This document shows positions 1-64,000 of a DNA stretch of 64,000 nucleotides, one piece after another. The stretch spans positions 248,001-312,000 of the forward strand of contig NZ_BDIR01000002.1 of the NCBI RefSeq assembly GCF_001895145.1, written 5' to 3'. Both the position numbers and the translations under genes were made by a program. Source of the stretch: Arcobacter sp. LA11. GTDB lineage: Bacteria; Campylobacterota; Campylobacteria; Campylobacterales; Arcobacteraceae. Position 1 is the first letter of the stretch; each line of letters starts with the position of its first letter. Below the pieces are notes generated by a model that did no database searches, was not told where the DNA came from, and saw nothing but the letters and a program-made list of their open reading frames with translations.

Positions 1-1
1 T

Positions 2-847
2 GAAGTACATGGTATTAGGAAAAATGGTGAGGTCTTTGATATTATGGTCAAAGGAACTAATACTATTATAAATGGTAAAAAAGTAAGAATTTCTTCTGTT
101 GTGGATATTAGTGAAATGAAATATAAAGAGAAAATGTTATTTCAACAATCAAAAATGGCTTCAATGGGTGAGATGATTGATAATATTGCTCATCAGTGGA
201 GACAGCCTTTAAGTTTGATTAGTAGTGTATCAACAGGCTTAGAATTAAAAATACAATTAGATATTTCCAATAAAGAAGAAAGTACCAATGATTTAAAGAA
301 AATAAATAATACAGTACAACATCTGTCTCAAACAATTGATGATTTTAGAAACTTTTTTAAATCAGATAAAGAGATGACAAGATTTTCTGTTTTAGATGCA
401 ATAAAGAGAAGTCTATTTCTTTTAGATGCAATATTTAAAGATAATAATATTATAGTAGTTTTTGAAACACAAGAAGATGTAATTATAAGTAATTATGAAA
501 ATGAGTTTACTCAAGCACTGGTAAATATTTTTTACAATGCAAAAGATGCGATGGAAAATAAAACTAAAAATAAATATATATTTATTAATTTAGGTATTAA
601 TGAGCAAGATGTTGAACTAAAAATAAGGGATAGTGCAGCTGGAATAGATAAAGATATTATTGAAAATATTTTTGAGCCATATTTTACAACAAAACATCAA
701 TCTCAGGGAACAGGAATAGGCTTATATATGACTCATCAAATTATTGAAAATCATATGAGAGGTTCTATTTTAGTTGAAAATAATACCTATGATTATGAAA
801 AAGAAAAACTCACTGGTGCAGAATTTATAATTAAACTTCCTTTATAA
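2..847 (+). CDS. PAS sensor histidine kinase, C-terminal part
   Basis: The frame is open from base 2, so the gene begins upstream of the window. The first visible residues look like the end of a PAS domain (HGIRKNGEVFDI, then VVDIS). An H-box follows with IAHQWRQPL, the form common in Campylobacterota kinases. The N-box is NIFYNAKDAM, and the G2-type motif is GTGIGLYM near the C terminus. The G1 motif reads DSAAGI instead of the usual DNGGGI. It would autophosphorylate on the H-box histidine and pass phosphate to a response regulator. No regulator gene is visible next to it and its signal is unknown. Only the 282 C-terminal residues are present. Confidence 0.85.
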   Translation, partial: EVHGIRKNGEVFDIMVKGTNTIINGKKVRISSVVDISEMKYKEKMLFQQSKMASMGEMIDNIAHQWRQPLSLISSVSTGLELKIQLDISNKEESTNDLKKINNTVQHLSQTIDDFRNFFKSDKEMTRFSVLDAIKRSLFLLDAIFKDNNIIVVFETQEDVIISNYENEFTQALVNIFYNAKDAMENKTKNKYIFINLGINEQDVELKIRDSAAGIDKDIIENIFEPYFTTKHQSQGTGIGLYMTHQIIENHMRGSILVENNTYDYEKEKLTGAEFIIKLPL

Positions 848-892
848 AAATTAATTTGATTTTAATCATTAAAAGTTTTACCTAAATTTAGA

Positions 893-898
893 TATAAT
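893..898 (+). promoter_or_regulatory. -10 promoter box for the aroK operon
   Basis: TATAAT lies about 40 bases before the aroK start, after an AT-rich stretch and with no clear -35 box. That is normal for the main sigma factor in Campylobacterota. It is the only good -10 match in the gap between the kinase and aroK. Confidence 0.5.
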
Positions 899-939
899 CT
901 TCGGATTTATCATTTATAACATATATTAGGAAACTTAAA

Positions 940-1452
940 TTGAGTAAAAAAAGTAATATAATTTTAATTGGTTTTATGGGAGTTGGAAAAGGTACTGTTG
1001 CTAGGGCATTAGTAAAATCCTCTGACTACTTTGCTATAGATACTGATGATTTAATTGAAAGCATGGAAAATAGGAAAGTAAAAAAGATTTTTAAAAAAGA
1101 GGGTGAACCTTATTTTAGAAACCTTGAAAAAAAATGTTCTAAATGGCTTGAAAAAAATGTAGATAATACTATTATTTCTACAGGTGGAGGATTCTTTAAA
1201 CAAGAAAATATCCACAAAATAGGAAAAATAATCTATTTAGAGTCAAGTTTTGAAGGTATTTTACATAGAATTAAAAGTGCTCCAAATGCAAAAGCAAAAT
1301 TAAAAAAACGTCCTTTACTTAAAAATTTAAAAGAAGCAAAAAAACTTTATGAACAAAGAGTTCAAGACTATAAAAGAGTTTCTGATGTTACAATATGTGT
1401 TGAAAATAGGGATATGAAAGATATCATAAAAGATATATTAGGGAATATATAA
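940..1452 (+). CDS. aroK: Shikimate kinase
   Basis: Shikimate kinase phosphorylates the 3-hydroxyl of shikimate with ATP in the chorismate pathway. The length of 170 residues is typical. The P-loop is at residues 11-19, followed by the Asp pair D34/D36, the FRxxE motif (R60, E63) and the GGG loop at 82-84 that contacts shikimate. The P-loop reads GVGKGT, so the usual Ser/Thr after Lys is Gly with Thr one place later. This form is familiar from adenylate kinases and unusual for AroK. The start is TTG with AGGAAA upstream. Its stop codon overlaps the hisD start (TAATG), suggesting translational coupling. Confidence 0.9.
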   Translation: MSKKSNIILIGFMGVGKGTVARALVKSSDYFAIDTDDLIESMENRKVKKIFKKEGEPYFRNLEKKCSKWLEKNVDNTIISTGGGFFKQENIHKIGKIIYLESSFEGILHRIKSAPNAKAKLKKRPLLKNLKEAKKLYEQRVQDYKRVSDVTICVENRDMKDIIKDILGNI

Positions 1453-2750
1453 TGAGAATAATTAATACTACAGATGCAAATTTTGAACAAGAATTTGAAA
1501 ATATACTTGCACGTGCAAAAACAGATATAAAAGAAGTATCTGCAATTGTTACAAATATAATAGATGAGATAGTAGAAGATGGAAATGAAGCACTTAAATC
1601 TCATATAGAAAAGTTCGATAAATGGGAAGTTAAATCTGACGAAGAATTAATGATTTCACAAGATGAAATGAAAGCTGCATATGACAATATCAGTGAAGAT
1701 TTAAAAAATGCTTTACATATTGCTTACGATAGAATTAAAATATATCATGAAAAACAACTTCCAAAATCTTGGATTGATTTTGAAAAGAATGGGACAGTAT
1801 TAGGACAAAAAGTAACTCCTGTAGATAAAGCAGGTCTTTATATTCCTGGTGGGAAAGCTGCATATCCAAGTTCACTTTTAATGAATGCAATTCCAGCAAT
1901 TGTTGCAGGTGTTGAAGAAATTATCGTTTGTACACCAACGCCAAATAATGAAATAAATGAACTACTTCTTGCAGCATGTCATATTTGTAATATAAGCAAA
2001 GCATATAAAGTTGGAGGAGCAAGTGCTGTTGCTGCTTTAGCTTATGGAACACAAACTATTCCAAAAGTTGATGTTATAACTGGACCTGGGAATATTTTTG
2101 TTGCAACTGCTAAGAAGTTGGTATTTGGTGAAGTAAATATTGATATGATTGCAGGACCTTCGGAAATTGGAATTTTAAGTGATAGCACTGCAAATCCTAA
2201 ATATTTAGCAATTGATTTATTATCACAAGCAGAGCACGATGAAATGGCAAGCTCAATTATGATTACAATTGATGAAGAAGTTGCAAATAAAACTTCTGTT
2301 GAGGTAGATAAATATTTAGAAACTTTATCAAGACGTGAAATTGCTAAAAAATCTATTGATGAAAGAGGAGCAATAATTATTGCCTCAAATATGGATGAAG
2401 CAATTACTCTTATGAATGAAATTGCTCCTGAACATTTAGAAGTAATGACTTCAAATCCATTTGAACTTTTATCAAAAATTAAACACGCCGGTGCAATTTT
2501 CTTAGGTGAAAATACGCCTGAACCTATTGGTGATTATATTGCTGGACCAAATCATACTTTACCTACAGGAAGTACTGCTAAATTTTATAGTCCGTTAAAT
2601 GTAGAAAACTTTATGAAGAAAAGTTCAATTATTAACTTTTCAAAAGATGCAATTGATGAGTTGGGTGAAGCTTGTGCCTTGTTAGCAGATACAGAAGGTT
2701 TAACAGCTCATGCAGAATCAGTTAGAGTTAGATTAAGAGAAGGGAAATAA
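1452..2750 (+). CDS. hisD: Histidinol dehydrogenase
   Basis: HisD catalyses the last two steps of histidine synthesis, oxidising L-histidinol to L-histidine with NAD and a bound zinc ion. The 432-residue length fits the family. Recognisable stretches are GLYIPGGKAAYPS, VITGPGN, GPSEI, the QAEHDE zinc-ligand region, EIAPEHLE with the catalytic Glu/His, and GPNHTLPTG. It overlaps the aroK stop by one base and is followed after 2 bases by the DUF2018 gene, so it probably sits in one operon with them. No other his genes are in the window, so the pathway is scattered. Confidence 0.96.
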   Translation: MRIINTTDANFEQEFENILARAKTDIKEVSAIVTNIIDEIVEDGNEALKSHIEKFDKWEVKSDEELMISQDEMKAAYDNISEDLKNALHIAYDRIKIYHEKQLPKSWIDFEKNGTVLGQKVTPVDKAGLYIPGGKAAYPSSLLMNAIPAIVAGVEEIIVCTPTPNNEINELLLAACHICNISKAYKVGGASAVAALAYGTQTIPKVDVITGPGNIFVATAKKLVFGEVNIDMIAGPSEIGILSDSTANPKYLAIDLLSQAEHDEMASSIMITIDEEVANKTSVEVDKYLETLSRREIAKKSIDERGAIIIASNMDEAITLMNEIAPEHLEVMTSNPFELLSKIKHAGAIFLGENTPEPIGDYIAGPNHTLPTGSTAKFYSPLNVENFMKKSSIINFSKDAIDELGEACALLADTEGLTAHAESVRVRLREGK

Positions 2751-2752
2751 TT

Positions 2753-3049
2753 ATGAGTAAAGATTGGTTTTTAGAAGATGAAGATGATATTTTTACAGGA
2801 AGTCCTAAGTCAAAATATTTTGATATAGCAAATCAAGCTAACAATGAAATAGTTGAAGATGAGTTTGATAAATTATTAGAAAAACTTGCAGTAATGGAAA
2901 CTCTTCTATCTGAAGGTAAAGATGTAGACTTTGATATTAATAAAGTAGTTAAACAATATGCTTTTGAAAATTCAGAAGAGATAGCGGAAATGAAAAAAGG
3001 TCTATACATAGAGCTTGCTGGTGATATTGTTTGTAGATTAGATTCGTAA
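2753..3049 (+). CDS. DUF2018 family small protein
   Basis: This is a 98-residue acidic, helix-rich protein with no signal peptide or membrane segment. Its sequence and position match the DUF2018 family, whose Helicobacter pylori member HP0242 is known as a small knotted dimer of unknown role. In H. pylori this gene also lies close to the polyprenyl synthase, hemA and proS genes, as here. The tight spacing to hisD (2 bases) and to the next gene (8 bases) suggests co-transcription. The function is unknown. Confidence 0.8.
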   Translation: MSKDWFLEDEDDIFTGSPKSKYFDIANQANNEIVEDEFDKLLEKLAVMETLLSEGKDVDFDINKVVKQYAFENSEEIAEMKKGLYIELAGDIVCRLDS

Positions 3050-3057
3050 GGTTTTTT

Positions 3058-3954
3058 GTGGAAGAGTTACAACAAGTAAAAGAACAGATTAAAAATTTTG
3101 TTATTGAATGTGATGATAAAAAAAGTTTAGAACTTCTTGATTTATTAGCAACAGGAAAGATGTTAAGAAGTAAATTGATTTTAAAAATTGCAGGTATAAA
3201 TCAAGAAACGATTAAACTATGTGCAATAGTTGAAATGATTCATGCTGCATCTCTTCTCCATGATGATGTAATTGATGAAGCAGATACAAGAAGAGGAAAA
3301 CCTTCTATAAATGCACTTTTTGATAATAAAACTTCAATCATGTTTGGAGATATTTTATATTCGAAAGCATTTACAGAGCTTACAAAAATGGATAAAGAAG
3401 TTGCATATACAGTTTCAAATGCAGTAACACTTCTTAGTATTGGAGAGATGTTAGATGTAGATTTAACTGAGACTTTTAATACTTCATACGATAAGTATCT
3501 TGATATGATTTATAAAAAAACTGCATCACTTATTGAAGCTTCTGCAAAATCTGCTGCAATACTTGCTGGATGTGATAAAGATAAATATGCACTATATGGA
3601 AAAAATCTAGGTCTTGCATTTCAAATGATTGATGATATTTTAGATATTACACAAGATAGTAAAACTTTAGGAAAACCTGCAATGCTTGATTTTGTTGAAG
3701 GAAAAGTAACTATTCCATATTTATTATTACATGAAAGAATAGAAGATAAAAAAAGATTAGAATCTTTATATAAAAAACCATTAAGTAGTGATGAGAGTTC
3801 TTGGATTAAAGAACAAATGATTTCTACAAACGCCTTACAAGATTCCATATTAGAGGCACAAAAATTAGGGAAAGAAGCTATCTTAGCAGTTAAAGATGAA
3901 CAGAATGAATCTCTTGTTCAGATTATGGCTGCGATGATTGAAAGAGAGTTTTAA
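3058..3954 (+). CDS. Trans-polyprenyl diphosphate synthase, probably long-chain
   Basis: It condenses isopentenyl diphosphate units onto an allylic diphosphate. Both aspartate-rich motifs are present: DDVID at residues 69-73 followed by DTRRG, and DDILD near residue 191. The residue five places before the first motif is alanine and the one four places before is serine. In this family, small residues there leave the chain-length pocket open and favour long products such as the C40 side chain of quinones. A second family member begins at 63871 and looks like the short-chain (farnesyl) type. The start is GTG, 8 bases after DUF2018, and hemA follows after 3 bases. Confidence 0.88.
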   Translation: MEELQQVKEQIKNFVIECDDKKSLELLDLLATGKMLRSKLILKIAGINQETIKLCAIVEMIHAASLLHDDVIDEADTRRGKPSINALFDNKTSIMFGDILYSKAFTELTKMDKEVAYTVSNAVTLLSIGEMLDVDLTETFNTSYDKYLDMIYKKTASLIEASAKSAAILAGCDKDKYALYGKNLGLAFQMIDDILDITQDSKTLGKPAMLDFVEGKVTIPYLLLHERIEDKKRLESLYKKPLSSDESSWIKEQMISTNALQDSILEAQKLGKEAILAVKDEQNESLVQIMAAMIEREF

Positions 3955-3957
3955 AAT

Positions 3958-5253
3958 ATGAGTTATTTAAGTATAAGTTTTTCACATAAAAATACAGATA
4001 TTCAAACTAGAGAAAAACTTGCATTTCCAAGTGAGGAAAATAAAGATAGATTTTTAAAGCAAATACTTGATGAAGAATTAGTTGATGAAGCAATTTTATT
4101 ATCTACATGTAATAGAGTTGAGATTATAGCTTCTGTTATAAATACAGATTTAGCTGCTAAAACTATTATCAAAAAACTTTGTATTTATTCAGGAATTGAT
4201 TTTGAAAACCTATATGATAGAGCAGATATTTATGAAAATGATGGTGCTATTCACCATCTTTTTTCAGTAGCTTCTGCTCTTGATTCTCTTGTAATTGGGG
4301 AAACACAAATTGTTGGGCAATTAAAAGATGCTTTTAGATTTTCATTAGCAAAAAAGTATTGTGAACAAAATCTTCCTAGAGCTTTACACTATTCTTTTAA
4401 GTGTGCAGCAGCAGTTAGAAATGCTACATCATTAGGAACAGGTTCTGTTTCAGTAGCTTCAACAGCAGTTGCAAAAGCAAAAGAAATTATAGGTGATACT
4501 TGTGGAGTCAAAGCACTTGTAATTGGTGCAGGAGAGATGAGTGAACTTACAATTAAGCATTTATTATCTTCTGGATTTGATGTAGTTTTAACAAGTAGAG
4601 ATACTAAAAAAGCACAAATACTAGCTGATACTTATGAAGAACATGTAGAAGTAGAAGAGTATTCAAATTTGGAAACACTTTTAAGCCAAATTCCTGTTAT
4701 GATTACTGCAACAGCGGCACCATATCCAATAATTACACAAGAAATGACAAAAGAGTGTAATTTTGATAGATATTGGTTTGATATAGCAGTTCCAAGAGAT
4801 ATTGATGAAATAGAATCTCCAGATTTAGAAATTTATTCTGTTGATGATTTACAAGATATTGTTGATAGTAATATGAGCTTAAGAGCAAATCAGGCTAAAA
4901 CAGGATACTCAATTGTAAATAAAATGTCTTTAGAATTTTTTGAATGGTTAAAATCACTTGAAGTAGAACCCGTGATTAAACATATGTATTTAAAAGGTGA
5001 TGAGATAATTGACAAAAAAGTTAAAACTGCTATAAAAAAAGGTTTTATAAGTTCTTCTGATGAAGAAAATATTAGAAAACTTTGTCAAACAGTTATTACA
5101 GAATATTTACATCAGCCATCAAAGAAATTAAAATGTATTTCAAAAGATATGGAGTGTGATATTATTGTAGGAACAGTTCAATCTGTATTTGGACTAAAGT
5201 CTGATTCAAATATGCTAAATAAGTATAAATGTGATCATACAAATGAAAATTAA
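3958..5253 (+). CDS. hemA: Glutamyl-tRNA reductase
   Basis: HemA reduces glutamyl-tRNA to glutamate-1-semialdehyde with NADPH, the first step of C5-pathway haem synthesis. The catalytic cysteine is C51 within LLSTCNRVEI. The GETQIVGQLK stretch and the Rossmann motif VIGAGEM follow, and a C-terminal dimerisation helix region completes a usual length of 431 residues. It sits between the polyprenyl synthase and proS with gaps of 3 and 18 bases. The same order occurs in Helicobacter. Confidence 0.97.
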   Translation: MSYLSISFSHKNTDIQTREKLAFPSEENKDRFLKQILDEELVDEAILLSTCNRVEIIASVINTDLAAKTIIKKLCIYSGIDFENLYDRADIYENDGAIHHLFSVASALDSLVIGETQIVGQLKDAFRFSLAKKYCEQNLPRALHYSFKCAAAVRNATSLGTGSVSVASTAVAKAKEIIGDTCGVKALVIGAGEMSELTIKHLLSSGFDVVLTSRDTKKAQILADTYEEHVEVEEYSNLETLLSQIPVMITATAAPYPIITQEMTKECNFDRYWFDIAVPRDIDEIESPDLEIYSVDDLQDIVDSNMSLRANQAKTGYSIVNKMSLEFFEWLKSLEVEPVIKHMYLKGDEIIDKKVKTAIKKGFISSSDEENIRKLCQTVITEYLHQPSKKLKCISKDMECDIIVGTVQSVFGLKSDSNMLNKYKCDHTNEN

Positions 5254-5271
5254 AAAATAGGATTAAATTAA

Positions 5272-6993
5272 ATGAAATTTTCTCAAATGTTTATGCCAAC
5301 AACAAAAGAGACTCCAAGCGATGCTACACTACCTTCTCATCAATACTTAATAAGAGGTGGATTTATATCTCAAAGTGGTGCAGGTTTATATGATTTTATG
5401 CCATTAGGAAAAATTGTATTAGATAAAATTAGAGCAGTTGTAAAAGAAGAGATGGATAACACAGGAGCAAATGAAATGTTATGTTCTTTTGTTACACCTC
5501 AATCTTTTTGGGATGAATCAGGACGTTCTATTACTATGGGAAATGAATTATTACGTTTTAAAGATAGAAAAAATGCTGAGTATGTGTTAAGTCCTACAAA
5601 TGAAGAATCAGTTGTTAATATGGTTAAAAATAGAATCACTTCTTATAAAAATTTACCTGTTAATCTTTATCACATAAACTTAAAGTTTAGAGATGAAGCA
5701 AGACCACGATTTGGGTTAATGAGAGGTAGAGAATTCTTAATGAAAGATGCTTACTCTTTCCATGCAACAAATGAAGATTTAGTTAGAGAATTCAATGTTA
5801 TGGAAGAAGCTTATAAAAAAGTTTATACAAGGCTTGGATTAGAATTTAGAGTTGTTGATGCAGATTCAGGAGCAATTGGTGGTTCAGGTTCAAAAGAATT
5901 CATGGTTTTAGCAAATTCAGGAGAAGATACGATTGTTGTATGTCCTGATTGTGATTATGGTGCAAATATTGAAGCAGCTACAAGAGCTAAAAAAGAAGTT
6001 AAAAAATGGCATGAATTGACTGATGGTGTAGTAAAAATGGAAAAAGTTTTAACTGAAGGTATGAAAACTATTGAAGATGTTTCAAACTTTTTAAGTACTC
6101 CAAAAGCACAATCAATTAAAGCAGTTATAAAAAAAGCTGTTTATGAAGAATTTTCAAAAATTGTAGTTTTCTTTGTAAGAGGAGATGATGAACTTGAAGA
6201 AACAAAAGCTACAAATGCAATTGATTGTTTAGAGTTAGTTGATGCTTCAGAAGAAGAAATCGCTGCTGTTGGACTTTGTGCTGGATATTGTGGACCATTT
6301 AATTTACCAGAAGAAATTACGTTTGTAGTTGATAATGAATTAGAAAATGAGATTGGTTTAGTTTGTGGTGCAAATGAAGAAAATTACCACTATACAGGTA
6401 CTGATTTATCTACTTTAAAAGATGTTAAATATTTTGATTTAATAGCAGTTCAAGAAGGAGACAAATGTACTTCTTGTGGTGGAGATTTATATTACACAAA
6501 AGGAATTGAAGCTGGACATATTTTCCAATTGGGTACAAAATACTCTGAAGCTATGGATGCTAAATTTTTAGATGAAAATGGAAAAGCCCAAGCTTTTATT
6601 ATGGGATGTTACGGAATAGGTGTTTCTAGATTAGTTGCAGCTGTAATCGAACAAAACCATGATGAAAAAGGTTGTATTTGGACAAAAGAGACTGCACCAT
6701 TTTTAGTAGATGTTATTGTTTCAAATGCAAAGAAAGAAGAAGAACTTGAAGCTGGTATAAAAATATATGAAGATTTAAAAGCTTTAGGTATAGATACAAT
6801 TTTAGATGATAGAAAAAAAGAGAGATTTGGTTTTAAAATGGGAGATTTTGAATTAATAGGATTCCCATATGCAGTAGTAGTTGGTAAAAAACTACAAGAT
6901 GGTATAGTTGAAATTGTAGATAGAAAAACTTTAGAAAAAGAAGAAGTTGATATCAAAAGAGTTACAGAAAAACTATATTCAAAAATTAAATAA
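5272..6993 (+). CDS. proS: Prolyl-tRNA synthetase, bacterial type
   Basis: ProS charges tRNA-Pro with proline. At 573 residues it is the long bacterial form. Class II motif 2 is the [17 protein letters not shown] stretch. The editing insertion (YbaK-like) lies at about residues 250-390, then comes motif 3 around [14 protein letters not shown], and the anticodon-binding domain is C-terminal. Within the insertion, [12 protein letters not shown] matches the usual mischarged-alanine editing domain. It is the last gene of the aroK-to-proS run and is followed by a small inverted repeat. Confidence 0.97.
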
Positions 6994-6999
6994 TATTTA

Positions 7000-7015
7000 T
7001 TCTTATTCATAAGAA
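7000..7015. terminator. Inverted repeat behind proS
   Basis: TTCTTAT and ATAAGAA form a 7-base inverted repeat separated by TC just after the proS stop. It is followed by a run of A on the plus strand rather than T, so it is a weak terminator candidate at best. Confidence 0.3.
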
Positions 7016-7023
7016 AAAAATAG

Positions 7024-7029
7024 TATAAT
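7024..7029 (+). promoter_or_regulatory. -10 promoter box for mscS
   Basis: TATAAT lies 25 bases before the ATG of the small mechanosensitive channel gene, between proS and that gene. An AGGAGAG ribosome-binding site follows at about 7046. No -35 box is evident. Confidence 0.5.
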
Positions 7030-7054
7030 ACGAAAACTTTTTATAGGAGAGAAA

Positions 7055-7864
7055 ATGGATAGTGTTCAAACTGTTACAGATATGGTTGGTTTATATGCTT
7101 TAAACATTGCTGTTGCAATTGTAATCTTTGTAATTGGTAAGTGGGTTGCTAAAAAAATTACTGAATTAGCAGCTAAGTTACTTAGAAAAAAAGAAGGAAT
7201 GGATGAAACATTAGTAAATTTTATTGATGATATTATTTATTATGTTTTAATGGTAATAGTTATTTTAACTTCATTAAAACAGTTAGGTGTTGATACAACT
7301 TCATTTTTCGCAATCTTAGGTGCAGCAGGTCTTGCTGTTGGTTTAGCATTAAAAGATTCTTTAGGAAACTTTGCATCTGGTGTTATGATTATAATGTTCA
7401 AACCATTTAAAATTGGTGATGTTATAACAGCTGCTGGAGTTACAGGAAAAGTAGAAGAAGTATTTATTTTCAATACTGTTATGATTACTCCAGATAACCA
7501 AAAAATGATTGTTCCAAATGGTGCAATTACAGCCGGATCAATTACAAATATTAATGCAAGACCTACTAGAAGAGTAGATTTAGTTGTTGGTATTGGGTAT
7601 GATGATGATATAAAGAAAGCAAAAGAAGTTCTAACTTCTATTGTAAATGGAAATGATAAAGTACTTTTAGACAAAGGTATTACAGTTGCAGTTTCTGAAC
7701 TAGCAGATTCATCAGTTAACTTTGTTGTTAGAGCTTGGGTTAATACTCCTGATTATTGGGATGTTAAATTTGGTCTAACTGAAACTATAAAAACAACATT
7801 TGATAAAGAAGGAATTTCAATTCCTTACCCTCAACAGGATGTTCATCACTACAACAACGATTAA
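7055..7864 (+). CDS. Small-conductance mechanosensitive channel (MscS type)
   Basis: MscS channels open under membrane tension and release solutes during osmotic downshock. This 269-residue protein has the minimal layout: three membrane helices in the first ~125 residues and a cytoplasmic beta/alpha vestibule. The pore helix is the Gly/Ala-rich stretch GAAGLAVGLALKDSLGNFA, followed by FKPFKIGD, a family hallmark. Its 3' end overlaps the cca start by 26 bases. A paralogue lies at 14771-15577 on the other strand. Confidence 0.93.
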   Translation: MDSVQTVTDMVGLYALNIAVAIVIFVIGKWVAKKITELAAKLLRKKEGMDETLVNFIDDIIYYVLMVIVILTSLKQLGVDTTSFFAILGAAGLAVGLALKDSLGNFASGVMIIMFKPFKIGDVITAAGVTGKVEEVFIFNTVMITPDNQKMIVPNGAITAGSITNINARPTRRVDLVVGIGYDDDIKKAKEVLTSIVNGNDKVLLDKGITVAVSELADSSVNFVVRAWVNTPDYWDVKFGLTETIKTTFDKEGISIPYPQQDVHHYNND

Positions 7865-9230
7865 TATCCCTAAAGTCTTAGAAGAGATTCTTCTTGACTT
7901 AAGAAGTATTGGCGCTTTGCCAATACTTGTTGGTGGATGTGTAAGAGATAGCTTTTTAGATATTCCATCAAAAGATTATGATATTGAAATTTTCAATATT
8001 GATTCTTTAGAAACTATAGAAAAATCACTTAAAAAATTTGGCCGAGTTAAAGAAGTAGGTAAATCATTTGGTGTTTTAGCTTTACGAATTGAAGATTTTG
8101 ATTTTGATTTTACATTAGCAAGAACTGAGAAAAAAATAGATTCAGGACATACAGGTTTTGAAGTTACTACAAAAGCAAACTTATCATATGAAGAAGCTAG
8201 TTTAAGAAGAGATTTTACAATTAACTCAATTGGATATGACTTTTCTAAAAAACAATTTTTAGACCCTCATAATGGAATAGAAGATTTAAAAAATAGAACT
8301 TTACGACATATAAAAGATGAAACTTTTATAGAAGACCCATTAAGAGTTTATAGAGCTGTTCAATTTGCTTCAAGATTTAATCTTCAATTAGATGAAAAAA
8401 CATTTGGTTTATGTGGACAAATGGTAGAGAAAAATGACTTAGTTGAACTTCCAAAAGAGAGAGTTTTTGAAGAGTTTAAAAAACTGTTTTTAAAATCAGA
8501 AAAACCCTCATATGGATTTGAACTTATAAAAGAGTTAGGTATCTTAAAATATTTTCCTGAACTTGCTCTACTTGTAGGATGTGAGCAAGACAAAGAATAC
8601 CATCCTGAAGGTGATGTATGGGTTCATACCCTTATGACTTTAGATGAGATGGTAAAATATAAAACAGATGATGATTATAGAGATTTATATCTTTTTTATG
8701 CACTTCTTTGTCATGATTTAGGAAAGCCACTTTGTACAAAAGAGATTGAAGGAAGAATCACTTCACATAAACACGAATCACTAGGTATTGAACCAACTAT
8801 CAGTTTTCTTTCAAAAATCACAAATGAAAAAAGATTTATAGAAAAAATCATTCCTCTTGTAAAAAATCATTTAGCTCCATTTCAACTATATAAAGCAGAA
8901 TCTTCAATCAAAGCAGTAAAAAGACTCTCTTTAAAATGTAATATCGAAGATTTATCTATAGTTTGCCTTGCAGATTGTAAAGGTAGGACTATCCCAGATA
9001 AAGATAAATGTGATAAGGCTGTATCTTGGCTTTTAGAAAAAGCAAGAGAAATGAATATCTCTAATGAAGGATTAAAACCATTAGTTCAAGGCAGAGATTT
9101 GATAGATTTAGGAATGAACCCCTCAAAAGAGTTTAAAGATATTCTAGAGTATGCATTAAACTTGCAAATAGAAGAAAATCTAAATAAAGAAGAAATTTTA
9201 ATAAATATCAAAAAAAATCTAAGAAAATAG
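7839..9230 (+). CDS. cca: CCA tRNA nucleotidyltransferase / poly(A) polymerase family protein with HD domain
   Basis: The family adds or repairs the CCA end of tRNA. The N-terminal head has LVGGCVRDSFLDIPSKDYDIE, with the acidic pair (DYDIE) that binds metal, and RRDFTINSIGYD further on. An HD-type hydrolase motif (CHDLGKP) lies near residue 290, with histidines downstream (SHKHES). ATG at 7839 is preferred; it overlaps mscS by 26 bases. A TTG at 7800 would add 13 residues but has no ribosome-binding site. Neither start has a well-spaced one. This is the only such gene in view, so CCA addition is the likeliest role. Confidence 0.85.
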   Translation: MFITTTTINIPKVLEEILLDLRSIGALPILVGGCVRDSFLDIPSKDYDIEIFNIDSLETIEKSLKKFGRVKEVGKSFGVLALRIEDFDFDFTLARTEKKIDSGHTGFEVTTKANLSYEEASLRRDFTINSIGYDFSKKQFLDPHNGIEDLKNRTLRHIKDETFIEDPLRVYRAVQFASRFNLQLDEKTFGLCGQMVEKNDLVELPKERVFEEFKKLFLKSEKPSYGFELIKELGILKYFPELALLVGCEQDKEYHPEGDVWVHTLMTLDEMVKYKTDDDYRDLYLFYALLCHDLGKPLCTKEIEGRITSHKHESLGIEPTISFLSKITNEKRFIEKIIPLVKNHLAPFQLYKAESSIKAVKRLSLKCNIEDLSIVCLADCKGRTIPDKDKCDKAVSWLLEKAREMNISNEGLKPLVQGRDLIDLGMNPSKEFKDILEYALNLQIEENLNKEEILINIKKNLRK

Positions 9231-9294
9231 TATTTTTTTATAACCCGTTAAATTATATTTGAATAGAATACCTTAAATAAAATTAGGTTATCAA

Positions 9295-12200
9295 ATGGGC
9301 AATGAATACAATGTAATTGAAAAAGCTATTATAAAATGTGCTTGTGGTGGAAAAGTCTCTCTAACTTCTTCTGCAAAAGTTGAAAGAATTGCAGGTGAAA
9401 AACCATTATATTTAAATGATATAATAGGTGCACCCGTAGCTTGTCCAAGAAGTAAAAACAAATGTTCCGTAGTAGCCTCAATCTCAATGGCAGGTACAGA
9501 ATCAAATGTTTGCTCAACGAGTGAATACTTTTTATTAAGAACTGATGGATTTACTACAGACAAAGGTAGAGCCGTAATTTTATCTAATCCTGGACAAGGG
9601 ACTTCAAAAATTGCTAAAGTTCCCAGTGTAGAAAATCTAGTTGTACAAGAAGATGAACCTCTTGAAAAAGTAGTAAGAGAAGAAAAAAAGAAAGAATATA
9701 AAAGAAAATATGCCCTGTATTTCCTACGAAAAAGTGAAGATGTATATAAACCCCTTAGACCAACAAGAGAATTTATAAAAGCAGATGAAACTTTCCTTTC
9801 AAAAGATGGAACCTTAGATATAAAGGATAATATCCATGTGCATACCTTTGCCTATATTTATATAACTCAAGAAAATAAAACAATAGAGTACAAAGTAATA
9901 AGTAAAGGGACATTATATAGTGAAGAATTAAAAGAAATTTTCTTTAAAAATACGCAAACAAATGTAGAATATACCTATATTCCATTAGAAAAAGATACTA
10001 AAGTTGATATCTCATATAGTAGTATAAAATTACAAGATAAAAAAGATATAGTAAAGTTAAAGAGACTAAGCATAGATCCTAAACAACCTGATCAAAAAGA
10101 TTATTTCTACCTTAAAGATGCTCAAGGAATAAATGACAATGAAATCACTAAAGAGACTTTAGAAACACAAAAAAAGTTTAAACAAAGTAATGATGGAAAA
10201 CAAAAAAGATTAAATATCCTTTGTATCATAGAAGATATATTAGGTGAAATAGAAGATATGTATGTCAAATACTATAACAACTATAAACTAGCCTATGCAC
10301 ATAATCACTCTATTATTGAAGATATAAAAAAGAATAATTTGTATACTTATACAATAGCAAATATGGTAGATTATTTTTATGTATCAAAAGATGAAACAAA
10401 AACTTATAAAGACTCTATCCAAGAGTTAAAAATAATTTATAATGATATGATTTCTTTATTATTATCTGATACTGAACTAACGAATCTTTTAACAGTAGAA
10501 AAAGATATTTCAAAAATACTTGAAAAAGATATAGAGAAAGTAGCCCAATCATATTTTCAACAAATACAATTTTTGAAAAAAGATTTCTTTAAAGATAGAT
10601 ATGAAAATAAAAACAGTGTATATTACAGTAAAACAAACTTCAGGACGGCCAATAGATATGTATATCTAACAGATAGTATCAGAAAGACAAATAGAAGGTA
10701 TGTAGCTAATATGTCTAGAAGTGGGATGAAACCTTTAGAATTTAATAGTACAAATGATGACTATACACAGATAAAAAATAACGCTTCACATGTTTTGGCT
10801 CATGTATTATTTTCTTTAGTTTATAGTGAGAAGTTTGAGAAAGAGTTAAAGTCTACAAGTGCATATTCAAAACTAAATAAATTAAGAAACAACTTTTTGA
10901 TAAAACTAAGAGGAATTGCACCAAAACCAAACATCAGTGACAAATCTATAGAAGATATGCAAGATGTAGTTGAAAAGCAAACTATTTACCATGATATAAT
11001 GGTAAAACCTCAAAGTTTTAGAGATAAGTTTCTTGAAGAGTATGAAGATTTGGACTATGTAAAAAGTATAAAATCTTTTGAGCAAAAGGGAGATAAAGTT
11101 AGTTTTAAATCAAAGTATATTTACAGTCAAGATATAAACTATTATAAAAATGATATTGAAAAACCAATGGATATTATGAAAAAAATTGCTGTAAAACTAA
11201 AAGATGCAAAACTAAAAGAACTTTTAAGAATATATGAGGGTATTGAAAATACGGATAAACTAAATTATGTTGTCTCTGCTATGAATATTATATATTTATT
11301 AAGTGCTCCTAGAACATATTTAGACCAAGAAACTGATATAAACTCTTTTTTTAATGATGAGTTAACTCATATCTATGATTTTGTAGTAGATATGACAAAA
11401 AAGAAAATAGCTTTAAGTGATAAACAAAAAGAGACTTTAAGGTTTGAGTATCAGGTATCTGAAACTTATTCTTCAATGCAAATGAATCTAATACTAAATG
11501 ATATAATATTTTCCAACTCAAAGAAAAAAGCACTTAAGTTTATAGAAAAATTCAAAGTAGCTGTAGAAACTGATACAAAAAAAGATATAAACTATAAATA
11601 TATCCATGACCAAGACCAAAATATAAAAAGCTTACAAAGAGAATATTATGAAGCTTTAAAAAATATAGAAGGGAATACTTCTAATATTGATAAAATACTT
11701 GTAGAATTTACTAAAGATGAGACAAAAAGAATATCTATTTCTCAAAAATCAGCAACATATTTAAGCTCAGGATTAAAAACCTATGGAAATATTATAGCTA
11801 TAGCTAAAGTAAGTGATTATTTATTTTTTGATGATAGTAAAAAAAATATAAAAACTCATATAGGTTTTGTAAATGACTTAACTGCTGTAACAGTAAGTTT
11901 AGGATTACTAGTAGGTAAATACCCGAGAACTCCGATGAAGGTTTTAGAATTATTTTTAAAAACAAATACTGCAAGAGGAATAAAACTATCTAGTAAAAAA
12001 TTACTTAATTTTATAGAACAAAAAGCAGTGGCAAAAATAGCAGTCATAACTATAGTAATAACAACAGCCTATGATGTAGTAACCTTATATAAAAGAGAAG
12101 ACTATGATGCTCTTGTAGTAACAACAGCACTAGCAGGAGTAAGTTTAGCTCTTATACTAACAATACCAGCAACCCCAGCGATAATCCTAGGAGCAATAGT

Positions 12201-12960
12201 AGCTATCATAGGAGGACTTATATTAAATGAAATCATAGATAGTGATTTAGATATATATTTAAAAAAATCACTTCTATATAAAACAATAGATTTTTCTATT
12301 TGGAAAAACCTAAGAGGAATAGCCCAAGATAAAAAATATCAAGCTCCATATCTTTTTGAAACTACAAATCAAAAAAAAGAATTAAAAACTATATCAAGTG
12401 ATGGCTTTAATACTCCAAAAAAACTAGTAAACTTTATAGGAGAGAACTACAAAGGAAATGAAAAATACTTTGACACATCTTTAAGAAATGAACTAAGCTT
12501 TTTTAAATCATCTATATTTGGATATAAACTAGAACTACTAGATGAGACAAAAAGAGTAAAAAAATTAAAAAATAAGTATAATGTAGATGTGACTCTTTAT
12601 GAAAAAACTTTTGTTAAGATACCTAAAATAATTGCTGATGATAAAGATTTTAAATTTATATTTGAATCTGATGGTAAATATCAAGTTATCAAAAAAAGTA
12701 GCTTAATACTTGAAAATGATTACAATATTTACGATTTATTTAATCAAAACTTTACAAATTTAGATGAATTAAAAACGATAAATTATAAAGAAGCATCTAT
12801 ACTAGTTATCTCATCACAAGTAGAGTTAAAGTATGATTTTGTTTATAGCTATAAAGATTTAAATTACTTATTTGCTTTAAATTTTGAACAATCAAGTTTT
12901 ACACTACAAGATGTGGAAGAACTAGAAAAATTAATAGAAAAAAAAGAGGACACTAAATAA
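9295..12960 (+). CDS. Putative type VI secretion effector with PAAR-like N terminus and membrane-inserting C terminus
   Basis: This is a 1221-residue protein. Residues 1-95 are Cys- and Gly-rich (CACGGKVSL, GAPVACP, then SNVC) and resemble the PAAR-like/DUF4280 tip domain. The middle is long, Lys-rich and helical. Around residue 305, the ILCIIEDILGEIEDMYVKYYN stretch recalls the region after the N terminus of VasX/BTH_I2691-type effectors. Hydrophobic helices lie at about 910-930, 938-958 and 960-982; the last two form an Ala/Gly/Ile-rich hairpin like a colicin pore former. The stop overlaps the next lipoprotein start. No VgrG, Hcp or sheath gene is in the window. Family assignment is from pattern memory; a pore-forming role is inferred. 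Confidence 0.6.
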   Translation: MGNEYNVIEKAIIKCACGGKVSLTSSAKVERIAGEKPLYLNDIIGAPVACPRSKNKCSVVASISMAGTESNVCSTSEYFLLRTDGFTTDKGRAVILSNPGQGTSKIAKVPSVENLVVQEDEPLEKVVREEKKKEYKRKYALYFLRKSEDVYKPLRPTREFIKADETFLSKDGTLDIKDNIHVHTFAYIYITQENKTIEYKVISKGTLYSEELKEIFFKNTQTNVEYTYIPLEKDTKVDISYSSIKLQDKKDIVKLKRLSIDPKQPDQKDYFYLKDAQGINDNEITKETLETQKKFKQSNDGKQKRLNILCIIEDILGEIEDMYVKYYNNYKLAYAHNHSIIEDIKKNNLYTYTIANMVDYFYVSKDETKTYKDSIQELKIIYNDMISLLLSDTELTNLLTVEKDISKILEKDIEKVAQSYFQQIQFLKKDFFKDRYENKNSVYYSKTNFRTANRYVYLTDSIRKTNRRYVANMSRSGMKPLEFNSTNDDYTQIKNNASHVLAHVLFSLVYSEKFEKELKSTSAYSKLNKLRNNFLIKLRGIAPKPNISDKSIEDMQDVVEKQTIYHDIMVKPQSFRDKFLEEYEDLDYVKSIKSFEQKGDKVSFKSKYIYSQDINYYKNDIEKPMDIMKKIAVKLKDAKLKELLRIYEGIENTDKLNYVVSAMNIIYLLSAPRTYLDQETDINSFFNDELTHIYDFVVDMTKKKIALSDKQKETLRFEYQVSETYSSMQMNLILNDIIFSNSKKKALKFIEKFKVAVETDTKKDINYKYIHDQDQNIKSLQREYYEALKNIEGNTSNIDKILVEFTKDETKRISISQKSATYLSSGLKTYGNIIAIAKVSDYLFFDDSKKNIKTHIGFVNDLTAVTVSLGLLVGKYPRTPMKVLELFLKTNTARGIKLSSKKLLNFIEQKAVAKIAVITIVITTAYDVVTLYKREDYDALVVTTALAGVSLALILTIPATPAIILGAIVAIIGGLILNEIIDSDLDIYLKKSLLYKTIDFSIWKNLRGIAQDKKYQAPYLFETTNQKKELKTISSDGFNTPKKLVNFIGENYKGNEKYFDTSLRNELSFFKSSIFGYKLELLDETKRVKKLKNKYNVDVTLYEKTFVKIPKIIADDKDFKFIFESDGKYQVIKKSSLILENDYNIYDLFNQNFTNLDELKTINYKEASILVISSQVELKYDFVYSYKDLNYLFALNFEQSSFTLQDVEELEKLIEKKEDTK

Positions 12961-13760
12961 TGAAACAAAAACAGATAATTAAAATATTACTAATATTAAC
13001 ATTAACTATATTTTTCACTGCATGTAATGACAATAAAAAAGAAATGGAGCATAAAGCTATTTTATCAATGCCTAATGTGAAAGAAAGTGATATTAATAAA
13101 TATTACAAGTTAAGTACATATTTAAAAGCAAAAAAAGACCCAATATCAGCCACAAAAATAGGATATGCTTATTCAGAAGAATTAAAAGATTATGATAAAG
13201 CAATAGAGTGGTATAAATACTCAAACTCAATGAAACCAATGGGTGAAAACTCAAACTATATGTGCTATGCCTATCAAATGAAAAAAGAGTATGAAGAAGC
13301 TATAAAATGGTGTAAAAATGCTATTGAGCTTGGAAGTGATGAGGCATTACTTCTTTTAGGAAATGCATATACAGAACTAAATGAATATAATGAATCAATA
13401 TTATGGATTAAAAAAGCTTATGAAAAAAACAATCCTGATGCCGCAATTAACTTAGGTTATTCATATTCTAAAATAAATGATTATAAAAATGCAGAAAAAT
13501 GGTATAAAATAGCAGTAAAAAATAATGATTATGAAGCTTATAAAAATTTGTCTACTCTTTATAATGAAAAATTAAATGATAATATAAAAGCAAGTGCTTA
13601 CGCAATAGCAGTTATAGATACAAAATATTCTAAATCTTCTGTTTTAAGAGTTTTAAAAGAAGAAATGAAAATTCCAAATGAAACAATAAAAAAAGGCTAT
13701 GAACTACAACTAAACTCAGATGAATTTCCAATAAAGTATAAAGGTGACTTAGGATTATAA
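12960..13760 (+). CDS. Sel1/TPR-like repeat lipoprotein, candidate immunity protein 1
   Basis: This 266-residue protein has a signal peptide ending in a lipobox (FFTAC, lipidated C22). The rest is short helical repeats in which WYK, Y and A recur about every 36 residues (AIEWYKYSNS, AIKWCKNAIEL, AEKWYKIAVK), like Sel1/TPR units. The start overlaps the stop of the putative effector, so the two are probably translationally coupled. It would sit on the periplasmic face of a membrane, where an immunity protein against a membrane-inserting toxin could act. It is a paralogue of the gene at 13930. The immunity role is inferred from context. Confidence 0.65.
   Translation: MKQKQIIKILLILTLTIFFTACNDNKKEMEHKAILSMPNVKESDINKYYKLSTYLKAKKDPISATKIGYAYSEELKDYDKAIEWYKYSNSMKPMGENSNYMCYAYQMKKEYEEAIKWCKNAIELGSDEALLLLGNAYTELNEYNESILWIKKAYEKNNPDAAINLGYSYSKINDYKNAEKWYKIAVKNNDYEAYKNLSTLYNEKLNDNIKASAYAIAVIDTKYSKSSVLRVLKEEMKIPNETIKKGYELQLNSDEFPIKYKGDLGL
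13572..13760 (+). repeat. 3' repeat unit, copy 1 of 2
   Basis: The last 62 codons and the stop of this lipoprotein gene encode the same residues as 14527-14715 in the downstream paralogue. The nucleotide differences I counted are all synonymous. Confidence 0.9.
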
Positions 13761-13761
13761 A

Positions 13762-13926
13762 ATGAATAAGTCACTAGCGATTATAATAATTCTTATACTT
13801 TTTTTCTCGATAAGATATTTTGTCCAAAAAAATCAAAAACAAGAAGAAATGACTTATCAACAAATACAAATGGATTTGGATAATATAAAAAACTCTTCTA
13901 AATATAGATTAAATAGTGGAAACTAA
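13762..13926 (+). CDS. 54-residue single-span membrane peptide
   Basis: A short frame begins with ATG one base after the stop of the upstream lipoprotein and ends three bases before the next. Residues 5-16 are strongly hydrophobic (LAIIIILILFF). A basic, Gln-rich stretch (VQKNQKQEE) and a short polar tail follow. The spacing on both sides and the clean open frame argue that it is real. I do not recognise it. It could be an accessory or remnant immunity peptide of the cassette. Confidence 0.6.
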   Translation: MNKSLAIIIILILFFSIRYFVQKNQKQEEMTYQQIQMDLDNIKNSSKYRLNSGN

Positions 13927-13929
13927 ATA

Positions 13930-14715
13930 ATGAAATTAATAAAAATATTACTAATATTAACATTAACTATATTTTTCACCGCATGTAATGACAATAAAAA
14001 AGAAATAGGATATGAAGCTACTTTACCTATGCCTAGTACAAAAGGATTATCAAATATGGGATTGATAGGATTAGCCCATGATGGAAAAAAAGACCCAATA
14101 CCAGCAACACAAATAGGATACACCTATTCAGAAGAGTTAAAAGATTATGATAAAGCAATAGAATGGTATAAATACTCAAATTCAATGAAACCAATGGCTG
14201 AAAACTCAAACTATATGTGCTATGCCTATCAAATGAAAAAAGAGTATGAAGAAGCTCTAAAATGGTGTAAAAATGCTATTGAGCTTGGGAGTGATGAGGC
14301 ATTAATTGGATTAGGAAGTGCCTACGATGAAGTTAATGAACATGCAAGAGCAATTGATTATTACAAAAAAGCATATGAAAAAAAACTTCCTGAAGCTTCA
14401 AACAACTTAGGATATTCATATTCAAAAATTAAAGATTATAAAAAGGCAGAAGTTTGGTATAAAAAAGCTATAAAAGAAGGTAATTTAGAATCATATCAAA
14501 ATATAGCAACTTTTTATCATGAAGGGTTAAATGATAATATAAAAGCAAGTGCATACGCAATAGCAGTGATAGATACAAAATACTCTAAATCTTCTGTTTT
14601 AAGAGTTTTAAAAGAAGAAATGAAAATTCCAAATGAAACAATAAAAAAAGGCTATGAATTACAACTAAATTCAGATGAGTTTCCAATAAAATATAAAGGT
14701 GACTTAGGATTATAA
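13930..14715 (+). CDS. Sel1/TPR-like repeat lipoprotein, candidate immunity protein 2
   Basis: This 261-residue paralogue of the gene at 12960 has a nearly identical signal peptide (lipidated C19), repeat core and C-terminal 62 residues. It differs in two blocks: residues ~26-58, just after the lipid anchor, and ~132-199 in the later repeats. This mosaic of conserved and variable blocks fits duplicated immunity genes with different specificities. It is the last gene of the cassette and is followed by a hairpin before the convergent mscS paralogue. Confidence 0.65.
   Translation: MKLIKILLILTLTIFFTACNDNKKEIGYEATLPMPSTKGLSNMGLIGLAHDGKKDPIPATQIGYTYSEELKDYDKAIEWYKYSNSMKPMAENSNYMCYAYQMKKEYEEALKWCKNAIELGSDEALIGLGSAYDEVNEHARAIDYYKKAYEKKLPEASNNLGYSYSKIKDYKKAEVWYKKAIKEGNLESYQNIATFYHEGLNDNIKASAYAIAVIDTKYSKSSVLRVLKEEMKIPNETIKKGYELQLNSDEFPIKYKGDLGL
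14527..14715 (+). repeat. 3' repeat unit, copy 2 of 2
   Basis: This encodes the same 62 C-terminal residues as 13572-13760 and differs only at silent positions. The flanking central blocks of the two genes diverge much more, pointing to gene conversion or strong constraint on the C terminus. Confidence 0.9.
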
Positions 14716-14732
14716 ATAGATGATTGAAGTAA

Positions 14733-14757
14733 AAGTAGTCTCTAAAAAAGACTACTT
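14733..14757. terminator. Hairpin between convergent cassette and mscS genes
   Basis: A 9-base perfect stem (AAGTAGTCT/AGACTACTT) with a 7-base loop lies between the end of the immunity-like lipoprotein gene and the 3' end of the minus-strand channel gene. It is placed to terminate both, although T-runs are poor. Confidence 0.55.
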
Positions 14758-14770
14758 CTAGCTTTATATA

Positions 14771-15577
14771 TTATTGATTAATAATATGAACATCTCTTTG
14801 TGGAAATGGTATAGTGATATTGTTTGCATCTAGAGCTTTTTTGATATCTTCTCTAACACCAAAATAAACATCCCAGTAATCATCTGTATTACACCAAGGC
14901 ATAACTAGTAAGTTTACTGAGCTATCCGCAAGAGCATTTACTCCAACTGCACAAGCAGGGTCTTTTAGTACTTTATCATTTTTTGCAATAGTTTCTAAAA
15001 TAACTCTTTTTGCATCATCTATATTACTATCATATGAAATACCAACTTCCATATCTACTCTTATCGTTCCATTTGCTGTTATATTTGTAATAGAGTTTGA
15101 AGATACAGCAGAGTTTGGTAGAACAACAGTCTTGTTTTGGAAAGTAGTTAGAATTGTATTAAATATTTGAATCTCTTTTACGATTCCTAATTGTCCTTGT
15201 GACTCAATCAAGTCTCCAATCTTGTATGGTCTAAAGATTAGAAGTAATACTCCTCCTGCAAAATTTGAAAGAGAACCTTGTAGTGCTAAACCAACTGCCA
15301 AACCAGCAGCACCTAGCACAGCTATGAATGACGTAGTAGCAATTCCAACCATAGAAGCAACAGAGATAAAAAGTAATAGTTTTAATCCCCATGAAGTCAG
15401 ACTCTTTAAAAATGGAATAAGTGTTTCATCTGTCTTTGATGCAACTAATGCTTTTTCTAAAATATTAGCAACACCACTTATAACCCATAATCCAATAATT
15501 AATGTAACTATTGCGAGTGCAAGTTTTGGCGAGTATTCAACTGCTAGGCTCATTGCTTGTGAAATGTATTCTTCCAT
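14771..15577 (-). CDS. Small mechanosensitive channel (MscS type), second copy
   Basis: This 268-residue MscS-family protein shares layout and motifs with the one at 7055. The pore helix is GAAGLAVGLALQGSLSNFA, followed by FRPYKIGD, and the C-terminal end is PFPQRDVH, close to PYPQQDVH in the paralogue. The two genes bracket cca and the effector cassette in opposite orientations. The start is ATG at 15577 and the 66-base gap to lnt probably contains its promoter. Confidence 0.93.
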   Translation of the reverse strand: MEEYISQAMSLAVEYSPKLALAIVTLIIGLWVISGVANILEKALVASKTDETLIPFLKSLTSWGLKLLLFISVASMVGIATTSFIAVLGAAGLAVGLALQGSLSNFAGGVLLLIFRPYKIGDLIESQGQLGIVKEIQIFNTILTTFQNKTVVLPNSAVSSNSITNITANGTIRVDMEVGISYDSNIDDAKRVILETIAKNDKVLKDPACAVGVNALADSSVNLLVMPWCNTDDYWDVYFGVREDIKKALDANNITIPFPQRDVHIINQ

Positions 15578-15646
15578 ATACTATCCTTTTGATATAATAA
15601 TTTTGCAAATTATATCAAAAGCATCTAAAATTATAGTTAACAATAT

Positions 15647-16879
15647 TTAAGGTCGAACTATGTAGTTTTCACTTCCATTTATAGAATGGAAAATAGTTAC
15701 ATCATATTTTCTAGCATAATATTTTAAAATCAATTTTTGTAAAGTTGGTTCAATTGATGGCGTGAACCAGGCATTGTTAGAAGTAGCAATCATATACTTT
15801 ACATCGCCAAGGTTTTGGTATATTTCTTCACTTGTAGCCTCATAACATATTGCATTTCTAAATTTTGTACCATAGATATTAAAATCTGTTGGTTTTTTTG
15901 CTTTTGTATAGTCTTGTGCACCATTATAAAAAGTGTCATTTATCAAGTCTACAAAAAACTTTGGAAGAGGTATCTCTTCTCCAAAAGGAACTAATACAAC
16001 TTTTTTTGCAACATTTAATTTTCCTTTTGAAAAATGAAAAGTTGCGTTGTAATACTGTTTATTTTCTAAGTATAAAGCACCAGCAATGATATCTATCTCC
16101 CGCGATTTTTCTTCTAATTGATGCATTAAAAAATTTTCTTTGTTTAATAACACAGGAAAAACTGTTTCTGGCAAAATTATAAGTTCATTGCCTTTTTGTA
16201 TTGCAGTGTCAATATGTTTTAGGTTTTCTTCTAAAATATTTGAGATATTATTTTTTACCCATTTTTGCTCTTGACTAACGTTTAGTTGAGGCATTGAAAT
16301 TTTTATATTTGGATTATTTATATTTGAACTTGTATTTGAAGATATTATATATAAAGGAACTAAAGCTAAAACTTTTAACTTTTTATTTAATTGTGTAAAC
16401 ATAAATATAGAAGCTAAGATTAATGCAAAATACTCTTTTGAAGTTGGAAGATAACTATCAATAAAAATAAGTTCAGGGATAAACCAATTAAATCCAAAAG
16501 GTTGAATATATGATAGTAAAAAAATTATGATTATTCTAAAAAAGATTTTGTCATAAATTGCAATTAAAAGAAAAATTAGACCATAACCTAATCCAAAAGC
16601 TAAAACAATAAGTGGACCTAAAACTGTTAAATCATAATATTGAAAACTAATACCTACCCAATAAAACCATAATACTCCAGTAAAAAAACCTGTAAAAAAC
16701 AGAGCTGGTCTTTCGATTTTTAGAAGTAAATATAGAGAAACTAAACCTAATATAGTGTTTAAAAGTTTATACTCAATATCAAAGTAGGCTAAGTATATGA
16801 AGGCACTTAATAATAAGGCAGTCATCAAGCCTTTTATTATATAAATTTTGTTAAAATTATCGCGTTTTACTAAAAACAT
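15647..16879 (-). CDS. lnt: Apolipoprotein N-acyltransferase
   Basis: Lnt adds the third acyl chain to lipoproteins in the inner membrane. The N-terminal ~180 residues are membrane helices, followed by a nitrilase-fold domain. The expected triad is visible: Glu in LPETVFP, Lys in KKVVLVPFGEE and Cys in RNAICYEA. At 410 residues it is shorter than the E. coli enzyme (512), as is usual in this phylum. ATG at 16879 lacks a clear ribosome-binding site; an in-frame ATG at 16825 is possible. It is divergent from yajC, an arrangement I recall from Campylobacter jejuni. Confidence 0.92.
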   Translation of the reverse strand: MFLVKRDNFNKIYIIKGLMTALLLSAFIYLAYFDIEYKLLNTILGLVSLYLLLKIERPALFFTGFFTGVLWFYWVGISFQYYDLTVLGPLIVLAFGLGYGLIFLLIAIYDKIFFRIIIIFLLSYIQPFGFNWFIPELIFIDSYLPTSKEYFALILASIFMFTQLNKKLKVLALVPLYIISSNTSSNINNPNIKISMPQLNVSQEQKWVKNNISNILEENLKHIDTAIQKGNELIILPETVFPVLLNKENFLMHQLEEKSREIDIIAGALYLENKQYYNATFHFSKGKLNVAKKVVLVPFGEEIPLPKFFVDLINDTFYNGAQDYTKAKKPTDFNIYGTKFRNAICYEATSEEIYQNLGDVKYMIATSNNAWFTPSIEPTLQKLILKYYARKYDVTIFHSINGSENYIVRP

Positions 16880-16907
16880 AGAAAAATACTTTTTAAAAGG
16901 AAATTTG

Positions 16908-17180
16908 ATGGAAGGTCAAAGTGCAGATTTAATAAGCTCATTACTACCTCTAGTTGCGTTATTCGCTATTTTTTACTTTTTAATTATTAGACCACAACAA
17001 AAACAAGCTAAACAGCATAAAGAAATGGTTGCAGAATTAAAAAAAGGCGATAAGATTGTAACAAATGGTGGCTTAATGGTTGAAATTATCAAGGTTGAAG
17101 AAGAATATCTAATTGTTAAAAACCATGGTGATTCTGAAATGAAGCTTGCAAGAGAGTTCGTTGCAAAACTTTTAGACTAA
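16908..17180 (+). CDS. yajC: Preprotein translocase subunit YajC
   Basis: YajC is a small single-span inner-membrane partner of SecDF. The 90-residue protein has one hydrophobic helix (LLPLVALFAIFYFLII) followed by RPQQKQAKQHKEM, the family signature, then a cytosolic domain with KKGDKIVTNGG. ATG at 16908 has AAAAGGAAA in front. An upstream in-frame start at 16848 would run into the divergent lnt gene and has no such site. It heads the yajC-secD-secF operon. Confidence 0.97.
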   Translation: MEGQSADLISSLLPLVALFAIFYFLIIRPQQKQAKQHKEMVAELKKGDKIVTNGGLMVEIIKVEEEYLIVKNHGDSEMKLAREFVAKLLD

Positions 17181-17188
17181 TAAAAATT

Positions 17189-17219
17189 TTTAAAACATGT
17201 AATCTTTACATGTTTTAAA
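17189..17219. promoter_or_regulatory. 14-base perfect inverted repeat between yajC and secD
   Basis: Arms of 14 bases (core AAAACATGTAA/TTACATGTTTT) are separated by TCT in the 73-base gap before the secD start. Without a T-run it is not a standard terminator. It could limit read-through, stabilise the yajC transcript or be a protein-binding site. Confidence 0.6.
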
Positions 17220-17253
17220 TTTCTATGTTTACACTTACATTTAAGGACTAAGA

Positions 17254-18819
17254 TTGAAAATCTTTAATTATAGACTAGTTATATTTATATTAAGTATTAT
17301 TTTTGGAGTTGTTTTTTCAGTTCCATCTTTTTTACAAACAGATTCAGGAAAAAAAATATCATTGGGACTTGATCTACAAGGTGGATTACATATGCGTTTA
17401 GGTGTTAAAACCGACGAAGCTGTAACATCAAAGATTAAATCTATTGCTACTTCTATCAAATACTTTGCAGACGATGAAGATGTATTGATTGAAGATTTAG
17501 GAATTAGAGATGATAGTGTTGTTTTTACTGTTTTAGATGGCGATGAAATTCCAAAAGTTGATAAAATGTTGGAACAAATCAAAGGTTTAAATATTGTTAA
17601 AAATGATTTAGACTTTAGAATTAATTTAACTGAAGAAGAAGCTGCTAGAACAAAAGACCTAGCTGTATCTCAAGCTGTTGAAACAATCAGAAATAGACTT
17701 GACCAATTTGGGTTATCTGAGCCTACAGTTATCAGACAAGGTCCTACTGCTATTGTTGTTGAATTACCGGGTATTAAAACACAAGAAGATGAAAAAGCAG
17801 CAAGAGAACTTATTTCTAAACCTGCAAACTTAGAGTTAATGGCAGTTGATGAAGAAAGAGCTGACCAAGTTTATACTTTAAGCAAAGGCGCAGCGGCTGA
17901 ATATGGTGATGTTATTTTAGAAGATACAAAAGATCCAAGTATCAAATATCTTGTAAAAGAAATTCCTATTTTAAATGGTTCACAAGTTATAGATGCACAA
18001 GTTGCGTTTGACCAATCAAATCAAGCTATTATTAACTTCACACTTAACTCAAGTGGTGCAAGAATTTTTGGTGATTTTACTGCTAAAAGTGTAGGAAAAA
18101 GACTTGCTGTTGTTTTAGATGGAAAAGTTTATTCTGCGCCAAATATTAGAGAGAGAATCGGTGGTGGTTCTGGACAAATTTCTGGTGGATTTACTACTGT
18201 TGAAGCTGGAAATGTTGCTATTGCATTAAGATCAGGAGCTTTACCAGCTTCTGTTGAGTTATTAGAAAAAAGAAGTGTAGGACCATCTTTAGGTGCTGAT
18301 TCTATTAAAGCCTCTACTATTGCACTTGTATCTGGATTTTTAATTGTATTTATTTTTATGATTGTTTATTATAGAAATGCAGGTATCATCGCAAATATTG
18401 CACTTGTGACAAATATATTCATTATTATCTCTGTTATGGCAATGTTTGGAGCAACTTTAACACTTCCTGGTATGGCAGGGATTGTATTAACTGTCGGTAT
18501 GGCCGTTGATGCCAATGTTATTATTGGCGAAAGAATTAGAGAACTTCTTAAGCAAGGAGTCTCGATACCAAAATCAATAGAAGATGGATATGCAAATGCA
18601 ATGAGTGCAATTCTTGATGCAAATATTACTACACTATTAGTTGCTGTAATTTTATATGCATATGGAACAGGACCTATTAAAGGTTTTGCTGTAACTATTT
18701 CTATTGGTATTTTAGCTTCAATGTTAACGGCTATTTTAGGTACACATGGTATTTACGAAGCCTTATTACCAAAGATACAAAAAGATAAAAACTTAAGAAA
18801 ATGGTTTGGGATTAAATAA
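17254..18819 (+). CDS. secD: Protein translocase subunit SecD
   Basis: SecD forms, with SecF, the proton-driven component that helps pull proteins across the inner membrane. The 521-residue protein has an N-terminal helix, a large periplasmic region beginning with GLDLQGGLHM, the PAxxELL-type joint, and five C-terminal helices. The VGMAVDANVIIGERIREL motif carries conserved charged residues in the membrane domain. The start is TTG with TTAAGGAC upstream. It is followed immediately by secF with a one-base overlap. Confidence 0.98.
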   Translation: MKIFNYRLVIFILSIIFGVVFSVPSFLQTDSGKKISLGLDLQGGLHMRLGVKTDEAVTSKIKSIATSIKYFADDEDVLIEDLGIRDDSVVFTVLDGDEIPKVDKMLEQIKGLNIVKNDLDFRINLTEEEAARTKDLAVSQAVETIRNRLDQFGLSEPTVIRQGPTAIVVELPGIKTQEDEKAARELISKPANLELMAVDEERADQVYTLSKGAAAEYGDVILEDTKDPSIKYLVKEIPILNGSQVIDAQVAFDQSNQAIINFTLNSSGARIFGDFTAKSVGKRLAVVLDGKVYSAPNIRERIGGGSGQISGGFTTVEAGNVAIALRSGALPASVELLEKRSVGPSLGADSIKASTIALVSGFLIVFIFMIVYYRNAGIIANIALVTNIFIIISVMAMFGATLTLPGMAGIVLTVGMAVDANVIIGERIRELLKQGVSIPKSIEDGYANAMSAILDANITTLLVAVILYAYGTGPIKGFAVTISIGILASMLTAILGTHGIYEALLPKIQKDKNLRKWFGIK

Positions 18820-19787
18820 TGGAAATTTTTAAAAGCGGTAGAGTTTATGATTTTATGGGAAAAAGAATCCCATTTTTAGGATTATCGGCATTATTAGTTA
18901 TAGCTTCTTTAGTATTACTTTTATCAAAAGGTGTAAACTTTGGTATTGACTTTGCAGGAGGTACTATTGTTCAAGTTAAATATGAACAAAAAGCACCTAT
19001 CAATGATATACGAAACACATTAAAAGCTACACAATACAAAAATGCTTCAATCACAGAATTTGGAAGTCCTGAAGAAGTAGTTATAAGAATTACTGGTTCT
19101 TCATCAGATTTAGCAAATGATATTGGTGATGAGATGCATGTACTTCTTAAATCAACAGGAGACTTTGAAGTAAGAAGAGTTGATATTGTTGGACCAAAAG
19201 TTGGGGGAGAACTTAGAGAAAAAGGTATTATGGCTTTATCTTTATCTTTAATAGTAATTCTAGTTTATGTATCATTTAGATTTGAGTGGAGATTTGCAGT
19301 TGCCTCAATCTTTGCCCTTGCACATGATGTTATTATTGCACTTGGTGCAATTTCATTATTTCAAGTAGAAGTAAACTTAGATATTTTAGCTGCAATTCTT
19401 ACAATTTTAGGATATTCACTAAATGATACAATTATTGTATTTGACAGAATTAGAGAAGGTGTTAATACATCAAAAGAAGCAGAACTAGAAAAAGTAGTAA
19501 ATGATTCAGTAAGTAAAACTTTATCAAGAACTACTCTTACTTCATTAACAACATTCTTCGTTGTTATTACTTTATTCTTATTTGGTGGAGAGATTATCCA
19601 CGGATTTGCATTTACAATGCTTGTAGGTGTTGTAGTAGGTACTTATTCATCTATATTTGTAGCGGCATCATTCTTAGTACAATTAAAATTCTCGATTGCA
19701 AACTTTAGAGCAAAAGAAGCTGAAAAAGTTAAAAGACAAAAAGAGAAAGATAAGATGAGAGCGATGTACGAACAAGGAACTGTTTAA
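18819..19787 (+). CDS. secF: Protein translocase subunit SecF
   Basis: SecF is the partner of SecD. Its 322 residues show the first helix, GVNFGIDFAGGTIVQVKY at the start of the periplasmic domain, and the ILGYSLNDTIIVFDRIRE membrane motif. A long basic C-terminal tail (KRQKEKDKMRAM) follows. It overlaps secD by one base. A 40-base palindrome downstream is the likely end of the transcript. In C. jejuni leuS follows directly; here two small membrane genes are inserted. Confidence 0.98.
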   Translation: MEIFKSGRVYDFMGKRIPFLGLSALLVIASLVLLLSKGVNFGIDFAGGTIVQVKYEQKAPINDIRNTLKATQYKNASITEFGSPEEVVIRITGSSSDLANDIGDEMHVLLKSTGDFEVRRVDIVGPKVGGELREKGIMALSLSLIVILVYVSFRFEWRFAVASIFALAHDVIIALGAISLFQVEVNLDILAAILTILGYSLNDTIIVFDRIREGVNTSKEAELEKVVNDSVSKTLSRTTLTSLTTFFVVITLFLFGGEIIHGFAFTMLVGVVVGTYSSIFVAASFLVQLKFSIANFRAKEAEKVKRQKEKDKMRAMYEQGTV

Positions 19788-19813
19788 AAGTTCTCTTTAC
19801 ATCATCTTTTAAA

Positions 19814-19853
19814 TGTATTTAGCATTGAAAATATATTTTCAATGCTAAATACA
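19814..19853. terminator. 40-base perfect palindrome behind secF
   Basis: The stretch reads identically on both strands over 40 bases (arm TGTATTTAGCATTGAAAATA). It would form a very stable hairpin or cruciform. It is 26 bases after the secF stop and is probably the terminator of the sec operon, although no long T-run follows. Confidence 0.65.
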
Positions 19854-19902
19854 ACTTTTAAATATTAAATCATAGGGAAGTTTTTCTTTTAACAATATGA
19901 TT

Positions 19903-19948
19903 GGTTACTTTTTATACTATTTTTTCAATAAAAAAGTAGTTAATAACC
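19903..19948. repeat. Imperfect AT-rich inverted repeat
   Basis: Outer arms GGTTA/TAACC enclose CTATTTTTT/AAAAAAGTAG with one bulged base and a CAAT loop. It lies in the 277-base gap after secF. It could be a second terminator, but nothing else supports a role. Confidence 0.4.
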
Positions 19949-19962
19949 ATTTTAAACGAACA

Positions 19963-19982
19963 AAAGTCACAATAAAGTCACA
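19963..19982 (+). promoter_or_regulatory. Tandem AAAGTCACA direct repeat, candidate operator
   Basis: AAAGTCACA occurs at 19963-19971 and again at 19974-19982, an 11-base period or one DNA turn. The pair ends about 31 bases before the -10 box of the next gene. This is the classic geometry for a dimeric activator, but no regulator is known. Confidence 0.4.
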
Positions 19983-20013
19983 CTTTTTACATATCTTTGA
20001 CATACAAATATGA

Positions 20014-20019
20014 TATAAT
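20014..20019 (+). promoter_or_regulatory. -10 promoter box for the membrane protein at 20065
   Basis: TATAAT lies about 45 bases before the ATG. A TTGACA at 19997 is only 11 bases upstream, too close for a standard -35 box, so only the -10 is called. Confidence 0.45.
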
Positions 20020-20064
20020 AATTTTTTTAAATTAATATAATACATTTTTTATATCGAGGACGAT

Positions 20065-20544
20065 ATGAGTGCAGAAAACAAAAATAGATTATTAAAAGCA
20101 AAAAATGGTTTTGATAAAATAACATCACAAAATGCTACAAATTGGAAGTTAATACTTTTTTGGATTATAGTTTTTGAATTTATAGCTTCTATTATAGAAT
20201 TCCTCTATGTAGACAAATCAGTTGATTTTTCAGTTTCTATTCCTCATACTCCCTTAACTGAATTACTAGTTGCTTCTATGGTTACACTATTTGTTTGGTT
20301 TTTTATTTGGAATATAATTTATGAAAATAAAAACAATTTATTTAGATTAGCCATTTTCAGTATGATTGGGCTTTATTTCATCATAACAAGTGATTTTACT
20401 CTTCAATTTTTACTTCAGAACCTAGACCCTTTTCATTTTTTTGATTTAGAGTTTGGTTTTATATTTTTTGTTGAATTCTTTTTTAAACTACTAATTGCTT
20501 ACTTAATTTATCAACTTATAATCAGTTTGAAAAATAGAGTATAA
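20065..20544 (+). CDS. Four-helix membrane protein of unknown function
   Basis: I do not recognise this 159-residue protein. A short polar N terminus precedes four hydrophobic segments at about residues 28-47, 66-87, 95-113 and 130-153, with acidic and Phe-rich loops (LDPFHFFDLEFGF). A GAGGA ribosome-binding site precedes the ATG. It has its own promoter region, set off from secF by the palindromes, and is followed by 89 bases before the next gene. It is not part of the secF-leuS neighbourhood I recall from relatives. Confidence 0.65.
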   Translation: MSAENKNRLLKAKNGFDKITSQNATNWKLILFWIIVFEFIASIIEFLYVDKSVDFSVSIPHTPLTELLVASMVTLFVWFFIWNIIYENKNNLFRLAIFSMIGLYFIITSDFTLQFLLQNLDPFHFFDLEFGFIFFVEFFFKLLIAYLIYQLIISLKNRV

Positions 20545-20633
20545 ATCTTAACTTATAAATTGTATGCTAAAAGTGATTTTTTAGCATATATTAGATAAAA
20601 TCTATGCTTTAAGAAAACAACAAAAGGATAATC

Positions 20634-20978
20634 ATGGATTGGGGTAAGGTAACTTATATATTCTTTTCACTTATGTCTCTAACTACAACAGCGGGGTTTT
20701 TATATGAACCAAATGCAGTTGCACTTTTTTTAGCAGCGGGAGTAAACGTAATCTCTACAATTTTAAAAATTGGTGTTAAAAATTTATTGGCGGCTGAATT
20801 ATTAGCAAGTTCGTTAGTTGCAGATTTACACCTAATACCTGCATTTATGGTTTTAACTTTTATAGGCGATGAACCTATGGCTACATCTTTAGCTATTGGA
20901 GCAGTTGTTGCAAATATATTCTCAATTGCATTAGCATTGATTGAGAGTGCGAAAAGTCAAGATAAGGAAGATTACTAG
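20634..20978 (+). CDS. DUF6394 family small membrane protein
   Basis: This 114-residue, very hydrophobic protein has three or four membrane helices and a polar tail ([11 protein letters not shown]). It resembles the DUF6394 family seen near leuS in Campylobacterota. The motif [25 protein letters not shown] and the conserved DLHLIPA are its most distinctive parts. Its stop is next to the leuS start, and the leuS ribosome-binding site (AAGGAAG) lies in its last codons, so the two are co-transcribed. Function unknown. Confidence 0.7.
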
Positions 20979-20979
20979 A

Positions 20980-23445
20980 ATGGAATATATTCCAAAGGAA
21001 ATAGAAGCTAAATGGCAAAAATACTGGATTGAAAATGACAGTTTTGAACCAGATGATGATTATAAAAAAGAAAAAAAATATATTTTAAGTATGTTCCCAT
21101 ACCCAAGTGGTAGAATTCATATGGGACACGTAAGAAACTATTGTTTAGGTGATGCATTTGCTAGATTTTTTAGAAAAGCAAATTTCAATGTGTTACATCC
21201 AATCGGTTGGGATAGTTTTGGAATGCCAGCAGAAAATGCAGCTATAAAACATAAACTTCATCCTAAAAAATGGACTTATGAAAATATTGACTATATGAGA
21301 GATGAATTAAAAGCTTTAGGTTTGTCTTTTTCACAAACTAGAGAATTTGCTACTTCTGATGAATTATATACAAAATGGGAACAAGAGTTTATCATCAAGA
21401 TGTATGAAGAAAAACTTCTTTATAGAAAATCAACAACAGTTAACTGGTGTGAGCCATGTCATACAGTTCTAGCAAATGAACAAGTAGAAGAGGGTTGTTG
21501 TTGGAGATGTGATACTCCTGTTGAACAAAAAGAGATGCCAGGTTATTATGTAGCTATTACAAAATATGCTCAAGATTTATTAGATGATTTAAAAGGTTTA
21601 GAAAACGATTGGCCATCTCAGGTTCTTACTATGCAAGAAAATTGGATTGGTAGAAGTGAAGGTTTAGAATTTACTTTTGAATTAACAAAAGAATCAAGAT
21701 ATAAACTTGATAAACAATTTGCTTCATATAAAGTATTTACAACAAGACCAGATACTATTTATGGAATTTCTTATTCAGCACTTGCTCCTGAGCATCCAAT
21801 TGTTCAATATCTTGTAGACAATAAATTACTTTCAGATAAAAAACTAAATGCAATTAAAGCTATGCAAAAAGTTAGTGAAAGAGACAGAGCTACTATGCCT
21901 AAAGAAGGAGTTTCTTTAGAACTTGAAGTTATGCATCCATTAACAGGTGAGAGAATTCCTGTATGGGTTGCAAACTTTGTATTAAGTTCTTATGGTGGAG
22001 GTGCAGTTATGGCCGTACCTGCTCATGATCAAAGAGATTTTGAGTTTGCACGAGAGTATGATTTACCTATAAAACAAGTAATCGTAGGACCAGATGGATT
22101 GATTGAAAAAATGACTGAAGCTTATACTGGTGAAGGTGATTTAATTAACTCTGAAAGTTTTACAAATATAAAAAATACAAAAGCAAAAAAAGCTATTATT
22201 TATCATTTTGAACAAAATTCTTTTGGAACAAAACAAATCAATTTTAAATTAAGAGACTGGGGTGTTTCTAGACAAAGGTATTGGGGTGCTCCTATTCCTT
22301 TTGTACATTGTGATGATTGTGGACTAGTTCCTGAAAAAACTAAAAACTTACCAATCGCATTACCTGAAGATGTTGAAATTACAGGAGAAGGGAATCCTTT
22401 AGATACTCATCCTACTTGGAAACATTGTAAATGTCCAGAGTGTGGGAAAGATGCTATAAGAGAGACAGATACTTTAGATACTTTTGTACAATCTTCTTGG
22501 TATTTTTTAAGATATGCAACAAATCCTAAAAAATGGAACAAAGAAGGAATTAATGAATCTGATAGTAACTATTGGATGGATGTTGATCAATATATTGGTG
22601 GAATTGAACATGCTATTTTACACCTTTTATATGCAAGATTTTTTACAAAAGCATTAAATGACTTAGGTTATACAAATTCTAAAGAACCGTTTAAAAGACT
22701 TCTTACTCAAGGTATGGTTTTAAAAGATGGTGCAAAGATGTCTAAATCAAAAGGGAATGTAGTAGATCCTGATTCTATTGTGGAAAAATATGGAGCTGAT
22801 ACTGCAAGATTATTTATGCTTTTTGCTGCTCCTCCTACAAAAGAATTAGAATGGAATGATTCAGCTGTTGATGGTGCATTTAGATTTATTAGAAAGTTTA
22901 ATGAAAGAGCTTCTCATGTTACACAAGAGGCTGTAAACTCTTTTGAAAATATTGACCATTCATCTTTAGATAAAAAAGAGAAAGAAGCTAGAAGAAAAGT
23001 CTATGAAGCTTTACAAAAATCAAATGATGTATTTAATAAAACATATGCTTTTAATACTTTAATTGCATCTTCTATGGAAGCTATGAATGCTTTACAAGTA
23101 CAAGAAAACGATTTAGTATGGGCAGAAGGTTATTATATTTTAACAAATATTTTAGAGCCAATTATCCCTCACTTATCTTGGGAAATTGCAGATAATTTAT
23201 TTAAAAGAAAGAATTTTAAAAATAATATAAAAATCAAAGAAGAGGTATTTGCTTTAGATTCTATTGCACTTGCTGTTACTATTAATGGTAAAAAAAGATG
23301 TGAAATTGAAGTTACTCCTGATGCGTCTAAAGATGAAATTTTATCAGAAGCTAAAATAGCATCTAAAAAGTGGATAGAAGGTAAAGAAATCATCAAAGAG
23401 ATTGTTGTACCGAATAAATTAGTTAACCTAGTAATAAAGGGATAA
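20980..23445 (+). CDS. leuS: Leucyl-tRNA synthetase
   Basis: LeuS charges tRNA-Leu. The 821-residue class I enzyme shows HMGH within [15 protein letters not shown], a Cys-rich zinc module (CEPCH...CCWRC), the CP1 editing domain including TTRPDTIYG, and the KMSKSKGN loop. ATG at 20980 was chosen because it follows AAGGAAG and matches the family N terminus; upstream TTG codons lie inside the previous gene. leuS-lptE-folC is the order I recall in Campylobacter and Helicobacter. Confidence 0.98.
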
Positions 23446-23446
23446 A

Positions 23447-23956
23447 ATGAAATTAAGTCTTCTATTTTTTCATATTGTATTAATCTTTACAATTACAGCT
23501 TGTGGATATAAACCTTCAAGTCATTATGCAAAAGAACAATTAAATGGTAAAATCTTTGTAAATCTAATTATAGATTTAGAAGATCCAAGAAATGCAGTTT
23601 TAATTAAAGATGCAATGAATGAATTAATAGTTCATAGACTAGATTCAAAAATAGTATATGATAGAAAACTTGCCGATACAGTAATGAATGTAAAACTAAA
23701 TTCTGTACGTATGCAAGTTTTACAAGATGATGCCCAAGGTTATAATAAACTTTATAAAGCAGTTGTAGGTGTTCTTGTTGATTATAGTAATGAAAAAGGA
23801 AAAAAATCATTTACTGTTTCAGGGGATTATGATTTCTCTATTGATAATGGAACAACAATTACTGATACAAAAAGATTTGAAGCTATTAAAAATGCTGCAA
23901 GTGAGGCTTTAGAAGAAATTATTTCTAAGTTGGCTGTGAACTCTTTTAAAAAATAA
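23447..23956 (+). CDS. lptE: LPS-assembly lipoprotein LptE
   Basis: LptE plugs the LptD barrel in the outer membrane and helps insert lipopolysaccharide. The 169-residue protein has a signal peptide with a lipobox (ITAC, C19) followed by GYKPSSHYAKE, typical of the family. Its alternating strands and C-terminal helix fit the LptE fold. Sequence identity in this family is low, so the call leans on the lipobox, size and position directly after leuS, one base apart. Confidence 0.8.
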   Translation: MKLSLLFFHIVLIFTITACGYKPSSHYAKEQLNGKIFVNLIIDLEDPRNAVLIKDAMNELIVHRLDSKIVYDRKLADTVMNVKLNSVRMQVLQDDAQGYNKLYKAVVGVLVDYSNEKGKKSFTVSGDYDFSIDNGTTITDTKRFEAIKNAASEALEEIISKLAVNSFKK

Positions 23957-23964
23957 AGTAATAA

Positions 23965-25131
23965 ATGATAGATTTTAAAAGTGCTTCTTTAGAGAAATTA
24001 TTAAATCATAAGACAATGTATTATGATAAAATTGATTTCTCTATAGTTAAAAAATCATGGGATATTCTCTCTTCAAATATTAAAATTCCATATGTAATAC
24101 ATATTGTAGGAACAAATGGAAAAGGAAGTACGGGAAGATTTTTGTCTCATTATTTAGTAAAAAAATCTTTTAAGACTCTACATTATAGTTCTCCTCATAT
24201 TTTAAAATTTAATGAAAGAATTTGGATAAATGGAAAAGATTCAAGTGATGATGAATTAAATTTTGCACATAAAAAGATTCAAAAATTATTAGATATAGGG
24301 CTTTTAGAAAAGCTAACATATTTTGAGTATACAACACTACTTGCGATAGTTTTGTCAGATGGATTAGATTATTTAGTTTTAGAAGCAGGACTTGGTGGAG
24401 AGTTTGATGCAACAAATGTTGTACCAAATAATCTTTCTCTTATTACAACTATAGATCTAGATCATCAAAGCTTTTTAGGAAATACTGTAGAAAAAATTGC
24501 TAGAACAAAAATGCGTTCAGTGGATAATAAAATGCTTCTTGGTTATCAAATTCATGAGGAAGTTTTAAAAACAGCAGAAATTGTAAAAGAAGAATTAAAA
24601 AAAGAATTCAATAAAGAAATAATTATACAAAATGTAAAAGTATTTGATAAATATAAATTAAATAAGAAATTTGCATTATATTTGAAAACTAATTTACATT
24701 TAGTAATTGAGTGTTTAAAAGAGTTAAATATCGAAATAGATTTAGAATTATTTGATGATGTTGAGCTTTTTGGTAGATGTCAAAGAATTAAAAAGAATAT
24801 TACTATCGATGTTGGGCACAACCCTTTGGCAGCTTCTGTTTTACTGAAAGAGTTTGAGGATAAAAAAATACATTTGGTTTATAATTCGTATCAAGATAAA
24901 GATTATGAAAAGGTTTTAAATATTTTAAAACCTATTATTAAACAAATAACAATCTTAGATATTGATGATAAAAGAATAGTAGATAAAAATAATTTATTAG
25001 ATATTTGTAAAAGTTTAAATATAATAATAACTAAATTAGAAAAAATTAATGAAAATGAAGAATATTTAGTATTTGGTTCATTTTTAGTTGTAGAAAAATT
25101 TATAAAAGATATGGGGATTGATGAAAAATAG
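23965..25131 (+). CDS. folC: Folylpolyglutamate / dihydrofolate synthase
   Basis: FolC adds glutamate to folates, and in many bacteria also joins dihydropteroate with glutamate. The ATP-binding loop is GTNGKGSTGRF near residue 49. DATNVV and DHQSFLGNT mark the Mur-ligase-like core, and the GRCQRI...DVGHNPLA region marks the C-terminal domain. The 388 residues are within the usual range. Its last 11 bases overlap the start of the M23 peptidase gene. Confidence 0.94.
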   Translation: MIDFKSASLEKLLNHKTMYYDKIDFSIVKKSWDILSSNIKIPYVIHIVGTNGKGSTGRFLSHYLVKKSFKTLHYSSPHILKFNERIWINGKDSSDDELNFAHKKIQKLLDIGLLEKLTYFEYTTLLAIVLSDGLDYLVLEAGLGGEFDATNVVPNNLSLITTIDLDHQSFLGNTVEKIARTKMRSVDNKMLLGYQIHEEVLKTAEIVKEELKKEFNKEIIIQNVKVFDKYKLNKKFALYLKTNLHLVIECLKELNIEIDLELFDDVELFGRCQRIKKNITIDVGHNPLAASVLLKEFEDKKIHLVYNSYQDKDYEKVLNILKPIIKQITILDIDDKRIVDKNNLLDICKSLNIIITKLEKINENEEYLVFGSFLVVEKFIKDMGIDEK

Positions 25132-26047
25132 ATTAATTATTACTGTTTCAGATGTACATGGCACAAGAGCATTCAATGTACATCAAATAGCGAAAAAATT
25201 AATTGTAGGTATTATTTTATTTGTGATACTAGTTATTGGTGGAGGCTCATGGTTTATCTCTGAATTAAATGACAGAATGGATTCTTTACGAATTCAAAAA
25301 GAGAGAGAAATAGAGTTAAAAGAGAAAGAAATTGATGCATTAGGTGAAAAAGAGAAAAAACTCCAAGCACAAAATCAATTTTACTCTATGCAAATAAAAG
25401 GAAAAGTACAAGATATTGAGGCTCTTAGTTCAAAACTTGATCATATTGAAGAGATGATTGGTCTAAAAAATGAAGAAGAGAAAAAAGAAGAAATAACAAA
25501 AGAAACATTAGACTCTATTAATGAGAAAATGAAAATGTATATGTTAACAACAATTCCAAATGGTGCTCCTTTAGAAAGTACAAAAGTTACATCAAATTAT
25601 GGATATAGAATTCACCCAATTACAAAAAAGAAAAAGTTTCATAGGGGAATTGATTTAAAAGCAGCACGAAAAACACCATTGTATGCCCCAGCAGATGGTA
25701 TCGTAAGTTTTGTGCAACCTAAAAATAGAGGTGATTTTGGTAGATTGATTAAAATTCAACACAACTTTGGTTTTGAAACACTTTATGCACATTTAAATAA
25801 AACAAATGTTAAAGTAGGGGATATTGTTAGGAAAAATCAATTAATTGGATTAACAGGAAATAGTGGAAGAAGTACTGCTCCACACTTACATTATGAGTTA
25901 AGATATGGCTCAAAATTATTGAATCCAAAAGAATTTATAAAGTGGCAGCTTGGTAATTATGATAGAATATTAAAAAAAGAGAGGAGAGTACCTTGGGAAT
26001 CTTTGGTAAAGCTAATAAACGAACAGCACAAAATGGTGCAACAGTAA
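25121..26047 (+). CDS. M23 family murein endopeptidase, Csd1/Csd2-like
   Basis: It is expected to cut peptidoglycan cross-links in the periplasm. One membrane anchor lies at about residues 27-46. A charged coiled coil follows at 50-110, then a LytM domain with the zinc motif HRGIDLKA (HxxxD) and HLHYELR (HxH), all ligands intact. In H. pylori Csd1 and Csd2 with bactofilin CcmA make the helical cell shape, and those genes lie between folC and mfd. Here a single such gene lies between folC and ccmA. ATG at 25121 is preferred over TTG at 25118. Confidence 0.88.
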   Translation: MKNRLIITVSDVHGTRAFNVHQIAKKLIVGIILFVILVIGGGSWFISELNDRMDSLRIQKEREIELKEKEIDALGEKEKKLQAQNQFYSMQIKGKVQDIEALSSKLDHIEEMIGLKNEEEKKEEITKETLDSINEKMKMYMLTTIPNGAPLESTKVTSNYGYRIHPITKKKKFHRGIDLKAARKTPLYAPADGIVSFVQPKNRGDFGRLIKIQHNFGFETLYAHLNKTNVKVGDIVRKNQLIGLTGNSGRSTAPHLHYELRYGSKLLNPKEFIKWQLGNYDRILKKERRVPWESLVKLINEQHKMVQQ

Positions 26048-26436
26048 TAGCACAAGGGACTTGTATAATTGGTGGAATAAGCACTGAAGGTACAGTTCAT
26101 ATAGATGGAAAGTTTGAAGGTGTAATTCTTGAAGCTGATGTTATTTCAATTGGTAAAACAGGTGAAGTAATAGGGGATATAAAAGCAAATAATCTAATAG
26201 TAAGCGGTCTTTTAGATGGAAAAATAGATTGTAATGAAGTACAAATTTTACCTCATGGTAAAGTTATTGGAAATATGAAATACAATGAGCTTATTATTGA
26301 AGAAGAGGGTAAATTTGAAGGCCAAGGTGTTAGAAAAGGTTCTAAACTAAAAAGCCGATATGATGAAATTGAAAATAAAATTAGTAATATCTTAGTAACT
26401 CCATCACATCAAATTGAGCATGAATCAGATACATGA
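25993..26436 (+). CDS. ccmA: Bactofilin, CcmA-like cell-shape protein
   Basis: Bactofilins polymerise into cytoskeletal filaments and position cell-wall enzymes. The 147-residue protein has the central beta-helix repeats (GTVHIDGKFEGVI, GEVIGDIKANNLIVSGLLDGKI, GKVIGNMKYNELIIEEEGKFEG). The start is TTG, preceded by a strong GAGGAGAG, and lies inside the 3' end of the M23 gene with a 55-base overlap. This argues for tight coupling of the two shape proteins. Confidence 0.9.
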   Translation: MGIFGKANKRTAQNGATVIAQGTCIIGGISTEGTVHIDGKFEGVILEADVISIGKTGEVIGDIKANNLIVSGLLDGKIDCNEVQILPHGKVIGNMKYNELIIEEEGKFEGQGVRKGSKLKSRYDEIENKISNILVTPSHQIEHESDT

Positions 26437-28528
26437 TAGATTAAAAGAACTTTATCTTCAAAAACAAAAAATTGAAATAGAGATAAAACAACTTGAATCA
26501 AAACTTCAAAAAAAAGAGAATAAACAATTAACAAAAGATGAAAAAATAGAGTTATTTAAAACTCTATTTGTTTCAAGAGAAGATATTTTTGCTAAGAAAT
26601 GGATTAGCAAAGATGGAACTAAACAAGGTTTTTATCCTGTAACACAAACTTTTAAAGGGAATGACTTTATACCTATAACTAATAAAGATATAGAGTTACA
26701 TTTAAGAGGACAAATACAACTTGCTTCATATTTAATCAATAAAGAAAATAAATCAAAATATATAGTTTTTGAAATTACTCAACAAGATAAAAATAGATTA
26801 AATAAAGCTTTTCAAGAATTATCAATAAATGCTCTTTTTGAATATAGTTCATATAACTCCATATTAGTTTGGGTGTTTTTTAAAGAAGTAATAGAAACAA
26901 AAAAACTTAAAAAATTTGCAGAATATATAATAAAAAAATCTAATACTCGTGCAAAAATCTATCCGAATAAAGAGTTTGTGACAAATGCAAGTTTAGGTGA
27001 TTTGATAGAATTACCTTTACATTGGAAATTTAGAGATGAAAATAAAACAGTTTTTTTTGATAGTAAAACAGATAAAATTTTTGAAAATCAATGGGAAATA
27101 TTACAAAATATAAAAAAAGTTACACAAGAAGAAGTAGAAAAATATATTGAGTTTGAAAAAGTAAATAGAACAAATTTAATATTTGAGGATATTGATTTTC
27201 CAACATTTAAATTGGCTATTAAAGTATATGATTATTTATATATTCCTACAGAAAATTTATCAAAATCATTTATAAACAAATTAAAATCATTTGCAACTTT
27301 TGATAACCCTCAAATTAAAATTTTATTAAGTCTTCGTAAACCTTTATATAATACTCCAAGAGTTATTAAGAATTTTGAAGAAGATGAAACATATTTAAAA
27401 TTACCACGAGGATTAATATATCAATTGGAAGATTTCTTTTTAGAAAATAGTCTCTCTTTTGAACTTCAAAATAAAACTTTTTTTGAGCGAGTAGAAACTA
27501 AAAAGGTAAAATTTAATCTTCGAGATGAACAAAAAGTTGCTATAGATAGAATTATGGAAAATGATTTTTGTATCTGTGTTGCACCACCTGGGTTTGGAAA
27601 AACTTTAATTGGTGCAAAAATGTTTGAATTAAGGGTTTGTTCTACTTTAATAATAGTAAATAAAAATATGCTTTTAAATCAATGGATAGATAGGTTTGTT
27701 GATTATTTTGGATATACGAAAAAAGATATTGGTTATTTAGGAAAAGGTGATAATAAATTAAATGGTAAAATAGATATTGCAACAATGCAAAGTTTAAAAA
27801 ATAATCCTGATATAATAAATAATTATTCTTTTGTAATAGTAGATGAGTGTCATCATATTCCTGCAATAACGTTTGAGCAGATAGTAAAACAGTTTTTTGG
27901 TAAATATATTCTAGGATTAAGTGCAACTCCTAATAGAAAAGATGGTTTAGAGCCAATCCTTTTCCAACAATTAGGAAAAATTGCTTATGAATATAAAAAG
28001 AAAAAAACGTTTAACAATAAATTGGAAATTGTAAAAACAGAGTTTATAAGTAACGCAGATAATTATGCGACACTAATTAATGAACTTTGTGTTGATAAAA
28101 ATAGAAATAATCAAATAATAAAATATATTAAACGTTATAATGACAGGAAAATTTTAGTTTTAACCGATAGAATTGAACATATAAATGTTTTAGAAAAAAT
28201 GTTAGAGAGTGAAAACTTTGATTTTGTTTCTATTCATGGAAGTATGAATAAAAAAGAACAAACAGAAAAGATGAATTTGGTTGAAAGTAAAGAGCTAATT
28301 TTAGCTACAACTTCATATTTTGGTGAGGGTATAGATTTTCCACACTTAAATACAATTATTTTTGCGACACCAATTTCATATTATGGAAGATTAGTTCAAT
28401 ATTTAGGAAGAATAGGCAGGGGAAATCAAGAGTGTTTAGCAATTGATTTTCTTGATTATAAAAATGCAATGCTAAATTCAGCTTACAAAAAAAGAGTTGA
28501 AGGTTATAAGCAGATGCATTATATTTAA
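26420..28528 (+). CDS. Primase-like domain fused to SF2 helicase (TOTE-like)
   Basis: The 702-residue protein starts with a coiled coil (1-40). Residues ~44-200 resemble the primase domain of TOTE conflict systems (FVSREDIFAKKW; LGDLIELPLHW). The helicase follows: P-loop APPGFGKT at 388-395, DECH box 475-478, LSATPNRKDG and a C-terminal YLGRIGRG motif. The primase metal motif usually has two Asp but reads VFEITQQD, and the SxH motif has Leu for His, so priming activity is doubtful. It overlaps ccmA by 17 bases and has no visible partner. Family placement is from memory; a defence role is inferred. Confidence 0.6.
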   Translation: MNQIHDRLKELYLQKQKIEIEIKQLESKLQKKENKQLTKDEKIELFKTLFVSREDIFAKKWISKDGTKQGFYPVTQTFKGNDFIPITNKDIELHLRGQIQLASYLINKENKSKYIVFEITQQDKNRLNKAFQELSINALFEYSSYNSILVWVFFKEVIETKKLKKFAEYIIKKSNTRAKIYPNKEFVTNASLGDLIELPLHWKFRDENKTVFFDSKTDKIFENQWEILQNIKKVTQEEVEKYIEFEKVNRTNLIFEDIDFPTFKLAIKVYDYLYIPTENLSKSFINKLKSFATFDNPQIKILLSLRKPLYNTPRVIKNFEEDETYLKLPRGLIYQLEDFFLENSLSFELQNKTFFERVETKKVKFNLRDEQKVAIDRIMENDFCICVAPPGFGKTLIGAKMFELRVCSTLIIVNKNMLLNQWIDRFVDYFGYTKKDIGYLGKGDNKLNGKIDIATMQSLKNNPDIINNYSFVIVDECHHIPAITFEQIVKQFFGKYILGLSATPNRKDGLEPILFQQLGKIAYEYKKKKTFNNKLEIVKTEFISNADNYATLINELCVDKNRNNQIIKYIKRYNDRKILVLTDRIEHINVLEKMLESENFDFVSIHGSMNKKEQTEKMNLVESKELILATTSYFGEGIDFPHLNTIIFATPISYYGRLVQYLGRIGRGNQECLAIDFLDYKNAMLNSAYKKRVEGYKQMHYI

Positions 28529-28545
28529 AATTTTAAGAGGAAAAA

Positions 28546-30192
28546 ATGTTAGGAATTATAGTTTGGACTTTGCTTATTGCGATAGTTGTTAATCTCTTAT
28601 TAAAAAGATTTCATTTACCTACGATTATTGGTTATATATTTACTGGAACCATTATTGCTTATACTTTTGGTTTACATAGTGCTGTTCATAATCATGAGTT
28701 AAAAGAAATCGCTGAATTTGGTGTTGTTTTTCTGATGTTTACAATTGGATTAGAGTTTTCAATTGAGCATCTTAAGAAAATGAGAATGGAAGTATTTTTT
28801 ACAGGAAGTTTACAAATTTTAGTGACTACAGTTTTTGTAGTAACAATTTGTACTCTTGTAATAGGTTTTGATTTTAAAACTTCATTGATAATTGGTGCTG
28901 CTTTATCTTTATCTTCAACTGCAATTGTTTTGAAAACTTATAATGAAACAAATGATATTAAGAAAAGACATGGGCAAAGAGTTCTTGGTATTTTGATTAT
29001 GCAAGATATTGCAGTAATCCCAATATTACTTATGATATCGTTCTTTACAATGGGTGATGAAAAAAGTGTATTCAGTCTAATTCTTGAAACTACAATTGCA
29101 GCTATTATATTAATAGCACTTTTATATGTTTCTGGAAAATATCTATTAGAACCTTTCTTTGAACATGTTACACGTTCAAAGTCTGATGAATTATTTGTAG
29201 CTTCAGTACTTTTAATAGCTGTTGGTGCATCATATTTGGCTCATTATTTTGGATTTACATATTCACTTGGAGCTTTTGTTGCCGGTATGATGATTAGTGA
29301 AACAAAATTTAAACATCAAGTTGAGGCTGACTTAACCCCTTTTAGGAATTTATTACTAGGTGTCTTTTTTATAACAGTTGGTATGCAAATAGATTTTATT
29401 GTTATTGCAGAAAATATTTTTATGATATTATTGCTTTTACCAATCCTTTTAATTTTAAAATATATTATAATTTATAGTTTAGTAAGAATTGATGATACAA
29501 AAAGAGTTGCTTTTAAAACTGCGCTGTCTTTAGTTCAAATTGGGGAGTTTTCACTTGCAATTTTAGAACTTGCTAGAAGTAATGATCTTGTAGATCCTAC
29601 TCATTCTCAAATTTTAATAGTAACAATAGTAATATCAATGATATTAACTCCTATTGTACTTAAAAATATCTCTCCTCTTGCGGCAAAATTAGTCCCTGAA
29701 GATAAAATGAATGTTACAAGTAATCATAATATAGAAAAGGATACAAAAGGACATATTGTTGTTCTTGGGTTTGGACATTTAGGACAAGAAATTGCACATA
29801 ATCTTAGACTCGATGGACATGAGTATGTAATTATTGAACATAATTTAAAATATTTTGAAATGGGATTTAAAGCTGATGAGCCTATAATTTTTGGAAATGC
29901 AGCCCATAAGCATATATTAGAATCTGTAAATATTAAAGATGCTTGTGCAGTTATAGTTGCCATTGATAATCAAGAAAAAGTACATTTAATTTGTGAAGTA
30001 ATAGATGACTTAACTCATAATACAAAGACTATAGTAAAAGTAACTAGATTTTCTGAAAAAGAAGAATTGAAATCTCTTCATCTTGAACATATAATTGTTG
30101 AAGATGATATCGTTGCACGTGCCCTTGTTGATGAAACAAAAGAGTGTATGTTAGATTTTGAAAGAGAAAAAGAAAAGATAAATCAGAGTTAA
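28546..30192 (+). CDS. Kef-type cation:proton antiporter with TrkA-N domain
   Basis: This 548-residue protein has about 12 membrane helices in the first ~385 residues (CPA2 type), including GFTYSLGAFVAGMMISET. A cytoplasmic Rossmann domain follows with GFGHLG at about 407-412. It probably exchanges K+ or Na+ for protons, with gating by a nucleotide bound to the TrkA-N domain. No glutathione-binding partner gene (KefF/G) is adjacent. An AGAGGAAAAA site precedes ATG. Its 3' end overlaps the convergent acyltransferase gene by 4 bases. Confidence 0.87.
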   Translation: MLGIIVWTLLIAIVVNLLLKRFHLPTIIGYIFTGTIIAYTFGLHSAVHNHELKEIAEFGVVFLMFTIGLEFSIEHLKKMRMEVFFTGSLQILVTTVFVVTICTLVIGFDFKTSLIIGAALSLSSTAIVLKTYNETNDIKKRHGQRVLGILIMQDIAVIPILLMISFFTMGDEKSVFSLILETTIAAIILIALLYVSGKYLLEPFFEHVTRSKSDELFVASVLLIAVGASYLAHYFGFTYSLGAFVAGMMISETKFKHQVEADLTPFRNLLLGVFFITVGMQIDFIVIAENIFMILLLLPILLILKYIIIYSLVRIDDTKRVAFKTALSLVQIGEFSLAILELARSNDLVDPTHSQILIVTIVISMILTPIVLKNISPLAAKLVPEDKMNVTSNHNIEKDTKGHIVVLGFGHLGQEIAHNLRLDGHEYVIIEHNLKYFEMGFKADEPIIFGNAAHKHILESVNIKDACAVIVAIDNQEKVHLICEVIDDLTHNTKTIVKVTRFSEKEELKSLHLEHIIVEDDIVARALVDETKECMLDFEREKEKINQS

Positions 30193-31898
30193 TCTCCGAT
30201 ATATCTTTTTCTAGCATTTGCTTTTATTTTTGTAACATCTACTAATATAAAACCATCTACACAATCAGAAAAGTCTGGGTCTATATTAAATCCTAAAAAT
30301 TTTACGCCGCCTTCTTCACAAATATCGGAGTATTGTTTAAACAAAGTTGGAACTGTAACACCCATACTATTTAAACTTGATTTTAAAATCTTAAAATCTT
30401 TTTTTCTATCATTTAAATCAAAAATTCCTTTTAAATCTTGAATATGTGAAGAGTATTGATATGGCATTTTTGCTTCAATCATCTCTTCTTCATTTTTAAA
30501 ATAATGAGAATAATAGAATATCAACATATCTTTTGCAATTTTAGGAAACGTCCCTGAAATAGATACAGGACCAAACATATATTTTATATTTGGATTGTTT
30601 TTTAAGTATGCACCAATTCCATACCATAGATAATCTAAAGCTCTAGTTCCCCAGTATTTAGGTTGAACAAAACTTCTTCCTAGCTCAATAGAGTTTTTTA
30701 AATAAGGATTGAATTTATCATGATATTTAAATAAGGTATTAGAATAAAAACCTTTAACTCCAATATTTTTATTTATAAAGTCACCATTTCCAATTCTATA
30801 CGAACCTACAATTTCTAAGTCATTTTCATCCCAAAGAATAATATGTTGATAATAGATGTCGTATTTGTCCGTATCTCTTTTTTTATTTATTCCTTCACCA
30901 ACTTTTCTAAAAGACAACTCTCTTAATCTACCTAATTCTTTTAAAACTACAGAATCATCTTCATAATCATATAAATAGATTTTTTTCCCATCTCCTGTTT
31001 CACCAATAAGTTGAGATTTTTTTAACTCTTTTATTAAATCATCTTTTTTTTGAGGATGGGCAATTGCTTTTTGTGTGACAAAATAAGATTTTTTACCCCT
31101 TTTTAAAGAGTATAAATGTTTTTTATATAAATTGATTATGTATTTTTTATCTAATCCTCTTGGTTTAATATGCTCATTTGGAATTATCTCTCCTACTTTC
31201 ATATTAATATTTGTTGATTTTTTCTTGAACATTTCATTTGATAACAGAAGAGTTGAAAATGTTTTATTTATTACTGAGATAGTATAAAATGTTTTAGAAT
31301 TTTTACCTCCAATGAAAATAGGTAAAATTGGAGCATTTGAATGCAATGCAAAATTTAGAAAGCCTTTATTCCAATAAGGGTCTTTAATTCCCTTTGCTGA
31401 AGCCCTGCTAACTTCTCCAGCAGGGAATATAATAATAGCTTCTTCATTGTTTAAGGCTTCATATACTTTTTTTATATCTTGTTTTGATTGTCTCATTTTG
31501 TAATTATCAATTGGAATAAAAAGGGATTTCAAAGCATCAATACCAACTAAAAAATCATTTGCAACAATCTTTACATCACTTCTTACTGTACCTACTAATT
31601 TTAATAAAGATAAAGCATCCAGACCACCTAGAGGGTGATTTGCAATGATTACAACTTTTCCAGAACTAGGTATGTTTTGTAAATTATTACTTGAAACAGT
31701 ATAATCAAAATTAAAATAATCTAATACTGCATCTACAAATTCAAAACCTTTTAAATGTGAATTTTTCTCTAAAAAATCATTGATTGAATTTTCATGTACC
31801 ACTTTTTTTGCAAGCTTTATGAGGGATTTATTCAAAAAGTTCGGGTTTTTAGCAATATTTGGGAACTTTTTTTCTATCTCTTTTTGCACATTTATCAT
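30189..31898 (-). CDS. Two-domain acyltransferase, OlsF-like (possible ornithine-lipid synthase)
   Basis: The N-terminal half (to ~270) is a PlsC-type acyltransferase with NHPLGGLDALSL and FPAGEVSR. The C-terminal half (~310-530) matches the GNAT/hemolysin-like acyltransferase family that includes OlsB (VGSYRIGNGDF, ELGRSFVQPKYWG, FGPVSISGTFPK). This order is that of OlsF from Serratia and Flavobacterium, which makes ornithine lipids from ornithine and two acyl donors. The amino acid used cannot be told from sequence. No membrane segment is evident. It is transcribed convergently to the Kef gene. Confidence 0.7.
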   Translation of the reverse strand: MINVQKEIEKKFPNIAKNPNFLNKSLIKLAKKVVHENSINDFLEKNSHLKGFEFVDAVLDYFNFDYTVSSNNLQNIPSSGKVVIIANHPLGGLDALSLLKLVGTVRSDVKIVANDFLVGIDALKSLFIPIDNYKMRQSKQDIKKVYEALNNEEAIIIFPAGEVSRASAKGIKDPYWNKGFLNFALHSNAPILPIFIGGKNSKTFYTISVINKTFSTLLLSNEMFKKKSTNINMKVGEIIPNEHIKPRGLDKKYIINLYKKHLYSLKRGKKSYFVTQKAIAHPQKKDDLIKELKKSQLIGETGDGKKIYLYDYEDDSVVLKELGRLRELSFRKVGEGINKKRDTDKYDIYYQHIILWDENDLEIVGSYRIGNGDFINKNIGVKGFYSNTLFKYHDKFNPYLKNSIELGRSFVQPKYWGTRALDYLWYGIGAYLKNNPNIKYMFGPVSISGTFPKIAKDMLIFYYSHYFKNEEEMIEAKMPYQYSSHIQDLKGIFDLNDRKKDFKILKSSLNSMGVTVPTLFKQYSDICEEGGVKFLGFNIDPDFSDCVDGFILVDVTKIKANARKRYIGD

Positions 31899-32051
31899 TA
31901 TTACTCCTTAAATATTGAATTTTAGAAAAAGAGTATTACAACTAAGTTACATATTGCCAATTATTAATATGAAAGAGATTTAAAAATAATATGAAGAAAA
32001 TTAATAATTATTTTTTGAAAATTATTAATTTTTTAAACTCCTTATATACTG

Positions 32052-32084
32052 AAAGCTGCAATGAATTATTTAAGTGACAGCTTT
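32052..32084. promoter_or_regulatory. Inverted repeat 1 upstream of the PhoX-like gene
   Basis: AAAGCTG and CAGCTTT are perfect 7-base arms around a 19-base spacer. It is the first of three inverted repeats in the 298-base gap between the divergent acyltransferase and PhoX-like genes. It shares two bases with the second. Confidence 0.45.
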
Positions 32085-32111
32085 GGTAACCATAATATTT
32101 AATGTTACCAA
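32083..32111. promoter_or_regulatory. Inverted repeat 2 upstream of the PhoX-like gene
   Basis: TTGGTAAC and GTTACCAA are perfect 8-base arms separated by 13 bases. The centres of the arms are 21 bases apart, two DNA turns, which suits a dimeric regulator. It lies about 90 bases before the lipoprotein start. Confidence 0.5.
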
Positions 32112-32146
32112 CTTGTAATTTTTCACTTTTATAATTCCCAAATCAT

Positions 32147-32166
32147 ACGTATTTTTAATAATACGT
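32147..32166. promoter_or_regulatory. Inverted repeat 3 upstream of the PhoX-like gene
   Basis: ACGTATT and AATACGT, 7-base arms with a 6-base spacer, end 30 bases before the ATG. This position would overlap the promoter or early leader, so it could be an operator or a leader hairpin. Confidence 0.45.
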
Positions 32167-32196
32167 TATAAGAAAATATTATAAAAGGAAATCTAA

Positions 32197-35100
32197 ATGA
32201 AGAAATCGTATCTTAGTCTTAGTGCATGTGCTGTTTTAGCAACTTTTATGTTTGTTGGTTGTGGAGGGAGTTCTTCTGGTTCTTCATCTTCTTCAACTTC
32301 TTCAGGAACTTTAAGTCTTAACCCAAATCTTGCAAATATTGATTATACTTGTGGAAGTATTTCTGGTGTTACAGGAACAAATGGTGAATATAGTTATAAA
32401 TCAGGAGATACTTGTACTTTTACAATTGGAGGATTAGAGTTAAGTGCAACACCTAGTTCTAATTTAACAATTGAAAAAATTGCAGAAGCTAATGAAAATG
32501 TATCAAGTGATGCACTTGCTGCATATATTATTGCTAAAATGAGTAAAAAATCAGGAGAGACTTATGATATAAATAATCTTCCTGATACATTTACTTTGCC
32601 AGAAGATATTGAAGGTGATACTGGAAGTCCTTTAGATTTTACTTCTATGGATAGTTTAATAGAAGATTTACCATCTGATTTAAAAGATAAAGTAGAGACT
32701 GTTAAATTTGATATTAGAACTAAGTTTGCAAATAAAGTAGAAGTAAAATTTGAAGAAATTGCAACACCAACTACAGAAGAAACAAAAACAACACAACAAG
32801 CATCTAGTAAAGCAACTATTAATGGTACGGAACAATCAATTGGTTATACGACTATTATGAAAACAGGAGATACTGATAATAGTGAAATCTTTGGTTTAGT
32901 TAAAGATTACACAGATGCTGCAATTACATTTGAAGGTGATAATTCACCATATATTTGTAATGGAACAAATGATGGAGTTGGTTCAGGTCTTGATTATTCT
33001 TCATTTTTAAATGTAAATGATAAATTGTATATGGTATCTCAGTTTGAGTGTCAAATTGGTGCAATGTATATGACAGAGTTAGAACAAAATGCAACTACTG
33101 GTGCATTAAGTGCTAAAGAAGGAACTCTAAAATTTATTTCTCAAAAAGATGAATTTGGTGGTTTTGTTCATTGTGCTGGTCAAAAAACTCCTTGGGAATC
33201 TCATTTAGGTTCAGAAGAGTATGAGACAGATGCAAGAGGTGTTGAAGAAGATGCCGATGAAAATGGTGTAACTGGAAGTAAATATTATGATGAAACTGCA
33301 AAGTTTTGGAAAAACGATGCAACATTAATGTCTCCATATTATTATGGTTGGACTCCTGAAGTAAAAATTGATTCATCTGGAAATGCTCAATACTCTAAGC
33401 ATTATTCAATGGGTAGATTTTCTCATGAGTTATCATATGTGATGCCAGATGAAAAAACTGTATATTTATCAGATGATGGAACAAATGTAGGTTTCTTTAT
33501 GTTTATTGCAGATACAGCAAAAGATTTAAGTACAGGAACACTATATGCAGCAAAATGGAACCAAGTTTCAGAAATTGGAGTAGGAGCTGGAGAAGCAAAT
33601 ATTACTTGGATTAATTTAGGTCATGCAACTAATACTGAGATTAGAGCTTACTTAGATCCTGATAATGATATTTCAACGAATGATGCTTTAGTGTTCTCTG
33701 ATATCTTTGAAACTGTAGAACCGTCAAGTGGAACGTGTGCTACTGGTTATACGGCAGTTAATACAAGCTCAAATTATGATGAATGTTTAAAGGTTAAGAC
33801 TGGAATGGAAAAAGCAGCGTCTAGATTAGAAACTAGAAGATACGCAGCAATTATGGGAGCTACTACTGAATTTAGAAAAGAAGAAGGTATCACTTTTGAT
33901 AAAAACTCTGGAAAATTATATGTTGCTATGAGTTCAGTTGAAAGAGGTATGGAAGATAATAAAAAAAGTGGTGTAGATAATACTAAATATGATATTGGTG
34001 GAAATAATGATATTAAAGTTGAGTACAACAAATGTGGAGCTGTTTATGCTTTAGATGTAAATACTCAAACTGCAATGGATACAGATGATAATACTATATC
34101 TTCTTCTTTTGTTGTTAAGAATATGAAATCAATAATTGAAGGTACTCCTGTATCATATGCAGATACTTCTATTTATGCAGAAAACTCTTGTGATGTAAAT
34201 GGAATTTCAAATCCAGATAATGTTGCATTTTTAGATAACTCAGATATTTTGATGATTGGAGAGGATACTTCAAAACATGAAAATAATGTTGTTTGGGCTT
34301 ACAATGTTAAAACTAAAGAATTAACTAGAACATTTACAACTCCAACTGGGGCAGAGACTACTTCACCATTTTGGTATAGTGATTTAAAAAATGGATTTGG
34401 ATATATGTCAGTTGTTACACAACATCCAGATAATGATGATAAAGAATCTGCAATTGGATATGTTGGACCATTTAAAAACTTAGCTGATTTAAAAGAATCT
34501 AACTCGATTAATTCTATCAATAAAATTGCTTCATATGAAACTTCAGTAGAAGGTGGAAGTGAAATTGTAGCATTTGATAAAGATTCAAATAAAGTATATA
34601 CAACAAATGGTGATGCTAATGCTTTAGATATCTCAACATTGACTTATAATAGTGAAACAAAAGCTACAACTATTGTAAAAGTAAGTTCAATTGATTTATC
34701 AACTTATGGAGATGGTGTAAATTCTGTTGCTGTTTCAAATGGAAAAGTTGCAGTTGCTGTTGAAAAAGTTGATTCAGTTGATGATTCAAAGCAATTAAAA
34801 GGTTCAGTTGTAATATTTGATACTACAGGAACACATCTTAAAACTGTGGAAGCTGGTTATTTACCAGATATGGTTACTTTCAATGAAGATGGTACAAAAA
34901 TTGTTGTTGCAAATGAAGGTGAACCAAATTCAGATTACTCTTATGATCCAGTTGGAACAGTTGGTGTTATTGATATTGCAAGTGACTATGCCTATACTGA
35001 TATTGGTTTTGATGGAGTGACTATTCCTGCTGAGGTTGTTCTAAAAGATGGTGTTGATGCTTCTTTAGATTTAGAACCTGAATATATCACAATTTCAGGA

Positions 35101-35916
35101 ACTAAAGCATATGTAACACTTCAAGAAAATAATGCATTAGCAATAGTAGATATTTCTACAAATAGTGTTGATTCTGTTGTTTCTTTAGGATTTAAGGATC
35201 ATTCATTAGAAGAAAATTCAATTGATATTGAAGAAGAAGGTGAAACGCTTTTAAAAACATATACAGGTCTTTATGGAATGTATCAACCAGATTCAATTGA
35301 TTCATATAAAATTGGAACTAAAACATACTTAGTTACTGCAAATGAGGGTGATGGAAGAGAATATGGTGATTATGAAAATGAAACTAAAATCTCTAAATTA
35401 AGTTTAGATTCTTCAATAGCTTCTGCATATACTGATGAAAACGATTTAAAAGTAAATAATGAGCTAGGAAAAGTTAATGATTCATATACTAAATTATATA
35501 CATTTGGAGCAAGATCATTTTCAATTTGGGATGAAATGGGTGCTTTAGTATTTGATAGTAAAAATGAATTAGCAAAATTAACTTCTAAATTTGAACCTGA
35601 ATTATTTAACCATGATGATGGAGAAAAAGATGGAAGAAGTGGAAATAAAGGTGTTGAACCTGAGGCTTTAGCCGTAGGTGAAGTAAATGATAAAACTTAT
35701 GCTTTTGTTGGATTAGAAAGACAAAGTGCAATTGTTATTTACGATATATCAACTCCTGAGAATGCAAAGTTTGTTAGATATATAGATACAAAAACTGCAG
35801 ATATCTCTCCTGAAGGTATGAAGTTTATCTCTAAAGAAGACAGTCCTACTGGAAATGCACTATTATTAGTTGCTTTTGAAGTTAGTGGCTCTACTGTAGC
35901 ATATGAAATTAAGTAA
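32197..35916 (+). CDS. Giant lipoprotein: PhoX-like (DUF839) region fused to choice-of-anchor-I domain
   Basis: The 1239-residue protein has a signal peptide with lipobox (FVGCGGSS) and a Ser-rich linker. A small Cys-paired domain (DYTCGSISG, GDTCTFTIGG) follows. Residues ~230-790 resemble the DUF839/PhoX phosphatase fold (TRRYAAIMGATTEFRKEEG, SNPDNVAFL). Residues ~800-1239 match the choice-of-anchor I beta-propeller (VVANEGEPNSDYSYDPVGTV, EPEALAVGEV). PhoX enzymes are calcium/iron alkaline phosphatases; whether the metal ligands are complete here I could not establish. It is probably surface- or periplasm-facing. A di-haem lipoprotein gene follows after a terminator. Confidence 0.7.
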   Translation: MKKSYLSLSACAVLATFMFVGCGGSSSGSSSSSTSSGTLSLNPNLANIDYTCGSISGVTGTNGEYSYKSGDTCTFTIGGLELSATPSSNLTIEKIAEANENVSSDALAAYIIAKMSKKSGETYDINNLPDTFTLPEDIEGDTGSPLDFTSMDSLIEDLPSDLKDKVETVKFDIRTKFANKVEVKFEEIATPTTEETKTTQQASSKATINGTEQSIGYTTIMKTGDTDNSEIFGLVKDYTDAAITFEGDNSPYICNGTNDGVGSGLDYSSFLNVNDKLYMVSQFECQIGAMYMTELEQNATTGALSAKEGTLKFISQKDEFGGFVHCAGQKTPWESHLGSEEYETDARGVEEDADENGVTGSKYYDETAKFWKNDATLMSPYYYGWTPEVKIDSSGNAQYSKHYSMGRFSHELSYVMPDEKTVYLSDDGTNVGFFMFIADTAKDLSTGTLYAAKWNQVSEIGVGAGEANITWINLGHATNTEIRAYLDPDNDISTNDALVFSDIFETVEPSSGTCATGYTAVNTSSNYDECLKVKTGMEKAASRLETRRYAAIMGATTEFRKEEGITFDKNSGKLYVAMSSVERGMEDNKKSGVDNTKYDIGGNNDIKVEYNKCGAVYALDVNTQTAMDTDDNTISSSFVVKNMKSIIEGTPVSYADTSIYAENSCDVNGISNPDNVAFLDNSDILMIGEDTSKHENNVVWAYNVKTKELTRTFTTPTGAETTSPFWYSDLKNGFGYMSVVTQHPDNDDKESAIGYVGPFKNLADLKESNSINSINKIASYETSVEGGSEIVAFDKDSNKVYTTNGDANALDISTLTYNSETKATTIVKVSSIDLSTYGDGVNSVAVSNGKVAVAVEKVDSVDDSKQLKGSVVIFDTTGTHLKTVEAGYLPDMVTFNEDGTKIVVANEGEPNSDYSYDPVGTVGVIDIASDYAYTDIGFDGVTIPAEVVLKDGVDASLDLEPEYITISGTKAYVTLQENNALAIVDISTNSVDSVVSLGFKDHSLEENSIDIEEEGETLLKTYTGLYGMYQPDSIDSYKIGTKTYLVTANEGDGREYGDYENETKISKLSLDSSIASAYTDENDLKVNNELGKVNDSYTKLYTFGARSFSIWDEMGALVFDSKNELAKLTSKFEPELFNHDDGEKDGRSGNKGVEPEALAVGEVNDKTYAFVGLERQSAIVIYDISTPENAKFVRYIDTKTADISPEGMKFISKEDSPTGNALLLVAFEVSGSTVAYEIK

Positions 35917-35926
35917 TTGAAAATAT

Positions 35927-35951
35927 AAAGAAGTGGCTTATCCACTTCTTT
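35927..35951 (+). terminator. Rho-independent terminator behind the PhoX-like gene
   Basis: A 10-base perfect stem (AAAGAAGTGG/CCACTTCTTT) has a 5-base loop and a T-rich tract a few bases later. It lies 10 bases after the stop codon. Confidence 0.75.
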
Positions 35952-35988
35952 ATAAATAGATTTTTTTAAATATTTTAAAGGAAAAAAA

Positions 35989-38310
35989 ATGCTTAAAAAA
36001 GTTTTTTTTATTTTAGGAATTAGTTCTATTGTAGTGTTATTTATAGCTTGTGGAGGAGGGGGTTCTTCTAGTTCCTCTTCTGTTAGTTCAATATTTACAG
36101 TTGAAAGAGGTGCAGTTATAAATGCTGTAGTTACTGATGCCAAGGGGCAAGTTGCAACATCTATAGGAAATACAAATGAATATGAGTTTGCTAATGAAGT
36201 TACATATCCAGTAACAGTATCTGGTGGATTTATTGATATTGATAGAAATGGTATTAAAAATGGTGATGATTTAGATTTAGATTTTCTTTTGACTACATAT
36301 GAAGGTAGTACGATTACATTGCTTTCAACAATTATTGCAAATCCTAGTAAAACAATTAGAGATACAAATATAAAAAATCTTAGTGAAAAATTTTCGATTT
36401 CATCAGATGATTTATTATTGATGCCTTCAAAAGATAAAAAAACTGCTTTATTATCTAATTTAATTTTTAAAGAGTTACAGTTAGATGATAGTTTAGAACC
36501 ATCTGAAGTGTTAACTAAGATAGATAATAATGAATTAAATATTCAAGAAGAGTTTATTGGAGTAGATTTAACTAGTAGTGAGTATGCAAATTTAACACCA
36601 GAAGAGTTTTTAAAACTTCATGAATCAAAAATAGTTCAGAATATTAGTTCATTAAAGGATACAACTTTAAATCTTCCTAAATATACAGGACCCGATATTA
36701 CATCTAAAACAATTGTAAACTTAAAAAGTGCATATATTTCTGCTCAATGTTATACTAAAACAGAAGATATGGATAAAAATGTACATAACCCTTGTTATTC
36801 CTGTCATATCAATTCTGAAGCTCCAAATTTTATAGATGATTTTGATTTACAAGAGTCATATGCTTTTAGTGAAAATAGTAAAAAGAATCCATTTACTAAT
36901 AGTTTTAAAGATAGGACTTCTTTAGTTGCTAAAATAAATGATGAAGAAATATTATCTTATATCAATGAAGATAATTATAAAGATGGAAACGGAAATATTA
37001 TATTACAAAATAAATTGAAATATGATTTACCTAAAGAGTGGGATTTCTCATACAATGGAAGTAAAGATGGTAAATGGAATGGATATACTCCTGATTGTTA
37101 TTTCAATTTTGATGATGAAGGTTTTGATAAAGATAAAAATGGAAATTATACGGGTTGGAGAGCTTTTGGATATACTCCATTTTTAGGAACTTTTTGGCCA
37201 ACAAATGGAAGTACTGATGATGTTCTTATTCGACTTCCTTCTTCAATGATGCAAGATTCTGATGGTAATTTTTCTAAAGAAATATATAAAATAAATTTAG
37301 CAATTGTTGAATCAATGATAAAAAAAGAAGATATTACAATAGATGAAGTTGATGAAAATGATTACGGAGTTGATTTAAATCATAATGGAACTTTAGAAAA
37401 AACTACACAAATTGTATTTAAATGGAATACTCCTGATACATTAAGCTCTTATCCCAAGGTTATATATAAAAACTATTATGTTGGACTTGCAAAAAAAGAA
37501 CTTGAAATAAATAATATCCATATCTCTCCAGGGCTATATCCAAATGGAACGGAATTTTTACACTCTGTTAGATATATAGGTATTAAAGATGATAAATCTG
37601 GTATTAAATTAGCAAATAGAATGAAAGAGTTAAGATATGCTAAGAAAACATCTTGGAATAATTATACAAAACTAAATAATGCAGCTAATGCTGAGATAAA
37701 AGAAAAAGATGCTTTTCCTGATAGGTTAAGAACTATTTCAGGGAATAGTGAAAATGGTTTAGACACAGGTTTAGGATGGGTATATCAAGGTTTTATAGAA
37801 GATATTAAAGGTAATTTAAGACCTCAATCATATGAAGAAACATTATCATGTATTGGCTGTCATTCTGGAATTGGTGCAATTACAGATTCTACTTTTGCTT
37901 TTCCACGAAAAGACAATAACCACAATCAGGGCTGGTATCATTGGAGTCAAAAAGATTTAGTAGGACTTAAAGATAGAATTTTAAAAAATGGTAAAGGTGA
38001 ATTTGCTTACTATCTTGAACAAAATAAAGCAGGTGATGAATTTAGAGCTAATGATGAAATAAAATCAAAGTTTTTTGATGGAAGTGGAGCTTTAATAAAT
38101 AGTGAAGTAGAAAAAATAAAAGATGATATTACTTATTTAATCTATCCAAGTGTTAGTAGAGCTATAACGTTAAATAAAGCATATAAAGTTATAGTTGATG
38201 AGCAAAGTTATATTTATGGAAAAGATGCACATATTAAACCTTTAGATGAAACAGTACATAAAGAACTTGAAATAGATAAATCTACAGGGATAACTCCTAT
38301 TAAACATTAA
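35989..38310 (+). CDS. Di-haem c-type cytochrome-like lipoprotein
   Basis: The 773-residue protein has a lipoprotein signal (FIACGGGG) and a Ser-rich linker. Two haem-c motifs are present: CYSCH at 269-273 and CIGCH at 621-625. An EF-hand-like loop (DIDRNGIKNGDDLD) lies near residue 83, and calcium-type Asp/Asn-rich turns recur (DDEGFDKDKNGNYTG). The wide spacing of the haem sites suggests two separate domains. It would be exported and lipid-anchored, suited to electron transfer at the membrane. I do not recognise a named family. It follows the PhoX-like lipoprotein, whose N terminus has the same Cys-Gly-Ser-rich style. Confidence 0.65.
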   Translation: MLKKVFFILGISSIVVLFIACGGGGSSSSSSVSSIFTVERGAVINAVVTDAKGQVATSIGNTNEYEFANEVTYPVTVSGGFIDIDRNGIKNGDDLDLDFLLTTYEGSTITLLSTIIANPSKTIRDTNIKNLSEKFSISSDDLLLMPSKDKKTALLSNLIFKELQLDDSLEPSEVLTKIDNNELNIQEEFIGVDLTSSEYANLTPEEFLKLHESKIVQNISSLKDTTLNLPKYTGPDITSKTIVNLKSAYISAQCYTKTEDMDKNVHNPCYSCHINSEAPNFIDDFDLQESYAFSENSKKNPFTNSFKDRTSLVAKINDEEILSYINEDNYKDGNGNIILQNKLKYDLPKEWDFSYNGSKDGKWNGYTPDCYFNFDDEGFDKDKNGNYTGWRAFGYTPFLGTFWPTNGSTDDVLIRLPSSMMQDSDGNFSKEIYKINLAIVESMIKKEDITIDEVDENDYGVDLNHNGTLEKTTQIVFKWNTPDTLSSYPKVIYKNYYVGLAKKELEINNIHISPGLYPNGTEFLHSVRYIGIKDDKSGIKLANRMKELRYAKKTSWNNYTKLNNAANAEIKEKDAFPDRLRTISGNSENGLDTGLGWVYQGFIEDIKGNLRPQSYEETLSCIGCHSGIGAITDSTFAFPRKDNNHNQGWYHWSQKDLVGLKDRILKNGKGEFAYYLEQNKAGDEFRANDEIKSKFFDGSGALINSEVEKIKDDITYLIYPSVSRAITLNKAYKVIVDEQSYIYGKDAHIKPLDETVHKELEIDKSTGITPIKH

Positions 38311-38336
38311 GTAAATTTTTTTACAAAACTTATGAT

Positions 38337-38366
38337 AAAATCCTTTTTTATTTAAAAAAGGATTTT
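38337..38366 (+). promoter_or_regulatory. Hairpin covering the ribosome-binding site of the DUF445 gene
   Basis: A 13-base stem (AAAATCCTTTTTT/AAAAAAGGATTTT) with an ATTT loop sits just before the ATG at 38372. The 3' arm contains AAGGA, the likely ribosome-binding site, and T bases follow it. A TATGATAAAAT stretch overlaps its 5' side and could be a -10 box. It may act as a terminator for upstream transcripts, as a translation lock, or both. Confidence 0.6.
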
Positions 38367-38371
38367 TTCAA

Positions 38372-39082
38372 ATGACTAAAACAGATATTACAAATTTATT
38401 AACAGTCTTAATAATGGCATTTGGTTACTCAAATGATAATAACGTAATTTTTATGGTTGGACTTTTTGCATTAAGTGGAGCAGTTACAAATACACTTGCT
38501 ATTCATATGCTTTTTGAGAAGGTTCCTTATCTTTATGGTTCGGGCGTTATTGAAAAGAAGTTTGAACAATTTAAAGAATCTATACATAACTTACTTATGA
38601 ATCAATTTTTTACTCCAGAGAATTTAAAGAGATTTTTCCAAGATGAAGTAAGTAGTGCAAAAAATACAATAGATTTTGAAAAAGTTTTAAATAAGACAGA
38701 CTTTACTCCTGCATATAATTCTTTAAAAGAAGCAGTTATGGAATCAAGTTTTGGTGGGATGCTTGGTATGTTTGGAGGAGAGGCTGCATTAGAACCATTA
38801 AGAGAACCTTTTACTACAAAATTACAAGCTTCAATTGTAGATATATCAAAGAGTGATTCTTTTCAAGTTATATTAAGTGAGGCATTAAAATCTGATGATT
38901 TCTCAGATGATATTCATAAAAAATTAAGTTCAATAGTAAATGCAAGACTTGATGAACTTACACCAAAAATGGTAAAAGAACTTATACAAAATATGATTAA
39001 AGAGCATCTTGGATGGTTAGTTATTTGGGGTGCAGTTTTTGGGGGACTAATTGGACTTGCAAGTTCGTTAGTTATAAAATAA
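38372..39082 (+). CDS. DUF445 family membrane protein
   Basis: The 236-residue protein has a hydrophobic N-terminal part (residues ~8-50) containing GAVTNTLAIHMLFEKVP, the DUF445 hallmark. A long amphipathic helical region follows, with one C-terminal membrane helix (WLVIWGAVFGGLIGLASSLVI). The family is larger in other bacteria (about 400 residues), so this is a compact version. Function unknown. It is 15 bases from the next gene and probably runs with it into mfd. Confidence 0.78.
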   Translation: MTKTDITNLLTVLIMAFGYSNDNNVIFMVGLFALSGAVTNTLAIHMLFEKVPYLYGSGVIEKKFEQFKESIHNLLMNQFFTPENLKRFFQDEVSSAKNTIDFEKVLNKTDFTPAYNSLKEAVMESSFGGMLGMFGGEAALEPLREPFTTKLQASIVDISKSDSFQVILSEALKSDDFSDDIHKKLSSIVNARLDELTPKMVKELIQNMIKEHLGWLVIWGAVFGGLIGLASSLVIK

Positions 39083-39097
39083 AAGATAGGATTATAG

Positions 39098-39415
39098 ATG
39101 GATCAATTAGAGGTACTAGTATTATTAGATGTAGCAGGTTTAGAAGATAAAGAAAAATTTGAGAAACATGTTGTAAAAGAGGGTTTTATTGTAGTTGAAG
39201 AAGAAAATTTTGTATATACTGCAAAATCATCAACAACAACATTTTCTACAAAAGCATATATTTTAGAAGTATTTAAAAAAGGTTTACAAAAGCAAGATTT
39301 TCAAGGTGATGCAAATCTTATTTTTCTTTTAAACGAAACTCCTTATCCTGCTTATTATTATGATAAAAATACAAATGATTTTGAACTAGTTGAAGAGCCA
39401 AAAGAAGATAAATAG
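39098..39415 (+). CDS. Conserved small protein upstream of mfd
   Basis: This 105-residue acidic soluble protein has no signal peptide. The pattern (LEVLVLLDVAGLEDKEKFEKHVVKEGF, then TTFSTKAYILEVFKKGL) suggests an alpha/beta ferredoxin-like fold. Its TAG stop overlaps the GTG start of mfd (TAGTG), so translation is probably coupled. I do not recognise the family. Confidence 0.7.
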   Translation: MDQLEVLVLLDVAGLEDKEKFEKHVVKEGFIVVEEENFVYTAKSSTTTFSTKAYILEVFKKGLQKQDFQGDANLIFLLNETPYPAYYYDKNTNDFELVEEPKEDK

Positions 39416-42402
39416 TGAATAATATTTATGAATTTTTAAAAAATTTAAGTGATGAGAAAAGATTAAAAGAATGTCAACTTTTAATAGTAAATGATGATAA
39501 ACAAGCTCAAGAAGCTTCTGATATTGTCTCTTTTTTAGGATTTACTCCTTTTGTTTTATCTGATTTTAGAGCAAATTTTGGCGATGATTTATTGTCTTTT
39601 TCTACTGAGTTACAAGATATTACAAAAGCTTTAAATGGCTACTACTCTTATAAAAAACAAAATAAAATTTTAATTTCACCTATTAGAACAATATCTTTTC
39701 CTATGCCAAAAGAGAAATGTTTTGATTCTTTTGAAATAAATTTTGCTGATACTATAAATATAGAAGAGTTTAAAAATAAGCTTTTCAATTGGGGATACTA
39801 TTTTGTGGATATTGTTACTTCAGAAGCAGAGGTTTCTATTCGTGGTGATATTATAGATATTTGTCCTTTGGGAAGTGAAACTGGTTTTAGAGTATCTCTT
39901 TTTGATGATGAGGTTGAAAGTATTCGTAAGTTTGATATTGAAGATCAAAAAAGTGAGAAAGAAGAGATTGAAAGTTTTAAAATAACTCCTGCTTTTTTAG
40001 CACTTGATGAATCATCTTTAGAAGAGATAAATGAACAAATAGAAACTGTAGAGTCTGATGCTTTCATAAAAGATATTCACTCTTTAGGGTTTTGGTATTT
40101 AAATGATTTAGGTGAATATTTACCTCATAATTTAAATTCATTTATTACAAAAGATGCTCTTGATGAATTAGATGAAGCATATGTTTTTGAAGATAAAAGA
40201 ATTAACAAAGATAAATTTTTATCTACTCCTCAAGTTTTTAATGCAAAAGATTATAAAGAGATCGCCCCTGCAAATGTAAAAGAGTTTATCTCTTTTCATG
40301 AAGGTAAAAAAGTTACTATTATCTCTACTACTGAAGCAAAAGTAAAAGCCTATGATTTAGAGCTTAGTAATAAAAATATCAATTATGTATTTGAACCATA
40401 TATTTTAAATCTAGTTAGTAACGATGAAGTAATAATTTCTTTAAATAAAGAGATAAAAAAGAAAAGAAAAAAGAAGATACGACTTGTTATTGATGAGTTG
40501 CAAGGTGGAGATTTTGTAGTACATGAAAAACATGGTATTGGTCAATATAAAGGAATAGAACCAGTTGTTGTAATGGGTGCAAAAAGAGATTTTGTAGTTG
40601 TTCTGTATGCTGGAGATGATAAACTTTTACTTCCTGTTGAAAATATTGATTTAATAGATAGATATGTAGCAGATGGAAGTTCATATGCTGTTGTGGATAA
40701 GCTTGGTAAAGGTTCATTTGCAAAACTTAAAGAGAAAGTAAAAGATAGATTATTTGCTATTGCAAATGATATTATTAAGCTAGCAGCGGCAAGAGAACTT
40801 GTAAATGGAATCAAAATAAATACAGATAAGAAAGTTTTGACAGATTTTAAATTAAATGCAGGATTTGATTATACAAAAGATCAATCTCGAAGTGTAAGAG
40901 AGATATTTGAAGATTTAAGCTCTGGGCGGGTTATGGATAGACTTCTATCTGGTGATGTTGGATTTGGAAAAACTGAAGTTGCTATGAATGCGCTTTTAGC
41001 AACTGTTTTAGATGGCTTTCAAGCATTATTTGTATGTCCTACTACTCTTTTAGCTTCTCAACACTATCATGGTATGCAAAAGAGATTTGAAGAGTATGGA
41101 ATAAGGGTTGCAAAACTTGATGGAAAAACATCTACTAAAGAAAAAAATCAAATTAAAAAAGAGCTTGAGAATGGCGACTTACAACTTGTAATTGGAACAC
41201 ACTCTTTATTATCTGTGAAAACAAAAGATTTAGCTCTTGTTGTTATAGATGAAGAACATAAATTTGGTGTAAAACAAAAAGAAAAACTAAAAGAACTTAG
41301 AGATGATGTACATATTTTCTCTATGTCTGCAACACCAATTCCAAGAACATTAAACCTTGCTCTTTCAAAACTAAAAGGTATGAGTTCTTTATTAACTCCT
41401 CCAAGTGAAAGACTTGGTGTAAGAACTTATGTAAAAGAGTATAGTGATAAACTAATCAAAGAAGTTGTTCTAAGAGAAAAAAGAAGAGGTGGACAGCTTT
41501 TTTATGTACATAATAATATTGCTTCAATTGAAGCTAAAAAATATGATATAGAAGAGATAGTTCCAAATATCAAAATAGAGATAATACACTCTAAAATAAA
41601 ACCAGCTGAGGCTGAAAAGATTATTGAAAGATTTGATAATAAAGAGTTTGATATTTTACTTGCAACATCAATTGTCGAATCAGGACTTCATCTACCAAAT
41701 GCAAACTCTATTATAATTGATGGTGCTGATAGATTTGGTATTGCTGATTTACATCAACTTAGAGGTAGAGTAGGAAGAAGTGATAAAGAAGGATTCTGTT
41801 ATTACGTAGTAGAAGATAAAAAACAGATAACTTCAGATGCTATTAAAAGACTTGTAGCTTTAGAATCAAATTCATACTTAGGAAGTGGAACTGCACTTGC
41901 TCACCAAGATTTAGAAATCAGGGGTGGTGGAAATATTATTGGTGAAGCTCAAAGTGGACATATTAAACAAATAGGTTATGGTCTATATCTTAAGATGTTA
42001 GAAGATGCCCTTGCATCTTTAAGTGGAGAAGAGAAAGAAGAGAGTAAAACAGTTGATATTAAACTTGCTATTTCAGCCTTTATTTCAAGTGATTATATTG
42101 TTGAAGATAGAGTAAGACTAGAACTTTATAGAAGACTTTCAAAATCTCATGATAAACAAGAAGTGTATGTAATAGAAGAAGAGATGGAAGATAGATTTGG
42201 AAAACCAGATATTCCTACAAAACAGTTTTTAGAGCTTATTATGATAAAAATTTTAGCTATAGCAAAAGGAATAAAAACTATAAGTTCTTATGAAATGAAT
42301 GTTACTTTTACTAAATCTGATGATACAAAAGAGACTATAAAAAGTCCATCAAAAGATGATGATGATATTATTTCAACAACTTTAAAGTATTTGAGGAAAT
42401 GA
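39415..42402 (+). CDS. mfd: Transcription-repair coupling factor
   Basis: Mfd pushes stalled RNA polymerase off damaged DNA and recruits UvrA. The 995-residue protein has UvrB-like N-terminal modules, a CarD-like RNA-polymerase-binding domain (GDFVVHEKHGIGQYKGIE) near residue 364, and a RecG-like translocase with GDVGFGKTE, DEEH, SATPIPRTL and LRGRVGRS. The UvrA-binding/TRCF domain is C-terminal. The start is GTG, overlapping the stop of the upstream gene. In H. pylori mfd follows ccmA directly; here about 13 kb intervene. Confidence 0.97.
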   Translation: MNNIYEFLKNLSDEKRLKECQLLIVNDDKQAQEASDIVSFLGFTPFVLSDFRANFGDDLLSFSTELQDITKALNGYYSYKKQNKILISPIRTISFPMPKEKCFDSFEINFADTINIEEFKNKLFNWGYYFVDIVTSEAEVSIRGDIIDICPLGSETGFRVSLFDDEVESIRKFDIEDQKSEKEEIESFKITPAFLALDESSLEEINEQIETVESDAFIKDIHSLGFWYLNDLGEYLPHNLNSFITKDALDELDEAYVFEDKRINKDKFLSTPQVFNAKDYKEIAPANVKEFISFHEGKKVTIISTTEAKVKAYDLELSNKNINYVFEPYILNLVSNDEVIISLNKEIKKKRKKKIRLVIDELQGGDFVVHEKHGIGQYKGIEPVVVMGAKRDFVVVLYAGDDKLLLPVENIDLIDRYVADGSSYAVVDKLGKGSFAKLKEKVKDRLFAIANDIIKLAAARELVNGIKINTDKKVLTDFKLNAGFDYTKDQSRSVREIFEDLSSGRVMDRLLSGDVGFGKTEVAMNALLATVLDGFQALFVCPTTLLASQHYHGMQKRFEEYGIRVAKLDGKTSTKEKNQIKKELENGDLQLVIGTHSLLSVKTKDLALVVIDEEHKFGVKQKEKLKELRDDVHIFSMSATPIPRTLNLALSKLKGMSSLLTPPSERLGVRTYVKEYSDKLIKEVVLREKRRGGQLFYVHNNIASIEAKKYDIEEIVPNIKIEIIHSKIKPAEAEKIIERFDNKEFDILLATSIVESGLHLPNANSIIIDGADRFGIADLHQLRGRVGRSDKEGFCYYVVEDKKQITSDAIKRLVALESNSYLGSGTALAHQDLEIRGGGNIIGEAQSGHIKQIGYGLYLKMLEDALASLSGEEKEESKTVDIKLAISAFISSDYIVEDRVRLELYRRLSKSHDKQEVYVIEEEMEDRFGKPDIPTKQFLELIMIKILAIAKGIKTISSYEMNVTFTKSDDTKETIKSPSKDDDDIISTTLKYLRK

Positions 42403-42403
42403 T

Positions 42404-42889
42404 TTGTTATTTAATATTATAACTAATACTCCTATTTGGGTTTTTATACTTTTCTTCTTTTTACTATTTCTTGGTTTTCAGCAAACTAAAGATAAGAAAA
42501 TTTCTTTAAAACGATTATTCATTTTACCTATAGCTATGCTTTTCTTATCATTTATAGGAGTTGTTTCTGTATTTGGAATAGATTTTTTAAGTATTAGTTT
42601 TTATTTGCTTAGTTTATTATTTGGTGTATATTTAAATAATTTATTAAAATTGCCATTAGATAGTAGATATATAGAAGAAGAGAATTTATTTTTTATAAAA
42701 GGAAGCTTTGTTCCTCTTTTTTTAATTATGTGTATATTTTTTACAAAATATTTTGTAGGAGTAGTTACTGCACGTGAGTTGATTTTTATAAATAGTATTT
42801 ATTTTGTTTCTATAGTCTCTTTTTTATATGGGTTTTTTAGTGGTATGTTTTTTGGACGAATTTTTGTATTAAGAAAAATGTTGAATTAA
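42404..42889 (+). CDS. DUF6622-like membrane protein
   Basis: The 161-residue protein has five predicted membrane helices and begins with NIITNTPIWVFILFFFLLFLGFQQTK, which resembles the DUF6622 family. The start is TTG, 2 bases after mfd, with GAGGAAATGA in the mfd 3' end as ribosome-binding site. It is probably read through from mfd. Function unknown. Confidence 0.65.
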   Translation: MLFNIITNTPIWVFILFFFLLFLGFQQTKDKKISLKRLFILPIAMLFLSFIGVVSVFGIDFLSISFYLLSLLFGVYLNNLLKLPLDSRYIEEENLFFIKGSFVPLFLIMCIFFTKYFVGVVTARELIFINSIYFVSIVSFLYGFFSGMFFGRIFVLRKMLN

Positions 42890-42906
42890 TTTTAAAAAAT
42901 TAGGGA

Positions 42907-42938
42907 AAAGGTAAAAGATGGGATGTTCTTTTACCTTT
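42907..42938. terminator. 12-base perfect hairpin behind the mfd operon
   Basis: Arms AAAGGTAAAAGA and TCTTTTACCTTT enclose an 8-base loop, 17 bases after the stop. The sequence after it is AGGGAGGAGTCT, purine-rich rather than T-rich. It may be a terminator of unusual type or the first stem of an RNA. The 263-base gap up to nudC holds no other gene I can support. Confidence 0.5.
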
Positions 42939-43152
42939 AGGGAGGAGTCTAAAAATACTAACAACTACAAATCTCTAAAAATTTGTATTCGTTTACTTAC
43001 GAATTGAAAGTATAATAAAGTAAAGTGTAGAAAAAGTGTGCTTTTACACCCTTTTAAAAAAAATTTATCTTTTTACTATTTTATTACTTCAAAATTAAAA
43101 TAAACATCTAATCTATTATCATATAAAATAGTATATATATAAAAGGAAAAAT

Positions 43153-44046
43153 ATGAAAACTTTATATCCATATTTTAGTCAAAACCCCTTAAATAGACTC
43201 GACCAAATACGAACTAAGGATTTTGAAGTTGAAAAACTAAAAGAATCAAAGAATGCAAAGTTTCTATTATTTGATGGAAATGATATTATTGTAGATGAAG
43301 AAAATAAAATATGCTTATTTTCAAAAAATATGATTGATGAATACAATATTTCATACGAAAGTATAATTCTTTTGGGAGAATATGAGGATATTATATATTT
43401 CTCTGCAACATTGAAAGCTAATTTAAAAGATAGTTTATCAAAAATATCTTTACGAGATTTTGTAAATTTTGATTATATAGATGAAGAGAAGTTTGGAATA
43501 TTAGCCCAAGGTGCATCAGTTCTAAATTGGCATGAGTCTCATCAATATTGTTCTTTTTGTGGAGATAGTACTGTTGTAGTAAATGCAGGTTGGAGAAGGG
43601 ATTGTATTAAATGTAAAAAAGAGCATTTCCCAAGAGTTGATTCTGCTGTTATTATGTTAGTAACCTTTGGTGAGTATTGTTTACTTGGAAGAGGTGTAAA
43701 CTTTAAAGAAGGAAGATATTCTTGTCTTGCTGGTTATGTTGAGTCTGGTGAAACTTTTGAAGGTGCAGCAAAAAGGGAACTTTTTGAGGAAGCTGGAATA
43801 GAAGCTTATGATGTAGAGTATTTATTCTCTCAACCTTGGCCTTTCCCTTCAACTTTGATGGTTGGAATGAGAATGAAAGCTAAATCTCAAGATCTGACAC
43901 TTGACAAAAATGAAATAGCAGATGCTTTTTGGGTTCATAAAGATGAGGTTCGAGCAGTTTTAAATGGTAAAGAAGATTCTATTTTTTCTATTCCAAATAA
44001 AATTGCTATAGCAAGAAATTTATTAGAGGTTTGGATAGAAGAGTAA
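43153..44046 (+). CDS. nudC: NAD(H) pyrophosphatase / RNA NAD-decapping enzyme NudC
   Basis: NudC hydrolyses NAD(H) and removes NAD caps from RNA. The 297-residue protein has an N-terminal domain, a four-Cys zinc ribbon (CSFCG...CIKCKKEHFPR) and a full Nudix box (GYVESGETFEGAAKRELFEEAG). The SQPWPFPSTLM motif that follows distinguishes NudC from other Nudix hydrolases. An AAAAGGAAAA site precedes the ATG. It is monocistronic, convergent with pheA. Confidence 0.95.
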   Translation: MKTLYPYFSQNPLNRLDQIRTKDFEVEKLKESKNAKFLLFDGNDIIVDEENKICLFSKNMIDEYNISYESIILLGEYEDIIYFSATLKANLKDSLSKISLRDFVNFDYIDEEKFGILAQGASVLNWHESHQYCSFCGDSTVVVNAGWRRDCIKCKKEHFPRVDSAVIMLVTFGEYCLLGRGVNFKEGRYSCLAGYVESGETFEGAAKRELFEEAGIEAYDVEYLFSQPWPFPSTLMVGMRMKAKSQDLTLDKNEIADAFWVHKDEVRAVLNGKEDSIFSIPNKIAIARNLLEVWIEE

Positions 44047-44054
44047 AATTAAAA

Positions 44055-44085
44055 ATGAAAACTTTTAATCATTAAAAGTTTTCAT
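44055..44085. terminator. Bidirectional palindrome between nudC and pheA
   Basis: Perfect 15-base arms (ATGAAAACTTTTAAT/ATTAAAAGTTTTCAT) lie around a single central C. It overlaps the last codons of pheA and lies 8 bases after the nudC stop, so it can end both convergent transcripts. Confidence 0.75.
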
Positions 44086-44925
44086 AATATCTCTATAAGA
44101 GTTTCTTTTATATACCCCTAGTTGTTTCATATTTTTAGCAAAAAACTTTAACTCTTCTAGTGCAAGTTGTAATTTTTTTTCACTAGTATGCCCATCAATA
44201 TCTATATGAAATTGAGTTGCTTTCATACTTCCTGGAAGGGAATAACTTTCTAGCTTTATTAAGTTAACTCCATTTGTAGCGAAACCACCTAAAGCTTTAT
44301 ATAAAGATGATGGAATATCTCTTACTTCAAAAACAAGTGATGTAATATATGATTCATTTTCTTCATATTCAGGTGTTAATATATCTTTTGAAAGAATAAG
44401 AAATCTAGTTGTATTTCCATGGTGGTCTCCAAAATCATTATCTAGAATATTTAAATCATATAATTCGGCTGACAAGCTTGATGCAATTGCACCATGAGCT
44501 TTGTCTCTCATTGAAGTTAACTCTTGTGCTGCACCTGCTGTGTCAAATTTTGCTACTGCTTCAATATTTCTATTTGTTATATTTACATGACATTGTGCAA
44601 GCGCTTGGGGATGAGATGAAACATATTTTATATCTGAAATTGATGAATCTTTTAATCCTAAAAGACAATGCTTAACTGGTTCAAAATGTTCATCTAAAAT
44701 ATTTAATTCCATCTTAGGAATAAGTCTATATATCTCTTCAACTCTACCTGCTGTAGAGTTTTCAACTGGTATCATAGCAAGGTGAGCTTCATCTTTTTCC
44801 ACTAAAGACATTGCTTCTTGGAAAGTTTCACAAGCAATTGAATCAGAATCTGGAAATACATTATTGCATGCTAAATGGGAGTAAGCACCTCTCACACCTT
44901 GGTATGCTATAGTTTTTTTATTCAT
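44065..44925 (-). CDS. pheA: Prephenate dehydratase
   Basis: It converts prephenate to phenylpyruvate in phenylalanine synthesis. The 286-residue protein starts directly with the dehydratase domain (AYQGVRGAYSHLAC; IPVENSTAGRV; GNTTRFLIL). It ends with an ACT domain (SLYKALGGFATNGVNLIKLESYS) for feedback by phenylalanine. The N-terminal chorismate mutase found in many PheA proteins is absent, so that activity must be encoded elsewhere. The second Thr of the usual TTRF motif is kept. Confidence 0.93.
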   Translation of the reverse strand: MNKKTIAYQGVRGAYSHLACNNVFPDSDSIACETFQEAMSLVEKDEAHLAMIPVENSTAGRVEEIYRLIPKMELNILDEHFEPVKHCLLGLKDSSISDIKYVSSHPQALAQCHVNITNRNIEAVAKFDTAGAAQELTSMRDKAHGAIASSLSAELYDLNILDNDFGDHHGNTTRFLILSKDILTPEYEENESYITSLVFEVRDIPSSLYKALGGFATNGVNLIKLESYSLPGSMKATQFHIDIDGHTSEKKLQLALEELKFFAKNMKQLGVYKRNSYRDIMKTFND

Positions 44926-45009
44926 TTGTAACCTTAGTTAAAATTTGCGTATTTTACAATATGCAAGGTTAAAACTTTAGTGCTTAATTCTAATTAAGTT
45001 AATTTTGTT

Positions 45010-45435
45010 TTATTTTTTATAACATCTTACATAAAACTTATCAACCATAAGCTCTCTGTTAAATGCTCCTGATTTAAAGTTTATAACAATTGCTTCAGTA
45101 CTAGTTCCATGTCCAAACTTTTTCCCACTCCAGTAGTTGTCATTTACAAAATTTTTGAATTTTTCTGATAGTGTTGGATTATATACTTTTGGATTAACTA
45201 TTGAAAACAATTCTAAAAATCCAGGTAGTTCCCATCCTGTTATATTATCAACTGTAAGGTTTTTACAATATTTTGAAGCATCATGAAAACTCATTTTTTC
45301 AGTTTTTACTGCTTCATCATCCTGCCATAGGAAGTTTGTTTTTGTATCTTTAATAATGTTTTCACTTTCATTTATTAATTCTGCATTTGCAAAAGTAAGA
45401 AAAACTGTGAAAATTAGAGTTGTGATTAGTTTCAT
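45010..45435 (-). CDS. Exported DUF1566-type protein
   Basis: The 141-residue protein has a signal peptide (LITTLIFTVFLTFANA). The mature part has DTKTNFLWQDDE, HDASKYCKNL, GWELPGFLELFSIV, YWSG and VRCYKK. That order (TxLxWQD, A..YC, WRLPt..EL, YWSs, VRCVR) is the DUF1566/Lcl domain, often in surface or exported proteins of unknown role. It is divergent from the TlpA-like gene. Confidence 0.75.
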   Translation of the reverse strand: MKLITTLIFTVFLTFANAELINESENIIKDTKTNFLWQDDEAVKTEKMSFHDASKYCKNLTVDNITGWELPGFLELFSIVNPKVYNPTLSEKFKNFVNDNYWSGKKFGHGTSTEAIVINFKSGAFNRELMVDKFYVRCYKK

Positions 45436-45570
45436 TAAATACCCTTATAATAAAAATTTGATTTTATTATATCAGTTTTTTTTCTTAAAAAATTGATTAT
45501 TATCATGTATTTAACAATCACTAAACACTAATTATCTAAAATTTAAAAAATGATAACTTAGGATAAAACT

Positions 45571-46098
45571 ATGAAATTAAAATATATAATCTTAACTCTT
45601 TTTTTGACATTGAGTTTAAATGCAAGAGGTATTGAAGGACAAAAAGCACCAAGTTTTGGAGTTGATAAGTGGATTCAAACAAATGGGAAAGGCTCTTTAG
45701 ATATAGGTGATTTCAAAGGAAAAGTTTTATATCTTTATGGTTTTCAATCATGGTGTCCAGGGTGTCATTCCCATGGGTTTCCCACATTAAAAACTTTATC
45801 AAAATATTATGAAAATGACAAAGATGTAGCTTTTGTAGCAGTTCAAACAGTTTTTGAAGGTTTTTCTACAAATACTATAGATGCAGCAAAAAAGATAATA
45901 AAAGATTACGCTTTAACCATGCCAGTTGGACATAGTGGATTAAACAATAAAAGATCACAACTAATGATAAATTATAAAACAGGTGGAACCCCTTGGACTA
46001 TTATTGTAGATAAAAAAGGAATTGTAAGATTTAATAATTTTCATTTAACAGTGGATGAATTAAAAATGATGATTGATGGCTTAAAAGAAGAGAGTTGA
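45571..46098 (+). CDS. TlpA-like exported thiol-disulfide protein
   Basis: The 175-residue protein has a signal peptide ending NARG and a thioredoxin fold with the active site WCPGCHSHG (C62-P-G-C65). [13 protein letters not shown] contains the cis-proline region. CPGC differs from the usual CxPC of TlpA/ResA. It likely acts in the periplasm on thiols of exported proteins. It is 4 bases from the DUF255 gene, so the pair is an operon. Confidence 0.82.
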
Positions 46099-46102
46099 TT
46101 TT

Positions 46103-48154
46103 ATGAATAGTTTTTTTAAAAATAAAATTAATCAATCTTTTTATATGAGGATTCTAAAAGTTCTACTACTCTTTGTCATTATGAGTACAATAACAAATGC
46201 AAAAGAAAAATATACAAATGAACTGATAAAAGAAGATTCTCCTTACTTACAACAACATGCACACAATCCAGTAAATTGGATGGCATGGAACAAAAAGGCT
46301 TTTAAAAAAGCAAAAGAAGAAAATAAAATGATTTTTCTCTCTATTGGATATAGTACTTGTCATTGGTGTCATGTTATGGAAGAAGAGTCTTTTGAAAATG
46401 AAGAAGTTGCAAAGCTTTTAAATAAAAACTATATCTCGATAAAAGTAGATAGAGAAGAGATGCCCCATGTTGATAAATATTTTCAAAATGTTCATAATCT
46501 TGTAAATAGAAGAGCAGGAGGATGGCCTTTAACTATTATTTTAACTCCCCAAAGAAAAGCATTTTTTGCAGCTACTTATATCCCTGTAGAAAAAAATTAT
46601 GGAAGAACTGGAATAAAAGAACTTCTTCGTGATATTCAATCTGGTTTTGAAAATGATAAAAAGAGAATATATGAAATTTCAAATAATATTGAAAGAATAT
46701 TAGAAGAGAATAGAAGCTCCTCTTATGAAAAAAAAGATTTAAACATCTCTTTGGTAAATCAGTTTGTAAAAGAAATTGATAATTCTTTTGACCATGAAAA
46801 CCATGGAATAGGTGAACGTCCAAAATTCCCCCATGCATCAACAACTGAAACACTACTTGATATATATAAAGTTTTTAAAGATGAAAAGGCTTTAGAATTA
46901 GCTACTAAAATGTTAAAAGCCATGGCAAATGGCGGGATAAATGACCAAATAGAAGGCGGATTTTATAGATATAGTGTAGATGAAAAATGGATGATACCTC
47001 ATTTTGAAAAGATGTTATATACAAATGCAGAACTTCTTAGCTCATATTCCAAAGCGTATATTATTACAAAAGATGAGTTTTATAAAAATGTTGTAGATGG
47101 AATAATCTCTTTTACTAAAAAAAGATTTGAAGATCAAAATCTTTTATATAGTGCAAGTGATGCAGATAGTTTAGTAGGAAATGAAAAAGAAGAGGGTGCT
47201 TATTTTGTATTTTCATATGATGAGGTAGCAGATTTTTTAAAGAAAAAAAATTATTCTTCAAATGAAATAGAAGAGATTATTGAATATTTTAATATAACTT
47301 TTGAAGGTAATTTTGAAAATGGATTAAATAATCCATATTTATCAAAAGATACATTTCTCAAAAACTTAGAAAAAATAAAAAAAGATTTGACAGAGTTACG
47401 TTCTTTTAAGCCTTATCCTTTTATAGACAATAAAATTTTAACATCATGGAATGCTATGTATATTTCTGCTTTATTTGAAGCAGGGAAAATAGATAAAAAA
47501 AATAGTGAAAATGCAATCAAACTTTTAGATGAAGTTCTAAAAAAACTTTATGTAAAAGATATTTTATACCATCAAAGATTAGTACATAAAAAACCAAAAG
47601 TAAAAGCTCTATTTGAAGACTATTCATTTTTAATTTCTGCACTTTTAAAAGCTTATGATTTTTCTTTAGATAAAAAATATTTAGCTTTAGCTTCGAAATT
47701 TAACAAAGAGGCAATTAATAAGTTTTATAAACAGAAGAATTGGCTTATGAGTGATGGTGAGTTTAAGTCCCATGCAGATGTTTATGATAGTGCATATAAA
47801 AGTTCATTATCTTTAATGATAGATAATATTCTAAAAATAGCTTTATTAACTGATGATTTAGAACTTCAAAATTTAGCTAAAAAATCTTTAGATAATAACT
47901 CTTATGTTTTATCTTCAAGACCAAGTAGTTCTGTATGGTTATTAAGAACTTACCTAGCATATCAAAAAGGTTATATATCTTTAAAAGCTACAAAAGAGAT
48001 GTTATCAAATAAAGAGTATATAAATTATCCTTTTTTATTAAAAAAGCTTGATAATCAAAAAAAATATTTAGCTTGTAAAATTGGAATATGTTTTTCTTAT
48101 AGTGAAGATTTTACTGAAATAATAAAAGAAATAAAAAAGAATATAGAAAAATAG
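46103..48154 (+). CDS. Exported DUF255 (YyaL/SPATA20-like) thioredoxin-domain protein
   Basis: The 683-residue protein starts with a basic stretch and an export signal ([19 protein letters not shown]). DUF255 follows: [17 protein letters not shown], then CHWC at 86-89, [11 protein letters not shown], and a C-terminal (alpha/alpha)6-type barrel ([22 protein letters not shown]). Family members are usually cytosolic, so an export signal is worth noting. Function is not established. A second ATG at 46145 would begin right at the signal sequence. Confidence 0.82.
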
Positions 48155-48176
48155 AGTTTATTTAAACTCTATTTTT
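48147..48176. terminator. Bidirectional terminator between DUF255 and flavoprotein genes
   Basis: A 13-base stem (AAAAATAGAGTTT/AAACTCTATTTTT) with an ATTT loop overlaps the stop of the DUF255 gene. It has T-runs on both strands, suiting termination of both convergent genes. Confidence 0.8.
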
Positions 48177-48190
48177 TATAATTTAGTTTT

Positions 48191-49498
48191 TTAGCTTTCG
48201 ATTCCTAATATATCTTCAATTAGACCAAAATACCAACCTTCGGCAGCGTCAGCTGTGAAAGTATCAATATCAGAAGTAATAGATGTTACATGAACCTTAT
48301 CTGTAAATTTATATAAGTGACTAATTGATACAGCTTTATTTTCTGATACCATTGAGTAACAAACATTTCCAGGTAGATATGTTTTGTATTTATATCCTTC
48401 TCCTTTAATTCTATTTACTAATTCTTCTGCAACTAAATAAGCACATGAGTTAGCCATTTGCGCAGACTTGGGATAAGGATACTCTCCTTGTGAATCACCA
48501 ATAATATAAACATCTTCATGTGAAATTGATCTAAAAGTTGGTTGTCTAAGTTTTGCCCAACCATTTACATAGGTTTCTAGACCTGCTTTTTTTATTAATT
48601 TATTTGCGGTATTTGGCGGAATAATAGATGCTTCTTCAAAAGGTAAAGTAATTTTCTCAAATACTAAAGTTTTTTTATTGAAACTTTCAATATAAATCTC
48701 TTTTTTATCAAAGTCTACATCTTTGAATTTTGTATTTGATTTATATTCAATAATATCTTTATGAATTTCATTAAAGGTTTGAGTAAATCTTTCAGGCTTT
48801 GCAGCAGGCTTAACTCTAGGGTCAATTATAATTACTTTTCCATCTATTTTATTTTTCTTAAAATATGTTGCAATCATACAAGCTCTTTCATATGGTGCAG
48901 GGGGACATTTATAAGCTTGTGATGGAATAGATATTACAAAATTTCCACCTTTAAAGTTTTTAATCATACGTTTTAGTTTAAGGTGTTCACTTCCAGGTTT
49001 TAATCCAGGAGGAGCTTTAACTTCACACTCTTTTGCTTTTTTTATATCTCGTCTAAATAGTTTTTTATAGTTATAATCAATACCTACTGCCATAATTAGA
49101 TATTCATATTCAATAGTTCCTTGCTCTGTAGTAATGATTTTTTTATCTTTATCAATATCGCTAATAGTTGCATTTATAAAATTGTATTTATATTTTTCAA
49201 TAGCGCTGTTATAATCATAATTCAAATCTTCATATGAAATATTTCTAACTTCACCTAACCATGCATTTGAAAATGGACAAGATGAAAAGTTTACTCTTTT
49301 TTCTATAACTGTTACATCTAAATTTGGATTTAATGTTTTTAATTGTTTTGCACAAGAAAGTCCTGCAAACCCTCCACCACAAATTGCAATTTTTGTTTTA
49401 GTTGATTTACTATTTGTTTTTGCATTTGAAACTGCTTTTACAGAGGTAAGAGATGCTGCTGTTAAAATAGAGAGTTTAAAAAAGTCACGTCTAATCAT
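48191..49498 (-). CDS. Tat-exported FAD oxidoreductase, flavocytochrome c sulfide dehydrogenase (FccB/SoxF) type
   Basis: The 435-residue protein has a twin-arginine signal (MIRRDFFKLS) and an FAD-binding GGGFAGLSCAKQL. SSCPFSNAWLGE and YKCPPAPYERA hold the two cysteines that form the redox pair in sulfide dehydrogenases. The FCSD C-terminal flavin-binding region (GNVCYSMVSENKAVSISHLYK) completes it. It would oxidise sulfide in the periplasm, or act as SoxF. No cytochrome partner (FccA) is adjacent. The Tat route implies it folds with FAD before export. Confidence 0.85.
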   Translation of the reverse strand: MIRRDFFKLSILTAASLTSVKAVSNAKTNSKSTKTKIAICGGGFAGLSCAKQLKTLNPNLDVTVIEKRVNFSSCPFSNAWLGEVRNISYEDLNYDYNSAIEKYKYNFINATISDIDKDKKIITTEQGTIEYEYLIMAVGIDYNYKKLFRRDIKKAKECEVKAPPGLKPGSEHLKLKRMIKNFKGGNFVISIPSQAYKCPPAPYERACMIATYFKKNKIDGKVIIIDPRVKPAAKPERFTQTFNEIHKDIIEYKSNTKFKDVDFDKKEIYIESFNKKTLVFEKITLPFEEASIIPPNTANKLIKKAGLETYVNGWAKLRQPTFRSISHEDVYIIGDSQGEYPYPKSAQMANSCAYLVAEELVNRIKGEGYKYKTYLPGNVCYSMVSENKAVSISHLYKFTDKVHVTSITSDIDTFTADAAEGWYFGLIEDILGIES

Positions 49499-49685
49499 AA
49501 TAAACCTTTTATTTTTTTACTATTGTAGCAAAAAAATCTTTTCAAGTTAAATAAAATTTATATTAATAATAAGTTTTTGTTATGTCAATCTTTTTTACTC
49601 ATTAATATAGCGTTAAGAAAAGATTTAAAAATGATTAAAAGCCTCATGTCATAATTTCACTGTAACAAATAAAAAAGGATTGAAA

Positions 49686-50153
49686 ATGAAAACAAAAGTA
49701 TTAGTAGGAATCGGATTAACAGGATTATTAGTAACAGGAGCTTATGCAGCTTATAATAATCAAGGAATGAAACAAGGTGCAAATTGCAATATGCAAGGAG
49801 CAAAAAAAATGATGATGCAAAAAGGGTATAAAAAGGGACAACATGGACCAATGGCTTTATTAAAAAAGCTAAACTTGACACCAGAACAAACTAAACAAAT
49901 TCAAACTATCAAGAAAGATATGATGAAAAATAAAATTACTCCTGATGTAGCATTTACAAAAGATGGTTTTAATAAAGCAAAATTTATTGAAATAATGAAA
50001 CAAAAAAGAGAGAATATGATAGAATCTAAAGCAGAAATGATTGATAGAGTTTATAAGATTCTAACACCAAAACAAAAAGAGCAATTCAAAGTTTTAATGG
50101 AACTTAAAAAAGAAAAAAGAATGGCTATGATGGAAAAAAGGATGAATTTTTGA
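49686..50153 (+). CDS. Spy/CpxP-like periplasmic protein
   Basis: The 155-residue protein has a signal peptide ending around GAYAAYN. The mature part is very rich in Lys, Met and Gln. Two LTxxQ-type motifs are present (LTPEQTKQ and LTPKQKEQ), the hallmark of Spy/CpxP chaperones that bind unfolded proteins and restrain the Cpx sensor. ATG at 49686 fits AAGGA with 6-base spacing; TTG at 49680 does not. It is followed directly by a response regulator and a sensor kinase, the expected partners. Confidence 0.75.
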   Translation: MKTKVLVGIGLTGLLVTGAYAAYNNQGMKQGANCNMQGAKKMMMQKGYKKGQHGPMALLKKLNLTPEQTKQIQTIKKDMMKNKITPDVAFTKDGFNKAKFIEIMKQKRENMIESKAEMIDRVYKILTPKQKEQFKVLMELKKEKRMAMMEKRMNF

Positions 50154-50833
50154 TTAAGATTGCGATGGTAGAAGATGATTTAGAATTAGCAGATGTTCTA
50201 ACTCAATATTTAAAGCAATATAATATAGAAGTAACAAACTACGAAGAGCCTTTTTTGGCTCTTAGTAGTTTAAAACTTTATAAGTATGATTTAATCATAT
50301 TAGATTTAACTCTCCCTGGAATGGATGGTCTTGATGTGTGTAAGGCTATTGTAAAAGATTTTGATATTCCAATTATTATTTCAAGTGCAAGAAGTGATAT
50401 AACAGACAAAGTCACAGCTTTACAACTTGGAGCTGATGATTACTTACCTAAACCATATGACCCAAGAGAATTAGAAGTAAGAATTAAAACTATTTTAAGA
50501 AGATTTAACCATAATGGAATAGAAGAAAAAAATGAAAAAGAATCTCTTTTTAAACTAAATGGTGATAAAAAAGAGATAACAAAAAATGGAAAGTATATTA
50601 AGTTAACAGCTGCTGAGTATGAAGTCTTATCTTTGATGTTAAAAAGAGAAGGTTTTGTAATAAGTAGAGAAGATATATTTGAAAACTCTGATTTACTGAA
50701 TTCTGATTATGAAAATTCAGGTTCATTAGCTGTTATAATTAATAGAATAAGACATAAGATTGAAGATAATCCAAAAGAACCTAGTTATCTTCATACAATA
50801 AGAGGAATGGGGTATAAATTTACAAATGAATAG
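50150..50833 (+). CDS. OmpR-type response regulator
   Basis: The 227-residue protein has a receiver domain with the phospho-acceptor Asp in IILDLTLPGMDG and Lys in LPKPYDPRE. It ends in a winged-helix DNA-binding domain (INRIRHKIEDNPKEPSYLHT, IRGMGYKF). The TTG start overlaps the stop of the Spy-like gene. Together with the next gene it forms a two-component system likely responding to envelope stress, by analogy with CpxRA. Confidence 0.88.
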   Translation: MIKIAMVEDDLELADVLTQYLKQYNIEVTNYEEPFLALSSLKLYKYDLIILDLTLPGMDGLDVCKAIVKDFDIPIIISSARSDITDKVTALQLGADDYLPKPYDPRELEVRIKTILRRFNHNGIEEKNEKESLFKLNGDKKEITKNGKYIKLTAAEYEVLSLMLKREGFVISREDIFENSDLLNSDYENSGSLAVIINRIRHKIEDNPKEPSYLHTIRGMGYKFTNE

Positions 50834-52067
50834 ACAATCAATATTTTTCACAATAACAGTAAGTTTTATAATATCAATTATCTTAGTAATAATTAGTTTT
50901 GGAATAATGATGTTTGGAAGTCAAAAAAAGATGGAACATCATCTTTTAGAAAAATATACACCTGTTGCTAAAATGATTTATAGACAACACTTTAGAAAAG
51001 GTGGTGTTAATAAAAAGTTCAAAGAAAATTTCACAGCTTTAAATTATGAATTATTTACTAGAAAAGGTCCAATTGATGGAATTACTTATAACCCAAAAAC
51101 AAAAGTTATTGTAGAAAGAAGATTTAAAGATTCATTACTAAGAGTTTTACAAGTAAATGATAGACAATTTATATATATTAAAAATAGAGGTAAAACTTTT
51201 TTAGTTGAAGATAAAAATGAAATTACAAAAAATTCTAAGATTTATATTGTTTTAGTCTTTGCAATTATATTAATTACCTTAATTCTATCGTTTATTGTAA
51301 CTATAAAAAAACTTATGCCTCTTAAAGTTCTTAAAGATAAAGTAAGTAATTTAGGTGATGAGAATTTTGATTTTGAATGTTGTGATAGTAATAGTAAAGA
51401 TGAAGTATCAATGCTTGGTATGGAGTTTAAAAAGACTGCAAAAAAATTAAAAGATATTAAAGAAGCTAGAAATGTATTTATTCGAAATATTATGCATGAG
51501 CTTAAAACTCCTATTACAAAGGGAAAATTTTTAACAGAAATCGAAAGAAATGAAGAAAATGATGAAAAATTAAAAGAAGTATTTATTCGTTTAGAATCAT
51601 TGATTAATGAATTTGCTTCTATTGAAGAGCTTATCTCTTCAAGTAAAAATATTGAAAAAAACTATTATTTTTTAGATGATATCTTAGATAATGCAAAAGA
51701 TATTTTGATGGTAGAAGAAGATGAGGTAGTAGGTCATTTTGAAAATAAAAAACTGGAAGTAAATTTCAAACTATTTTCAATTGCAGTTAAAAATCTTATT
51801 GATAATGCAATTAAATATTCTCCTGATAAAAAAGTTGAAATAAAAACAGAAAATCAAGATATTATATTTGAAAATAGAGGTAAAGAATTAAAATATGATT
51901 TAGAAAGATATTATGAGCCATTTTTTGCAAATGAAGAAAAAATAGAAAATTCTTTTGGCTTAGGATTATATATTATTCATAACATTTTAAAAGCAAATAA
52001 TTACTCTTTATCATATGAATACAAAAATGGTATAAATATATTCAGATGTAAAAAGGATGAAGAATAA
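50826..52067 (+). CDS. Sensor histidine kinase, ArsS/CpxA-like
   Basis: The 413-residue protein has an N-terminal membrane helix (~9-31), a periplasmic region of ~105 residues, and a second helix (~138-160). A HAMP-like segment follows, then the H-box NIMHELKTPITKGKF, N-box NLIDNAIKYSP and a degenerate ATP lid ending GLGLYIIHNIL. It overlaps the response regulator by 8 bases. The sensor domain fits the ArsS-type kinases of Campylobacterota. Its stop lies in the leader of the next gene. Confidence 0.85.
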   Translation: MNRQSIFFTITVSFIISIILVIISFGIMMFGSQKKMEHHLLEKYTPVAKMIYRQHFRKGGVNKKFKENFTALNYELFTRKGPIDGITYNPKTKVIVERRFKDSLLRVLQVNDRQFIYIKNRGKTFLVEDKNEITKNSKIYIVLVFAIILITLILSFIVTIKKLMPLKVLKDKVSNLGDENFDFECCDSNSKDEVSMLGMEFKKTAKKLKDIKEARNVFIRNIMHELKTPITKGKFLTEIERNEENDEKLKEVFIRLESLINEFASIEELISSSKNIEKNYYFLDDILDNAKDILMVEEDEVVGHFENKKLEVNFKLFSIAVKNLIDNAIKYSPDKKVEIKTENQDIIFENRGKELKYDLERYYEPFFANEEKIENSFGLGLYIIHNILKANNYSLSYEYKNGINIFRCKKDEE

Positions 52068-53200
52068 TCTACGATATTGCTGTTATAGGAGCAGGGGCCA
52101 GTGGTTTGATGTTCGCATCACGAGTTAAAAATAAAAAAATTTGTATAATTGAATCAAACTCTAAAATTGGTGAAAAAATAAAAGTTTCTGGTGGAGCAAA
52201 GTGCAATATCACAAACGAAAAAGTAAGTGAAAAAAACTATTTAGGAAATCAAGAATTTACAAAAAATACTCTAGAAGGTTTTTCAAATAAAGATTTATTA
52301 AATTTTTTAAATGAAAATGGGGTTTATCCAAAAGTAAATCCTAAGATTGTAAAAGGAACGTATTTTTGTAATAGTTCCAAAGAAGTAATATCTATGTTTG
52401 AAAAGCTTACTACTCATACAAAAAAGTTTTTAAATACAAAAGTATTAGATATAGAATATAAAAATTTCTTCAAAATAAAAACAGATAAACAAACAATAGA
52501 AGCAAAAAAAGTTGTAGTAGCAAGTGGTGGATTATCTTATGTATCATTAGGAGCTTCATCTATAGCTTATGATATTGCTTCTAAATTTGGACATACAATA
52601 GAAAAAACAAAACCTGCACTTGTAGGTTTTACAGTACAAAAAGACCAATTTTGGTTTAAAAATTTAAGTGGTTTATCTTGTATGGTTGAAACTAAAGTAG
52701 GAGATAAAACTTTTGAAGGATCATTACTCTTTGCACATAAAGGTTGCTCTGGCCCTGTTATTTTAAACTCTTCTCTTTATTGGCAAAAAGGAAAAATGAG
52801 TATTGATTTTATTCCAAAGAAAAAATTTGAAAACTTTTTAAAAGGAAATAAAAAGATAAGTACAGCTTTCCCTCTTCCTAAAAGATTTATGATAGAGTTT
52901 TTAAATTCAATCTGCTTAGAAGATAAACCTGTTAGTTCTTTATTAAATGAAGAAAAAGAGAAATTAAAAGTTTTAAAAAATTATGAGTTTTCTCCTGCAG
53001 GAACTTTTGGATATACAAAAGCAGAAGTCACAAGTGGTGGAATAAATTCAGACGAAATAAATCAAGAAACTTTTGAAAGTTTAAAACAGAAAGATTTATA
53101 TTTTTTAGGTGAGTGTCTAGATATAACTGGTGAATTAGGTGGATACAATTTTCAGCTCTATTTTGCACAAGGTTTTGTTTGTGCAAAAGGCTTAGCTTAG
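52064..53200 (+). CDS. HI0933-family FAD-dependent oxidoreductase with non-canonical start
   Basis: The family (BaiN/YhiN-like) binds FAD. The Rossmann motif GAGASGLMFAS, KVSGGAKCNITN and GELGGYNFQ identify it. The first canonical starts (TTG 52106, ATG 52109) lie after the GxGxxG motif, so a protein begun there could not bind FAD normally. The frame stays open back to 52061. ATA at 52064 or ATC at 52067 follow AAGGA at 52053-52057 and would give a normal N terminus (IYDIAVIGAG). Alternatively one extra base near 52065 has broken an ATG start at 52057. I chose 52064. Confidence 0.75.
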   Translation: MIYDIAVIGAGASGLMFASRVKNKKICIIESNSKIGEKIKVSGGAKCNITNEKVSEKNYLGNQEFTKNTLEGFSNKDLLNFLNENGVYPKVNPKIVKGTYFCNSSKEVISMFEKLTTHTKKFLNTKVLDIEYKNFFKIKTDKQTIEAKKVVVASGGLSYVSLGASSIAYDIASKFGHTIEKTKPALVGFTVQKDQFWFKNLSGLSCMVETKVGDKTFEGSLLFAHKGCSGPVILNSSLYWQKGKMSIDFIPKKKFENFLKGNKKISTAFPLPKRFMIEFLNSICLEDKPVSSLLNEEKEKLKVLKNYEFSPAGTFGYTKAEVTSGGINSDEINQETFESLKQKDLYFLGECLDITGELGGYNFQLYFAQGFVCAKGLA

Positions 53201-53367
53201 TGTGTTTAATTATCTCTGTTATTTGTTTTGCTCTTGCTTACAATTTTTATGAAGCAGGAGATATAAGTATCGCAATCATAAATTTGATAATTGCAATTTT
53301 CTTTGCTTTACTTATGTTAAGAAATATTTTGAAGACTAAAAAAGAGAGAAAAGAAAGTAAACCCTAA
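53200..53367 (+). CDS. Small two-helix membrane protein
   Basis: The 55-residue protein starts with GTG at 53200, overlapping the stop of the flavoprotein gene (TAGTG), with AAAGG 9 bases upstream. There are two hydrophobic stretches (LIISVICFALAYNFY and ISIAIINLIIAIFFALLML) and a basic tail (KTKKERKESKP). A TTG at 53179 would add seven residues but has no such site. Unknown function. Confidence 0.6.
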   Translation: MCLIISVICFALAYNFYEAGDISIAIINLIIAIFFALLMLRNILKTKKERKESKP

Positions 53368-53398
53368 TCATACACTAGATACAATTCGATTTATAACA

Positions 53399-53416
53399 AG
53401 AGTAACTCGTTACTCT
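53399..53416 (+). terminator. Small hairpin after the flavoprotein operon
   Basis: AGAGTAAC and GTTACTCT pair around TC, followed by a T-rich stretch (CTTTAGAGTTTT). It lies 32 bases after the small membrane protein gene and before the leader element, so it may end the upstream operon. Confidence 0.45.
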
Positions 53417-53428
53417 CTTTAGAGTTTT

Positions 53429-53516
53429 GCTACTTTTAAGAGGATTTTATATCCTCTGATAAAAAGTAGACATAAAATATATTGGTCCCTTAAAAAATGG
53501 GACATTTTTTAAGGAA
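53429..53516 (+). promoter_or_regulatory. Two-hairpin leader element, copy 1 (before the ymdB-like gene)
   Basis: Hairpin 1 (53430-53469) has outer stem CTACTTTT/AAAAGTAG and inner stem AGAGGAT/ATCCTCT with loop TTTAT. A 15-base AT-rich linker contains CATAAAATAT, a possible -10 box. Hairpin 2 pairs GTCCC (53485-53489) with GGGAC (53499-53503), then A and six T. AAGGA, the ribosome-binding site, is at 53511-53515 and the TTG start at 53522. About 78 of 88 bases match copy 2 at 56082. I do not recognise it as a known riboswitch. Confidence 0.65.
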
Positions 53517-53521
53517 CATAG

Positions 53522-54334
53522 TTGAGAATCGCATTTATTGGAGATATTGTTGGTCGTCCTGGCCGAAAAATCATAAAAGAAAACCTATCTAAAATTAGAG
53601 TAGAATATAACATTGATTTTGTAATTGCAAATGGTGAAAATGCAAGTCATGGTTTTGGACTGACAACAAAAAATTGTGATGAACTTTTAAAAGCAGGAAT
53701 AGATGTAATAACAGGTGGAAATCACTCTTTTGATAAAAAAAGAGAGATGTTTGCACTTTTAGAAACGGAAAATGTATTAAGACCAGATAATTATCCTGCT
53801 GGAATTCCAGGTTCTGGATTAAAAATATTTGAAGTTGGTTCTGAAAAATTAGCTGTAATAAATTTAATGGGACAGTTTGCAATGCCAACAGTTGAAAACC
53901 CTTTTAACTGGGCTAGAAAACTTGTAGATGAATTAAAAGAACAAGATATTAAAAATATATTTATTGATTTTCATGCAGAAGCAACAAGTGAAAAAAGAGT
54001 TATTTTTATGATGTTAAAAGGTGAAGTAAGTTCTATTTGTGGTACTCATACCCATGTTGGAACAGATGATTTACAAATTATGGATGGAACTTCATATTTA
54101 ACTGATATTGGACTTACTGGTTGTAGAGATAATGTAATTGGAATGGATAAAAAAGTTCCAATTGCTAAAGCTACTACTGGATTAGGTGGACATTTTGAAG
54201 TTCCAAATGCATGTAAATCTATTCTTCAAATAATGGTTACAGATATTGAAGAAGGTCGAGCAGTAAATAGTTTTAAATTAAAAAAACTTTGTAATAAACA
54301 AGAACTTATAAAAACAGATGCAATTGCCGACTAA
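53522..54334 (+). CDS. YmdB-like metallophosphoesterase (TIGR00282 family)
   Basis: The 270-residue protein has all binuclear metal motifs: FIGDIVGRPG, NGENASHGFG, GGNHSFD, DFHAEATSEK and GTHTHVGTDD. YmdB of Bacillus is a cyclic-nucleotide phosphodiesterase affecting biofilm and RNA turnover. Members in Campylobacterota are uncharacterised as far as I know. The start is TTG with AAGGA 6 bases before it, downstream of the two-hairpin leader. Its 3' end overlaps the glycosylase gene by 17 bases. Confidence 0.9.
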   Translation: MRIAFIGDIVGRPGRKIIKENLSKIRVEYNIDFVIANGENASHGFGLTTKNCDELLKAGIDVITGGNHSFDKKREMFALLETENVLRPDNYPAGIPGSGLKIFEVGSEKLAVINLMGQFAMPTVENPFNWARKLVDELKEQDIKNIFIDFHAEATSEKRVIFMMLKGEVSSICGTHTHVGTDDLQIMDGTSYLTDIGLTGCRDNVIGMDKKVPIAKATTGLGGHFEVPNACKSILQIMVTDIEEGRAVNSFKLKKLCNKQELIKTDAIAD

Positions 54335-54965
54335 TATTTCTAATAGCTATGAGCTTTTAGAATTTTTAAAAAATCAAAATCTACTTGAAGGTCATCCTGA
54401 GTTTTGGTGGTCAAGTGCAAGTGATTTTGAAATTTTAATTGGTGCAATATTAACTCAAAATACAAAATGGACAAATGTTGAAAAATCTTTAGAAAACTTA
54501 CGAAAACTTGATTTATTATCTTTTCAAAAATTAATAGATATTGACTTAGAAGTTTTGATTTTAGCAATTACTCCTAGTGGGTTTAAAAATCAAAAAGCAG
54601 TAAGATTAAAACAGTTAGCAAAAAATATAATTGATGAATTTATAACTTTTGAAAACTTTTGTGAAAATGTATCAAAAGAGTGGTTGTTAGAACAAAAAGG
54701 TATTGGACTTGAAACTGCTGATGCAATTTTGTGTTATGCTTGCCATCAAGAGTTTATGGTAGTTGATAAATATACACAAAGGTTAGTAAAACACTTTGGA
54801 TTTGAGTTTGAGAACTATGAAGATTTACAAGCTTGGTGTGAATATGGAATTAATGAAAACTTCGATAAAATATCTAAACTTTATGGGTTTGAAATATCTT
54901 TAAACAAACTTTATTGTAGATTCCACGGTAAGATTATCGAATTTATGAAGAGTAATAAACTATGA
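54318..54965 (+). CDS. MagIII-like 3-methyladenine DNA glycosylase (HhH-GPD)
   Basis: The 215-residue protein has an endonuclease III fold: FEILIGAILTQNTKW, hairpin-helix-hairpin GIGLETADAIL and catalytic Asp in VVDKYTQRL. The Lys that gives EndoIII its lyase activity is Glu here (GLETAD). The C-terminal four-Cys iron-sulfur site is missing. Both features fit H. pylori MagIII, a monofunctional glycosylase for alkylated bases. It overlaps the phosphodiesterase gene and is 19 bases before the ParA-like gene. Confidence 0.82.
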   Translation: MQLPTNISNSYELLEFLKNQNLLEGHPEFWWSSASDFEILIGAILTQNTKWTNVEKSLENLRKLDLLSFQKLIDIDLEVLILAITPSGFKNQKAVRLKQLAKNIIDEFITFENFCENVSKEWLLEQKGIGLETADAILCYACHQEFMVVDKYTQRLVKHFGFEFENYEDLQAWCEYGINENFDKISKLYGFEISLNKLYCRFHGKIIEFMKSNKL

Positions 54966-54984
54966 GTATCATGAGGGTTAAGAA

Positions 54985-55776
54985 ATGATAATTATTCCAC
55001 AAACAAAAGGTGGTGTTGGTAAATCAACTGTTGCAATGCAAGTAATTGCTCCATACCTATTTAAAAAACATGGTAAAAAAGTAACTTACATTGAAATTGA
55101 TGATGAAAACAATGATAGTCAATCTTTTACAAGAACTGAAATTTGTGATAAGAGAATGCTAGGAACTAATAGACTTACGGAACTTGATGAACTTATTTTA
55201 ATGGATGATAACCATGAAATAATTGTTGATGTTGGTGGAAATAAAACTTCATCTTTAGTTCTTGAAGAGATAAAAAAAGTTGGTTCATTTGGAAATGTTA
55301 AGTGGATTATCCCTTTAGGTGATGGTGAACTTGATGGAAAAAATGCAATAGCAACTATGAAAAAAATCAAAAAAATAGAACAAAATCCAGAAGAAAACAT
55401 TTTATTTGCTCTAAATCGTGCTATTTCTATGGAACCAGAATATATAGAAGAACAATTTATTAACTTTTTTGGACATAAATATTTAGATAGTAATTCTGTA
55501 CTTTGTGATTTTGTAAAAGACCCAAAATATTTTGCCGTGAAAAATGATAAAGTTATCACAATGAGTAGATATCTTGGAAGTACTGTTTGGGAAATGGCAT
55601 ATAACAACACTGATTTTGCTAAAAAAGCTATGAAAGCAAAAGAACTTGGTGATTTAGAAAGTGCTAGGAAGTTTCTGTTTTTTAGAAGAATTCAAACAGA
55701 AGCAAAAGATTATGTTTTAGGTACTTTAAATAAAATATTTTATGACTTAGACCAATGGCTAGATATTAAAAAATGA
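54985..55776 (+). CDS. ParA/MinD-like P-loop ATPase
   Basis: The 263-residue protein begins with a deviant Walker A (KGGVGKST at 8-15), followed by YIEIDDEN and EIIVDVGGNKTSS, as in ParA/Soj relatives. The C-terminal ~80 residues are unlike chromosomal ParA. No ParB gene is next to it; the next gene overlaps by 4 bases and encodes a small coiled-coil membrane protein. The pair may position something at the membrane. It could derive from a plasmid partition ATPase. I do not recognise the subfamily. Confidence 0.75.
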   Translation: MIIIPQTKGGVGKSTVAMQVIAPYLFKKHGKKVTYIEIDDENNDSQSFTRTEICDKRMLGTNRLTELDELILMDDNHEIIVDVGGNKTSSLVLEEIKKVGSFGNVKWIIPLGDGELDGKNAIATMKKIKKIEQNPEENILFALNRAISMEPEYIEEQFINFFGHKYLDSNSVLCDFVKDPKYFAVKNDKVITMSRYLGSTVWEMAYNNTDFAKKAMKAKELGDLESARKFLFFRRIQTEAKDYVLGTLNKIFYDLDQWLDIKK

Positions 55777-56021
55777 GTGATATGACTTTTAAAGAAGCAA
55801 AAGATATTGTAGAAAGACTTGAACTAGCTGACCTTAGTTTACGTAATTCGTTTGATAATATTGATTATGCAAGAAGAAATTTAGATGATTCACTAATAGA
55901 ACAAAAAAAAGTATTAAAACAATTACCCGAAAAAGAGAGCAAAATAAAATATTTATATTTAATAATCATGTTAAATATAGGTTTTATTGGTGGTCTTTTT
56001 GTTGGTAAGTATTTATTATAA
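55773..56021 (+). CDS. Small tail-anchored coiled-coil protein
   Basis: The 82-residue protein has an N-terminal helical, charged coiled-coil region (residues ~5-55). A single C-terminal membrane helix (YLYLIIMLNIGFIGGLFVGKYLL) includes a Gly-rich face. It overlaps the ParA-like gene by 4 bases (ATGA), so translation is coupled. It may be the membrane or adaptor partner of that ATPase. Unrecognised family. Confidence 0.7.
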   Translation: MSDMTFKEAKDIVERLELADLSLRNSFDNIDYARRNLDDSLIEQKKVLKQLPEKESKIKYLYLIIMLNIGFIGGLFVGKYLL

Positions 56022-56081
56022 AAAGAAAAAGCTTTATTCTTAAAGCACTTTAGGATTTTCTCAAAGAGAGTTTAAGAACAG

Positions 56082-56168
56082 GCTACTTTTAAGTGGATTT
56101 TATATCCGCAGTTAAAAAGTAGATATAAAATATAAGGTCCTTTCAAGAATGGGACATTTTTTAAGGAA
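56082..56168 (+). promoter_or_regulatory. Two-hairpin leader element, copy 2 (before ubiE)
   Basis: Hairpin 1 (56083-56122) keeps the outer stem CTACTTTT/AAAAGTAG. The inner stem is GTGGAT/ATCCGC: relative to copy 1, an A-T pair has become T-G, so pairing is kept. The linker has TATAAAATATA, a possible -10 box. Hairpin 2 pairs GTCCT (56137-56141) with GGGAC (56151-56155), including one G-T wobble, then A and six T. AAGGA at 56163-56167 serves the ATG at 56177. Confidence 0.65.
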
Positions 56169-56176
56169 GAGAATAT

Positions 56177-56887
56177 ATGGGTAAACAAGAAAAAATTGTA
56201 TCAATGTTCAATGATATTGCAGGAACTTATGATATAGCAAATAGAGTTCTTAGTATGGGAATTGATAAATCTTGGAGAAATAAAGCTTGTAATTTAGCAT
56301 ACAACTTTTATGGTAAAAATGAATTAGATAGAATTGTTGATGTTGCTTGTGGAACAGGTGATATGATTGAATTCTGGCAAAAAATTGCTACATCAAATGG
56401 TATTAATTTAAAAAATGTCATTGGAGTAGATCCAAGTGTTGGTATGATGGATGTTGCAAAAAAGAAGCTACCTGATGTAGAATTTGTAGAAGCAGGTGCA
56501 GCACAAATGCCGCTTGACAATGATAGTGCAGATATCATCTCTATTTCATATGGAATTAGAAATGTAGTACAAAGACAAGAAGCTTTTGATGAATTTGCAA
56601 GAGTACTTAAAAAAGATGGTTTAGTTGTAATTTCAGAGTTTACAAAAAATGAAAAAACTAATCCTTTAGATCATGTAACTGATTTTTATATGAATAAAGT
56701 ATTACCAACTTTAGGTGGATTAATTTCAAAAAATAAAGAAGCATACACTTATTTACCAAATTCAATTGATGAATTTTTAACTACTGATAATCTTTGTAAA
56801 GAGTTAAGACAAGCAGGTCTTGAGCCAATTCATACACAAGCTTTTTCAATGAAAATATCTACTTTAATCATAGCTAGAAAAGTTTAA
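56177..56887 (+). CDS. ubiE: Demethylmenaquinone / ubiquinone methyltransferase UbiE
   Basis: UbiE C-methylates demethylmenaquinone, the last step of menaquinone synthesis. The 236-residue protein has MFNDIAGTYDIANRVLSMGID at the start, DVACGTGDM as SAM motif I, and YGIRNVVQRQEAFDEFARVL with the classic GIRN. In this phylum the quinone is menaquinone or methyl-menaquinone. It follows copy 2 of the two-hairpin leader and is 25 bases from xseA. Confidence 0.96.
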   Translation: MGKQEKIVSMFNDIAGTYDIANRVLSMGIDKSWRNKACNLAYNFYGKNELDRIVDVACGTGDMIEFWQKIATSNGINLKNVIGVDPSVGMMDVAKKKLPDVEFVEAGAAQMPLDNDSADIISISYGIRNVVQRQEAFDEFARVLKKDGLVVISEFTKNEKTNPLDHVTDFYMNKVLPTLGGLISKNKEAYTYLPNSIDEFLTTDNLCKELRQAGLEPIHTQAFSMKISTLIIARKV

Positions 56888-56912
56888 TTCTCTAGCTACG
56901 TAAAGGACTTTT

Positions 56913-58100
56913 TTGAATTCTGCAATTTCTGTTTCAACTTTAAATACTCAAATAAAATCTTTACTTGAAACTACATTTATAAACGTTTATGTTGAAGGTG
57001 AAGTTTCAAATTTAACTTATCATAATTCTGGACATATTTATTTTTCAATTAAAGACAAGAATTCTACTATATCTTGTGTTATGTTTAGAGGAAATGCAAA
57101 ATATCTAAAATTTCAACTAGAAGTTGGACAAAAGATAGTTATAACTGGGACTATTACAGTTTATACGCCAAGAGGAAATTATCAACTTTTATGTAATAAA
57201 ATTGAGCCTTCAGGTCAAGGGGCTTTAGCTTTAGCCTACGAGCAGTTAAAGAAGAAACTTCAAGAAAAAGGATATTTTAATTCTGAGTATAAAAAACTTC
57301 TTCCAAAATATCCTAAAAAAATAGCTCTTGTAACTTCACCTACTGGAGCTGCAATTGAAGATATGAAAAAAGTTGCAAATCATCGTTGGCCTTTAGTTGA
57401 ACTACTTATTGTTCCAACTTTAGTTCAAGGAGAAGATGCAAAGTTTGATATAGTAAATTCAGTAAAATATGTAAATACATTAAATGTAGATTTGATTATA
57501 GTAGCTAGAGGTGGGGGAAGTATTGAAGATCTTTGGGCTTTCAATGAAGAAATTGTAGCAACAGCAATTTTTGAATCACAAAAACCAATAATCTCTGCAG
57601 TTGGACATGAAGTGGATTTTTTAATTTCTGATTTTGTTGCAGATGTACGTGCTGCTACTCCATCAAATGCTATAGAAATAGCCCTTCCTGATATAAATGA
57701 ACACAGACAGTATCTTGATACTCTAAATATAGATTTCCAAAATAGGCTTAAAAATATACTAATACATAAAGATAGTGATTTAAAGAATATATTTAAACTC
57801 TTTGAACAAAACTCAATAGATTCAAAATTTAATTTTATAAATGAGCAAATAAATATTTTAAAACAGAGTTATAAAAATTATTTCAATCAGATAATTAATA
57901 CAAATCAAAATAGAATAAATATTTTAAAAGATTCTTTTGAATCAAATAATCCTAATAAAAAAGAAAAAAGTGGATATGCTCAAATTTCTTTAAATAATAA
58001 AATAATTGACTTAGAAGAAGTGGAAATTAATGATAATATAACACTTCAAAGCCCAAAAACAATAGTTTCTTGCATAATAAATAATATCAAAAAACAATAA
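56913..58100 (+). CDS. xseA: Exodeoxyribonuclease VII large subunit
   Basis: XseA with XseB degrades single-stranded DNA. The 395-residue protein has an OB-fold ([22 protein letters not shown]), the catalytic core ([37 protein letters not shown]) and a C-terminal coiled coil. It is shorter than the E. coli protein (456), mainly in the coiled coil. The start is TTG with AAAGGAC upstream. The small subunit gene is not in the window. Confidence 0.94.
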
Positions 58101-58152
58101 TAATTTAAGTTTATACTCGATAAAATATATAAAATCTAGAAAAAGGCTTGTG

Positions 58153-59388
58153 ATGTTTGGTGGAATTTCTGACAGAGAACTTAAAATGATTGATAATTAT
58201 TTTGTACAAATGGTTGAATATATGAGTTATAAAAAGAATAAATTCGACTATGTGGAGTCTACTGGTAATAAAAAAGTAGATATGATGTTTAAAAAATGGA
58301 ATGAACAAATTAAACAGACCGATGTTCAAATTAAAAATGATATGAAAGTAATTGGTGAAATAGTACTAACTGCTGATAAAATTGAACAAGGTATTTTTAA
58401 ATGTAGAATTAAATCAACTACAACTAATCCAATGGTTAGAACATTAAAAACTACTGTAAATAAAATGTTGGATAGTTTAGAAGGAAGTATGGGATCATTA
58501 GTTAAAACTCTTGAAAACTATGCAAATGATGATTTTAGAGAGCAAATAGAAATCCAACCTTACCTAAAAGAGCAATTACTTCTAGTTATGGAGAGTGTGA
58601 ATATTTTAGGACAAACACTAAGTACTTCTGCCAAAAACAATTTAGAAAATGGACAAACACTAGAACAAAATTCAAGCACAATGACTGATTCAATGAATAA
58701 TCTTGCTGCAAAAGCAAATGAGCAAGCAGCTTCTTTAGAAGAAACTGCCGCTGCACTTGAAGAGATTACTTCAATTACTAGAAATAATGCAGAAAATGCT
58801 TCAAAAATGTCGACTTTAGGTCAAACAGTTACTACTTCAGTTGATACAGGACAAGACCTTGCATCAAAAACAGCTACTTCTATGGATGAAATAAATGAAA
58901 AAGTAACGGCGATTAATGAAGCTATTAATGTGATTGATCAAATTGCATTTCAAACAAATATTCTTTCACTTAATGCCGCAGTTGAGGCTGCAACTGCTGG
59001 TGAAGCAGGAAAAGGTTTTGCTGTTGTTGCACAAGAAGTAAGAAATCTAGCAGCAAGGTCAGCTGAAGCTGCAAAAGAGATTAAAGACTTAGTAGAAGAC
59101 GCAAATACAAAAGCAGATCAAGGTAAGAAAATTTCTGATGAAATGATAAAAGGGTATGAAGAATTAAATACTCATATTGGTGAAACTATTCATATTATTG
59201 ATGATGTTAGTGCTGCTTCTAAAGAACAGATGACGGGAATTGAACAAATCAACGATGCAATGACAATGCTTGATAGAGTCACTCAAGAAAATGCTTCTGA
59301 AGCTAATCAAGTAAAATCAATCGCAAATGAAGTATCTGTAATGTCTAATGATTTAGTTGCAGATGCACAAAGCAAAAAATTTAACTAA
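58153..59388 (+). CDS. Soluble methyl-accepting chemotaxis protein
   Basis: The 411-residue receptor has no membrane helix. The N-terminal ~150 residues are a helical, HAMP-like region. The C-terminal half is the signalling helical hairpin, with the tip near [20 protein letters not shown] and [18 protein letters not shown], fully conserved for CheA/CheW contact. It would sense an internal signal. The next gene encodes a PAS protein, the pairing used in CetA/CetB energy taxis of C. jejuni, except that CetA is membrane-bound. ATG at 58153 is 6 bases after AAAAGG. Confidence 0.88.
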
Positions 59389-59399
59389 GGGAGTAAGAG

Positions 59400-59795
59400 A
59401 TGGCAGCAGGACAAGAAACAGTTTTAGATGAGTACGCATTCTTAGTTAGTGAAACAAATGAAAAAGGTATAATTTCTTTTGCAAACGAAGATTTTTGTAA
59501 AATCGCAGAGTATAGTTTAGATGAACTAATGGGACAACCACATAACATGGTAAGACACCCTGATATGCCAAGTAAAGCATTTAAATCACTTTGGGATACA
59601 GTACAAGCTGGTGAAATTTGGACAGGGTATGTTAAAAATGCAACTAAGTCTGGTGGATATTATTGGGTTTATGCAACAGTTTATCCTTTTGAAAGTTGTG
59701 ATGGTTCTAAAGGTTATCTTTCTTGTAGAAGAAAACCCTCTCAAGAAAATATAGAAGAAGCAGAAAAGCTTTATGCTCAATGGAATAAAGAATAA
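59400..59795 (+). CDS. Aer/CetB-like PAS redox sensor
   Basis: The 131-residue protein is a single PAS domain: ISFANEDFCKIAEYSLDELMGQPHNMVRHPDMP, then WTGYVKNATKSGGYYWVYATVYPF. The HNMVRHPDMP stretch is the signature of FAD-binding Aer-type PAS domains. It lacks membrane and signalling domains, so it probably works with the receptor encoded 11 bases upstream, as CetB works with CetA. Confidence 0.88.
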   Translation: MAAGQETVLDEYAFLVSETNEKGIISFANEDFCKIAEYSLDELMGQPHNMVRHPDMPSKAFKSLWDTVQAGEIWTGYVKNATKSGGYYWVYATVYPFESCDGSKGYLSCRRKPSQENIEEAEKLYAQWNKE

Positions 59796-59805
59796 AGGTA
59801 AATAA

Positions 59806-60303
59806 ATGGAAACTAACAATATTAATAACCATACTGATGAAGAGATAATTGATTATGCTAATACAAGTGAGTTTATGACATTTGAATTAGGTAAGATGAA
59901 ATACGCAATTGAATTGCCAAAAATTAGAGAAATTCTTACTTATCCTGAAATAATTACTACCTTACCTAATACAACAAAATGGGTAAAAGGCTTAATTAAT
60001 TTAAGAGGTGAAGTTGTACCTATATTAGATATTAGAATTAAATTTAATACAGGTGAAGCAATATATAATGATAATACAGCAGTTATTGCGGTAATTACTG
60101 AAGATAAAAGAATGATTGGAATAGTTGTTGATAAAGTAGATGATGTTCAAAGATTAGATACATCAACATTAGCACCTGTTTCAGATATGGGTTCTGCAAT
60201 TCCAGCAAAATATTTAAAAGGTTTTGTAAGACTTGCAAATAATCAAATGTTAGTTATAATGGATATAGAATCGGTTGTTCATAAAGACGAGTTAAAAAAT
60301 TAA
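59806..60303 (+). CDS. cheW: Chemotaxis coupling protein CheW
   Basis: CheW links receptors to CheA. The 165-residue protein has FMTFELGKMKYAIELPKIREIL, NTTKWVKGLINLRGEVVPILDIR and a closing MLVIMDIE. An N-terminal extension of about 20 residues is acidic. It is part of the receptor-PAS-CheW-receiver operon, which suggests a dedicated coupling protein for the upstream soluble receptor. No cheA is visible, so CheA is supplied from elsewhere. Confidence 0.9.
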   Translation: METNNINNHTDEEIIDYANTSEFMTFELGKMKYAIELPKIREILTYPEIITTLPNTTKWVKGLINLRGEVVPILDIRIKFNTGEAIYNDNTAVIAVITEDKRMIGIVVDKVDDVQRLDTSTLAPVSDMGSAIPAKYLKGFVRLANNQMLVIMDIESVVHKDELKN

Positions 60304-60317
60304 AACTAAGAAGTCAT

Positions 60318-60710
60318 ATGCAAGAGAAAATAGAAAAGCTAAAAGCTCTAAAGCTTCTTTTTGTAGAAGATGAAGAAGATTTAATAGAGATTATTACAGA
60401 TACTTTAACAAAATTAGATGCTAATTTTTTGACAGCATGTAATGGTCAAGAAGCTTTGAAACTTATTGATGAAAATAGTGATATTGATGTAATTATTACA
60501 GATATTAATATGCCTATAATGAATGGTCTTGATATGATTAAAGAAATACAAAAAAGAGGTATTAAATTACCTATTATAATAATGTCTGCACATACAGAGC
60601 TAGATTACTTAAATAAAGCAAAAGATTTAGGTGTTGTAGAATACTTATTAAAGCCTTTTGATTTTATAAAGTTTATAGAATTGTTAACAAGCTTAGATAT
60701 AGAGAAATAA
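60318..60710 (+). CDS. Single-domain response regulator
   Basis: The 130-residue receiver domain has the acidic pair in FVEDEED, phospho-Asp in VIITDINMPIMNG, Ser/Thr in MSAHTE and Lys in LLKPFD. There is no output domain, so it could act like CheY on the motor or as a phosphate sink. Its stop overlaps the start of the next gene by one base. Confidence 0.88.
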   Translation: MQEKIEKLKALKLLFVEDEEDLIEIITDTLTKLDANFLTACNGQEALKLIDENSDIDVIITDINMPIMNGLDMIKEIQKRGIKLPIIIMSAHTELDYLNKAKDLGVVEYLLKPFDFIKFIELLTSLDIEK

Positions 60711-62086
60711 TGGCTACAGTTGATAAAAAATTATTAAAAAGATTAAAAGTATTATATGTTGAAGATGATGCAAGTGTTAGAAATGAACTCTCGAATTTAC
60801 TTTCAAATTTTTTCGAAAATGTTTATACAGCAGATGACGGGAAAGCTGGACTAGAATTATATAAAGAAAAACAAAATGATATTGATGTAATTATTGCAGA
60901 TATTAATATGCCTAACTTGACTGGTATTGAAATGCTTGAAAAAATTAGAGTATTTGATAAAGATGTTCCCGTTATTTTTGCTACAGCTTATTCAGATAAT
61001 GAATTTCTAAGTGGTGCTATAAAACTAAAGGTTTTTGAATATATCATTAAACCAATTGATATTAGAAAACTGATGACAGTTTTAGCAGATTTAGCAACAA
61101 TCCTTTATCATGACTTTTTATTAAATCAACAAAATAAAGAACTAAAAAAATATAAAGATATTTTATATAGTAATAATATAGTAGTACGTACAAACAAAAA
61201 CATGAAAATTTCATTTGTAAATGATCTTTTTTGTGAAATAACTGGTTTTGATAAAAAAGAGTTAATAGGAAAAGAATTAATAGTTTTAAAGCATAAAGAT
61301 ACCGATCCAAAAGTTTATAAAAAACTATATAATAGTGTATTAAATAATAAGCAATTTAGTGGACAATTTAAAAATATTACAAAAGATGGAAGTTATTATA
61401 TTGCTAATACTAATACAATAAGTACATTAAATGATGCAGGAGAAGTTACTGGTTGTTTAATGATTCAAAAAGATGAAACTAAAGAAGTAAATAAAAGAAG
61501 AGAAGTTCAATCTTCACTTATAAAAGACAAAGGTGAAATCTTTATAAAAAGTAAAGAAAATACTGCAGAGCTACAAAATATAATTACTTCTTTAAAAGAT
61601 GAAGTATTAAATGCAAAAAAACAAGTACAAAATATAAAAGTAGATAAAGATAAATATATTTATACTGCTGAAAAATATACAATAGAAAATAAAAGATTAA
61701 GAACAGAGTTAAAACAATATAAAAAAGACTCAGATTATATGAATGATAAATATTCAAATTCAAAGAAATTATCTAAAGAAAATGCAGATTTAAGAATAGA
61801 AGTAAAAAGATTAAATTCTCGATTAGAAAATATAAAAGAAGAACACGAAAAAGTGTGTAAACAAATAAAAGTAAACTATGAAGTTGAAATTGATGATTTA
61901 GAACAAGAATTAGCTTCAATAACAGAAAAACTTGATGGTGTAGAAAATGCAGAAGCAATATCTCAAAAGCTTAATTATTGGAAAGAAAAAGCAAAAAATG
62001 AAGCTAAGAAAATTGAAAAATTAGAGAAAAAAATCATTGAACATGGCGATAAAAGTATGATGAGTAAGCTTTTTGGAGGAAGATAA
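60710..62086 (+). CDS. Receiver-PAS-coiled-coil protein
   Basis: The 458-residue protein has a receiver domain (1-125; phospho-Asp in VIIADINMPNLTG, Lys in IIKPID) and a PAS domain (~150-255; ISFVNDLFCEITGFDKKEL). A long Lys/Glu-rich coiled coil follows (~270-450) and ends with MSKLFGGR. No enzymatic or DNA-binding output is seen. The coiled coil suggests a scaffold or polymer controlled by phosphorylation and PAS ligand. It is the last gene of the chemosensory operon. The protein is of unrecognised function. Confidence 0.8.
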   Translation: MATVDKKLLKRLKVLYVEDDASVRNELSNLLSNFFENVYTADDGKAGLELYKEKQNDIDVIIADINMPNLTGIEMLEKIRVFDKDVPVIFATAYSDNEFLSGAIKLKVFEYIIKPIDIRKLMTVLADLATILYHDFLLNQQNKELKKYKDILYSNNIVVRTNKNMKISFVNDLFCEITGFDKKELIGKELIVLKHKDTDPKVYKKLYNSVLNNKQFSGQFKNITKDGSYYIANTNTISTLNDAGEVTGCLMIQKDETKEVNKRREVQSSLIKDKGEIFIKSKENTAELQNIITSLKDEVLNAKKQVQNIKVDKDKYIYTAEKYTIENKRLRTELKQYKKDSDYMNDKYSNSKKLSKENADLRIEVKRLNSRLENIKEEHEKVCKQIKVNYEVEIDDLEQELASITEKLDGVENAEAISQKLNYWKEKAKNEAKKIEKLEKKIIEHGDKSMMSKLFGGR

Positions 62087-62110
62087 CTTCTTCCAAAAAT
62101 ACTTATAGTT

Positions 62111-62641
62111 TTATTTTATTTCTATTGAAATAATTTTTTGGTCTCTTAAAGGTTTATTTCCTCTTGATTGTCCTGATGTAGGAACATTCTCTAACTTTTT
62201 AACAATATCCATTCCTTTTGTAACAAAACCAAAAATTGAATGTCTTCCATTTAGCCAATATGTAGGTACAGTTGTAATAAAAAATTGACTACCATTTGTA
62301 TTTGGTCCAGCATTTGCCATAGCTAAAATACCTGGTTTATCAAATACTGCATTTGGTGCAAACTCATCTTTAAACGGTTTCCCCCAAATAGATTCACCAC
62401 CTCTTCCTGTTCCTGTTGGATCTCCACCTTGAATCATAAAGTTTTTTATAATTCTGTGAAAAATCAACCCATTATAATAACCATTTTTTGAATGTGTTAC
62501 GAAATTCTCAACAGCTTTTGGAGCTAAATCTGGTCTTAATTCAATTTCTACAGTACCTTGTGTTGTTTTTACAACAGCAGTAGGGTTTGCTGCTTCTAAA
62601 AGTAACACAAAAGAAAACAAAATAAACAATATCTTTTTCAT
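62111..62641 (-). CDS. Exported cyclophilin-type peptidyl-prolyl isomerase
   Basis: The 176-residue protein has a signal peptide (LFILFSFVLLLEAANP) and the full cyclophilin core: FHRIIKNFMIQGGDPTGTGRGG, GILAMANAGPNTNGSQFFIT and LNGRHSIFGFV. The catalytic Arg is in FHRII. The usual active-site Trp is in PTYWLNGRH. It speeds proline isomerisation during folding, in the periplasm. It is convergent with the receiver-PAS gene. Confidence 0.93.
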   Translation of the reverse strand: MKKILFILFSFVLLLEAANPTAVVKTTQGTVEIELRPDLAPKAVENFVTHSKNGYYNGLIFHRIIKNFMIQGGDPTGTGRGGESIWGKPFKDEFAPNAVFDKPGILAMANAGPNTNGSQFFITTVPTYWLNGRHSIFGFVTKGMDIVKKLENVPTSGQSRGNKPLRDQKIISIEIK

Positions 62642-62795
62642 AATTCACCTTTTTTATATAAAATTTTTGGAAAATAGTATATTATGTATGGTTTTAAAAA
62701 CTTATTAAAAAACTATTTTTAGTGAAGTTTAATAAATATTTGTTAAAATTCAAACAAAAATTATCTTTAGTATTAGATAATAAAGGGAAAATTCA

Positions 62796-63158
62796 ATGGA
62801 AATGCCAGCTATACCGCAACCAACTTTTTATATTTTTAAATGTGAGCAAAGCTCACCTCCTGGTATGCCTAAACCGTCATGTGTTACTGAACAATCAAGA
62901 GATTTATTTAATCACTTAGCTCAAGGAATGATGCAAAAAGGTTTAATGGGACCAGTTCAAGTTATACGAACATCCTGTTTAGGGAGATGTCAAATGGGAC
63001 CTGTTATGTTAATAGAACCAGGACATCATATGTACTGTCAATTATCTAAGGAAAAAATTGATAGAATTGTAGAAGAACACATTATAGGCGGAAACCCTGT
63101 ACAAGAATTTTTAATTCCTGAGCAATTTTGGGGAGAGCCTGTTAATTTAGCGCAGTAG
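62796..63158 (+). CDS. Thioredoxin-like [2Fe-2S] ferredoxin
   Basis: The 120-residue protein has four cysteines at 16, 29, 61 and 65 (C-x12-C-x31-C-x3-C), the spacing of thioredoxin-like 2Fe-2S ferredoxins and NuoE-type proteins. TSCLGRCQMGPVM is the typical second half. ATG at 62796 follows AAAGGGAAA; an overlapping frame starting at 62722 is not coding. It is 12 bases before panD. Electron partner unknown. Confidence 0.83.
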   Translation: MEMPAIPQPTFYIFKCEQSSPPGMPKPSCVTEQSRDLFNHLAQGMMQKGLMGPVQVIRTSCLGRCQMGPVMLIEPGHHMYCQLSKEKIDRIVEEHIIGGNPVQEFLIPEQFWGEPVNLAQ

Positions 63159-63170
63159 AGGACGTTATAT

Positions 63171-63554
63171 ATGACATTTGATATGCTATATAGTAAGATT
63201 CATAGAGCAACTGTAACAGATGCAAATCTTAATTATATCGGTTCAATTACAATTGATGAAGAGTTAATGACTGCTTCAAAAATAAGGGTTGGACAAAAAG
63301 TAGAAATTGTAAATGTAAACAATGGTGAACGATTTGCTACGTATGTAATTAAAGGAAAAGCAGGAAGTAAAGATATGTGCTTAAATGGGGCAGCTGCTAG
63401 AAAAGTAGAAATTGGTGATAAGATTATCGTAATATCTTATGCATCTTATTCTGAGGAAGAGTTGGAAAATTATTTACCAACAGTTGTAATTGTTGATGAT
63501 GAAAACAATATTGAGATGATTACAAATGAATTAGTAGGAAGTGATCATGTTTGA
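63171..63554 (+). CDS. panD: Aspartate 1-decarboxylase
   Basis: PanD makes beta-alanine from aspartate for pantothenate and coenzyme A. The 127-residue proenzyme cleaves itself at G24-S25 (within [11 protein letters not shown]) to form the pyruvoyl group. KIHRATVT and [22 protein letters not shown] are conserved. It overlaps the next gene by 8 bases. Confidence 0.97.
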
Positions 63555-63867
63555 GGGAATTGACTTAAGTAAAATCAATATGAATGATGTAATGGGTCAA
63601 GTCCAAGAAATGGCTGATAAAGCAAAAGAAAAAAATGCAGAACAAGTTTTTACATCAAAAGCTGGTGGAGGAATGATTGAAATTTCAATCAATGGAAACT
63701 CAGAAGTAATTGATTTACAAATTGATGATTCTTTATTAGAAGATAAAGACTCTTTACAAATTTTATTAATATCTGCAATGAATGATGTGATTAAACAATC
63801 TGATGAAAATAAAAAAATGATGGCTATGAATATGATGGGTGGACTAGGTTCATTCGGACAAAAATAA
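63547..63867 (+). CDS. YbaB/EbfC-type nucleoid-associated protein
   Basis: The 106-residue protein has the YbaB pattern: an N-terminal helix with [14 protein letters not shown], the beta part [26 protein letters not shown] and C-terminal helices. These small dimers bind DNA. ATG at 63547 is 7 bases after AGGAAG; GTG at 63541 would be too close. panD-ybaB-prenyl synthase is a neighbourhood I recall from Campylobacter. Confidence 0.88.
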
Positions 63868-63870
63868 AGA

Positions 63871-64000
63871 ATGAGAGAACTTTTAACTTCATTTGAAGAT
63901 TATCTTTTAAATAATCTTCCACAATCAAAAACTTTTCACCCTTATTTTGAAGATGCCTTAGGCGATATGTTAAAAGCTGGTGGTAAAAGATTTAGACCTA
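63871..64000 (+). CDS. ispA: Polyprenyl synthetase, N-terminal fragment (probably IspA-type)
   Basis: Only the first 43 residues are in the window, ending in MLKAGGKRFRP, the first conserved motif of prenyl synthases (GGKRxRP). The catalytic Asp motifs lie beyond the end. Position next to ybaB matches ispA (farnesyl diphosphate synthase) in C. jejuni, and the long-chain enzyme is already at 3058. Confidence 0.75.
   Translation, partial: MRELLTSFEDYLLNNLPQSKTFHPYFEDALGDMLKAGGKRFRP

Follow-up and report, generated by a model that had tools for sequence, protein, structure and literature searches.

Why should two unrelated genes of Arcobacter sp. LA11, a ymdB-like gene and ubiE, open with nearly the same leader? 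An earlier note on this DNA had pointed to look-alike leaders with a common plan at 53429-53516 and 56082-56168 of the window (the whole stretch analysed, 64,000 nucleotides), and the places are correct: blastn and alignment give 89% identity across 88 bases, and a pattern for the core of hairpin P1 has two matches in the 64 kb (expected 0), both of them the window copies. Both leaders belong to a larger family of structured repeats, and on balance we believe that this 5'-leader element is dispersed, probably mobile, and works as a switch of translation.

Parts of the element and their pairing

The full element is about 115 bases long and consists of a hairpin P0, an invariant CTTTAGnnTTTG joint, a hairpin P1, an A-rich linker, and a hairpin P2 that ends in the Shine-Dalgarno sequence (SD) AAGGA. 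Its parts in the window are given below; R1 denotes a covariance model from ten copies, with genome counts taken at E<0.01, and R2 a covariance model of P2 alone.

53378-53385, + strand: -10-like GATACAAT 5' of copy 1 (sequence; the same motif precedes ymdB with and without the element)
53398-53516, + strand: copy 1, full length, before the ymdB-like gene (R1 match, 118 bits, C2:301398-301516)
53399-53416, + strand: copy 1 P0 hairpin, AGAGTAA - CTCG - TTACTCT (pairing kept within copies)
53417-53429, + strand: copy 1 joint CTTTAGAGTTTTG, the best-conserved unpaired stretch (CTTTAG in nearly all copies)
53430-53469, + strand: copy 1 P1, outer CTACTTTT/AAAAGTAG, inner AGAGGAT/ATCCTCT, loop TTTAT
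53485-53515, + strand: copy 1 P2 (R2 match, 52.6 bits; covariation tests)
53485-53489 with 53499-53503, + strand: copy 1 P2 stem A
53488-53498 with 53504-53514, + strand: copy 1 P2 stem B, exclusive with stem A, takes in the SD
53511-53515, + strand: SD AAGGA of the ymdB-like gene (sequence)
53522-54334, + strand: YmdB-like metallophosphoesterase gene, 3' of copy 1 (PF13277, E=2e-89; TTG start at 53522, from sequence)
56030-56168, + strand: copy 2, before ubiE (blastn, R1; P0 end placed by hand)
56031-56046, + strand: copy 2 P0, GCTTTA - TTCT - TAAAGC (near-identical to P0 of the cysK copy)
56048-56059, + strand: copy 2 joint CTTTAGGATTTT (sequence)
56060-56081, + strand: copy 2 22-nt insertion separating joint from P1
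56083-56122, + strand: copy 2 P1 hairpin (alignment, folding)
56137-56167, + strand: copy 2 P2, stem A GTCCT:GGGAC and an exclusive stem B onto the SD (R2 match, 43.2 bits)
56163-56167, + strand: copy 2 SD AAGGA (sequence)
56177-56887, + strand: ubiE, 3' of copy 2 (PF01209, E=5e-44)

P0 is a third hairpin, absent from the plan in the earlier note, and with the CTTTAG joint it opens both copies. The note rightly observed that the sequences upstream of its left edge do not align, and wrongly took that edge for the limit of the element; the true starts are 53398 and about 56030, and the upstream parts do not align because P0 changes in sequence with its pairing kept and because copy 2 carries the 22-nt insertion. 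A copy before rubredoxin (L053) has an insertion similar to that one. Pairing is preserved at the stem differences between the two copies, as the note described: the inner stem goes from A-T to T-G, and hairpin 2 from C-G to T-G. Judged from sequence, the -10-like GATACAAT at 53378-53385 would put the whole of P0-P2 of copy 1 in the 5' UTR. Elsewhere in the window, at 12934-14664, lies a tandem gene pair, about 955 bases apart and 86-90% alike.

Selection for a folded structure, which the note had proposed from two copies, is strongly confirmed by the covariation of P0, P1, and P2. Over the whole element there are 635 double-change cells against 170 in the shuffled control (0/500; 104 copies), counts that are not phylogenetically independent and that come from an alignment fitted to the covariance model, which leans towards structure. 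Standard pairs make up 96.6% of pair cells in the 104 copies, and the pairing is lost when slid. P0, whose 5' arm takes 37 different forms in 96 copies, shows 97% pairing within a copy and 69% between copies in a plain-sequence test that is independent of the model alignment. All of the inner-stem pairs of P1 covary (7/7), the outer UUU:AAA being invariant, and mismatches in this hairpin are overwhelmingly G-U (57, vs 2 A-C), indicating that the mRNA-sense strand is what folds. A-C mismatches are about as frequent as G-U in P0 and P2, so DNA-level selection may act on these two hairpins. The CTTTAG joint is retained in nearly all copies, also in other families and in prophages. Pairing of this joint, or of the 5' arm of P1, with the SD strand is energetically possible and comes without clear covariation (for the joint, -5.25 kcal/mol within vs -5.23 kcal/mol between copies).

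Copies, start sites, and turnover

Blastn of the LA11 genome returns a dozen or so further copies, full or partial. A covariance-model search, which the earlier note had put forward as a check, finds 22 copies here by R1, about 25 counting those with P2 only, and more in relatives, with massive covariation; with R2, P2 copies in front of obgE and nifT come to light as well, and the one before fmt is confirmed. Each congener has copies matching R1 (5-26), as do many Arcobacteraceae genera, and P2 (R2) is present in 72/104 Arcobacteraceae genomes, 15/20 genera. Rfam 15 gave 0 hits in the window at the gathering threshold, the matches in a permissive Rfam scan of 14 copy-bearing loci were all far below threshold, BLAST against plasmid and phage sequences found no match to the element, and searches of the literature on Arcobacter or Campylobacter yielded no described element of this kind. 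Gene conversion among copies of the same genome leaves no overall sign, identity being 0.713 within and 0.719 between genomes.

The position of the copies is strikingly uniform. Ninety-five of 104 stand directly before the start of an ORF of at least 60 aa, 94 of these 4-9 nt away, and with ORFs of at least 35 aa included (e.g., rubredoxin), 100/104 directly precede a start codon on the same strand; the remaining copies include one internal tandem copy and degenerate ones. The genes that follow the 104 copies fall into about 72 unrelated clusters with no common pathway. The genes downstream in this genome, where most copies come straight after the stop of a co-directional gene, are ymdB-like, ubiE, guaA, cysK, thrC, mnmA, trpS, ispH, urtE, fmt, obgE, nifT, and genes for ferredoxin, an acrylyl-CoA reductase-like protein, transaldolase, acetaldehyde dehydrogenase, rubredoxin, a branched-chain amino acid binding protein, an RND permease, a HIT protein, a ferredoxin-nitrite/sulfite reductase-like protein, a nif-cluster protein, a small cytochrome, and a DEAD-box helicase; names of genes with no family hit were assigned from sequence. 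Many of these are Fe-S, redox, or nitrogen-fixation genes. By raw count, such genes, along with those for hydrogenase, seem overrepresented downstream of the 104 copies, and some genes recur there, rubredoxin in 5 genomes and ferredoxin in 4.

Comparison of orthologous sites reveals insertion polymorphism. At guaA the element is present in 1/16 congeners (LA11 only), the other 15 having clean empty sites that consist of a short leader with the same TATAAT-like type of -10, an AAGGA-type SD, and ATG; the LA11 leader has about 115 nt more between -10 and SD. The ubiE site is empty in the nearest relative (95% aa identity); one relative has P2 only, one has P0 and P1 only, and the other 28 have nothing; the ymdB site is likewise empty or partial in relatives. 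Both ends of the element border AAG/AAAG, tandem copies join at AAG, and the empty guaA sites have a single AAAGG or AAGG; the ends, AAG...TTTTT, show no inverted match when filled copies and tandems are inspected by eye. Orthologous copies range in identity from 0.57 to 0.99 against a background of about 0.72. Those before the RND permease gene include an in-place change in P0, T-A to C-G with pairing kept, and at cysK the entire element differs between congeners within near-identical flanks, a difference that may, from the sequences, be a replacement and not substitution. Some genes carry the element in several genera.

P0, joint, and P1 also occur without P2, in other families of the Campylobacterales. 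Of 74 pattern matches in viral contigs, about 30 are this core, the rest being in unrelated, apparently coding sequence, and in some prophage copies (L289, L298) the SD lies within the 3' arm of P1. Some prophage contigs (L249-L318) hold several core copies before phage genes. In two genomes of another Campylobacterales family, f10 (G079 and G093), the core forms part of mosaics of larger repeats, often in places that do not precede a gene; with the f10 core away from start codons, the leader role is not universal. The core is more widespread than the version with P2 and behaves as a dispersed repeat. The f10 mosaics (L236-L248) contain GGGGTACCCC and inverted P0-CTTTAG units and look recently amplified.

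A hairpin with two computed folds and what it may do

Hairpin 2 of copy 1 has a second, longer fold, CCTTAAAAAATG:CATTTTTTAAGG, which takes in the SD and is the minimum-free-energy fold. In the computed folds stem A leaves the SD free and stem B pairs it; the two stems cannot coexist in full because they have two C's in common and no loops lie between the arms. Their median computed energies at 25 C, -10.5 kcal/mol for stem A and -7.9 kcal/mol for stem B, are similar. P2 as a whole has 61 double-change cells against 22 shuffled (0/500; 41 distinct 31-mers), and pairing in stem B is 0.863 within copies vs 0.645 between (0/5000 permutations). The corresponding values for stem A are 0.945 and 0.915 (8/5000 permutations), its covariation coming from few changes since this stem varies little. 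Stems A and B are both intact in the several copies where another hairpin nests between their arms. One such nested hairpin, GGTNCCCTAAAAAAAT..ATTTTTTTAGGCACC-like, lies between the P2 arms in L055, L132, L163, and L205; a different small repeat, approximately TCTTCATAGCGTAGTCTTGTGACGAACGAAGTGAAGAC, is nested in P1 or P2 (L051, L144, L153, L340), the pairing of the host hairpin being kept.

We suggest that the element inserts, or only survives, directly 5' of an SD, in the interval between the start of transcription (or the preceding gene's stop codon) and the SD. The conserved fold in the mRNA would consist of P0, the CUUUAG joint, and P1. Stem A (GUCCC:GGGAC) could form first during RNA synthesis, with the SD free; stem B (CCUUnnnn..:..nnnnAAGG) would then arise by strand exchange and hide the SD, and the balance between A and B should set the translation of the next gene. 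Control might take the form of a timer that confines translation to the mRNA's early life, or the A/B state might be set by something that binds P0-P1. A bolder version of this proposal, in which a mobile element targets ribosome-binding sites, perhaps through pairing of its CCTT arm with an AAGG target, and by insertion gives any gene a two-state SD hairpin, strikes us as a real possibility, though less likely than not. The analysis identified no enzyme responsible for moving the element.

The main rival is a purely selfish repeat of the REP or MITE type, whose hairpins would aid mobility as folded single-stranded DNA and for which the SD would be a mere target; any effect on translation would be incidental, or buffered by a stem A that keeps the SD usable. 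The range of copy number from none to 26, the tandems joined at AAG, the insertion unique to LA11 at guaA, the f10 mosaic repeats, and the parity of A-C and G-U mismatches in P0 and P2 all speak for such a repeat. Against it, this genome with its 22 copies encodes no REP-type (Y1) transposase, inspection by eye finds neither a terminal inverted repeat nor a clear target duplication, orthologous copies mutate in place and keep their pairing, some genes carry the element across genera, and essentially none of the 104 family copies lies off a start site. We regard a selfish origin of this kind as a serious possibility, short of being probable. A link to REP transposases was also considered and set aside, since Y1 transposase is missing here and its presence elsewhere does not track copy number.

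Other readings fare less well. An operator in DNA with no role in the leader, which the earlier note had allowed for, is unlikely, given a promoter-like -10 upstream of P0 at ymdB and guaA that is common to empty sites, and many copies that stand within operons directly past a stop codon. A translation enhancer or operon insulator, with P0-P1 recruiting or spacing ribosomes and uncoupling the downstream gene from the preceding one, would fit the many copies here that directly follow a co-directional gene; it leaves the conservation of the SD-hiding stem unexplained, and we consider it improbable. The structured, conserved leader, and in copy 1 a stem with a T run immediately ahead of the SD, had suggested a ligand-binding riboswitch or attenuator controlling ymdB and ubiE. 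The gene list largely refutes this, with about 25 copies here before unrelated genes and both sites empty or partial in near relatives, most of which lack the element there; nor is there an Rfam match. The terminator-like end that was to effect attenuation is not general: the T run between GGGAC and SD is four or fewer in 63/93 copies, and in many copies A's replace its T's, with matching changes in the other arm of stem B. With the T run not conserved the element is not a terminator, and a riboswitch or attenuator dedicated to these two genes has very little chance of being correct. Finally, a GGA in the middle of P2 in 89/93 copies, together with the GGA of the SD, would suit a leader controlled by CsrA. 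CsrA (PF02599) is found in 0/25 Arcobacteraceae genomes, LA11 included, and in 12/16 genomes from other families of the order; its absence refutes this reading unless a much diverged CsrA exists, and we give the idea almost no credence.

Comparison with known systems

REP/REPIN elements, with their RAYT (Y1) transposase, are dispersed hairpins between genes and, to our knowledge, are not tied to SD sequences; the element described here resembles them in its dispersed intergenic hairpins and differs in that the Y1 enzyme is missing from the LA11 genome. The start-associated sequences of cluster K mycobacteriophages (SAS/ESAS), whose function is unknown, are also repeats directly before the starts of unrelated genes, and in about half the cases an inverted repeat lies upstream (PMC3203893). 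SAS is a fixed 13-bp sequence, to which ESAS adds one 17-bp inverted repeat, and both belong to phage genomes (PMC3203893), whereas the present element has about 115 bp, three covarying hairpins, and a two-state SD hairpin, and resides in bacterial chromosomes. The SAS consensus GGGATAGGAGCCC was not seen in any element copy read.

BOX and RUP of Streptococcus pneumoniae are likewise dispersed structured repeats that can be transcribed in leaders, and they turn over slowly; BOX is modular and RUP is about 107 bp long (PMC3049150). They are not tied to the SD, are described as parasitic, and, according to one proposal, are mobilised by IS elements whose ends resemble theirs (PMC3049150); no IS link of this type was found for our element. 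The TAACTGA repeats of Beggiatoaceae lie a few nucleotides before the starts of unrelated genes, and a translational role has been suggested for them, although they are short direct repeats lacking the three-hairpin structure (PMC4679880). An intergenic RNA screen that covered Arcobacter sp. L, of the same family as LA11, left many motifs unnamed and called one HRC-4 (Stav et al. 2019; PMC6429828); no description in its main text fits the element, and the screen may have touched related repeats. Compared by description, a covarying two-state SD hairpin is in none of the accounts of SAS/ESAS, BOX/RUP, or TAACTGA repeats.

It is known that mobile repeats insert in intergenic positions and disturb expression. 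Here a structured repeat sits almost only at ribosome-binding sites, with a covarying hairpin able to hide or free the SD, and it turns over between species before core genes such as guaA, ispH, trpS, and thrC. Should the transposable switch prove real, this family of bacteria would acquire and lose translational control gene by gene, and new translational control would have a way to spread by means of the element instead of evolving separately for each gene.
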